Origin: an uncultured Eubacteriales bacterium
GTDB taxonomy: Bacteria; Bacillota; Clostridia; Oscillospirales; Oscillospiraceae
DNA length: 36,749 nt
NCBI GenBank assembly: GCA_900319635.1
Contig: ONPF01000008.1
Coordinates: forward strand, 1 to 36,749
Direction of reading: 5' to 3'
The position numbers and the translations under genes are program-made. Shown here piece by piece: positions 1-36,749 of the stretch. How positions within the stretch are numbered: position 1 is the stretch's first letter; every line of letters starts with the position of its first letter. A model generated the notes under the pieces. That model was not told the origin of the DNA. It did not search any database and saw nothing but the letters and a program-made list of their open reading frames with translations.

Positions 1-118
1 GGAGCTTGCGAGGACGACATTATGCTCTGCGGGAAGCGCCTCGCCTGTCACAATTCTGCCTCGGAAATCTTTCTAAAGCTTTCTATCAGGTATTAGTATA
101 AGAACAGGAGGATTTGCC
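1..118. other. Window edge and leader of the aconitase operon
   Basis: No gene can be assigned here. All three forward frames are open from the window edge and stop between about positions 74 and 100, so the end of an upstream same-strand gene may be present, but no reading frame is recognisable. An AGGAGG ribosome binding site lies just before the ATG at 119. No promoter is evident, so the operon may continue from upstream. Confidence 0.4.
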
Positions 119-2071
119 ATGCCATATACAGTCAGCGAAAAAATCATCCTTTCCCATCTCCTTGAGGGGGAGCTAAAACGCGGCAGCCCCATCCTGCTGC
201 GTATCGACCAGACGCTGACCCAGGATCTGACCGGGATCCTGGTGGCGCAGTTTCTGGATGCGGTTGGCCCGGAACGCCTGGGCGTGAAACAGATGTGCAT
301 CTATGCCGACCATAAGACTGTGGAAACAGACGCCGAGAGCGCCGACGACCACCGTTTTCTGAAGACAACTGCGGAGCATTACGGGGCGATCTTTTCCAAA
401 AACGGCAACGGGATCTGCCACTTTCTCCAATGTCAGCGCTTCGCCGCCCCCGGCAAGACCTTGCTGGGCAGCGACAGCCATACCCCCACCAGCGGAGCGC
501 TTGGGATGCTGGCCATCGGCAGCGGCGGACTCACGGTAGCGAAAAGCTGCCTTGGCATGGGCTTTCGCATGACGATGCCAAAGATCCTGAACGTCCGGTT
601 GAAGGGGGCGCTGCGGCCTGGGGTCTCATCCAAGGACGCGGCGCTGGAACTGCTGCGGCGATTGAGCGTAAAGGGAGGAAGGGGCTACATTCTGGAATTC
701 ACGGGGGAGGGCGTCCGGAGCCTGTCGGTTTCCCAAAGGCAGACCCTGTGCAACATGAGTATCGAGACCGGAGCCTATACCGGACTCTTTCCGTCAGATG
801 AGAATACCCGTCTCTTCCTGCGCGCCCAACAGCGGGAGGAGGATTATATCCCGATCTCGGCGGATGATGGAGCGATTTACGACGACGAGCTGACGCTTGA
901 TCTGAGCCTGCTGGAGCCGCTTGTGGCCAAGCCAAGCATGCCGGACAACGTGGCTCCCGTGCGGGAGACGGATGTGAGACCCAACAGCGTCTTCATCGGC
1001 AGCTGCACCAACGGCAGCTATCAGGATATAGCCAGAGCCGCCCAGATCCTGCAGGGGCGAAAGGTTCACCCGGATATTGACCTGACGGTCGGCCCGGGCA
1101 GCCGCCAGGTGCTGCGCCAGCTTCTCGATACCGGCGTGCTTTCCGTTCTGTTGGATGCTGGCGCGCGGATCCTGGAGTGCTCCTGCGGGCCGTGTATCGG
1201 TATCGGCCAGGTCCCCCCGCATCGGGGCGTGACCGTGCGAACCAGCAACCGCAATTTCCCCGGCCGCAGCGGAACGAAGGATGCCTCTGTCTACCTGGTC
1301 AGCCCGGAGACGGCGGCAGCCACCGCTGTTATGGGACGGCTGACAGATCCGCGAGAACTGCTGCCGGAACCCTATATGCCGGTGGAGGAGCCGGCGTCCG
1401 CCCCGGTAGAGGATTCCGCCCTGCTCCGGCCTGCGAACCCCCGAGGAAGACGGGATAAGCCCATCCTTCGGGGGCCAGGCATCAGCGAACTGCCTGTACG
1501 CGGGCCCCTCAGAGACCGGATCGAGGGTGTTATCGGGATCAAAACCGGGGACGGCGTCACAACGGACGACATTATTCCATCCACGCCCGAGACTAACCAG
1601 GTGAATGCGAACATCCCCCGGCTTGCGGAGTCTACCTTTCTCTATCTCGATCCGGACTATCCGGCTCGTGCCAGGGCGGCGGGCTGCTCTGCCATCGTGG
1701 GAGGGGAGAACTACGGCCAGGGCTCCAGCCGGGAGAGCGCGGCGCTGCTGCCCATGTTCCTGGGGGTAGAGCTGGTGCTGGCCAGGAGCTATGCCCGGAT
1801 CCACCGGGAGAATCTGATCAATTACGGCATTTTGCCCCTTACCTTTGCCCGGCCGGAGGATTATGCAGCCTTGCAGCAGGGAGAACGCTTCGTGCTGCGG
1901 GACGTGCTGCAGGGTCTGGAACGGGGACAACTGCTGCTGGAACTGCCGGACAAAGCCGAAGCGATCCCGGTTCTGCTGGATGCGAATGCCTATGAAAAAC
2001 GGGTGCTGCGTCTGGGCGGAGCGCTGAACGATTTGAAACAAAACATGCAAGGAGGTAAGAAAGAGACATGA
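119..2071 (+). CDS. acnA: Aconitate hydratase, single-chain clostridial type
   Basis: This 650-residue protein interconverts citrate and isocitrate through cis-aconitate using a [4Fe-4S] cluster. The large-subunit part contains the substrate-binding stretch LLGSDSHTPTSGALG and the cluster cysteines in GSCTNGS and CSCGPCIG. The C-terminal part is the swivel (small-subunit) domain, with DDIIPS and the NYGQGSSRE motif. Both parts lie on one chain of about 650 residues, the short form common in Clostridia rather than the roughly 890-residue AcnA/IRP form. An AGGAGG site precedes the ATG. The stop overlaps the start of the transketolase N-subunit (ATGA), so translation is probably coupled. The related enzymes homoaconitase and isopropylmalate isomerase share these motifs, and the lack of leucine or lysine genes nearby favours aconitase. 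The symbol is assigned by family. Confidence 0.9.
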   Translation: MPYTVSEKIILSHLLEGELKRGSPILLRIDQTLTQDLTGILVAQFLDAVGPERLGVKQMCIYADHKTVETDAESADDHRFLKTTAEHYGAIFSKNGNGICHFLQCQRFAAPGKTLLGSDSHTPTSGALGMLAIGSGGLTVAKSCLGMGFRMTMPKILNVRLKGALRPGVSSKDAALELLRRLSVKGGRGYILEFTGEGVRSLSVSQRQTLCNMSIETGAYTGLFPSDENTRLFLRAQQREEDYIPISADDGAIYDDELTLDLSLLEPLVAKPSMPDNVAPVRETDVRPNSVFIGSCTNGSYQDIARAAQILQGRKVHPDIDLTVGPGSRQVLRQLLDTGVLSVLLDAGARILECSCGPCIGIGQVPPHRGVTVRTSNRNFPGRSGTKDASVYLVSPETAAATAVMGRLTDPRELLPEPYMPVEEPASAPVEDSALLRPANPRGRRDKPILRGPGISELPVRGPLRDRIEGVIGIKTGDGVTTDDIIPSTPETNQVNANIPRLAESTFLYLDPDYPARARAAGCSAIVGGENYGQGSSRESAALLPMFLGVELVLARSYARIHRENLINYGILPLTFARPEDYAALQQGERFVLRDVLQGLERGQLLLELPDKAEAIPVLLDANAYEKRVLRLGGALNDLKQNMQGGKKET

Positions 2072-2886
2072 ATTTGCAGGAAATGAGCAAAACCGTCCGC
2101 AGCGATATTCTGACCATGGTGAACCGGGCGGGGTCTGGCCATCCGGGCGGCTCGCTCTCCGCCGCGGATCTTATGGTGGGACTGTACTTTGGCGGCTTTC
2201 TCCGGGTAGATCCGGCCCGGCCGGACTGGGAGGGGCGTGATCGCTTTATCCTGTCCAAGGGTCACGCGGCGCCGGTACTGTACAGCGTCCTGGCCCGGAA
2301 GGGCTTTTTTCCCGTGGAGCAGCTCTGGACGCTCCGACGCATGGGCAGCATCCTGCAGGGTCATCCCCATCGGGAGAGTACGCCCGGGCTGGACTGCTCC
2401 AGCGGCTCTTTGGGGCAGGGCTTGTCCATTGCAAACGGTCTGGCTCTGGGCTTTCGTCTGCAGGGCAGAGACAACCGGGTTTTCTGCCTGCTGGGAGACG
2501 GAGAGCTACAGGAGGGGCAGATCTGGGAAGCGGTGATGACGGCGGCACAGCATAAGCTCGACAATCTCTGCGCCATCGTGGACTACAACCATGTTCAGCT
2601 GGACGGGACTACGGAACAGATCAAAGACCTGGGAGACCTGTGCGCCAAGTTTCGAGCCTTTGGCTGGCATGTGATCGAGCTGGACGGCCATGATATGGAA
2701 CAGATCCTGGCGGCGTACCGGATGGCGGAGCGCTTCCGGGGCAGACCCAGTGTGCTGATCGCAAACACAGTGAAGGGCAAAGGCGTTTCCTTCATGGAGG
2801 GGGATTGCGCATGGCACGGAGCAGCGCCGAACAACGAGCAGCTGGCGCGGGCTCTTGCGGAAATCAGAGGGGAGGAGCAGATATGA
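2068..2886 (+). CDS. Transketolase, N-terminal (TPP-binding) subunit
   Basis: This 272-residue protein is the N-terminal half of a split transketolase, which moves two-carbon units between sugar phosphates in the non-oxidative pentose phosphate pathway. SGHPGGSLSAADL near residue 20, the SKGHAAPVLYSVL segment and the thiamine-diphosphate motif beginning GDGELQEGQIWEA at residue 143 are all present. The protein ends where the pyrimidine-binding domain would begin in a full-length enzyme, and that domain is the next gene. It overlaps the preceding aconitase gene by four bases (ATGA) and the following gene by four bases, so the three genes form one tightly coupled operon. Two-gene transketolases are usual in Clostridia and archaea. 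Which pentose or heptulose it prefers cannot be seen. Confidence 0.93.
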   Translation: MNLQEMSKTVRSDILTMVNRAGSGHPGGSLSAADLMVGLYFGGFLRVDPARPDWEGRDRFILSKGHAAPVLYSVLARKGFFPVEQLWTLRRMGSILQGHPHRESTPGLDCSSGSLGQGLSIANGLALGFRLQGRDNRVFCLLGDGELQEGQIWEAVMTAAQHKLDNLCAIVDYNHVQLDGTTEQIKDLGDLCAKFRAFGWHVIELDGHDMEQILAAYRMAERFRGRPSVLIANTVKGKGVSFMEGDCAWHGAAPNNEQLARALAEIRGEEQI

Positions 2887-3824
2887 TCCAACAGCTCCCG
2901 ATGCGGGACGGATACGGCAAGGCCCTGTTGGAGCTTTGTCAGAGAGGGGAGCAGATCCTGGTGCTGGATGCGGACGTGGCCAAGTCCACCCGTACGGTGT
3001 GGGTACGGGAACAGTTTCCCGAACGCTTTCTGGATATGGGCATCTCGGAACAGGACATGGTTGGCACTGCCGCGGGCCTCGCGCTTTCCGGGGTCACGCC
3101 GTTTGTGTCCACCTACGGGGTGTTCCTTGCGGGCAGAGCCTGGGATCAGATCCGCACCACCGTGTGCTATAATAAGCTCAATGTGAAGCTCGCCGGTGCG
3201 CATGCCGGAATCTCCGTCGGGCCGGATGGGGCCACGCACCAGGCCTTGGAGGATGTGGCGCTGATGCGTGTGCTGCCGCAGATGACCGTGCTGGTGCCCT
3301 GTGACGCGGAAGAGACGCGCAAGGCCACCCTGGCCATGGCGGAGCGGCCGGGCCCCTGCTACATTCGCTTCGGGCGGGAGGCCGTTCCGGTGATTACAGA
3401 GGCGGACACGCCTTTTGAGATCGGAAAGGCCCGGCTCTGCAGAGCGGGCGAGGATGCGGCGGTGTTCGCCAACGGCGCCATGGTTTATGAGGCTCTGCAG
3501 GCGGCGGAAACCTTGGCGGGGGAGGGGATCTCTGTCCGGGTATACGACCTGCATACGGTCAAGCCATTGGACGAGGAGGCGATCCTGAACGCGGCGGCGG
3601 AAACGGGCTGCCTTGTTACAGCGGAGGAGCATCAGGAGGCGGGAGGTATGGGCAGCGCCGTGGCGGAGCTGCTGGCAAAGAAGGCGCCCACGCCCCTGGA
3701 GCTTGTGGCTGTGAAAGACTGCTTCGGTCAGTCGGGTCAGCCGGGAGAACTGATGGCCCGCTACGGCTTGGACTGTCAGGGCATATGTGCGGCAGTTCGC
3801 AGAGCGCTGGCGCGCAAGAAGTAG
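2883..3824 (+). CDS. Transketolase, C-terminal subunit
   Basis: This 313-residue protein is the partner of the N-subunit: a pyrimidine-binding domain followed by the transketolase C-terminal domain. The catalytic glutamate lies in the GISEQDMVGTAAGLA segment, which activates the thiamine cofactor. AGISVGPDGATHQALED, a typical substrate-site segment, follows. The frame is open from further upstream, but the ATG at 2883 is chosen because it is preceded by a GGGGAGGAG ribosome binding site, overlaps the upstream stop by four bases and gives the expected N-terminus (MIQQLPMRDGYGKALLEL). A strong terminator about 60 bases after the stop ends the operon. Confidence 0.93.
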   Translation: MIQQLPMRDGYGKALLELCQRGEQILVLDADVAKSTRTVWVREQFPERFLDMGISEQDMVGTAAGLALSGVTPFVSTYGVFLAGRAWDQIRTTVCYNKLNVKLAGAHAGISVGPDGATHQALEDVALMRVLPQMTVLVPCDAEETRKATLAMAERPGPCYIRFGREAVPVITEADTPFEIGKARLCRAGEDAAVFANGAMVYEALQAAETLAGEGISVRVYDLHTVKPLDEEAILNAAAETGCLVTAEEHQEAGGMGSAVAELLAKKAPTPLELVAVKDCFGQSGQPGELMARYGLDCQGICAAVRRALARKK

Positions 3825-3881
3825 CAAAGCAAAGCGGCGCTCAAACAAGAAAAAACACACCTTCAAGCGGAAAAATACTCG

Positions 3882-3917
3882 ACCGGCGGGCCTTGCAAAA
3901 AGGCACCGCCGGTTTTT
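3882..3917 (+). terminator. Rho-independent terminator of the aconitase-transketolase operon
   Basis: An 8-bp GC-rich stem (ACCGGCGG with CCGCCGGT) encloses a 16-base loop and is followed by a run of T. It lies 57 bases after the stop of the transketolase C-subunit. Confidence 0.85.
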
Positions 3918-3938
3918 ACGAATTTTGACATGTGCGGC

Positions 3939-3967
3939 TTGCAATGTGCCCGTTACAATGCTATAAT
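3939..3967 (+). promoter_or_regulatory. Sigma-A-type promoter for the small membrane protein
   Basis: TTGCAA and TATAAT are separated by 17 bases, about 60 bases before the start codon at 4028. A TTGACA also occurs at 3925 but is too far from the -10 element (31 bases). Confidence 0.65.
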
Positions 3968-4027
3968 TCAATCCGCATGAATGTATGGAATCCTGCTTCT
4001 TTAGGGAGCAGATCAAGGAGTAAAACG

Positions 4028-4258
4028 ATGAAGAAAAGAATGGTTCGGGAAATCCTTTTTGCGTATCTCGCCTGTGGCATCGGGCTGATCCTCTCCACGC
4101 TGATCGTCTGCGCGGCGATCAAGATCGCCTTGGACAACAAGGATCTGATGCTGAACTGCGCAAAGCTCATGCTGGGCGGCGGCCTTGGCGCGTGCGCTGT
4201 GTCCTTCGTGATCTTGATGCTCTGCCTGCTGGTTCGGAGGAGCGTCAAGGGGCGCTGA
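4028..4258 (+). CDS. Small two-helix membrane protein, function unknown
   Basis: This is a 76-residue protein. A lysine/arginine-rich start (MKKRMVREI) leads into a first hydrophobic helix at about residues 8-31. A short polar stretch is followed by a second, glycine-rich hydrophobic helix at about residues 43-68, and the C-terminus is basic (RRSVKGR). I do not recognise a family. The ATG at 4028 is chosen over the longer reading from 3932 because AAGGAG lies seven bases upstream and because the promoter's -10 lies at 3962, inside the longer version. It has its own promoter and is closed by a terminator, so it is probably a single-gene transcript. Confidence 0.65.
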   Translation: MKKRMVREILFAYLACGIGLILSTLIVCAAIKIALDNKDLMLNCAKLMLGGGLGACAVSFVILMLCLLVRRSVKGR

Positions 4259-4276
4259 TAAGAACATGACCGATTC

Positions 4277-4319
4277 TGTATGCAGCATTGCCAAAGGGCG
4301 GTGCTGCATACAGTTTTTT
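4277..4319 (+). terminator. Rho-independent terminator
   Basis: A perfect 11-bp stem (TGTATGCAGCA with TGCTGCATACA) is followed by GTTTTTTG. It ends the small membrane protein transcript. Confidence 0.85.
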
Positions 4320-4351
4320 GTTTCGCCTGGAGGAAATGCACCTGCCCATCG

Positions 4352-4380
4352 TTGACTTTCCGGGGCGAAAATGATACCAT
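4352..4380 (+). promoter_or_regulatory. Promoter for the pullulanase gene
   Basis: TTGACT and TACCAT are separated by 17 bases. TGA directly before the -10 forms an extended -10 element. It ends 41 bases before the start codon. Confidence 0.6.
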
Positions 4381-4421
4381 AAATTGAATCAATAGGAAAC
4401 AAGCTAAGGGAGGTTATAGAA

Positions 4422-7112
4422 ATGAAAAAACATCGGATCTTGTCCCTGCTTCTTGCGCTTCTGATGCTGGTTTCGCTGCTGGCTGCCTGTGGGGAGAGTC
4501 CCGCGGAGGAGCCCGCGAATGTGGAGGAACCCGCAAAAGCGGAGGAGCCTGCACAGACGGAAGAAGCCGCGACGGCCGAAGAGCCTGCTCCCGCGGAGGA
4601 GGAATTCTTCCTGGAGCGGGAACCGGGCTGCAATCAGCTGACGATCTACTGGAACCATCCCACTGCAGACTATACAAAGTGTGACGTATGGGTCTGGTTT
4701 CCGGGGAGAGACGGCAGCGGCCAGCTCTTCTATCCCTGTGCCTACGGCGCCAAGTGCATGGTGAACGTACCGGAGGACGTCACGGAGGTTGGCTTTATCG
4801 TTCGCCGGGATTGCTCCAACCCCGGCGGCAAGTCCTGGGGAGACGCCACCAAGGACGTGGAGGATGACCGTTTTGTGACCATGACCGGCGCGGATACGGT
4901 GATCTACCTCAAGCCCGGTGACTCCATGCAATATATCAGCAATGACGGCGGCGTGACGCTGAACGCCATCCGTTCCTTCACGCTGGCGGGCATTATTTCC
5001 ACCAACCAGATCCACTATGTGATCAGTCCCGCCATGAAGATCGAGAGCCTGGATCAGATCCATGTCCGCCAGGATGGCAGGGAGATCGAGATCGCGGAGC
5101 TCTCCAGCCTGAACAACAATGTGACGGTGGGCAATATCACCCTCAGGGAGGATCTGGACGTGTCCAAAACTTACACGGTGGAGATCGAGGGCTATGGCGA
5201 GATCCCCGCCATTCCCACGGATCTGTTCGACAGCCAGGAATTTATTGAGAACTATACCTATGACGGCGACGATCTGGGCGCCGTGATCCACGGAGATAAG
5301 ACCACCTTCAAGGTCTGGGCCCCCACGGCCAGCGCCGTGACCCTGAATCTCTTTGAAGCCGGCGACGGCGTGGACGCCTACGATACCGTGGAGATGACCC
5401 GGGAGGAGAAGGGCGTCTGGTCCGCGGAGGTCGATTGCGGCCACGGCACTTACTACACCTACTCTGTCACCACCGCCCTCGGCACCCAGGAGGCTGTGGA
5501 TCCCTATGCCCGCGCGGTTGGCGTCAACGGCGATCGGGGCATGGTGGTGGATCTGGCGCTCACCGACCCGGATGGCTTCCGGGACAGCGGCTTCTATGAC
5601 GGCCTGGAGTGCTACGGCGACGCTGTGATCTGGGAGGTGCATGTGCGCGACTTCTCCAATACCATCGCCGCTTCCAAGTACCCCGGCAAGTATCTGGCCT
5701 TTACCGAGACGGGGCTCACCAACTCCAGCGGTTTGCCGGTGGGCATGGACTATCTGAAGGAGCTGGGCATCACCCACGTGCATCTGCAGCCGGTGTACGA
5801 CTATGCTACCGTGGACGAGAGCAGCGACGAGCCGCAGTTCAACTGGGGTTACGATCCCAAGAACTATAACGCCCCCGAGGGCAGCTATTCCACCGACCCC
5901 TATCACGGGGAGGTACGGATCAATGAGTTCAAGCAGATGGTGCAGAGCATCCATGCAAACGGCATGGGCGTGGTCATGGACGTGGTATATAACCACACCT
6001 ATTCCATGGACTCCAATCTGAACCGGATCGTGCCCTATTACTACTACCGCGTGAACTACGACGGCAGCCCCGCCAACGGCAGCGGCTGCGGCAACGAGAC
6101 TGCCTCCGATCGCGTGATGTTCCGCAAGTACATGGTGGACAGCGTCTGCTACTGGGCCAGTGAGTATCATATCGACGGCTTCCGCTTCGACCTGATGGCG
6201 CTGCACGATGTGGAGACCATGCAGGCGATTGAGCAGGCCCTGCATGAGATCAATCCCCAGGCCATCATCTACGGTGAGGGCTGGACCGGCGGCACCTCCC
6301 CGTTACGGGAGAATCTGCGCGCCAACCAGGCCAACATCTCCCAGATCAGCGCCACCGGCGAGGGCATCGGCGCGGTGGCCGTATTCAACGACGCCATTCG
6401 GGACGGACTGAAGGGCAGCGTGTTCGATCAGAAGGACAGCGGCTATGCCAATGGCAGCGCCAACAAGGCCAACGCCGAGAAGGTAGTCTTTGGCATTCAG
6501 GGCGGCGTGCGCAACGGCGCCACCAGCTGGGGCGTGGACAACGCCATGGTCATCAACTACGTCTCCTGCCACGACAACAACACCCTGTGGGACAAGCTCC
6601 TGGCCACCAATCCGGACGCCTCCACCGAGGAGCTGCTGGCCATGAACCGCCTCTGCGCGGCTACCGTCTTCCTCTCCCGCGGTACGCCCTTCATCCTGGC
6701 CGGTGAGGAGATGCTGCGCACCAAGGGCGGCGACCATAACAGCTACGCCTCCTCGGACGAGGTGAACAACCTGGATTGGGAGGCGCTGACGCCGGAGAGC
6801 GACCAGTGGCAAATGGTGTTCTATTACTATCAGCTGATCACCATACGGCGGGAGAATGACTTCTTCACCAAGGCTGACGTTGCGGCGGAGGTGCTGGAGA
6901 ATAACGCCATTGCCGTCACCTGGACGATGGACGGGGAAACGGTGGCTTACGCTATCATCAACCCCAATGATGAGGAAATGCACGTCGACCTTCCGGAGGG
7001 AGATTGGTGGGTGCTGCTCAGCCCCACGCCGCTTGATCCGGGATCCGGTGAGGCGGAGCCGGTGCACGAAGCCACCGTCCCGGCTGTAAGCGTGCTGATC
7101 GTGAAGCGCTGA
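4422..7112 (+). CDS. pulA: Type I pullulanase (GH13), surface lipoprotein
   Basis: This 896-residue enzyme should cleave alpha-1,6 branch points in pullulan, amylopectin or glycogen outside the cell. The lipoprotein signal ends LLAAC, so Cys22 would be lipidated. A Glu/Ala/Pro-rich linker of about 40 residues follows, then a CBM41-type domain (from LTIYWNHP, about residues 68-170), a second beta-rich domain, a CBM48-like domain (TTFKVWAPTASAV) and the GH13 barrel. The pullulanase signature appears as FNWGYDP (residues 473-479). The catalytic residues are Asp590 (GFRFDLMALHD), Glu619 (IIYGEGW) and the transition-state Asp718 (SCHDNNT). AAGGGAGG precedes the ATG, and the gene has its own promoter and terminator. 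It probably feeds oligosaccharides to the cell, complementing the glycogen operon at 23740-29546. Confidence 0.93.
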   Translation: MKKHRILSLLLALLMLVSLLAACGESPAEEPANVEEPAKAEEPAQTEEAATAEEPAPAEEEFFLEREPGCNQLTIYWNHPTADYTKCDVWVWFPGRDGSGQLFYPCAYGAKCMVNVPEDVTEVGFIVRRDCSNPGGKSWGDATKDVEDDRFVTMTGADTVIYLKPGDSMQYISNDGGVTLNAIRSFTLAGIISTNQIHYVISPAMKIESLDQIHVRQDGREIEIAELSSLNNNVTVGNITLREDLDVSKTYTVEIEGYGEIPAIPTDLFDSQEFIENYTYDGDDLGAVIHGDKTTFKVWAPTASAVTLNLFEAGDGVDAYDTVEMTREEKGVWSAEVDCGHGTYYTYSVTTALGTQEAVDPYARAVGVNGDRGMVVDLALTDPDGFRDSGFYDGLECYGDAVIWEVHVRDFSNTIAASKYPGKYLAFTETGLTNSSGLPVGMDYLKELGITHVHLQPVYDYATVDESSDEPQFNWGYDPKNYNAPEGSYSTDPYHGEVRINEFKQMVQSIHANGMGVVMDVVYNHTYSMDSNLNRIVPYYYYRVNYDGSPANGSGCGNETASDRVMFRKYMVDSVCYWASEYHIDGFRFDLMALHDVETMQAIEQALHEINPQAIIYGEGWTGGTSPLRENLRANQANISQISATGEGIGAVAVFNDAIRDGLKGSVFDQKDSGYANGSANKANAEKVVFGIQGGVRNGATSWGVDNAMVINYVSCHDNNTLWDKLLATNPDASTEELLAMNRLCAATVFLSRGTPFILAGEEMLRTKGGDHNSYASSDEVNNLDWEALTPESDQWQMVFYYYQLITIRRENDFFTKADVAAEVLENNAIAVTWTMDGETVAYAIINPNDEEMHVDLPEGDWWVLLSPTPLDPGSGEAEPVHEATVPAVSVLIVKR

Positions 7113-7126
7113 GACAAATGACAACA

Positions 7127-7159
7127 AAGGACGCTGTGCAAACGCTGCACAGCGTCCTT
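7127..7159. terminator. Bidirectional hairpin between convergent genes
   Basis: A perfect 14-bp stem (AAGGACGCTGTGCA with its complement) with a five-base loop sits 14 bases after the pullulanase stop and 12 bases beyond the stop of the convergent small gene. T-rich tracts on either side are weak. Confidence 0.7.
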
Positions 7160-7171
7160 ATGTTGCGACGA

Positions 7172-7408
7172 TCAAAGCACCTTGTCTTGAATAAAGCTGC
7201 TTAAGATTGCAATCACTGCGGCGACAATCATTGCCACCACGCCGAGAGTCGGCTTCAAGAGCAGGATGACGATGCCGACCGCTGCACCGATCACGGTGGA
7301 GAGCCAGGGGTGGAAGCCTACGCCGAAGAGCTTATCCATCAGAAAAGAGCCGAGCCAAGCGGCGGCGATCACACCGAGGATCAGGATATAGGCCATGGAT
7401 TCTAACAT
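7172..7408 (-). CDS. Small hydrophobic membrane protein
   Basis: This 78-residue protein has three hydrophobic stretches (about residues 5-23, 33-48 and 52-70) and a short polar C-terminus (SSFIQDKVL). The pattern of a first helix, a short glycine-containing loop and then IGAAVGIVILLL is reminiscent of GlsB/YeaQ-type small membrane proteins, but the match is not strong enough to name. The start at 7408 is chosen over the longer frame from 7483 because AAAGGAGG lies a few bases upstream and because the promoter's -10 would lie inside the longer version. It is a single gene, convergent with pullulanase and divergent from the LysR gene. Confidence 0.65.
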   Translation of the reverse strand: MLESMAYILILGVIAAAWLGSFLMDKLFGVGFHPWLSTVIGAAVGIVILLLKPTLGVVAMIVAAVIAILSSFIQDKVL

Positions 7409-7454
7409 GGTTTTACCTCCTTTTGTGCTGAAATACGTTGCGCATAACGCAATT

Positions 7455-7483
7455 ATTTTAGCCTTTTCCAGCCTCCTTTGCAA
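7455..7483 (-). promoter_or_regulatory. Promoter for the small hydrophobic protein
   Basis: On the minus strand TTGCAA and TAAAAT are separated by 17 bases, 46 bases upstream of the ATG at 7408. Confidence 0.65.
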
Positions 7484-7519
7484 GAGTATTTTTCAGCTTT
7501 TTCTGTTTTCGCATTTATC

Positions 7520-7548
7520 TTGTAAGCATCTGTGCTTTCGTATACAAT
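7520..7548 (+). promoter_or_regulatory. Promoter for the LysR-family regulator
   Basis: TTGTAA and TACAAT are separated by 17 bases, 28 bases before the ATG at 7577. The two divergent promoters are about 36 bases apart, so the LysR protein could act on both. Confidence 0.55.
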
Positions 7549-7576
7549 ATATAAGACAAGAAAGGAGCGTGTACGC

Positions 7577-8488
7577 ATGACGCTTTTACAGATGAGCTAT
7601 ATTTTGGAGATTGACCGCTGCGGCTCCATGAACAAGGCGGCGCAGCGGCTGTTTCTGTCCCAGTCCACGCTCTCCAGCGCGATCCTGGAGGCGGAGCGGG
7701 AGCTGGGGATCACGATCTTTCATCGCTCGAACCGGGGCATCCGGCTGACGGAGGACGGGAAGGAGCTGCTTGCCCAGATCACGCCCCTTGTGGAGCGGAG
7801 CAGGAAGCTGGAACGCTATTATTCCAGACGCCGGGAAAAGGACTGGCTGCATCTCTCGGTGGCGGCGCAGCGCTATCCCTTCTGCGCCAAGGCCTTTGTG
7901 GAGCTTCTGCAGGAGCCGGAGCAGCGGCCCATGCAGATGAGCCTGAAAGAGATGGACATGAGCGCCGTGATCCGGGAAGTCGCCCAGGGGGAGAGCGAGC
8001 TGGGTGTGATCTTCGTCTCGGACCTGACGGAGCACGAGGTTTTCCGTGTACTGGAGGAAAAGAGCCTGCGCTTTCAGCCCCTGGTGCGCCTCAAACCCCA
8101 GGTGTTCATGCGCAAGGGGCACCCGCTGGCGGGGGAGAGCTCCGTGACGGTGGAGCAGCTCCGCGACTTTCCCCATGTGGTCTTTGCCCAGCCTGACGGC
8201 GACTTGAATTTTGCCGAAGAGGCGGTGCCCGGTTCCGGAGTCGATTTTCCGCGCATGGTCTATGTGAGCGACCGGGCCACCATCTATAACGTTCTGGCGC
8301 ATACCGACTGTGTCTCCACCGGGAGCGGAGTCTTACCCGCGGGCTATGCGGACGAGAGCCTGCTTGCCATCCCGCTGGAAGGGCAGCAGGACATGCGCCT
8401 GGGCATTCTGCATCGTTGGGACATTCCGCTGACGGAAACGGCGCGCGCTTTCGTGGAGCGCCTGGAGGGCATCACGTCGGAGATGTGA
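7577..8488 (+). CDS. LysR-family transcriptional regulator
   Basis: This 303-residue protein begins with the LysR helix-turn-helix domain (MSYILEIDRCGSMNKAAQRLFLSQSTLSSAILEAE, shown here only to mark residues 6-40 by its ends), followed by ELGITIFHRSNRGIRLT. The rest has the length of a two-lobed periplasmic-binding-like effector domain, including HPLAGESSVTVEQLRDFPHV. The ATG at 7577 is chosen because GAAAGGAG lies upstream and because it places the DNA-binding domain at the N-terminus as usual. The effector and targets are unknown. The usual divergent partner is the small membrane protein at 7172-7408, but no metabolic enzyme diverges from it, so regulation of distant genes is possible. Confidence 0.9.
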   Translation: MTLLQMSYILEIDRCGSMNKAAQRLFLSQSTLSSAILEAERELGITIFHRSNRGIRLTEDGKELLAQITPLVERSRKLERYYSRRREKDWLHLSVAAQRYPFCAKAFVELLQEPEQRPMQMSLKEMDMSAVIREVAQGESELGVIFVSDLTEHEVFRVLEEKSLRFQPLVRLKPQVFMRKGHPLAGESSVTVEQLRDFPHVVFAQPDGDLNFAEEAVPGSGVDFPRMVYVSDRATIYNVLAHTDCVSTGSGVLPAGYADESLLAIPLEGQQDMRLGILHRWDIPLTETARAFVERLEGITSEM

Positions 8489-8564
8489 GGAAAGAACTGG
8501 TAAAACGCATAAAAAGTTGGGGAAAACAGAGATAAGTTTTTTTGTGTATTTTGAAATATTGTCA

Positions 8565-8593
8565 TTCCAACGGGGATATTGCTGTGGTATAAT
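8565..8593 (+). promoter_or_regulatory. Extended -10 promoter for the secreted protein
   Basis: TATAAT preceded by TGG (extended -10) lies 17 bases after a weak -35 (TTCCAA). The start codon is 57 bases downstream. The stretch from 8489 to here is AT-rich and shows no clear terminator for the LysR gene. Confidence 0.65.
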
Positions 8594-8650
8594 AAAGTAT
8601 AGCAAATCGTGCGTGAAATACGCACGAAAAGAGAAAAGGAGAAGAACAGC

Positions 8651-11600
8651 ATGACAAAAAAGATCCTGAGCTTTGTCCTGGCGATGACACTGATCGTGTC
8701 CCTGTTCGCCGGCCTCACCGTGACGGCCAGCGCCGACTACGAGGGCACAGGCACCTTCGTCAAGACAACCGGTAGCCTGGATTCCGGCTACTATGTCTTT
8801 ACGTATGCAACTGCAACAACCATGTTCCCGATGAGCAACGATACCAGCGCCAAAAACTGGATCAAGCCCGGACCGAGTTTCACGATAACTGACACCCTTG
8901 AAAACCCGGATCCGTCCATTGTCTGGTACTATGACGCGGATGCAGGCACGCTGAACAGCGCCGGCGACCCCACGCTGTACGTGAGCTGGCCCACCACCGG
9001 CAACACCGCTAAGCCGACGACCACTGCTACCCCCGTCACCATTACAGACACCGGCAGCGGCGTGTATAACATCACCGTGACGGCAAAGCCTGAACGTATG
9101 CTCCGCTATAACACGAGTAGCGTTGGTTGGCGTTTCTATACGAGCACGGATGGTACGGTAGGAGATACTATCGTTTTTAAGCTCTCCGACAGCTCTGCTC
9201 CTGTGCATGAGCACGTCTGGGGCGAGTGGAGCTCCAACGGAGACGGAACCCACACTCGCACTTGCGCGGGCGAGAATTGCCCCGTCGGCACCCAGACCGA
9301 GAACTGCAGCTTTGACGAGGGCACTGTCACCACCCAACCCACCTGCGCGGACGAGGGCGTGAAGCACTTCACCTGCACCGTATGCGGCTATGAGAAGGAC
9401 GAGGCTGTCCCCGCCACCGGCGAGCACGTGGACGCGGACAACGACGGCGCCTGCGACGTCTGCGGCGAGGAAATGCCCACCGACATCGTCTTCACCCTGG
9501 GCACCGAGCTCCATGAGGGCGACCAGGTGGTCATCTATTCCGTGAACGGCAAGCTGGCTCTGTCCGTCAACGCCAGCGGCAGCAAACTTACCGGCACCGC
9601 CGTCAGCATTGAGGGCGTGGATCTCACTGTCATGTCCAACGACTTGAACACCGCCGTGATGACCGTGGAGTTCGTCGATGCGCAGAACTTCCTCCTCAAG
9701 ACCGCCGACGGCAAGTACCTGACTACAGGTGCCACCGGCAACAGCCTGAGCTTCGCAGATGCCGCCACCGACTATTCTCAGTGGTATCTGTCTGCGATGG
9801 ACAGCTCCACCGTCTTCATCAAGAACACCAACGCCAAGTATAACAACCGGGTCCAGGCGCTGGAGTTCTACAAGAACCTCTTCACCGCTTATTCCGAGGG
9901 CACGGGAGCGGCCTACCAGTTCCAGCTCTACATCCATGCCAACCAGAGCGCCCACGTCCATGACTGGACCGGCGCCGTCACCACCGAGCCCAGCTGCACC
10001 GCAAAGGGCGTGATGACCTACACCTGCTCCGGCTGCGACGAGACCTATACCGAGGACATCCCCATGATCCCCCACGTGGACGCCAACGGCGACGGCCTCT
10101 GCGACACCTGCCAGGGCGTGATTTATGCGGCCTCCACGACCCTCAACGACGGCGATAGTGTTATTGTTGTGTTTGACGCGGAGAGCATGGCCATGACCAG
10201 CACTGCCTCCGGCACGAAGCTGGCTCCTGCCGAAGTGAATGCCCAGTCCGGTGTCACCGTGCCTGTTGCCGAAAACAATATTTGGACGGTGAAGACCGCT
10301 GATGAAGGCTTTTACCTGCTGAGCGGAGACGGCAAATATCTGACCACCGGAGAGACCGGCGGGAGCCTCACTCTGGAAGAGGCTGCCACGGATTATAGCC
10401 TGTGGAGCCTAGAAGTAATGGACGCAGACGCAAAAATCGTTTATGTCAGAAGCGTCAATGCCGCTTATAACGGGAATAAGAATCAGGCTGTGGAATTCTA
10501 TAGCGGTCTCTTTACCACCTACGGTCTGAAGGATGACAACAATAAAAACGATGCATTCAAGCTCGTTCTTTACACCCTGCCCGCTGAGAAGGAGCCCATT
10601 GCCGACGGCTTCTATCTGCTGGTCGCGCACAGCGATGCCGACTGGACCGTGGACAACATCAGCGAAGAACAGAAGTTTGAAGAGAATCCCAATGCCCAGG
10701 GCGAGTACCTGCTGAGCACCGCTCTGGCGGTGGAAGACCAGATCAAGGTCGTCCGCGTTGAGAACAATGCCATCACCGGCTGGTGGCCCAACGGGGAGCA
10801 CACCCAGTACCATGTGGACGAGGCTCACTCCGGCAACGTGACCATCTTCTTCAAGACCGATTACGTGAACGACTGGGCGGAGTTCGGCGGCTACTTCTAC
10901 ATCGGCTCCCTGCTGAAGCCCGACACCTATGCGGACGTCTACGGCTGCAGCATCAGCCTGAAGGGCAACATCGCCCTGAACTTCTACGTGATCCCCTCCG
11001 AGGAACTGATTGCCGATCCCAACGCCTACGTCATGCTGGGCGAGACCAAGCTCCTCTTCTCCGAGGCCACGACCCGTACTGTGGGCGAGGATACGCTCTA
11101 TCAGTTCACCCTCAGTCTCCATGCCAAGCAGATGAACGACGTTGTGACCCTTCGTGTCTATGACGGAGAGAACAATCTGGTTGCCCTCTACCGCCACTCG
11201 AACGATGAGGACGTCACCGAGACCGGGTACAGCTACTCCGTGCAGACGTATATCCAGACGGTTCGCGAGACCAGCAGCGACCAGAAGCTGATCGCCCTGG
11301 TGAACGCCATGTCCGACTACGGCAGCCTTGCCCAGGCGCAGTTTGGCTACAACACGGATTCCCGTGCGGCGGTTCAGGCTGACCTGAGCGGCGTGACGGC
11401 GGAGAATCTGGAAAGCTTCCAGGCTGTGAAGACAGACGGCACTGCCACCGGCGTAAGCTACTACGGTACCAGCCTGCTGCTCCAGTCCGAGACCGTGATG
11501 CGTATCTACTTTACGCTTGACGAGGGCGAGATCGGCGATTACACCTTCAAGCTCGGCTCCAAGAAGGTCACGCCTGTTCAGAGCGACGGCAAGTGGTATG

Positions 11601-11812
11601 TGGAGATTGCGAACATCTCCGCGAAGGATCTGGACAAGACCTACACCCTGACCGTGAGCAGCGCTGAGGGGAAGATTGTTACCGTCAAGGCAAGCGCCCT
11701 GAGCTACGCCTACACCGTGCTCAACGGCGGCAGCGATGAAGCCAGCTTGATCGATCTGGTAAAGGGCCTGTACCTGTACAACCAGGCGGCCAACGCTTAC
11801 TTCGGCAAATAA
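8651..11812 (+). CDS. Large secreted multidomain protein, function unknown
   Basis: This is a 1053-residue protein with a signal peptide (MTKKILSFVLAMTLIVSLFA, cleavage near TASA-DY). Two segments carry paired CxxC motifs: about residues 186-277 (PTCADEGVKHFTCTVCGYEKD) and about 436-490 (PSCTAKGVMTYTCSGCDETY). Each is followed by a homologous domain of about 155 residues, so the protein contains an internal duplication of a Cys-motif plus a beta-rich domain. A beta-sandwich-like region (about 650-755) ends in YFYIG. The C-terminal 300 residues begin YGCSISLKGNIALNFYV, a domain I associate with secreted clostridial proteins of unknown role. No LPXTG-type signal or cell-wall repeats are visible, so it may be released. 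The start is chosen for the AAAAGGAG site and the signal peptide. Confidence 0.75.
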   Translation: MTKKILSFVLAMTLIVSLFAGLTVTASADYEGTGTFVKTTGSLDSGYYVFTYATATTMFPMSNDTSAKNWIKPGPSFTITDTLENPDPSIVWYYDADAGTLNSAGDPTLYVSWPTTGNTAKPTTTATPVTITDTGSGVYNITVTAKPERMLRYNTSSVGWRFYTSTDGTVGDTIVFKLSDSSAPVHEHVWGEWSSNGDGTHTRTCAGENCPVGTQTENCSFDEGTVTTQPTCADEGVKHFTCTVCGYEKDEAVPATGEHVDADNDGACDVCGEEMPTDIVFTLGTELHEGDQVVIYSVNGKLALSVNASGSKLTGTAVSIEGVDLTVMSNDLNTAVMTVEFVDAQNFLLKTADGKYLTTGATGNSLSFADAATDYSQWYLSAMDSSTVFIKNTNAKYNNRVQALEFYKNLFTAYSEGTGAAYQFQLYIHANQSAHVHDWTGAVTTEPSCTAKGVMTYTCSGCDETYTEDIPMIPHVDANGDGLCDTCQGVIYAASTTLNDGDSVIVVFDAESMAMTSTASGTKLAPAEVNAQSGVTVPVAENNIWTVKTADEGFYLLSGDGKYLTTGETGGSLTLEEAATDYSLWSLEVMDADAKIVYVRSVNAAYNGNKNQAVEFYSGLFTTYGLKDDNNKNDAFKLVLYTLPAEKEPIADGFYLLVAHSDADWTVDNISEEQKFEENPNAQGEYLLSTALAVEDQIKVVRVENNAITGWWPNGEHTQYHVDEAHSGNVTIFFKTDYVNDWAEFGGYFYIGSLLKPDTYADVYGCSISLKGNIALNFYVIPSEELIADPNAYVMLGETKLLFSEATTRTVGEDTLYQFTLSLHAKQMNDVVTLRVYDGENNLVALYRHSNDEDVTETGYSYSVQTYIQTVRETSSDQKLIALVNAMSDYGSLAQAQFGYNTDSRAAVQADLSGVTAENLESFQAVKTDGTATGVSYYGTSLLLQSETVMRIYFTLDEGEIGDYTFKLGSKKVTPVQSDGKWYVEIANISAKDLDKTYTLTVSSAEGKIVTVKASALSYAYTVLNGGSDEASLIDLVKGLYLYNQAANAYFGK

Positions 11813-11832
11813 GGTTTAGGCAAAATAAAGAA

Positions 11833-11868
11833 ATCGCCCCTTCCGGGATGCATCCCGGAAGGGGCGAT
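11833..11868. terminator. Strong palindromic terminator between convergent genes
   Basis: A 17-bp perfect inverted repeat (ATCGCCCCTTCCGGGAT) with a two-base centre. On the minus strand it is followed by TTCTTTATTTT, so it serves the methionine gamma-lyase gene best. It probably also stops the secreted-protein transcript. Confidence 0.85.
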
Positions 11869-11888
11869 AGTCTTATCAAGATAAACGA

Positions 11889-13079
11889 TTACAGGTTCTC
11901 CATGGCCTGGGCCAGATCGGCGATCAGATCCTCCGCATTCTCAAGACCGGCGGACAGACGGATCAGACCCGGCGCGATACCGGCTTCCCGCAACTCCTCC
12001 TCGCTGTAGGTGGAGTGGGTCATGGAAGCGGGATGCTCGATCAGGCTCTCCGCGTCGCCCAGAGAGACGGCCACGGTGATGAGCTTTAGAGAGTTGACCA
12101 GCTTCATGCCCGCCGCCTTGCCGCCGCGCACCTCGAAGCTCAGCATACCGCCGAAGTCCTTCATCTGGCGGGCAGCCACGTCATGTCCCTTGTGGGTGGG
12201 GAGACCGGGGTAGTTGATCTTTTCCACCGCGGGATGCTGCGCCAGGAAGGCCGCGATCTTCGCCGCGTTCTCGCAGTGCCGCGCCATGCGCAGCTCCAGG
12301 GTCTTCAGACCGCGCAGCAGCAGCCAGGCCGCAAAGGGATCCATCACAGCGCCGGTCATGTCCTTCAGACCGAACATGCGAACCTGCTGGATGAAGTCCG
12401 CCTTGCCAACTACAAAGCCCGCGACTACGTCGCCGTGGCCGTTGAGGTACTTGGTGGCGGAGTGTACCACAACGTCCGCGCCCAGAGCCAGCGGATTTTG
12501 CAGGGCGGGGGAGGCAAAGGTGTTGTCGCACACAACCTTGATCTCCGGGTTATAGGCGTGGGCGACCTCCGCGACGGCGGAGATGTCGGTGATTTTCAGA
12601 GTGGGGTTGGCGGGCGTCTCCAGATACACGGCGACGGTATTATCTTTCAGATGGGCACGCAGCGCGTCCAGATCGGAGGTGTCGATAAAGTCCACCTCAA
12701 CGCCGTAACGGGTGACGCCATGGTTCAGCAGTGCAAAGGTGCAGCCGTACAGGGTGCCGTCCGCGATGATGTGCTTGCCCGCACCGGCGATCGTCCACAG
12801 GCAGGAAGAGATAGCGCCCATGCCGGAGGCCGTTGCCAGGCAGGCTTCGCCGCCCTCCAGCGCCGCGATCTTGCTTTCCAGCACGGAGGTGGTGGGGTTA
12901 CCCAGGCGGGTATAGATGTAACCGTTTTCAGCTCCGGCAAAGCGGCGTCCGCCCTGCTCACAGCTGTCAAAAATGAAGGTAGAGCTCTGGAAAATAGGCG
13001 TGGAAAGCGCGCCATACTGGGTGTCTTTCACATTGCCGGCGTGAATGGACTTTGTTCCGAATCCGAATTCCTTCTGCAT
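11889..13079 (-). CDS. megL: Methionine gamma-lyase
   Basis: This 396-residue PLP enzyme of the Cys/Met metabolism family should split methionine into methanethiol, ammonia and 2-oxobutyrate. PLP-binding Lys210 lies in HSATKYLNGHGD, and the SGMGAI phosphate-binding segment lies near residues 85-90. The active-site motif LYGCTFA (Tyr111, Cys113) carries the cysteine that distinguishes methionine gamma-lyases from cystathionine enzymes. GLKDMTGAV and SLGDAESLIEHPASMTHS are also typical. AGGAGG lies ten bases before the ATG. Downstream it is closed by the palindromic terminator. Two inverted repeats in the 216-base divergent region upstream (13147-13177 and 13193-13217) may control it. Homocysteine as a second substrate is possible. 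Confidence 0.9.
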   Translation of the reverse strand: MQKEFGFGTKSIHAGNVKDTQYGALSTPIFQSSTFIFDSCEQGGRRFAGAENGYIYTRLGNPTTSVLESKIAALEGGEACLATASGMGAISSCLWTIAGAGKHIIADGTLYGCTFALLNHGVTRYGVEVDFIDTSDLDALRAHLKDNTVAVYLETPANPTLKITDISAVAEVAHAYNPEIKVVCDNTFASPALQNPLALGADVVVHSATKYLNGHGDVVAGFVVGKADFIQQVRMFGLKDMTGAVMDPFAAWLLLRGLKTLELRMARHCENAAKIAAFLAQHPAVEKINYPGLPTHKGHDVAARQMKDFGGMLSFEVRGGKAAGMKLVNSLKLITVAVSLGDAESLIEHPASMTHSTYSEEELREAGIAPGLIRLSAGLENAEDLIADLAQAMENL

Positions 13080-13146
13080 CTTACATGAGCCTCCTGCATT
13101 GTTTTATTTGTTTTGCCCAAAAACATCCGGGATCCTCCTGATAAAA

Positions 13147-13177
13147 AACTACCATATTTCACAAAAATAGGGTAGTT
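13147..13177. promoter_or_regulatory. Near-perfect inverted repeat upstream of megL, candidate operator
   Basis: AACTACC pairs with GGTAGTT, and inside these TATTT pairs with AAATA; one position between them (A/G) does not match. The 31-base dyad lies 68 bases before the megL start. It has no following T-run on either strand, so a protein site is more likely than a terminator. No regulator can be named. Confidence 0.5.
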
Positions 13178-13192
13178 CTGAAAATCAATGAC

Positions 13193-13217
13193 CTGCTATC
13201 GAAAAAAATGATAGCAG
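13193..13217. promoter_or_regulatory. Second inverted repeat in the megL / DUF1887 divergent region
   Basis: An 8-bp perfect stem (CTGCTATC with GATAGCAG) flanks a nine-base A-rich loop. It lies between the dyad at 13147 and the promoter of the DUF1887 gene. It may be an operator or a hairpin in a leader RNA. Confidence 0.45.
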
Positions 13218-13238
13218 ACTGGGCGCGTAATATGTGGC

Positions 13239-13267
13239 TTGCTCCCGGCTCCTTCCTGTGATAAAAT
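13239..13267 (+). promoter_or_regulatory. Promoter for the DUF1887 gene
   Basis: TTGCTC and TAAAAT are separated by 17 bases, with TGA directly before the -10 (extended). The ATG follows 28 bases later. Confidence 0.65.
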
Positions 13268-13295
13268 CAAGAAAAAGAGAAAAGGGGAGTGGAAG

Positions 13296-14468
13296 ATGCA
13301 GACACTGATTGAGCTCTATGATGAGAGACCCTTGGAGAATGTCCTGGGAGTGGATGTTTTTCGACCGAACCGCGTGGTGTATGTCTGCCCGGATGGGACA
13401 GACGAAAAGCGCGTCCAGCGTCAACTGCGGGAATATTTCCGTCACCGCGGCTTTGATCCGACAATCCGCTTTGTCAAAGCAAATATTTACGATACGGGCG
13501 CTATCCTGAACGCGCTGCGGCGCACGGTGGAGCAGGAGTCGGACTGCGCCATGGACATTACCGGCGGCACGGACGCGGTGCTCTTTGCCGCGGGGCTTCT
13601 CAGCGCGGAGAGGGCGATCCCCGTTTTCACCTACAGCCGGAAGAAGAACAAGTTCTATAATATCCGCAATGCGGACTTTGCTGCAAATCTTCCCTGTGAG
13701 CTTCGTCTGAGCGTGGAGGACAGCTTCCGCATGGCGGGCGGCTCCATGCGCACAGGGCGGGTGGACAATGGGATTCTTAGCCGCTACCTGGACACGTTTG
13801 AGCCCTTCTTCCGTCTGTATCTGAAGTACAGGAAGGACTGGACGCATATCGTGACCTATCTGCAGCGCGCCTCTCAGACCGCGCCGGAGGCGCCCATTCC
13901 CCTGGAGGTGGAGGCGCCCTATGTGGTGAAAGGGGAGCGGGCGTCCCGCATCAGCGCGCCGGAGGAGGCGCTGCGGGATCTGGAGGCGCTGGGCTTCCTC
14001 CGCGATTTGAAAATCGTGACGGGGGAGCGGGTCAGCTTTACTTTCCGGGACCATCAGATCCGCACCTGGCTGCGGGACGTGGGGAGCGTTCTGGAGCTCT
14101 ATGTGTATAAAGAGTGCCTGGACTCCGGGCTACTCGACGATGTGCGCACCAGCGCGGTGGTGGACTGGGAGGATAATCGGCGGGAGGATGCGGTGTCCAA
14201 TGAGCTGGACGTGATGTGCACCCGCGGGGTGATCCCGGTGTTTATCAGCTGCAAGACCTGCGATGTGAAAACTGAGGCGCTGAACGAGCTGGCTGTGCTG
14301 CGGGATCGCTTCGGCGGTCAGATGGCCAAGGCCGCCATCGTGACCGCGGAGCGGGGGCGCACGGTGATGCGCAACCGTGCCGCCGAGCTCAATATCCGGG
14401 TCATTGATCTGAGCGACCTGCAGGCCGGCCGCATGGGCAAACGGATCCGGGAACTGATGCGGGAATGA
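13296..14468 (+). CDS. DUF1887 family protein: CARF domain plus PD-(D/E)XK nuclease (Card1/Can2-like)
   Basis: This 390-residue protein has the architecture of the cyclic-oligoadenylate-activated nucleases Card1/Can2. The N-terminal half is Rossmann-like, with the nucleotide-binding loop DITGGTDA (residues 87-94) expected of a CARF domain. The C-terminal part carries a PD-(D/E)XK-type core: NELDVM (Glu303, Asp305) followed by FISCKTC with Lys320. Known Card1 is activated by cyclic tetra-adenylate from type III CRISPR Cas10 and cuts single-stranded RNA and DNA. No cas gene or CRISPR array occurs in this window, so the source of any activating signal is unseen. AAAGGGGAG precedes the ATG. It has its own promoter and terminator. 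The fold call is by motif and layout; activation and targets are inference. Confidence 0.8.
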   Translation: MQTLIELYDERPLENVLGVDVFRPNRVVYVCPDGTDEKRVQRQLREYFRHRGFDPTIRFVKANIYDTGAILNALRRTVEQESDCAMDITGGTDAVLFAAGLLSAERAIPVFTYSRKKNKFYNIRNADFAANLPCELRLSVEDSFRMAGGSMRTGRVDNGILSRYLDTFEPFFRLYLKYRKDWTHIVTYLQRASQTAPEAPIPLEVEAPYVVKGERASRISAPEEALRDLEALGFLRDLKIVTGERVSFTFRDHQIRTWLRDVGSVLELYVYKECLDSGLLDDVRTSAVVDWEDNRREDAVSNELDVMCTRGVIPVFISCKTCDVKTEALNELAVLRDRFGGQMAKAAIVTAERGRTVMRNRAAELNIRVIDLSDLQAGRMGKRIRELMRE

Positions 14469-14470
14469 AA

Positions 14471-14501
14471 AAATCCCTCTGCGTTTTTCGCAGAGGGATT
14501 T
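14471..14501. terminator. Bidirectional terminator
   Basis: A perfect 13-bp stem (AAATCCCTCTGCG) with a TTTTT loop starts three bases after the DUF1887 stop. It also lies 16 bases beyond the stop of the convergent lipoprotein gene. Confidence 0.8.
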
Positions 14502-14516
14502 GTACGTGTTGAGCGA

Positions 14517-15152
14517 TCAGCCTCTCAGTGCACCCAGATCCAGGGCAACTCTCGACGTGACCTCGCAGCTGCCGTCGGCGGCCTCATAGACGAAGACCAG
14601 CTCGGGACCCGCGCAGAGCACACAGTGGTTGACGCCGTTCACAGCCTGGGAAGCAAGGTGGAGGATGGCCTTGTCCACCGCAACGTCGGACTCCCGATCC
14701 ACGCGCCAGCCGCCCAGCAGCGCCTCGGGTGCAGCAGCGGCAGGATGGACTTCGCCGCTCTCGGCAATGTCCCCAATGTCCAGAATCACGATGTCCAGGA
14801 TCTCCGCGTTCCCCTGCAGGTCGGCGTAAACGTAGACCAGCGCATAGTAGGGAACAGCATCGGGATAAACGACCTTCGCTTCGCAGAGGATGCAGTAGTT
14901 GGTGCCGGAGACCAGCTGGGTGCCAAGCAGCGCAAGGGGAGTATAGCCGACGCCCGTGAGACCGTCCAGCGCCTTGTCAAAGGCGGCCTGGGCCTCGTCC
15001 GTAAGGGCGGCGTCTTCTGTGATCGTCCAGCCGCCGACAACAGGGGGGGCGGAGTCATCAACATCTTTTGTCTCCTCGGCCTCGGTCTGATCGCAGGCGG
15101 TCAGCGCCAGGAGCATCATTGCAGCAAGCAGCAGAGCAAACAGTTTCTTCAT
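14517..15152 (-). CDS. Lipoprotein with two cystatin-like repeats
   Basis: This is a 211-residue protein. The signal peptide ends in a lipobox (LTAC, Cys20). Two related segments follow. Repeat 1 (about 38-127) starts VVGGWTI and has QLVSG at 79-83 followed by TNYCILC. Repeat 2 (about 146-208) starts LLGGWRV and has QAVNG at 169-173 followed by VNHCVLC. A glycine near the start and a central QxVxG loop are hallmarks of cystatins, inhibitors of papain-like cysteine proteases, and each loop here is joined to a CxxC. Repeat 2 is shorter, lacking part of the helix. The start at 15152 is chosen because it creates the lipoprotein signal and has an upstream AGAAGG. Inhibitor activity is inference; a QxVxG loop alone does not prove it. 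Confidence 0.75.
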   Translation of the reverse strand: MKKLFALLLAAMMLLALTACDQTEAEETKDVDDSAPPVVGGWTITEDAALTDEAQAAFDKALDGLTGVGYTPLALLGTQLVSGTNYCILCEAKVVYPDAVPYYALVYVYADLQGNAEILDIVILDIGDIAESGEVHPAAAAPEALLGGWRVDRESDVAVDKAILHLASQAVNGVNHCVLCAGPELVFVYEAADGSCEVTSRVALDLGALRG

Positions 15153-15270
15153 GGGAATAACCTTCTTTCTTCCTTTTCGATTTACGCCGTTTGGACGCAT
15201 AGAGAAAGAAAATGTTCCCATAAAAAAGTGGATGATCATAAAAGTTTTTCTCCCGCTAAGTACGGCAAGC

Positions 15271-15696
15271 TCATCTTTCTCCTTCAAACGCCAGCAGGTT
15301 TCCGAGGAGAATTGAAAAACCAAGCGACTGATACATGTTCACGTCACAGTCTGCACAGCCGACGGTTAAGGAAGAAACACCGCTTTCACGGTAAGCAAAC
15401 TGCACCAACTGACGGGCTATGCCCTGGTGACGATACGCAGAACAGATGTAGAAATCCTCAAAAACACCGCTTGGCTTATAATCAAAGGTCGAGAAACCCA
15501 CCGTTACAGAGCAGCTGGCGATCAGAGCATTCTCCTGCCAAACGCCAAAGAAAAGGATCATACCTTTTTCGATCGCTTCAGCGAAACGATCCCGCGCATC
15601 TTCACCCGGTTCCTCTTCGCCGATTTCCGCCTTATATCGTTTTTGAAGTTCCCATAAAGCGTCGATCTCAGAAGCCTTGATTTTCCTATAGTCCAT
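15271..15696 (-). CDS. GNAT-family N-acetyltransferase
   Basis: This is a 141-residue single-domain acetyltransferase. The acetyl-CoA binding motif is AYRHQGIARQLVQFA (about residues 86-100), preceded by the strand GVFEDFYIC. Near the C-terminus, CDVNMYQSLGF is the usual N-x-x-x-Y-x-x-x-GF element. The substrate cannot be told. The frame is open much further upstream, but the ATG at 15696 has GGAGGG before it and follows a textbook promoter at 15731-15759. It is separated by about 120 bases from the cystatin-like gene, so cotranscription with it is uncertain. Confidence 0.85.
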   Translation of the reverse strand: MDYRKIKASEIDALWELQKRYKAEIGEEEPGEDARDRFAEAIEKGMILFFGVWQENALIASCSVTVGFSTFDYKPSGVFEDFYICSAYRHQGIARQLVQFAYRESGVSSLTVGCADCDVNMYQSLGFSILLGNLLAFEGER

Positions 15697-15730
15697 AATA
15701 TCCCTCCGAAAATACCGAATGGCTGAGAAA

Positions 15731-15759
15731 ATGCTATCAAATGCGTTGCGCTGTGTCAA
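15731..15759 (-). promoter_or_regulatory. Promoter for the GNAT gene
   Basis: On the minus strand a perfect TTGACA and TAGCAT are separated by 17 bases, with TGA before the -10. The start codon is 34 bases downstream. Confidence 0.7.
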
Positions 15760-15946
15760 GGAAGAACCCGAAAGCAGCCTATTTGCCATGCGGACATGAT
15801 TTGATTTCCTCGATGAAGCAAAAAAAGGACAGACTATTGCCTCTCCTTCTTTTTGAATAGAGATTGCCATTTTAACAAAAATGGGATTATCGTTAGATTT
15901 CGTAACGCATAAATTGAAAGATGCTCGACTAATTGAAAGAATTACT

Positions 15947-16729
15947 TTATTCTTCTCCGTTCCATTCAAAAGAGTTCCAGTGCTCTTTTTCGGTTAAGAG
16001 CAGATTTTTAGCAATAGGAACGATTGAACCCGCAAATGAAACGGTACCTTCATGAGAAAAATAGATCGCCCATGAAAAATCCTTATCCGTATATATCGTT
16101 TCGCATCCGCCATATTCAATTAATTCCGTGGTTTCGATACAGTGTTCCGGTCGAAAATCGTTTTCACCAAAACTGTATATATGTATTTTCGGAAGACCTA
16201 TAATCCGTTCAAGCTGTTTCATATAGGGCTCAAAAAAGTCACACATGACAAAAAACTTCTCCGAAATTTCTACTGGTTCCTCTCCCATAAGAGGGAACCA
16301 ATACGATGAATTAACATATTTCCAAATCAAGCGAAACTTGTCTTTCAATGCAGTAGCATCCGTGCCGATAATAACTCGATTATACGGTATATCTGCTAAA
16401 GGAAGAGATTCCTTTCGGGATATTACTTCTTCGAAATAATCGCAAAATTCTTGATTTGTTTTATCAACAATGTGCTTGGCCGCACTGTTCTGAGGCTTTA
16501 AAACTGAGGGTTCATAATGAATGTGGATGAGACCCATTACTTCTTCTCTCAAGTCATTTGCGTTTTCAAACGACTTGTCTATGAGCGTTGATAGCTTGAA
16601 CTCCATTTCATAGGCGACTTGACAGCCAACATAGAGAACGCCTCCGTATCCTGCATACTCCCCTTGATACGACTTTGCTTTATGGATACACCACAGTTTT
16701 AAATGGTTGATTACATTATTGAAAATCAT
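15947..16729 (-). CDS. AT-rich orphan protein, function unknown
   Basis: This is a 260-residue soluble protein with no signal peptide or obvious membrane segment. I recognise no family. It is rich in aromatic and acidic residues and contains the stretches EYAGYGGVLYVGCQ, YNRVIIGTDATALKDKF and KIHIYSFGENDF. The gene is clearly more AT-rich than its neighbours, as is the DNA on either side, so recent acquisition is plausible. Two in-frame ATGs compete (16738 and 16729). GGAG lies one base before the first and ten before the second, so 16729 is preferred. It lies between the tRNA-Ala and the GNAT gene on the same strand. A small cytoplasmic immunity-type protein is one idea, without direct support. 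Confidence 0.65.
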   Translation of the reverse strand: MIFNNVINHLKLWCIHKAKSYQGEYAGYGGVLYVGCQVAYEMEFKLSTLIDKSFENANDLREEVMGLIHIHYEPSVLKPQNSAAKHIVDKTNQEFCDYFEEVISRKESLPLADIPYNRVIIGTDATALKDKFRLIWKYVNSSYWFPLMGEEPVEISEKFFVMCDFFEPYMKQLERIIGLPKIHIYSFGENDFRPEHCIETTELIEYGGCETIYTDKDFSWAIYFSHEGTVSFAGSIVPIAKNLLLTEKEHWNSFEWNGEE

Positions 16730-16761
16730 AAGACACATGCTCCGTTCAGAATGAGGCGGTC

Positions 16762-16802
16762 AAAAAAAGGATTGCTACTTTTGTCAAAATAGCAATCCTT
16801 TT
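16762..16802 (-). terminator. Terminator of the tRNA-Ala transcript
   Basis: On the minus strand a perfect 13-bp stem (AAAAGGATTGCTA with its complement) runs straight into a T-tract. It starts two bases after the tRNA CCA end. Confidence 0.88.
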
Positions 16803-16803
16803 C

Positions 16804-16879
16804 TGGTGGAGACGGAGGGATTCGAACCCTTGACCTTACGGATGCGAACCGTACGCTCTCCCAGCTGAGCTACGCCCCC
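16804..16879 (-). tRNA. tRNA-Ala (anticodon CGC)
   Basis: Read on the minus strand, this 76-base gene folds as a standard cloverleaf. The acceptor GGGGGCG pairs with CGTCTCC including a G3-U70 wobble, the identity element for alanyl-tRNA synthetase. The D-arm is GCTC...GAGC, the anticodon stem is TACGG/CCGTA with loop TTCGCAT (anticodon CGC, reading GCG), and the T-arm has GGTTCGAATCC. CCA is encoded. It has its own promoter and terminator. Confidence 0.95.
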
Positions 16880-16897
16880 ATTTCTTGCAGCTTTGTT

Positions 16898-16925
16898 ATT
16901 ATAGCACACTTTTTGGATTTGTAAA
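16898..16925 (-). promoter_or_regulatory. tRNA-Ala promoter
   Basis: On the minus strand TTTACA and TATAAT are separated by 16 bases, with TGC before the -10 (extended). It ends 18 bases before the tRNA 5' end. Confidence 0.75.
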
Positions 16926-16976
16926 GAAAAACTTGTTAGTAAACGAGAAAAAATCAGTCCAGAATTTGCGGAATGG

Positions 16977-17005
16977 TTGACAGGAGGGCCACATTTGTTT
17001 ATATT
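16977..17005 (+). promoter_or_regulatory. Promoter of the zinc ABC transporter operon
   Basis: A perfect TTGACA and TATATT are separated by 17 bases, 23 bases before the ATG at 17029. A Zur-type operator would be expected here, but no convincing dyad is visible. Confidence 0.7.
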
Positions 17006-17028
17006 ACAACGTGGATTGGAGTTGTAGT

Positions 17029-18030
17029 ATGAAAAAAACGCTTTGTATTCTAATATTGTTAGGAATGTGCCTTTCTTTTTCCGCCTGCGCCGCGGAACCA
17101 GAGCTTCCGCAGGAAGGGAAACCGGTTATTGTGACGACTTTGTTTCCGGCCTATGACTTTGCCCGGCAGATCGCGGGGGAGCGGGCGACGGTGATCCTGC
17201 TGGTGCCCCCCGGAGCTGAGGCGCACAGCTTCGAGCCCACGGCCAAGGACATGATCCGCATCCAGGAAAGCACGCTTTTCTTCTGCAACGGCGGTGAATC
17301 GGAGGCCTGGGTGGAGGAGCTGCTGGAGGATCAGCAGATCGAAACGCTGCGGATGCTGGACTGTGTGGACGCCCTGGAGGAGGAGACCAAGGAGGGCATG
17401 CAGGCCGTCCCCGAGCACGAGCACGAAGAGCACGACCATGAGCATGAGCACGAAGAGCACGACCATGAGCATGAGCACGAAGAGCACGAGGAAGAGGGGC
17501 CGGAATACGATGAGCATGTCTGGACCTCGCCTGTGAACGCGGAGAAGATCTGCATCGCGCTCTGCGACAGGCTCTGCGAGCTGGACCCGGAGGGCGCGGA
17601 TTATTACCACGCAAATCTGCAGCGCTACTGCGCCGAGCTGGAAAAGCTGGACGCCGCCTTTCGGGAGACGGTAGAGCAGGGGCAGCGCCGCACCGTCGTG
17701 TTTGCGGATCGCTTCCCCGTGCGCTATTTTGTGGAGGAGTACGGCCTGGACTACTTCGCGGCCTTCCCCGGCTGCGCGGACGACACCGAGCCCTCCGCCC
17801 GCACGGTGGCCTTTCTGATCGACAAGGTGCGGGAGGAACAGATCCCCGTGGTCTTTACCATAGAGTTTTCCAACGAGAAAATGGCGGATGTGATTTGCGA
17901 GGACACCGGCTGCGGTAAGCTGCGCTTTCACTCCTGCCACAATGTCTCTGCGGAGGATTTGGAGAATGGCGTGACTTATCTGGAACTCATGTGGCAGAAT
18001 GTTGCCGCTTTGAAGGAGGCGCTGGGCTGA
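17029..18030 (+). CDS. znuA: Zinc (or manganese) ABC transporter substrate-binding lipoprotein, ZnuA-like
   Basis: This 333-residue protein captures a metal ion outside the cell and delivers it to the membrane permease. The lipobox is FSAC (Cys20). The cluster A-I fold begins VTTLFPAYDFARQI, with the first ligand histidine in AEAHSFEPTAKDM. A long flexible loop of His, Glu and Asp (about residues 129-158) follows; such loops are typical of zinc-specific members. The second ligand region is DEHVWTSP. ATG at 17029 is chosen over an in-frame start 18 bases upstream because GGAG lies at the right distance and the signal peptide then starts MKKTL. The stop overlaps the ATP-binding gene by one base. 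The His-rich loop favours zinc over manganese. Confidence 0.9.
   Translation: MKKTLCILILLGMCLSFSACAAEPELPQEGKPVIVTTLFPAYDFARQIAGERATVILLVPPGAEAHSFEPTAKDMIRIQESTLFFCNGGESEAWVEELLEDQQIETLRMLDCVDALEEETKEGMQAVPEHEHEEHDHEHEHEEHDHEHEHEEHEEEGPEYDEHVWTSPVNAEKICIALCDRLCELDPEGADYYHANLQRYCAELEKLDAAFRETVEQGQRRTVVFADRFPVRYFVEEYGLDYFAAFPGCADDTEPSARTVAFLIDKVREEQIPVVFTIEFSNEKMADVICEDTGCGKLRFHSCHNVSAEDLENGVTYLELMWQNVAALKEALG
17419..17490 (+). repeat. 27-bp tandem repeat encoding the His-rich loop
   Basis: Two identical 27-base units (17419-17445 and 17446-17472) are followed by a partial third. Each encodes EHEEHDHEH. The units are identical at DNA level, so the loop probably grew by recent slippage and may vary in length between strains. 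Confidence 0.9.
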
Positions 18031-18737
18031 TGGCCATTTTACAATGTGAAAACCTGTGCTTTGCCTATGATGGCAGCACTGTCCTGGAGGGCGTGAATTT
18101 CAGCCTGAAAGCCGGCAGCTATCTCTGCATCGTGGGGGAGAACGGTTCCGGCAAGTCCACGCTGATGAAGGGATTGCTGGGCTTGAAGGCGCCAGATGGC
18201 GGACACATCACATTCGGCGAGGGACTCAAGAGCACGGAGATCGGGTATCTGCCCCAACAGACGCAGCTGCAGCGGGATTTCCCGGCCAGCGTCTGGGAGG
18301 TAGTGCTCTCCGGCTGCCTCAATTCCCTGGGACGCCGCCTGTTCTACAGCGCGGAGGACAAGAAGCGGGCTGCCTACAATATGGAACGTATGGGCATCGA
18401 AGAGCTGCGGGACCGGAGCTATCAGGAGCTCTCCGGCGGGCAGCAGCAGCGGGTGCTGCTGGCGCGTGCACTCTGCGCCACAAAGAAAATGCTGCTGCTG
18501 GATGAGCCAGTTACCGGCCTGGACCCCATTGCTACGGGGGAGATGTATAACCTTATCAAGCTGGTGAACCTTTGCGATAACATCACGGTCATCATGGTGT
18601 CCCATGATATTCACGCCGCGGCGCGCTACGCCACCCATATTCTGCACTTAGGGCAGAAGCAGCTCTTCTTCGGCACCGCTGCGGAATACCGGGAGAGCGA
18701 CCTGGCGCGGCGCTTTTTGGGAGGGAACCGGCTATGA
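18030..18737 (+). CDS. znuC: Zinc ABC transporter ATP-binding protein, ZnuC-like
   Basis: This 235-residue ATPase powers the metal importer. The Walker A is GENGSGKST (about residues 36-44), the Q-loop is YLPQQTQ, the signature is LSGGQQQR, and the Walker B is MLLLDEPVTGLD, followed by the switch histidine in VSHD. Its ATG overlaps the preceding stop by one base (TGATG), which fixes the start and implies coupled translation. It overlaps the permease gene by four bases. Confidence 0.92.
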   Translation: MAILQCENLCFAYDGSTVLEGVNFSLKAGSYLCIVGENGSGKSTLMKGLLGLKAPDGGHITFGEGLKSTEIGYLPQQTQLQRDFPASVWEVVLSGCLNSLGRRLFYSAEDKKRAAYNMERMGIEELRDRSYQELSGGQQQRVLLARALCATKKMLLLDEPVTGLDPIATGEMYNLIKLVNLCDNITVIMVSHDIHAAARYATHILHLGQKQLFFGTAAEYRESDLARRFLGGNRL

Positions 18738-19540
18738 GCGAATTTTGGCATATGTTTTCCTTCCACTTCATGCAGCGGGCGCTGCTGGTGGGCGGATTGA
18801 TCAGCCTTTGCGCGGCGCTGCTGGGCGTGTCCCTGGTGCTTAAGCGCTATTCTATGATCGGCGACGGACTGAGCCATGTGGGCTTCGGCGCGCTGGCCAT
18901 CGCCTCGGCGCTGCATGTGGCGCCGCTGGCTGTGGCGGTGCCGGTCGTGGTGGTGACGGCGGTGCTGCTGCTGCGCCTGAGCCAGAACGGCAAGATCAAG
19001 GGCGACGCCATGATCGCCATTATCTCCTCTTCGGCGCTGGCCATCGGCGTCATCTGCGTCTCGGTGACCACGGGCATGAACACAGAAGTCTCCAGCTATA
19101 TGTTCGGCAGCGTCCTGTCCCTCAGCCGCTCGGACGCGATCCTGAGCGCGATCCTCTCCACCGTTGTGCTGCTGCTGTTTGTACTCTTCTATCCCCGCCT
19201 CTTTGCCGTGACCTTTGACGAGAACTTCTCCAAGGCCACGGGGACGCGGACGGAGCTCTATAACACGCTGCTGGCGGTGCTCACGGCCATCACCGTGGTG
19301 CTGGGCATGCGGATGATGGGTGCGCTGCTCATTTCCAGCCTGATCATTTTCCCGGCACTCTCCGCCATGCGGGTCTGCCGCAGCTTCAAGCGGGTGGTGA
19401 TCTGCGCGGCCTGCTTTTCCCTGACCTGCTTTGTGGTCGGAACCATTGCCTCTTATTTTCTGGAGACGCCCACCGGCGCCAGCATTGTGGCCGCAAATCT
19501 TCTTTGCTTTTGCATTTGTTGCGTGATTGGGAAGAAATAA
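18734..19540 (+). CDS. znuB: Zinc ABC transporter permease, ZnuB-like
   Basis: This is a 268-residue membrane protein of the ABC-3 family with about eight hydrophobic helices. SMIGDGLSHVGFGALAIA near residues 38-55 is the family's conserved coupling segment, and RMMGALLISSLIIFPALSA near the C-terminus is also characteristic. It starts inside the stop of the ATPase gene (ATGA). It is the last gene of the three-gene operon. No T-run terminator follows; the next hairpin is the CIRCE element. Confidence 0.92.
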   Translation: MSEFWHMFSFHFMQRALLVGGLISLCAALLGVSLVLKRYSMIGDGLSHVGFGALAIASALHVAPLAVAVPVVVVTAVLLLRLSQNGKIKGDAMIAIISSSALAIGVICVSVTTGMNTEVSSYMFGSVLSLSRSDAILSAILSTVVLLLFVLFYPRLFAVTFDENFSKATGTRTELYNTLLAVLTAITVVLGMRMMGALLISSLIIFPALSAMRVCRSFKRVVICAACFSLTCFVVGTIASYFLETPTGASIVAANLLCFCICCVIGKK

Positions 19541-19572
19541 CAGGATTCAGACAAATCAAGATGGGTAAAATA

Positions 19573-19599
19573 TTAGCACTCCGAATTTCGGAGTGCTAA
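19573..19599. promoter_or_regulatory. CIRCE element (HrcA repressor site)
   Basis: TTAGCACTC, nine bases, GAGTGCTAA: an exact match to the CIRCE consensus bound by the heat-shock repressor HrcA. The spacer is itself self-complementary and the flanks extend the dyad. It lies 131 bases before the Hsp20 start codon and after the zinc permease, so Hsp20 is the target. A promoter near it is not obvious; TAAAAT just before it and TATACA further down are weak candidates. Confidence 0.93.
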
Positions 19600-19729
19600 T
19601 ATTCATATTTAGCTCATAAATATAGCTATATTTATTCACAATTGTTTGCTATTTTATATACACGATGAAACGAAAGAAATGAATGCTTCATCATAATGAA
19701 TGTGTAATAAAAATATGGAGGTAATAGAT

Positions 19730-20152
19730 ATGTTTGAACTGATTCCTTTCACCCGTCATGTGAACGTGTATGATCCTTTCCGTGCCTTTGATGAGCTGGA
19801 GCGCAGCTTCTTCAACGACCGCCAGACCCTCGGCTTCCGCACCGATGTGACCGACACCGGCGACGCCTATAAGCTGGAGGCGGAGCTGCCCGGCTTCAAG
19901 AAGGAGGACATCAACCTTGACGTGGAGAACGATTGCCTGACCATCAGCGTGGAGCGCAAGGTTGAAGACGAGGACAAGCGCCCCAATTTCGTCAAGCGCG
20001 AGCGCGTTTACGGCTCCTTCAGCCGCAGCTTTGACGTGTCCGGCATCGAGGTGGAGAAGATCGAAGCTTCCTACCAGGACGGCATTCTGACGCTCACCAT
20101 GCCCAAGAAAGTGGAGCAGAAGCCCGCCAGCCGCAAGCTGGAGATCCAGTAA
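19730..20152 (+). CDS. Hsp20 / alpha-crystallin small heat-shock protein
   Basis: This is a 140-residue ATP-independent chaperone that holds unfolding proteins. An N-terminal region with the usual DPFRAFDELERSFF is followed by the alpha-crystallin domain from about residue 33 (TDVTDTGDAYKLEAELPGF) with LTISVERK, and then the YGSFSRSF segment and GILTLTMPKK near the end. The C-terminal tail lacks a clear IxI motif; the last residues are RKLEIQ. The ATG at 19730 is chosen for the GGAGGT site and because the longer frame would add unrelated residues. The CIRCE site upstream shows HrcA control. Confidence 0.92.
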   Translation: MFELIPFTRHVNVYDPFRAFDELERSFFNDRQTLGFRTDVTDTGDAYKLEAELPGFKKEDINLDVENDCLTISVERKVEDEDKRPNFVKRERVYGSFSRSFDVSGIEVEKIEASYQDGILTLTMPKKVEQKPASRKLEIQ

Positions 20153-20173
20153 AGCGGTTTTTCGTTATGAGCA

Positions 20174-20203
20174 GCGCCCCGGGGAAACCCGGGGCGCATT
20201 TTT
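20174..20203 (+). terminator. Terminator of hsp20
   Basis: A 10-bp GC stem (GCGCCCCGGG with CCCGGGGCGC) closed by a GAAA tetraloop is followed by ATTTTT. Confidence 0.92.
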
Positions 20204-20265
20204 GTAAGATTATCCTTGCACGCGTGATATATTCCGTGTTACCATGCTGGGGAGAGGTGAGACAC

Positions 20266-21027
20266 ATGATTTTTGATACCCATGCCCACTACGATTCCGG
20301 CGCCTTCAACGCCGACCGCTATGAGACGCTGGAGGCCGCCCACGCTGCTGGAGTGGGCTTGATCGTGGATCCGGGGTGTGACGCCCGCAGCAGTCAGATG
20401 GCCATTGATCTGGCGGAGCGCTATCCCTTCGTCTATGCCGCAGTGGGCATCCACCCGGAGGACATGGATCAATACGATCTGGAGTCCTATGCCGCGGTGT
20501 GCGAGCTGGCGCAGCACCCCAAGTGCGTGGCCATCGGCGAGGTTGGGTTGGACTATTATTGGGATGCCAGCCACAAGGAGGAGCAAAAGGCGCTCTTCTC
20601 CCGCCAGATCGAGCTCGCCATTGAGCTGGACAAGCCCCTGATCGTCCACGATCGGGAAGCGCACCAGGACAGTATGGAGCTTGTGCTCCGCTACCCGGAG
20701 GCGCGGGGCGTGTTCCACTGTTATTCCGGTAGCGCGGAGATGGCGAAGGAGCTTTTGAAGCGGGGCTGGTATCTGGGCTTCGACGGCCCCATCACCTATA
20801 AAAACGCCCGCAAGGCGCTGGAGGTGCTGGAGATTTGCCCGTTGGATCGGATCGTGATCGAGACGGACAGCCCCTATCTGAGCCCGGTGCCCATGCGGGG
20901 CAAGCGCAACGACTCCCGCAACCTCCGCTATGTGATCGAGAAGATCGGGGAGGTCAAGGGCCTTCCGCTGGAGGAAGTGGAGCGTCTGACCTGGGAGAAC
21001 GGCAAACGTCTCTTCGGAATTGAATAA
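20266..21027 (+). CDS. tatD: TatD-family metal-dependent deoxyribonuclease
   Basis: This is a 253-residue TIM-barrel metalloenzyme. The metal and catalytic motifs are all present: DTHAHYD at the N-terminus, the glutamate in AIGEVGLDYYWD, the histidine in PLIVHDREAHQD, FHCYSG, and the aspartate in IETDSPYLSPVPMRGKRN. Family members are 3'-5' exonucleases or DNases tied to DNA repair, and some act on D-aminoacyl or other substrates, so the exact activity is open. The ATG at 20266 has GGGGAGAGG upstream and starts the first strand (MIFDTHAHYD); the frame is open to 20167 but would run back through the hsp20 terminator. A weak promoter (TTGCAC, 18 bases, TACCAT) starts at 20216. Confidence 0.92.
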   Translation: MIFDTHAHYDSGAFNADRYETLEAAHAAGVGLIVDPGCDARSSQMAIDLAERYPFVYAAVGIHPEDMDQYDLESYAAVCELAQHPKCVAIGEVGLDYYWDASHKEEQKALFSRQIELAIELDKPLIVHDREAHQDSMELVLRYPEARGVFHCYSGSAEMAKELLKRGWYLGFDGPITYKNARKALEVLEICPLDRIVIETDSPYLSPVPMRGKRNDSRNLRYVIEKIGEVKGLPLEEVERLTWENGKRLFGIE

Positions 21028-21029
21028 AT

Positions 21030-21057
21030 AACGCGGCGGGTATAAACCCGCCGCGTT
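21030..21057. terminator. Bidirectional terminator between tatD and capA
   Basis: A perfect 12-bp stem (AACGCGGCGGGT with ACCCGCCGCGTT) with a four-base loop lies between two convergent genes. On the minus strand it is followed by ATTTATT. Confidence 0.85.
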
Positions 21058-21075
21058 CCATATTGAATAGATGAA

Positions 21076-22233
21076 TCAGCCGTACTGTGCGTAGACGTCG
21101 GAATAATCCCGGCCCTCGCTCTCGGGGGTAAAGCTGCCGTCCAGCTTGGCGAAGACCCGGTAGTAGGCGTTACTGCCCTCGGTGTAGGGAGTTGGGATAT
21201 AGTCGTTGTAGTTGTCGCCGGAGTAGTTCTCTTTCACCGGGCGGCTGGACACACAGCAGGGGATGACGGTGTAGCCGTTGTTGTGAATGCTGCCGTCGGC
21301 ATTGCGCCGCACATGGATCTGGATGATGGCGGTGTCCATGTCCGTGGGAGCAGTGCTGCCGCCGAAGACCCAGTTGCCCATGCTGTAGAGGATAAGGCCG
21401 TTGCCGTATTCTTCGACAGGCTGCAAGCAGTGGGAATGGGAGCCGTAGATCAGATCGGCGCCGGCGTCGATGCAGCGGTGTGCAAGCTCCACCTGGCTGT
21501 CAAAGGGGGAGTAGACCAGCTCCTTGCCCCAGTGGAAGGCGCAGATCACATACTCGGCGCCGTCGGCGCGGAGCTGCCGGATCGCGGCCTCGGCCTGGTC
21601 CGGGTCGGGATTCAGGTGCTCATAGGCGCAATAGATGCCGATGGTGAGCCCGCTCTCGGTGGTGATGAGCTTGCTCTCTCCGTCCTTGCCGTAGGGGAGA
21701 TTGTGCTCGTCCAGCGCCATGTAGGTAAATTCCTCGCCGGCGGTGCCAAAGTCGCCCAGGTGGTTGTTGGCCACGGTGACGAAGTCCACGCCGCCCTGCG
21801 TCATGATCTCGGCATAGGCCGTGGGCGCCCGGAAGGAAAACTGCTCATAGGAGGAGAGATTCACGTCCGAGAGCACGCATTCCAGATTGGCGAGGGTCAG
21901 ATCGTCGCTTTCAAAGTATTCCCGGGTATTGGAAAAGGGATAGGAATAGTCCTGCTGGATGTGATACTCAATGGAGCGGTGCTCGGAGGGGTCGATAAAC
22001 TGCGCAGAGGCTAGGGTACAGTCTCCCACCAGGGAGATCACATAGTCCTGCTCGTCCACAGAGGGAAGCTCCGGCGCGGGGGTGGCTTCCGTGTTCGGCG
22101 CGACGGGAGCGGAGGCCTCTCTGACAGGGACGTCCGGCCAGAGATTGTTGTTCTGCACCTTCCGCACGATGAGCACGGCGATCAGCGCCAGCAAAGAGAC
22201 TGCGAAGACTATCGTAGATCGTTTGATTTTCAT
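21076..22233 (-). CDS. CapA-family protein (metallophosphatase-like), copy 1
   Basis: This 385-residue protein has an N-terminal membrane anchor (about residues 8-24), a Pro/Ala-rich linker, then a CapA/PgsA-type domain: LVGDCTL, ANLECVLSD, FRAPTAYAEIM, VANNHLGDFG and the metal-type GSHSHCLQPVE. CapA proteins belong to polyglutamate capsule synthesis, but members of this family occur widely without capBC, and none are seen here, so the function is open: it may be a surface phosphoesterase. The start at 22233 is chosen for the GAGGAG site and because it begins MKIKRS before the membrane helix. It is paralogous to the gene at 22344-23570, which lies upstream on the same strand. It has its own promoter. 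Confidence 0.85.
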   Translation of the reverse strand: MKIKRSTIVFAVSLLALIAVLIVRKVQNNNLWPDVPVREASAPVAPNTEATPAPELPSVDEQDYVISLVGDCTLASAQFIDPSEHRSIEYHIQQDYSYPFSNTREYFESDDLTLANLECVLSDVNLSSYEQFSFRAPTAYAEIMTQGGVDFVTVANNHLGDFGTAGEEFTYMALDEHNLPYGKDGESKLITTESGLTIGIYCAYEHLNPDPDQAEAAIRQLRADGAEYVICAFHWGKELVYSPFDSQVELAHRCIDAGADLIYGSHSHCLQPVEEYGNGLILYSMGNWVFGGSTAPTDMDTAIIQIHVRRNADGSIHNNGYTVIPCCVSSRPVKENYSGDNYNDYIPTPYTEGSNAYYRVFAKLDGSFTPESEGRDYSDVYAQYG

Positions 22234-22279
22234 GTTGGAATCTCCTCGAAAAGAGACAGTATTTCGATAGAACTTATTT

Positions 22280-22308
22280 ATTATAGTGGATAAATGCGAA
22301 AAAGGCAA
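22280..22308 (-). promoter_or_regulatory. Promoter for CapA copy 1
   Basis: On the minus strand TTGCCT and TATAAT are separated by 17 bases, 46 bases upstream of the start. Confidence 0.7.
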
Positions 22309-22312
22309 GAGA

Positions 22313-22338
22313 AAACACCGGGGAGAACCCCGGTGTTT
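22313..22338 (-). terminator. Terminator of CapA copy 2
   Basis: An 11-bp stem (AAACACCGGGG with CCCCGGTGTTT) and a four-base loop lie five bases after the copy 2 stop. The T-tract is short (TTTTCTCTTG on the minus strand). The promoter of copy 1 begins just after it. Confidence 0.8.
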
Positions 22339-22343
22339 CGTTT

Positions 22344-23570
22344 TTACCCGCCGTAGCTGTTGTGCCAGCCGGAGTAGTCCACGTGGCCGTCCGGCCCCTC
22401 GTAGGTACCTATGATCTTGCTCATGGCCCGGTCGTAGAGCTCGGTGCCCTCCTCATAGGGGGTGGGGCAGTAGTCGTTGTAGCCGTAGTCGAAGAAGCCT
22501 TCCAGCACCGGCCTGCTGGAGACACAGCAGGGGATGATGGTGTAGCCGTCATTGGAGATGCTGCCGTCCAGATCCCGCTTGACCATGACCTGGAAGATGG
22601 CGGTGTCCATATCCGTGGGGTTGGTGTTGCCGCCGAAGGACCAGTTGCCGATGCTGTAGAGGATATAGGCGCCGTTATACTCCTCAAAGGGCTGCAGGCA
22701 GTGGGAGTGGGAGCCGTAGATCAGGTTGGCCCCCGCGTCCACACAGGCGTGAGCCAGCTCGATCTGCACCTGCTTGGGGTGATAGACGATCTCGTCCTGG
22801 CCCCAGTGGAACATGCAGATGATATATTCCGCGCCATCCTCCTTCAGCTGCTCGATGGCGGCCACACAGTTCTCCGTCTTGGGATAGTAGCCGTTATAAT
22901 CGCAGTAGATACCGACTTTCAGCCCGTTGGGGGTGGTGATGATCTGCGCCTGCCCCTCCACGCCGTAGGGCACACCGTAGGCGTCCAGAGCGGCGTTGGT
23001 GTCCTCGATGCCCTGCAGGCCGAAGTCCGCGGTGTGGTTGTTGGCGGTGTTCACAAAATCCACGCCGCCCTCGGTGAGGATCTGGGCATAGGCGGTAGGA
23101 GCACGGAAGTGGAAGAGGGAAGAGGAATAGAGCTGAGAATCGGAGAGAGTGCATTCCAGGTTGGCAATGGTCAGCTCGTCATGGTCAAAGTACTGGATGG
23201 TGTTGTGGAAGGGATAGGCGTAATCCTCGCCCATGATCGAAGCGTAGGAAGCCGGGTTGGAGGCACCCATGTTCTGATGGTTGGTCAAGGTGCAGTCGCC
23301 AATGGCGCTGATGACAAAAATCTCCGGTGTCGGTTCCGGGGTAGGTTCGGGCGTAGGCTCCGGCGTCGGTTCCGGGGTGGGCTCGGCCGTAGGCTCCGGC
23401 GTGGCGGAAGGCTCCGCAGTCACGGCGGGCTCGGCGCTTTCCGCAACCTCGGAACGATCTGTGGGCGCTTTTTCGTTGGAAGCCGGAAGCCCCTGGATCC
23501 GCAGCATCACCAGAAATGCCAAGGCCACAAGGAGAACCAGCAAAAACAAAACAGAAATACTCTTTTTCAT
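22344..23570 (-). CDS. CapA-family protein (metallophosphatase-like), copy 2
   Basis: This is a 408-residue paralogue of the gene downstream. An N-terminal membrane anchor (about residues 5-24) is followed by a linker with five or six PTPE-type repeats (about residues 55-85), which probably spans the wall. The CapA domain has SAIGDCTL, ANLECTLSD, FRAPTAYAQIL, TANNHTADFG and GSHSHCLQPFE. The two copies share the same order of motifs and the same IPCCVSSRPV segment near the C-terminus, so they are a tandem duplication. The start has AGG-rich sequence upstream and its own promoter. The separate promoter and terminator for each copy suggest independent expression. Confidence 0.85.
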   Translation of the reverse strand: MKKSISVLFLLVLLVALAFLVMLRIQGLPASNEKAPTDRSEVAESAEPAVTAEPSATPEPTAEPTPEPTPEPTPEPTPEPTPEIFVISAIGDCTLTNHQNMGASNPASYASIMGEDYAYPFHNTIQYFDHDELTIANLECTLSDSQLYSSSLFHFRAPTAYAQILTEGGVDFVNTANNHTADFGLQGIEDTNAALDAYGVPYGVEGQAQIITTPNGLKVGIYCDYNGYYPKTENCVAAIEQLKEDGAEYIICMFHWGQDEIVYHPKQVQIELAHACVDAGANLIYGSHSHCLQPFEEYNGAYILYSIGNWSFGGNTNPTDMDTAIFQVMVKRDLDGSISNDGYTIIPCCVSSRPVLEGFFDYGYNDYCPTPYEEGTELYDRAMSKIIGTYEGPDGHVDYSGWHNSYGG

Positions 23571-23599
23571 GGAAAAACCTCGTTTATAGATTCCCCGAT

Positions 23600-23628
23600 A
23601 TTATAGTGAAACAGACATGGAAAAACAA
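23600..23628 (-). promoter_or_regulatory. Promoter for CapA copy 2
   Basis: On the minus strand TTGTTT and TATAAT are separated by 17 bases, 29 bases upstream of the start codon. Confidence 0.65.
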
Positions 23629-23677
23629 GGGGACAAATTCAAGTTTTTCAAAAAAATCGGATTATCGACATGAAAAC

Positions 23678-23703
23678 GGAGGCTGACGGAACCGTCAGCC
23701 TCC
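23678..23703 (-). terminator. Terminator of the glycogen operon
   Basis: A perfect 12-bp stem (GGAGGCTGACGG) with a two-base centre lies 36 bases after the stop of the GH13 gene. GTTTTC follows on the minus strand. Confidence 0.8.
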
Positions 23704-23739
23704 TGAAATCAAATCAGCTTTTTGCGGATGCCTGAAGAA

Positions 23740-26157
23740 TCAGAGAATCCTGCGGATGCTGCCGCTGTGCCCCCGGATACAGCCTTCGATCACACCAAAG
23801 CCCAGATCGCTGCAGTCGTAGCGGTAGCTGGTATCCTCACGATTCCGGTTGACCACGGCAAGATACACGCCGTTTTCCGCCGGATCACCAAACACATCCT
23901 GCCCGTCTGTGATATAGCGCAGGATCAGCAGCACGCCATCAGACCCGGCGGCGAAGCGCACATGCCCGGTGGAGAGCGCGGGCGCGCTGTTGCGCAGGGC
24001 GGAGAGCGCGGCATAGTGCGCAAAGAGGTCCTGCCGCTCCTCCCGGAAGGGGAGACGGTTGAAGGGATCCCCCACGCCGCACATGCCCTGCTCGTCGCCG
24101 TAATAGATGCTGGGGACGCCGGGGAGCGCAAACTGAATGACAGCGCAGAGCTTCTCCAGCTCCACCGCCTGCTCCAGCGCCTCCTCCGAGAAGGACAGCT
24201 TCAACTGCTCCTCCCGGGAGAGGGTTTTGATCCAGATGTCGGTTGCCAGGGCAGAGCGGACGCGCTCCACATCGTGGGAGCCCAGCAGATTCATCAGGGA
24301 GTAGTAGAAGGGCCTGGGGTAGTTGAGCTGCTGGCCGATGAGAAAGTCCCGCAGGGCGTAGGCGCTGCAGCGGCGGTGGGCAAAGTCCAGGATCGCGGTG
24401 CGCAGAGGGTAATTCATCACAGAGTCCAGCGAATAACCCAGGGCGTAGTTCCGGCGGCTGCCGTAGCTCTCCTTGAGCACGGCGTCCTCCCAAACCTCGC
24501 CCAGCACCACAGCGTCCGGCTTCTCCTCCTTGGCAGCCTTCCGGATCAGGGCGAGCACTTCGTCCGGCAGCTCGTCCGCCACGTCCAGCCGCCAGGCGCC
24601 GGCGCCCCGGCGCAGCCAGGTTTTGACCACACTGTCCTGCCCGGTGACGACGAAATTCTGCCAGGAGGAATTGGTTTCCTCCACCTCCGGCAGCGAATCA
24701 AAGCCCCACCAGCAGCGATATTTGTCGGGAAACTGCTGAAAATCATACCAGCCGTAATAGGGGGACTGGTCTCCCTGGCAGGCGCCCGCGTCGGGATAGT
24801 GGCCGTAGCGGTTAAAATACACGCTGTCGTCCCCGGTGTGGGAATAGACACCGTCCAGCATCACGCGGATCCCCAGCTCCTTCGCGCTTTCGCAGAGGCG
24901 GGAAAAATCCTCGTTGCTGCCCAGAATCGGGTCCACCTTCAAATAATCGGAGGTGTCATAGCGGTGGTTGGAGCGGGCCTCTCCGATGGGGTTCAGGTAC
25001 AGAACGCCGACGCCCAGGGATTTCAGATAGGGGAGACGCTGCTCGATCCCCTTGAGTGTGCCGCCGTAAAAGTCGTCCGGCGTATAGGAGCGTTCAAAGG
25101 GACGGGGCTGCCAGCGGGGAGTCTCGTCCCAGCTTGCATGCAGCTCCGGCGTCTGGCCGAGGGCGGCGTGATAGGCAATGCCCGCTTCGGCGGTGCCGTC
25201 GTTTGACGCGGCAAAGCGATCTGGGAACACCTGATACATCACGCTGCGGCGAAACCAGGCCGGCGTCTCAAAATCCTTCCGATAGACCGTGAGACGAAAA
25301 CCGGTGATTTCCTTGCCGTAGAGACGGCCGTGGTAGCCGCTGCCGTCCGGACAGAGCCAGTGAGTGCCGTCCTGGGTCTGGATGCGGAAGCAGTACCAGA
25401 GCACGCCTGCCGTCTCAGGCATCTGAACCGTGACGGAAAAGCCCCGCTGAGATGGCGTCATGGGGATCTCCCGCCGAAGCCCGTCGCCTGTGAGGATCAG
25501 GTCTGCGCGCTGGGGCTTGCCTGCCAGCACCTTGAAGCCAAGCCGAAGCTGGGCGCCCTCCACCACGGCGCCCAGCGGCGTGCGGTATACGGAGTCGTTG
25601 CTGTTATGCAGGGCGGCGAGGCTGCTGTCGCTGCAGCTGCGCAAAATGCTGATGATATGCGCGGTGCGGGGCTGCAGGGGATAGACCTGGGCGGCGTCCA
25701 CACCGGTGGCCCGCAGGTCGCCGCAGCAGGCGGCTGCCACCTGGAAAGCGCTGCTCATGGGAAAGCCGCAGTCGTCCATCAGCAGGCGTACCAGCTCCGG
25801 CGCGGCAAAGGGGTTGTTGGGGGAGGAAAAGCACTCGTCCAGCTGCTCCAGGGGCAGCCCCTTTGCGGCACAGGAGCGAGCAGCGGCATACACGGAGGCC
25901 GCTGCCTGAAAGTATAGCATGGTGACGGCGGGGCACTCCGGGGAATTCAGAAGCCGCAGCCATTCCGGATCCCCGCCCACAGCACGCCAGACGCCGTCTG
26001 TACAGACGGCGTCAACGCTTTTTCTGCCCTCATAGTGCACGGCGAGGGTGTAGTCCTTGGACCACTGCTCCCGGTAAGTCCCGCCAAAGTAGAGGATCAG
26101 CCGCTCCTGCGCCTCCTCGGAAGCAGGACGACTTTCCCGGCAGATCACAGCATCCAT
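23740..26157 (-). CDS. Cytoplasmic GH13 alpha-amylase/neopullulanase with an unusual N-terminal region
   Basis: This is an 805-residue enzyme without a signal peptide. The C-terminal two-thirds is a GH13 barrel beginning VMYQVFPDRFA (near residue 308). Conserved regions are present: DGVYSHTGDD (region I, with Ser where Asn is usual before the His), AWRLDVADE with nucleophile Asp525, LGEVWED with acid/base Glu554, and GSHDVERV with His628-Asp629. A CBM34-like beta domain probably precedes the barrel (about 190-300). The first 190 residues are of a kind I do not recognise: an amphipathic, Ala/Cys-rich, mostly helical stretch. The gene starts inside the 3' end of glgA (13-base overlap), so it belongs to the glycogen operon and probably trims glycogen or maltodextrins in the cell. 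Confidence 0.85.
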   Translation of the reverse strand: MDAVICRESRPASEEAQERLILYFGGTYREQWSKDYTLAVHYEGRKSVDAVCTDGVWRAVGGDPEWLRLLNSPECPAVTMLYFQAAASVYAAARSCAAKGLPLEQLDECFSSPNNPFAAPELVRLLMDDCGFPMSSAFQVAAACCGDLRATGVDAAQVYPLQPRTAHIISILRSCSDSSLAALHNSNDSVYRTPLGAVVEGAQLRLGFKVLAGKPQRADLILTGDGLRREIPMTPSQRGFSVTVQMPETAGVLWYCFRIQTQDGTHWLCPDGSGYHGRLYGKEITGFRLTVYRKDFETPAWFRRSVMYQVFPDRFAASNDGTAEAGIAYHAALGQTPELHASWDETPRWQPRPFERSYTPDDFYGGTLKGIEQRLPYLKSLGVGVLYLNPIGEARSNHRYDTSDYLKVDPILGSNEDFSRLCESAKELGIRVMLDGVYSHTGDDSVYFNRYGHYPDAGACQGDQSPYYGWYDFQQFPDKYRCWWGFDSLPEVEETNSSWQNFVVTGQDSVVKTWLRRGAGAWRLDVADELPDEVLALIRKAAKEEKPDAVVLGEVWEDAVLKESYGSRRNYALGYSLDSVMNYPLRTAILDFAHRRCSAYALRDFLIGQQLNYPRPFYYSLMNLLGSHDVERVRSALATDIWIKTLSREEQLKLSFSEEALEQAVELEKLCAVIQFALPGVPSIYYGDEQGMCGVGDPFNRLPFREERQDLFAHYAALSALRNSAPALSTGHVRFAAGSDGVLLILRYITDGQDVFGDPAENGVYLAVVNRNREDTSYRYDCSDLGFGVIEGCIRGHSGSIRRIL

Positions 26158-27623
26158 AAGTAGAGTCTGGCGTATTCTTCGGCGGAGAGATCAAAGCCGA
26201 AATCGGTTTCCATAGCGCTGCGGACAAGGCCGTTCATGACCTCCGGCTTGCGGTAGCAGTCCATGGCCTTGCGCAGGGCGTCCCGAAGCTCCCAGGCGTC
26301 ATAGTTTGCAAAGGAAAAGCCGTTGCCGGAGCCGGTGAACTGGTTATAGGGGCTCACGGTGTCCCGCAGGCCGCCGGTCTCCCGCACGATGGGGAGAGTA
26401 CCGTAGCGCATGGCGATCATCTGGCTCAGACCGCAGGGCTCAAAGCGAGAGGGCATGACCAGAAAATCACTGCCCGCATAGACCAGATGGCTCAGCGGCT
26501 CACTGTAGCCGATGTAGGCGCAGAGACGACCCTTGTAGCGATACTCCGCCCCGCGCATGAAATTCTCAAAGCGCTCATCCCCGGTGCCCAGAAGCATGAA
26601 CTGCATGTCCTCCCGGCACATCAGATCGTCCAGCACGCAAGCCACCAGATCGAAGCCCTTCTGCTCGGTCATGCGGGTGACCATGGCGAAGAGAGGCACG
26701 TCCGGACGGACGTCCAGACCCATCTTCTCCTGCAGGGCGGCCTTGCAGACGGCCTTGCCCTTGCGGTGTCCCTTGTCAAAGTGCGCGGGGAGGTTCGGAT
26801 CCTTCGAGGGGTTGAACACGACTTTGTCGATGCCGTTGATGATCCCGGAGAGTTGAGCGTGGCGGGCGTTGAGAATGCCCTCCAGACCCTCTGCGTAGTA
26901 GGGCATTTTGATCTCCTCGGCATAGCTGGGGCTCACGGTGTTGATCCGGTCGGCAAAGACCAGACCGCCCTTCATGAAGTTGGCGCAGCCGTTCAGCTCC
27001 ATGAACTCGGGAGTGTAGTAGCGGCTGTCCACACCCAGCAGATCCTGCACCCGGTCGAAGCCGCACTTGCCCTGGAAGGCGATGTTGTGGATGGTCAGCA
27101 GGTATTTGAGACCGGCCTGCATACCGCCGTTATACTGGGTCTTGCCCAGCATGGGGATCATGGCGGTGTGCCAGTCGTTGCAGTGCACCACCTCGGGCTT
27201 GAAGTCCAGATTGGGGATGGCGTCCAGCACGGCGCGGGTGAAGAAGGCATACTGCTCCAGCTCCGCGTCGCCGCCGCGGTAGATCTTGTCGCCGAAATAG
27301 TGCTCGTTGTCGACAAGATAGATGATCATGCCGTCCAGCACCAGCTTCTCGATTCCCACGTATTCACTGCGCCAGCCAAGGCGGGCGTAGAAAGTGAACA
27401 TGTGTTCCACCCGGTCGGCGTACTTGTCCTTGATGATGCGGTGATAGGGGGTAATGACCCGGGCGTCGATGCCGAGCTTTGCCAGAGATTTGGGCAGGGT
27501 GCCCACCACATCCGCAAGGCCGCCGGTTTTCGACAGCGGTGCGCACTCGGCGGAAGCCAGCAGGACGGCGGGCAGCGTGCTGCGGCCCTTTTCTTTCAGA
27601 AGATCACGAAACTCTTTTTTCAT
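26145..27623 (-). CDS. glgA: Glycogen synthase (GT5, ADP-glucose type)
   Basis: This 492-residue enzyme extends alpha-1,4-glucan from nucleotide-glucose. The substrate-binding KTGGLADVV lies at residues 32-40 after the first strand (ASAECAPLS). HCNDWHTAMIP is the acceptor-site segment, and the C-terminal Rossmann domain has RFEPCGLSQMIAMRYGTLPIVRETGGL (described by its ends), the usual Glu and Gly-rich UDP/ADP pocket. Length matches bacterial GlgA. TAGGAG lies seven bases before the ATG. It follows glgB with a 27-base gap and overlaps the amylase gene. No ADP-glucose pyrophosphorylase (glgC/D) is in this window. Confidence 0.95.
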   Translation of the reverse strand: MKKEFRDLLKEKGRSTLPAVLLASAECAPLSKTGGLADVVGTLPKSLAKLGIDARVITPYHRIIKDKYADRVEHMFTFYARLGWRSEYVGIEKLVLDGMIIYLVDNEHYFGDKIYRGGDAELEQYAFFTRAVLDAIPNLDFKPEVVHCNDWHTAMIPMLGKTQYNGGMQAGLKYLLTIHNIAFQGKCGFDRVQDLLGVDSRYYTPEFMELNGCANFMKGGLVFADRINTVSPSYAEEIKMPYYAEGLEGILNARHAQLSGIINGIDKVVFNPSKDPNLPAHFDKGHRKGKAVCKAALQEKMGLDVRPDVPLFAMVTRMTEQKGFDLVACVLDDLMCREDMQFMLLGTGDERFENFMRGAEYRYKGRLCAYIGYSEPLSHLVYAGSDFLVMPSRFEPCGLSQMIAMRYGTLPIVRETGGLRDTVSPYNQFTGSGNGFSFANYDAWELRDALRKAMDCYRKPEVMNGLVRSAMETDFGFDLSAEEYARLYLWML

Positions 27624-27650
27624 GAAAAAACTCCTATATGTAAAATTGCT

Positions 27651-29546
27651 TTATTTTTTTCTGGGTTTGTAACGGAAGAAAACCGTGGACATGGGCGGCA
27701 GCGTGATGCTGGCGGAGTAGTTCATGCCCAGAAAGCCCTGTTTGTGTGCGTGGATCAGAGGCGGGTTCTTGACTCCGGTGCCGCCGAACTGCTCATCGTC
27801 ACTGTTGAGGATCTCATGCAGCGTGCCGTTCATGGGCAGGGCGAAGGTGAAGCCGTCGTAGCGGATGGGGGTGAAGTTGCACACGCAGACAACATAGCTG
27901 TTCTCTTCCTCGGCAGAGCGGAGGAAGGCAATCGAGCTGCGGCCCGCGTCGTCCACATTCAGCCACTTGAAGCCGTCCCAGGAGCGATCCACCGCGTAGA
28001 GAGCGGGATACTCTCTGTACAGATGGTTCAGCGCCCGCATATAGAGCCTGAGCTGCTCGTGCTTGCGGAAGCCCAGGAGCAGCCAGTCCAGTCCCTGCTG
28101 CCAGTTCCACTCGATGAACTGGCCGAACTCGCTGCCCATAAAGGTCAGCTTCTTGCCGGGGTGACCGAACTGAAAGCCGTAGAGCGTCCGCAGGGAGGCG
28201 AACTTCTGCTCATAGTCGCCGCTCATCTTGTTGATCATGGAGTACTTGCCGTGGACGACCTCGTCATGGGAATAGGCCAGGACAAAGTTCTCCGAAAAGG
28301 CGTACATCATGGAGAAGGTGAGTTTGTTGTGGTGATAGCTGCGGTAGAGGGGATCCAACTGCATGTACTCGATGGTGTCGTGCATATAGCCCATGTCCCA
28401 CTTCAGGCAGAAGCCCACGCCGCCCATGTCGGGGGGCGCGGTGATGAGCGGGAAGGCGGTGGATTCCTCGGCGATGGTAACGGCGCCGGGATAGGTGGAG
28501 AGCACGGCGCTGTTCATCTTCCGCAGGAAGCGCAGAGCGTGGAGATTGGTGGTGCCGCCCTCCTCATTGGGGGTAAATTCCCCGTCCCGACGGCCGTAGT
28601 TCAGATAGAGCATGGAGCTCACCGCGTCCACCCGGATGCCGTCGATATGGAACACATCGAAGAATTTGCAGGCGGAGGACACCAGGAAGCTCTGCACCTG
28701 GGTGCTGGCGTAGTCAAAGATCAGCGTGCCCCATTCCGGGTGCTCCGCCATGCGCCGCTCCTTGCACTCATAGAGGGGCGTACCGTCAAAATTGGCCAGG
28801 CCGTGTTCGTCCTTGGGGAAGTGGGCGGGGACCCAGTCCATGATGACGCCCAGACCCGCGCTGTGCAGCTTGTTCACGAAGTACTTGAAATCGTCCGGAT
28901 TGCCGTAGCGGCTGGTGGGGGCATAGTAGCCGGTGACCTGATAGCCCCAGGAGCCGTCATAGGGATACTCGGTGACGGGCATCAGCTCCACATGGGTGTA
29001 GCCCATGTCGGAGCAGTACTCCGCCAGGGCGTCCGCCAGATTCCGGTAATTGACGCCGCCCTCGAAGTCCTGCCAGGAGCCGGGATGAATCTCATAAATG
29101 CTCATGGGATTGGTCATAAAGTTCCGCTTGGCACGGGCCTGCAGGTAGTCCGCGTCCTCCCAGGGGTAATCCTCCCGGCACCAGACCATGGAGGCGTTCT
29201 GACTGCGGGTTTGGGACATGGCGGCAAAGGGATCTGCCTTCAGCACGCGGCGGCCGTCCCAGGACTCCACACAGTATTTGTAGCACTGACATTCCCAGAC
29301 ATTGTCCAGAAAAACGCACCATACGCCGCCCTCCAGCTTCTCCATGGGAGTGTCGTCCCAGTGCCAGTCGTTGAAGTCGCCCACCAGATTGACGCTTTTC
29401 GCGTTGGGCGCCCAGACCAGAAAGCGGTGCATCTGCAGCTCGGGGATATAGCGGCAGCCGAAGGCCAGCCAGGCTTTGCGTGCGTTGCCGGTGTTGAAGA
29501 GATAGATGTCGTCACGGGGGATATAAGGCAAGAATCTGTCTTCCAT
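27651..29546 (-). CDS. glgB: 1,4-alpha-glucan branching enzyme (GH13)
   Basis: This 631-residue enzyme introduces alpha-1,6 branches into glycogen. An N-terminal CBM48 domain (FLVWAPNAKSVNLVGDFNDW, about residues 42-61) is followed by the barrel. The catalytic residues are Asp307 (GIRVDAVSSMLY), Glu360 (TIAEEST) and the aspartate in YSHDEVVHGK. NYRNLADALAEYCSDMGYTHVELMPV is the typical start of the barrel (named by its ends). The first gene of the operon, it has a strong promoter at 29584-29612 and an AAAGGAG site. Confidence 0.95.
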   Translation of the reverse strand: MEDRFLPYIPRDDIYLFNTGNARKAWLAFGCRYIPELQMHRFLVWAPNAKSVNLVGDFNDWHWDDTPMEKLEGGVWCVFLDNVWECQCYKYCVESWDGRRVLKADPFAAMSQTRSQNASMVWCREDYPWEDADYLQARAKRNFMTNPMSIYEIHPGSWQDFEGGVNYRNLADALAEYCSDMGYTHVELMPVTEYPYDGSWGYQVTGYYAPTSRYGNPDDFKYFVNKLHSAGLGVIMDWVPAHFPKDEHGLANFDGTPLYECKERRMAEHPEWGTLIFDYASTQVQSFLVSSACKFFDVFHIDGIRVDAVSSMLYLNYGRRDGEFTPNEEGGTTNLHALRFLRKMNSAVLSTYPGAVTIAEESTAFPLITAPPDMGGVGFCLKWDMGYMHDTIEYMQLDPLYRSYHHNKLTFSMMYAFSENFVLAYSHDEVVHGKYSMINKMSGDYEQKFASLRTLYGFQFGHPGKKLTFMGSEFGQFIEWNWQQGLDWLLLGFRKHEQLRLYMRALNHLYREYPALYAVDRSWDGFKWLNVDDAGRSSIAFLRSAEEENSYVVCVCNFTPIRYDGFTFALPMNGTLHEILNSDDEQFGGTGVKNPPLIHAHKQGFLGMNYSASITLPPMSTVFFRYKPRKK

Positions 29547-29583
29547 CGTACCAGTCTCCTTTATCTGTTTCTTCGCACCCTAT

Positions 29584-29612
29584 ATTATAACGCTTTTTGC
29601 CGTCAATTCCAA
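29584..29612 (-). promoter_or_regulatory. Promoter of the glycogen operon
   Basis: On the minus strand TTGGAA and TATAAT are separated by 17 bases, 38 bases upstream of the glgB start. A TTGACG overlaps the spacer but is too close to the -10 to be the -35. Confidence 0.7.
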
Positions 29613-29640
29613 GTATTATTTCTTGAAATTCGCTTGCAAT

Positions 29641-29676
29641 AAAAAAAGTCCCCCTGCGGAACAAGGCCGCAGGGGG
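29641..29676 (-). terminator. Terminator of the surface protein gene
   Basis: On the minus strand a 10-bp stem (CCCCCTGCGG with CCGCAGGGGG) is followed by ACTTTTTTT. It lies 14 bases after the stop. Confidence 0.92.
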
Positions 29677-29690
29677 AGGGGAGAGCTTGA

Positions 29691-31700
29691 TTACTCTTTT
29701 CTCAGCCGGGGCAGAACAACTGTCATGCCGAGGCAGGAGACCAGCAGCAGCGCCGCCCAGAGGGTGGGAGCGGGATCGCCGGTCTGGGGCGCGGTGCCGG
29801 CAGAACCGCCGGAGCCGCCGGAGAGGATCTTGAAGGAGCTGGACACATCCTGGGTCTTGCCGTTGTTGGAGACGGTGACGGTGATGGTGTAGGTGGTGTC
29901 AGCCTTCAGGGTGTTCAGGTAAGAGGCCTTCAGGGTGATGTTTTTGCTGTCGCTGATGGTGTAGTGCTCGGAGCTGATCTCGGTACCGTTCACATAGACC
30001 TTGGTGACCGGGTCAGAGGCGATGAAGATGATATTCTTGCTGCCGCCCTTGGTGTGCTGATTGCCGGTGTTGCTGGACCAGCCCAGGGAGGGCTCAATGG
30101 TGATCTTGGCGGAGACGGGGCCGGAGGTGGTGTCCACAGACAGGGTGTGGTCACCCCAGACGAGATTGGCGATGGCGGCGGGCTTCACGGTGAGCTTGTT
30201 GCCGCTGGCGGTGTAGTTGCTGCTGTCCAGGGCGATGGAGTCGATGGAGACCTTGGTGATGTCGGGCTTCACGGTAAAGGCCTTCTCCGTGCGGCGCTTC
30301 CAGTTTACCGCGGTGGGGTCGATGGTGGGAGGAGGCAGGATGGTGACCGCGTAGGGCGCGGCCAGGTTCTGTCCTCTGTAATCCACGGCAAAGCCGAAGT
30401 ACTTGGTGACATTGGCGTCGGCTGCGGCCAGAGTGTCCAGATACTCGGGCTTCAGGGTGATGGTGTTGCCGGAGACGGTGTAGTCGGTGCCCTCGGTCAG
30501 CTCCTTGGCGGAGGTGAGCTTGTTGTTGTCGCTGACAAGCACCTTGTCGGGAATATCCGTGAGAGTGACGACAATGGGAGTGCCGCTGTTCTTGACATGG
30601 CGATTCGTATCAAGAGAGAGGTTCAGAATCACATACAGATCCAGCTTTGCAGCGGTGGCATCCTTGAACTGGAACTCCAGATAGTAGGCGTCGGCCTCCA
30701 GCGCCTCCAGGGTGGCCTTGTTGGCGCTCTCGCTGATGACCAGGGTGCCGCCCTCCTCCGGGGCGGAGGGGTTGGTGGGGGTGAAGGTGTAGCTCAGACC
30801 CTTGCCGGCGGCAGGATCGGAGACATAGGCGATCACCTTTTCGGGCAGGGGGCTGACCTTGTAGGTCTTGTCGCCGCCCATGCCGGTGCTGTTCTTATAG
30901 TAGTAGATGATACCGGGAGTGGAGCCGTCGGGATTGGTGACGGAGCCGGCGGTCTCGGGACTCTTGGGGTCTTCCTCCTCGGGGGCGTTTGGATCGACCA
31001 CGGGGATGGGGGTAGGCACGACCTGCGGATCGGTCTCGGTACCCTCGGCGGGGGGTTCGGTGGTTTCGGGCTCTTCGATCACCTCAACGGTCTCGTCCTC
31101 CTTGGGGGCGACGACGTAGGCACCCTTCTCCTCGTCAAAAGTGGCGCTGTAGTCGCCGGGGAGGTAGGAAGAGGGATCCTGGCTGTACTCGCCGTCATAC
31201 ACGGTGATGAGGCCGTTGCCCTCCTCGGACTTGACGGTGGAGAGCATGGTGCCGCCGGGGAAGGCGTAACGCAGCTTCAGATTGTCCAGCGTCACATCGG
31301 CGCCCTTGCTGGCGACGATGCCGATGCCGTAACCTGCGTCTTCGTCCTCGGAGACAGCGCTCACGACGCCGTTTCTCACAGTGACCTCGGCGCCGACCAC
31401 AAGGATGGCCACATCCTGCTTGTCGGCAGCGGTGAAGCTGAGCACGTTGCCGCCCAGATCCAGAATAATGTCTTTCTCAATGGTGATGCCGCTGTTGAGA
31501 GTCACATCCTGGAGCAGGGTGACCGTGTCGCCCTTGCCGGCAGCCTGCAGGGCCTCGTCCAGACTGTTTTTCTCAACCGTTTCACCGCCTGCGGTTTTCA
31601 CGGAGGCAACAGGGCCGTCCGCCATGGCGGGGAAGCTTGCCAGACTCATGCAGAGTGCGACAAGCAGGAGCATGGAAATCAGAATCTTCGATGCTTTCAT
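29691..31700 (-). CDS. Wall-anchored surface protein with APQTG sorting signal
   Basis: This is a 669-residue secreted protein. The signal peptide is MKASKILISMLLLVALCMSL, with likely cleavage after AMA. Residues about 33-160 have a repetitive pattern (DTVTLLQDVTLNSGITIEKDIILDLGG) like a short right-handed beta-helix. A Thr/Pro/Glu-rich linker follows (about 190-255), then several beta-sandwich-like segments with repeated phrases (SGNTITLKPEYL, SGNKLTVKPAAI, DSKNITLKASYL). The C-terminus has TAPQTGDP, a hydrophobic helix and RLRKE, matching a sortase signal of the PPxTG/APxTG class seen in clostridia; no sortase gene is in the window. AAGGAG precedes the ATG. Adhesion or structural use is likely but unproven. 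Confidence 0.8.
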   Translation of the reverse strand: MKASKILISMLLLVALCMSLASFPAMADGPVASVKTAGGETVEKNSLDEALQAAGKGDTVTLLQDVTLNSGITIEKDIILDLGGNVLSFTAADKQDVAILVVGAEVTVRNGVVSAVSEDEDAGYGIGIVASKGADVTLDNLKLRYAFPGGTMLSTVKSEEGNGLITVYDGEYSQDPSSYLPGDYSATFDEEKGAYVVAPKEDETVEVIEEPETTEPPAEGTETDPQVVPTPIPVVDPNAPEEEDPKSPETAGSVTNPDGSTPGIIYYYKNSTGMGGDKTYKVSPLPEKVIAYVSDPAAGKGLSYTFTPTNPSAPEEGGTLVISESANKATLEALEADAYYLEFQFKDATAAKLDLYVILNLSLDTNRHVKNSGTPIVVTLTDIPDKVLVSDNNKLTSAKELTEGTDYTVSGNTITLKPEYLDTLAAADANVTKYFGFAVDYRGQNLAAPYAVTILPPPTIDPTAVNWKRRTEKAFTVKPDITKVSIDSIALDSSNYTASGNKLTVKPAAIANLVWGDHTLSVDTTSGPVSAKITIEPSLGWSSNTGNQHTKGGSKNIIFIASDPVTKVYVNGTEISSEHYTISDSKNITLKASYLNTLKADTTYTITVTVSNNGKTQDVSSSFKILSGGSGGSAGTAPQTGDPAPTLWAALLLVSCLGMTVVLPRLRKE

Positions 31701-31772
31701 GTTGATTCTCCTTCTCAGTGGATGATTTCTCTAAATGCGTGTACTGAGGATAACACGCCGATATACAAAGAT

Positions 31773-31801
31773 ACTGTATCACGGTAGGGGCTATTTTGCA
31801 A
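31773..31801 (-). promoter_or_regulatory. Promoter of the surface protein gene
   Basis: On the minus strand TTGCAA and TACAGT are separated by 17 bases, with TGA before the -10. The leader to the ATG at 31700 is about 65 bases. Confidence 0.65.
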
Positions 31802-32176
31802 GGATAATTTTCACTGATTCGCCATTATATTTTACCAAAACGTAAAACTTATGACAACATATAGAAACCATTAAGGAAATTAGCTCAAGATTTTGTGCTC
31901 TATGCGCCTGATTTGTGATTCCATTATAACGCAAAAAAATAGAAAAATCTTCAAGTTAAGAATCTTTAAGAATTTGCGACAAGGTCACCCGGAGAAGAAT
32001 CCGCAAACTTTATTTCCATTGAGAGAGACTAAAAAGAAGAAAGTGGGAACTGTATGAATGATGGAAGAAACTGGTAATCCTTTGTGCAATTTGCCTTTCC
32101 GAACTCTCTGGTGCTTTGAAATTTTGTAGCATTGCATAAAACTATGCAAAATGACGAGAAAGAAAAGAAAAAAGCC
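31802..32176. other. AT-rich divergent intergenic region
   Basis: This is about 375 bases without a gene, between the promoters of the surface protein and hppA. It is much more AT-rich than the surroundings. A direct repeat TTAAGAAT at about 31957 and 31968 and a short dyad (TTGCATA, four bases, TATGCAA at 32132-32149) are visible. No tRNA, riboswitch or convincing small gene was recognised. Confidence 0.5.
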
Positions 32177-32205
32177 TTGTGAATCAGCTCCTTATAGTGT
32201 AAAAT
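32177..32205 (+). promoter_or_regulatory. Promoter of hppA
   Basis: TTGTGA and TAAAAT are separated by 17 bases, 41 bases before the ATG at 32247. Confidence 0.65.
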
Positions 32206-32246
32206 ACACAAATGTCAAGAAAAGAAAGAGGGGAGTGCAATTCTAA

Positions 32247-34262
32247 ATGGAAATACTCCAATGGTTGATTCCGGTGGCAGCGCTGGCTGCGCTGCTCTTT
32301 GCGGGCTACAAGGCTTGGTTCGTCTCCAAGTCTGCGCCCGGTACGGAGAAAATGAAAGAGATCGCCTCGGCTATCGCCGAAGGTGCAGACGCTTTCCTGC
32401 GGTCGGAATATAAGATCCTGGCGATTTTTATCGTGGTTCTCTTTTTCCCGATCGGGATCTTCATCAGCTGGATGACGGCGCTGTGCTTTGTCCTCGGCGC
32501 GCTCTGCTCCATCCTGGCAGGTTTCTTCGGCATGAAAGTCGCTACCCGCGCCAATGTGCGCACCGCCAACGCCGCTATGGAGCACGGCATGAACCGCGCC
32601 CTTTCGGTTGCATTCTCCGGCGGCTCGGTGATGGGCATGTGCGTGGTCGGTCTGGGGCTTCTGGGCTGCAGCCTGATTTACATTTTGACCGGTAACTATG
32701 ACATCCTCTTTGGCTTCTCCCTGGGCGCCTCTTCCATCGCGCTCTTTGCCCGTGTGGGCGGCGGCATCTACACCAAGGCTGCGGATGTTGGCGCTGACCT
32801 GGTGGGTAAGGTGGAAGCCGGCATCCCCGAGGACGATCCCCGCAACCCCGCCGTCATCGCGGACAACGTGGGCGACAACGTGGGCGACGTGGCCGGCATG
32901 GGAGCCGACCTCTTTGAGAGCTATGTGGGTGCGCTGGTCTCCGCGTTGACCTTGGGCGTCTCCATTACAACGGTGGCCTTTACCGGCGCCGGCGCGATCT
33001 TCCCGCTGCTCATGGCGGCTGTCGGCATTTTTGCCTCCATCGTTGCAACTTTCTTTGTAAAAGGAAAGGACAACTCCAATCCCCACAAGGCGCTCAAGAT
33101 GGGCTCCTACGTCTCCGCCGGCATTGTGGCGGCGGCGTCCATCCCGCTGAGCATCCTGTTCTTCAAGCAGGCCATGTTCTCCGTGCCCATTGTGGCCGGT
33201 ATTCTGGTCGGCCTTGTGATCGGCTACATGACCGAGGTCTTTACTTCGGAGGACTACCGCTCCGTCAAGCGCATTGCGGACCAATCCGAGACCGGCTCCG
33301 CCACCACCATCATCAGCGGCGTGGCCGTGGGCATGATGAGCACCTGGGTTCCCATCGTGCTGATTTGCATTGGCATTTACGTCTCCTACGCCGTCACGGG
33401 AGGGCTTTACGGTATCGCGCTGGCGGCGGTGGGTATGCTGTCCACCACCGGCATCACCGTGGCGGTGGACGCCTACGGCCCCATTGCGGATAACTCCGGC
33501 GGCATCGCCGAGATGAGCGGCCTGGATCCCCGCGTGCGCGAGATCACCGATAAGCTGGACGCGGTGGGCAACACCACTGCAGCCATGGGCAAGGGCTTTG
33601 CCATCGGCTCCGCTGCGCTGACCGCGCTGGCGCTCTTCGTCTCCTACGCGCAGGAGGTAAAGCTTACGGGTATTGATCTGCTGAGCCCCTATGTGGTCAT
33701 CGGCCTGCTGATCGGCGGCATGCTGCCCTTTGCCTTCTCCGCGCTCACCATGGACTCCGTCTCCAAGGCGGCCTATAAGATGATCGAAGAGGTTCGCCGT
33801 CAGTTCCGGGAGATCCCCGGCATCCTGGAGGGCAAGTCAAAGCCGGATTACAGCTCCTGCGTCTCCATTTCCACCCGCGCGGCTCTCCGCGAAATGATCA
33901 TCCCCGGTGTGATGGCGGTTGTGGCGCCTCTGCTGGTGGGGATGCTGCTTGGCGCCGAGGCGCTGGGCGGCCTGCTGGCCGGCTCTCTGGTCACGGGCGT
34001 GCTGCTGGCGATCTACATGTCCAACGCCGGCGGCGCCTGGGACAATGCCAAGAAGTTTATCGAGGAAGGCCACCATGGCGGCAAGGGCTCCAAAGCCCAC
34101 AAGGCTGCGGTCGTGGGCGACACTGTGGGCGACCCCTTCAAGGACACCTCCGGCCCCTCCCTTAATATTCTGATCAAGCTGATGACGGTCGTGGCTCTGG
34201 TGTTTGCGCCGCTGTTTGTGAAATATGGCGGCCTGCTGCTGGAGATCTTCAAGATCGGCTGA
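32247..34262 (+). CDS. hppA: Membrane-bound ion-translocating pyrophosphatase, K+-dependent
   Basis: This 671-residue integral membrane enzyme hydrolyses pyrophosphate to pump H+ or Na+ across the membrane. The active-site segment runs [20 protein letters not shown] then [21 protein letters not shown], and a second acidic cluster [17 protein letters not shown] lies near the C-terminus. Many hydrophobic helices match the 15-17 of the family. The GNTTAA motif at residues 441-446 carries Ala where K+-independent enzymes have Lys, which indicates potassium dependence. Whether it pumps H+, Na+ or both cannot be settled by eye. GAGGGGAG lies 11 bases before the ATG. It is a single-gene unit with its own promoter and terminator. 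Confidence 0.95.
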
Positions 34263-34269
34263 GATACTT

Positions 34270-34301
34270 AAACGGCGTCGGGAGAATCCCGGCGCCGTTT
34301 T
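34270..34301 (+). terminator. Terminator of hppA
   Basis: The stem AAACGGCGTCGGGA with TCCCGGCGCCGTTTT has one G-T wobble and ends in TTTTC. Confidence 0.85.
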
Positions 34302-34340
34302 CTATCTTTACAATTTCTTCTTTCTTTTTCCCGTGACCTA

Positions 34341-34349
34341 TGGTATAAT
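34341..34349 (+). promoter_or_regulatory. Extended -10 promoter of smpB
   Basis: TATAAT is preceded by TGG. The -35 region is poor (T-rich), as expected for extended -10 promoters. The GTG start lies 26 bases downstream. Confidence 0.6.
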
Positions 34350-34375
34350 GCCCGGGCAGAAGGGAAGTGAGGAAC

Positions 34376-34846
34376 GTGCCGAAGCAGCAGGGCATCAAGA
34401 AAATCGCAGATAACCGCAAGGCTTTTCACGATTACTTCGTGCTGGAGCGCTTCGAGGCGGGCATCGAGCTTGCCGGAACGGAGGTCAAGTCCATCCGCGC
34501 CGGGCAGGTGAACCTGAAGGATTCTTTCTGCACCGTGAAGGACGGAGAGCTTTTTGTCCGCGGCATGCATATCAGTCCCTATGAGCACGGCAGTATTTTC
34601 AACAAGGATCCTGTGCGTCCCCGCAGGCTTCTGATGCACAAGCGGGAGATTTTGAAGCTCAACGCCCGCGTCATGCAGGACGGCGTGGCACTGATCCCGT
34701 TGTCCCTGTATTTCAAGGACAGCCGGGTGAAGGTGGAGCTTGGCCTCTGCAAGGGCAAAAAGCTCTACGACAAGCGGCAGAGCGACGCGGATCGGGAATC
34801 CAAGCGAGACATTGACCGCATCATGAAAGAGAGGAAATACGAATGA
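34376..34846 (+). CDS. smpB: SsrA-binding protein SmpB
   Basis: This 156-residue RNA-binding protein carries tmRNA into stalled ribosomes. Conserved segments are KKIADNRKAFHDYFVLERFEAGI, ELAGTEVKSIRAGQVNLKDSF, the HISPYEHG strand and the basic C-terminal tail KKLYDKRQSDADRESKRDI (each named to mark position). The gene starts with GTG. The GTG at 34376 (VPKQQGIKK) is preferred over an in-frame GTG at 34367 because it gives the family's usual N-terminus and better spacing to AAGGGA. It overlaps the cyclophilin gene by four bases. Its partner RNA, ssrA, lies 824 bases downstream. Confidence 0.95.
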   Translation: MPKQQGIKKIADNRKAFHDYFVLERFEAGIELAGTEVKSIRAGQVNLKDSFCTVKDGELFVRGMHISPYEHGSIFNKDPVRPRRLLMHKREILKLNARVMQDGVALIPLSLYFKDSRVKVELGLCKGKKLYDKRQSDADRESKRDIDRIMKERKYE

Positions 34847-35361
34847 GCAATCCCATCGTGACCTTTGAAATGGAAAATGGCGACGTGATGAAGGCGGAGC
34901 TTTACCCGGAGATCGCCCCCAACACGGTCAACAACTTCATCTCCCTGGTGAAGAAGGGCTTTTATGACGGCCTGGTTTTCCACAGGGTCATCCCTGGCTT
35001 CATGATCCAGGGCGGAGACCCCAAGGGTATGGGCATCGGCGGCCCCGGCTACGGCATCAAGGGCGAGTTTCTGCAGAACGGCTTCAAAAACGAGCTGAAG
35101 CATACCCGCGGCGTGCTGTCCATGGCCCGCGCGGCGAATCCCAACTCCGCCGGCAGCCAGTTCTTCATCATGCATGAGGACAGCCCTCATCTGGACGGCG
35201 GTTACGCGGCCTTCGGCAAGCTCATTGAAGGCATCGAGGCGGTGGATCATATCTGCGACGTGCGCACCGACTGGAACGACAAGCCCCGGATCCCCCAGGT
35301 GATGAAGAAGGTCACCGTGGAGACCTTCGGCGTCGAGTACCCCGAGCCGGAGAAGTGCTGA
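34843..35361 (+). CDS. Cyclophilin-type peptidyl-prolyl cis-trans isomerase
   Basis: This is a 172-residue cytoplasmic single-domain cyclophilin. The catalytic-site segments are present: FHRVIPGFMIQGGDP with the arginine, SMARAANPNSAGSQFFI and the HLDGGYAAFGKLIEG segment. No signal peptide is seen, so it should assist folding in the cytosol. It starts within the smpB stop (ATGA), so the two are cotranscribed. A GC-rich hairpin lacking a T-run follows at 35372. Confidence 0.93.
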   Translation: MSNPIVTFEMENGDVMKAELYPEIAPNTVNNFISLVKKGFYDGLVFHRVIPGFMIQGGDPKGMGIGGPGYGIKGEFLQNGFKNELKHTRGVLSMARAANPNSAGSQFFIMHEDSPHLDGGYAAFGKLIEGIEAVDHICDVRTDWNDKPRIPQVMKKVTVETFGVEYPEPEKC

Positions 35362-35371
35362 GCTGCCTGTA

Positions 35372-35392
35372 GGGGAGGGGCTTGCCCCTCCC
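35372..35392. repeat. GC-rich palindrome, possible dispersed repeat
   Basis: GGGAGGGG, CTTG, CCCCTCCC forms an 8-bp stem ten bases after the cyclophilin stop. It has no T-run, so it is a poor terminator. Its form (GTAGGGG...CCCCTCCCG) resembles intergenic palindromes common in related genomes, but no second copy occurs in this window. Confidence 0.5.
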
Positions 35393-35413
35393 GCACTTCC
35401 TGACATTGAAAGC

Positions 35414-35528
35414 AAAACCAAAGCCCGGTAAAGTGGCGTTGGTTTTGAGAGGAAGACGGAAGGAACGGACATGGAGCTTTCCCGGCGCTTATGCAAACCG
35501 GGGAAGCGGAATGGAGCAAGCTTCCTCT
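35414..35528 (+). repeat. Structured repeat, copy A (upstream of ssrA)
   Basis: This 115-base unit is repeated at 35547-35661. It contains three nested pairings. AAAACCAA (35414) pairs with TTGGTTTT (35439-35446). AGAGGAAG (35448-35455) pairs with CTTCCTCT (35521-35528). Inside the latter, GCTTTCCCGG (35476-35485) pairs with CCGGGGAAGC (35498-35507). It has no convincing reading frame of its own. A structured RNA or a miniature mobile repeat is likely. Confidence 0.8.
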
Positions 35529-35546
35529 CGGGCTATTGTTCTTAAC

Positions 35547-35661
35547 AAAATCGAAGCCCAGCGGAGTGGGTTCGATTTTGAGAGGAAGAGGGAGATTGCG
35601 GATATAGAGCTTTCCCGGCGCTTACGCAAACCGGGGAAGCGGAATGGAGCAAGCTTCCTCT
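35547..35661 (+). repeat. Structured repeat, copy B (upstream of ssrA)
   Basis: This is the second copy. AAAATCGAA (35547-35555) pairs with TTCGATTTT (35571-35579), AGAGGAAG (35581-35588) with CTTCCTCT (35654-35661), and GCTTTCCCGG (35609-35618) with CCGGGGAAGC (35631-35640). Compared with copy A, two pairs of the first helix have changed on both sides (C-G to T-A, A-T to G-C), so pairing is kept. It ends eight bases before the tmRNA. A possible promoter (TTGAGA at 35578, 17 bases, GATATA at 35601) lies within this copy but is not shared by copy A. Confidence 0.8.
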
Positions 35662-35669
35662 GACGTTAC

Positions 35670-36020
35670 GGGGGTGTAACGGTTTCGACGGGGGTGTGGA
35701 GGCAGGAATAGCGGGCGGATGCGCCCAGCATCCATAAAATGGGCAAACCTTTATAAATTAAAGAACGACGATAACGCTGTTCTCCTCGCTGCTTAAATAG
35801 CGAGCGTTCCGCCTGGGAGGCCCACGGCCCGGGATGGAGCGTCGATGAGTGGGGAACGTGCGCGCGGTAAGCTTTGCCCGCGCCACGCATCATGAAGCTA
35901 CCAAGTCCCGCAGCATGACGGCTTGCGTCGGGACGAGGGAATGCAAAGAACCGTCTGCGCCCGGAGAAGTTCCTGTTAAAACGCTTTCGGACGGGGGTTC
36001 AACTCCCCCCACCTCCACCA
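35670..36020 (+). ncRNA. ssrA: Transfer-messenger RNA (tmRNA)
   Basis: This 351-base RNA rescues stalled ribosomes with SmpB. The 5' end GGGGGTGTAACGGTTTCGAC and the 3' end GGGGGTTCAACTCCCC...CACCTCCACCA form the tRNA-Ala-like half. GGGGGTG pairs with CACCTCC with the G3-U wobble read by alanyl-tRNA synthetase, and CCA is encoded. The tag frame at 35761-35796 reads (K)NDDNAVLLAA followed by TAA and an out-of-frame TAG. The resume codon would be AAG or the following AAC rather than the commoner GCN. Hairpins and pseudoknot-like GC segments follow. It belongs with smpB just upstream. Confidence 0.95.
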
Positions 36021-36024
36021 CGTT

Positions 36025-36062
36025 AGTACGCAAGCTATGATACAATAGCTTGCGTACTTTTT
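36025..36062 (+). terminator. Terminator of ssrA
   Basis: A perfect 14-bp stem (AGTACGCAAGCTAT) with a six-base loop is followed by TTTTT. It begins five bases after the CCA end. Confidence 0.92.
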
Positions 36063-36074
36063 AATTATTCCGAT

Positions 36075-36145
36075 AGGAAGAAGCCTTATTTCAAGCAGAA
36101 TAGCGAGGCAGAGGGTGCAAACGCACTTCTTCCTGCCTCGCTATT
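36075..36145 (+). other. Possible two-state hairpin after ssrA
   Basis: A 13-bp stem (AATAGCGAGGCAG at 36099 with CTGCCTCGCTATT at 36133), with an inner GTGC/GCAC pair, is followed by TTTTGC, a terminator shape. A nine-base segment AGGAAGAAG (36075-36083) is fully complementary to CTTCTTCCT (36126-36134), which overlaps the loop and the right arm, so the two pairings exclude each other. No gene is seen nearby. Confidence 0.55.
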
Positions 36146-36276
36146 TTTGCTTTTGTTTGAACTATTGGTTTTGGTGTCCCGGGAGAAATGCACCCTTCCC
36201 TTAAACCTTTTAACGAATTAAAATATTTTAAATGTTCATTCTTTGTGTGGACTAGGTGTCTCTACACTCGGATCTT

Positions 36277-36313
36277 AAAGGGACTCTGATTATGATACGA
36301 TCAGGGTCCCTTT
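36277..36313 (+). terminator. Terminator-like hairpin
   Basis: AAAGGGACTCTGAT pairs with ATCAGGGTCCCTTT with one wobble and a nine-base loop. No upstream gene has been found for it. Confidence 0.6.
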
Positions 36314-36395
36314 GCTTTGCACCCCGCCTATATTCAAAACCCCTTGCGTCAAGAGGCTTTTTGACTTCTCGCATACTCTATACAGAAATATCGAG

Positions 36396-36425
36396 CCCCA
36401 GCAGAGTGATTCTGCTGGGGTTTTT
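36396..36425 (+). terminator. Rho-independent terminator
   Basis: CCCCAGCAGA, a five-base loop and TCTGCTGGGG are followed by TTTTT. What it terminates is not visible: 36063-36395 has no convincing gene, so a small RNA or a decayed element is possible. Confidence 0.8.
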
Positions 36426-36467
36426 CGCTGATTAGGCCAGTAAGGAACAACTCAGATTCTGTAAATA

Positions 36468-36609
36468 GTGTGCGAGAAGAGCAAAGCGTGTGCGAGAAGA
36501 GGTAAACGTGTACAATAAGGTATTTCGTGTGCGATAAGGCATTTCGTGCGCAAAAAGACAAAATGTGTGCGTAAGGTACATAAAAATGTGTGCGTAAGGT
36601 ACATAAGCA
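36468..36609. repeat. Seven-copy tandem array, period about 20 bp
   Basis: Degenerate units start at 36468, 36488, 36508, 36527, 36546, 36565 and 36588, giving spacings of 20, 20, 19, 19, 19 and 23 bases. The shared core is GTGTGCG followed by a purine-rich AAG or TAAGG. Copies 1-2 resemble each other most, as do 3-4 and 6-7. The array ends about 53 bases before a gene start. It is not a CRISPR, since there are no unique spacers. Iteron-like or other repeated protein sites are the simplest reading. Confidence 0.8.
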
Positions 36610-36662
36610 GGGTAGAAATATTTAGTTTGCTGTGCTATGATAATAAGATACAGGAGATCGAT

Positions 36663-36749
36663 ATGATTCTTTCGACCCGGGAGGTTCATTTCTGTGACTG
36701 GCGGAAATACTCAAAAAAGACATCTTTCGCAGGCCATGCTTTTTATTTT
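36663..36749 (+). CDS. Start of an unidentified gene, cut by the window edge
   Basis: ATG at 36663 opens 29 codons without a stop up to the edge (MILSTREVHFCDWRKYSKKT...). AGGAG lies eight bases upstream, and a TGC-extended -10 (TATGAT at 36636) precedes it. The fragment is too short to name. The tandem array sits immediately upstream, so the two may belong together. Confidence 0.5.
   Translation, partial: MILSTREVHFCDWRKYSKKTSFAGHAFYF

Follow-up and report, generated by a model that had tools for sequence, protein, structure and literature searches.

Interspersed, structured repeats of approximately 150 nt with mobile-element traits are known in Firmicutes as the bcr1-type repeats of the Bacillus cereus group. 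The repeats described here belong to another host group, and they are likened to bcr1 by general description, not by sequence. Among described elements, the nearest in kind is the CGTC-tagged REP (Di Nocera et al. 2013, PMC3733652), which that paper characterizes by a stem of 8–9 bp, a loop of 4–5 nt and a CCA-type tail. CGTC repeats are listed there in five phyla, Firmicutes not included, and the string "clostridi" is absent from the text of the paper. Such elements share with our unit the terminal CGTC, the multicopy and intergenic occurrence, the position near ORF 3′ ends, the dimers and the lack of an adjoining transposase gene, whereas ours is set apart by its length of 110–120 nt, by an additional hairpin and by a long arm with interruptions. 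The end CGTC of our unit is unpaired, its placement is close to gene 3′ ends and no Y1_Tnp gene lies beside it, but its stem departs from the 8–9 bp and 4–5 nt of the definition and lacks complementary AT at stem positions 1 and 2, since the stem on the CGTC strand begins with AG. Because the stem definition fails, the unit is not filed as a CGTC-tagged REP, although it agrees with that group in its tag, in where it lies and in lacking a transposase alongside. GTAG REPs and BIMEs with their RAYT, according to the same paper (PMC3733652), are likewise folding intergenic repeats with inverted pairs and mosaic clusters; our unit differs from them in its tag, CGTC, and in having no Y1_Tnp gene adjoining it (0/14 loci). 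A covariation-based collection of structured RNA candidates from the human microbiome includes 250 palindromic ones among 3161, some of them perhaps REPs (Fremin and Bhatt 2021, PMC8040213), and the present family could be among these candidates without name or context.

Our searches of the literature returned no description of the repeat family and no named interspersed family for these Clostridia. The units form what is apparently an undescribed, non-coding family of interspersed, intergenic and structured repeats of approximately 110–120 nt in gut-type Clostridia. Common members of this class thereby gain a large family of interspersed repeats in which covariation is clear.

Two repeat units ahead of ssrA

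The window, that is, the whole stretch of 36,749 nt that was analysed, carries on one strand smpB, a cyclophilin-type peptidylprolyl isomerase gene, two repeat units and ssrA, in this order. The gene for the SsrA-binding protein, smpB, is located at 34367–34846 (+ strand; NCBIfam PRK05422.1, 210.5 bits, cut-off 130). The isomerase ORF at 34843–35361 (+ strand), the immediate upstream neighbour of the repeats, matches PRK10903.1 (NCBIfam) with an E value of 3.4e-30; its score is under that model's own cut-off, and the subtype is therefore left unnamed. The tmRNA gene ssrA was located at 35670–36020 (+ strand) by Rfam RF00023 with 165.1 bits, despite which it is absent from the ARAGORN output. 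One weak promoter-like site lies at copy A (35406–35434).

A first-pass annotation had pointed to two similar units directly ahead of ssrA, and a repeat search confirmed copies at 35413–35528 and 35546–35661, each 116 nt long, 84% identical and 133 nt apart. As the RF00023 match starts at 35670, copy B ends 8 nt ahead of ssrA. The true unit is slightly longer than had been proposed, since it includes a terminal GACG up to 35665. For comparison with related units, we used A1, an alignment of 40 units (33 from the genus and the genome of the window, 7 from other public contigs), from which the covariance model R1 was derived. Copy B with its terminal GACG occupies 35545–35665 (+ strand), with an R1 match at 35545–35664 of 140.2 bits, and copy A occupies 35412–35531 (+ strand), with a match of 96.2 bits. 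When A1 columns were transferred to the window by hand, hairpin P1 of copy B fell at 35546–35580 (arms 35546–35557 and 35569–35580; columns 6–17 with 29–40), the outer helix P2 at 35587–35661 (arms 35587–35599 and 35649–35661; columns 48–60 with 116–128) and the inner hairpin P3 at 35609–35640 (arms 35609–35617 and 35632–35640; columns 74–82 with 98–107), all on the + strand. The terminal tag, read directly from the sequence, is GACG at 35662–35665 (+ strand; CGTC on the − strand), and this is the side on which the unit docks at the ends of genes.

Both copies folded more stably than all of their 200 dinucleotide shuffles, with z-scores of −4.06 for copy A and −6.89 for copy B. The two helix-1 pairs that had been noted as differing on both arms are present in the alignment, at columns 11/35 (C-G in A versus T-A in B) and 13/33 (A-T in A versus G-C in B). 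Copy A is otherwise unusual: its P1 loop is decayed, the terminal tag is missing and, in the family register, 5/12 P2 pairs are broken (columns 51, 55, 57, 58 and 59), because, within P2, the differences from copy B are confined to the 5′ arm. It folds instead through a shifted pairing of P2. A single position separates the two copies over columns 72 to 128, and this near-identity, together with the changed 5′ arm, makes copy A look like a chimera of two subtypes, as far as the sequences can indicate. An ORF at 35382–35663 spans both units, yet the copies differ by 1-nt indels, and a protein-coding element was rejected.

A dispersed family with a conserved fold

Each unit consists of a separate hairpin P1, a longer arm in which P2, with 12 pairs and gaps, encloses P3, and the terminal GACG (read as CGTC on the opposite strand), which directly follows the 3′ arm of P2 in most rows of A1. 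Across the wide set, much variation is seen inside the arm. The first-pass annotation had suggested that the pairing itself is maintained by compensatory change, and A1 bears this out: 96.0% of 1428 cells are paired against a shuffled mean of 82.6%, and double changes occur in 28/36 pairs (14.8 when shuffled) and in 182 cells (47.7 when shuffled). These values were matched in 0/500 shuffles, although the shuffles yield no probability because the units are mutually related, and pairing fell to 37–49% when the 3′ partners were slid along A1. Neither of the outcomes that had been named as refuting, drift lacking an excess of double changes or a coding element, was found.

With two nearly fixed G-U columns left out, G-U cells (19) are about as frequent as A-C cells (21) in A1, which indicates no preference for RNA of the + strand. 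An RNA could still be read from the + strand of the unit, since this strand folds more stably, in 39/40 units as they stand and in 28/40 with the two fixed G-U pairs set to G-C. The P1 loop often reads CGNAG. GNA loops form very stable DNA mini-hairpins, and the resemblance is no more than a hint.

The search with a covariance model in the same genome and its relatives, as had been proposed, returned many matches. R1 matched 17 sites in the genome of the window (E 0.1) and, at E 0.001, 28 sites in G043, 22 in G027, 7 in G132 and 3 in G095. BLAST with copy B gave matches in 44/61 sampled genomes of the genus, the genome of the window included. R1 matches were present in 10/196 genomes sampled from the class and 2/199 from the phylum, the genome of the window being counted in both; these are lower bounds, because the filters were strict and R1 was fitted to the genus, and both phylum-sample genomes belong to the same family as the window. 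The family is present in many further Clostridia beyond the genus: a P1 pattern scan of named genomes returned at least 120 stretches, and carriers among the matches listed include Oscillibacter valericigenes (Oscillospiraceae), Pseudoflavonifractor and Caproiciproducens galactitolivorans (Acutalibacteraceae). That no named family covers the units, as had been remarked, agrees with Rfam: at the gathering score, the stretches searched contained only tRNA, tmRNA, TPP, glycine and SECIS matches, none of them on a unit. A blastn search with copy B gave no match in phages or plasmids, and the reading of the unit as cargo of either was rejected. In IMG/VR, 15 viral-contig stretches (L332–L346) carry the P1 pattern, in DNA that may belong to the phage or to its flanking host sequence. 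We consider it very probable that the units are a dispersed repeat.

Spread and candidate enzymes

One orthologous gap, located through the flanks of one copy in the genome of the window, was compared in 21 chosen genomes. In five of these, a single unit directly adjoins the stop codon; the tag of the unit in G043 is truncated. G039 has a composite containing two units head to head, a short P1-like match is present in G030, and the remaining 14 have no match. The filling differs per lineage, and no clean empty site was seen at this gap. The first-pass annotation had offered three options, namely a structured ncRNA, a processing signal or a small mobile repeat that can fold. The last fits best, because the unit is multicopy, is present or absent at one orthologous gap, and occurs in head-to-head pairs and in mosaic composites. 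We infer that it spreads as a non-autonomous mobile repeat with an enzyme supplied from elsewhere.

The composites in G039, of which nine of approximately 390 bp were aligned (among L178–L188), hold a head-to-head unit pair between end hairpins. They speak for a MITE, which would have arisen by deletion from an ordinary insertion sequence bearing terminal inverted repeats, as do the contig ends that fall inside repeat copies on C12, C16, C19 and C34. Single units, however, lack the composite ends, no target duplication was seen at the one orthologous gap compared and no parent element was encountered; an origin as a MITE is unlikely in our estimate. The G039 composites end in GAGTTCAGAGGGG..CCTCTGA on one side and in TAACT..AGTTA on the other. 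By eye, some of the composite end parts recur in G050 and G057 without a unit.

A further reading is a true REP element: the unit would then be a palindrome that a RAYT/Y1 tyrosine transposase, encoded in the genomes that carry it, mobilizes in the form of single-stranded DNA. Its multicopy and intergenic nature, unpaired four-letter end tag, inverted pairs and position at gene 3′ ends are all in keeping with this, and the genome of the window carries Y1_Tnp genes. However, none of the 14 Y1_Tnp loci, a count that covers the Y1_Tnp class only, holds a unit, and the unit-bearing genomes G043, G027 and G044 gave no Y1_Tnp match at E 0.001, an absence that may be a gap because these genomes are incomplete. 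Moreover, two Y1_Tnp loci of the genome of the window (L051 and L052) bear, in and beside the Y1_Tnp genes, a separate repeat, GTAGGGGCGACCC..GGTCGCCC, which, read by eye, is likely a GTAG-type REP with its RAYT. We therefore regard a REP proper as improbable, if marginally less so than a MITE. Under the preferred reading of a non-autonomous repeat, we can only guess at the enzyme that moves it and at whether the substrate is folded single-stranded DNA, the latter because the unit-rich genomes G043 and G027 gave no Y1_Tnp match.

Units dock at gene, tRNA and ssrA ends

Placement was assessed on 179 distinct units (87 from the genus, 92 from the wide set) taken from chosen loci, not by random draw, with a simple ORF rule; units inside large ORF calls (17 genus, 21 wide) were set aside, and some of these calls are surely spurious. 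Where a neighbour was called on the GACG side, it is antisense, so that this side looks onto a gene 3′ end, in 45/68 genus and 47/65 wide units. Within 30 nt of the GACG end, 12 genus and 17 wide units have an antisense tRNA, compared with a same-strand tRNA in 2 and 3, respectively. A strict sequence test identified docking at a tRNA 3′ end in 25/179 units. Among whole-genome R1 matches, 5/28 in G043 and 1/7 in G132 lie 4–7 nt from a tRNA 3′ end, while none of the 17 in the genome of the window lies at this distance from the 3′ end of a listed tRNA. In that genome, however, a piece at C31 15800–15830 (L003), directly behind a unit, resembles a tRNA 3′ end and matches the tRNA-Leu next to it over approximately 24 nt, and another tRNA-3′-end-like piece, at C11 16610–16640 (L007), likewise directly follows a unit. 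These pieces may be integration-site remnants.

Placement behind tRNA and protein genes in antisense orientation would also suit a transcription terminator module, and some tRNA-docked relatives (L065 and L137) show, by eye, a hairpin and T run in the tRNA direction. However, neither copy A nor copy B contains a terminator-like site on either strand, the sole one found being a strong hairpin with a T run 3′ of ssrA (36025–36058). In addition, at least five A residues in the 9 nt before P1 were seen in only 8/25 tRNA-docked units versus 22/154 others. A terminator module thus has a low probability, on a par with that of a MITE.

A tmRNA over the cut-off was found in 46/61 genomes of the genus, and 47 ssrA loci were read (G042 twice). 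In 23/47 of these loci, GACG lies at most 8 nt from the mature ssrA start, against a shuffled mean of 0.7 and maximum of 3, and R1 identified a wide-type unit at a 24th locus, in G008. The unit interiors at ssrA vary: besides the window type, a GGTC/GACC core was seen by eye in G027, G057, G060 and others, and units in G006, G023, G036 and G051 appear decayed, also by eye. The remaining 23/47 loci are without any unit. If the unit had arisen as a cis-acting leader or ncRNA dedicated to ssrA and had been copied round the genome afterwards, this origin could account for the docking at 23/47 loci and for the concentration of changes in unpaired columns between close orthologues (5/5 differences between copy B and its G021 counterpart, 6/7 for G044). 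Yet most copies sit elsewhere, 23/47 ssrA loci are unit-free and several ssrA copies have decayed; we rejected the ssrA-dedicated element, which we consider very unlikely. The family is also a caution against reading intergenic covariation in these bacteria as proof of a dedicated ncRNA.

Among the 23 unit-free ssrA loci, 11 have a contiguous stem of at least 7 pairs with its edge 3–8 nt upstream, versus 23/391 random intergenic positions (Fisher p 1.5e-7) and 0/64 tRNA 5′ flanks. This strict test (loop at most 14 nt, G-U at most one quarter) was applied alike to all sets, and it misses long hairpins that extend as far as the gene, as in G040 and G012. A looser test (fold z < −2, gap at most 10) was passed by 18/24 ssrA loci, G008 included, versus 25/97 random intergenic windows and 8/41 gene 5′ flanks, intergenic hairpins being common in the genus. 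These counts indicate that the genus favours a hairpin close to the 5′ end of ssrA without having it fixed. It is not strictly needed, since 12/23 unit-free loci fail the strict stem test and some ssrA copies are decayed. The repeat is one supplier of such a hairpin. A further suggestion, which we put forward tentatively and hold to be somewhat improbable, is that in this genus the front of ssrA is a hairpin slot, in which a stem a few nt ahead of the mature tmRNA is favoured while its sequence is repeatedly replaced. The mobile family, docking with its CGTC end at the ends of tRNA and tmRNA genes, would be one recurrent supplier and would spread as a boundary module for stable RNAs.

The 5′ end of tmRNA is cut by RNase P. 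In the account that we propose, a folding, tag-ended repeat would spread between genes by means of an enzyme provided in trans, and its copies would be kept or tolerated mostly at gene 3′ boundaries and against tRNA and tmRNA ends. At the locus in the window, smpB, the isomerase gene and ssrA would share one transcript, with the hairpin of copy B 8 nt ahead of the mature tmRNA. Once the tmRNA 5′ end is cut, this hairpin might cap the 3′ end that the cut leaves on the upstream mRNA, and it may also prevent mispairing of the leader. The near-restriction of copy B differences to unpaired columns in G021 and G044 speaks for this account as well. Taken as a whole, a dispersed folding repeat with non-autonomous spread and a boundary hairpin at ssrA is on balance the probable account; the boundary hairpin is the likeliest local role of copy B, though in itself doubtful. 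The processing signal that had been considered at first pass would hold only in this local sense at ssrA. As units dock at tRNA and tmRNA ends, they make it possible to test by what route repeat hairpins arrive at transcript boundaries and what purpose they serve there.

Elsewhere in the window, short tandem repeats of the GTGTGCGAGAAG/GTGTGCGTAAGG type occupy 36463–36605, with an inverted match at 36365–36387.
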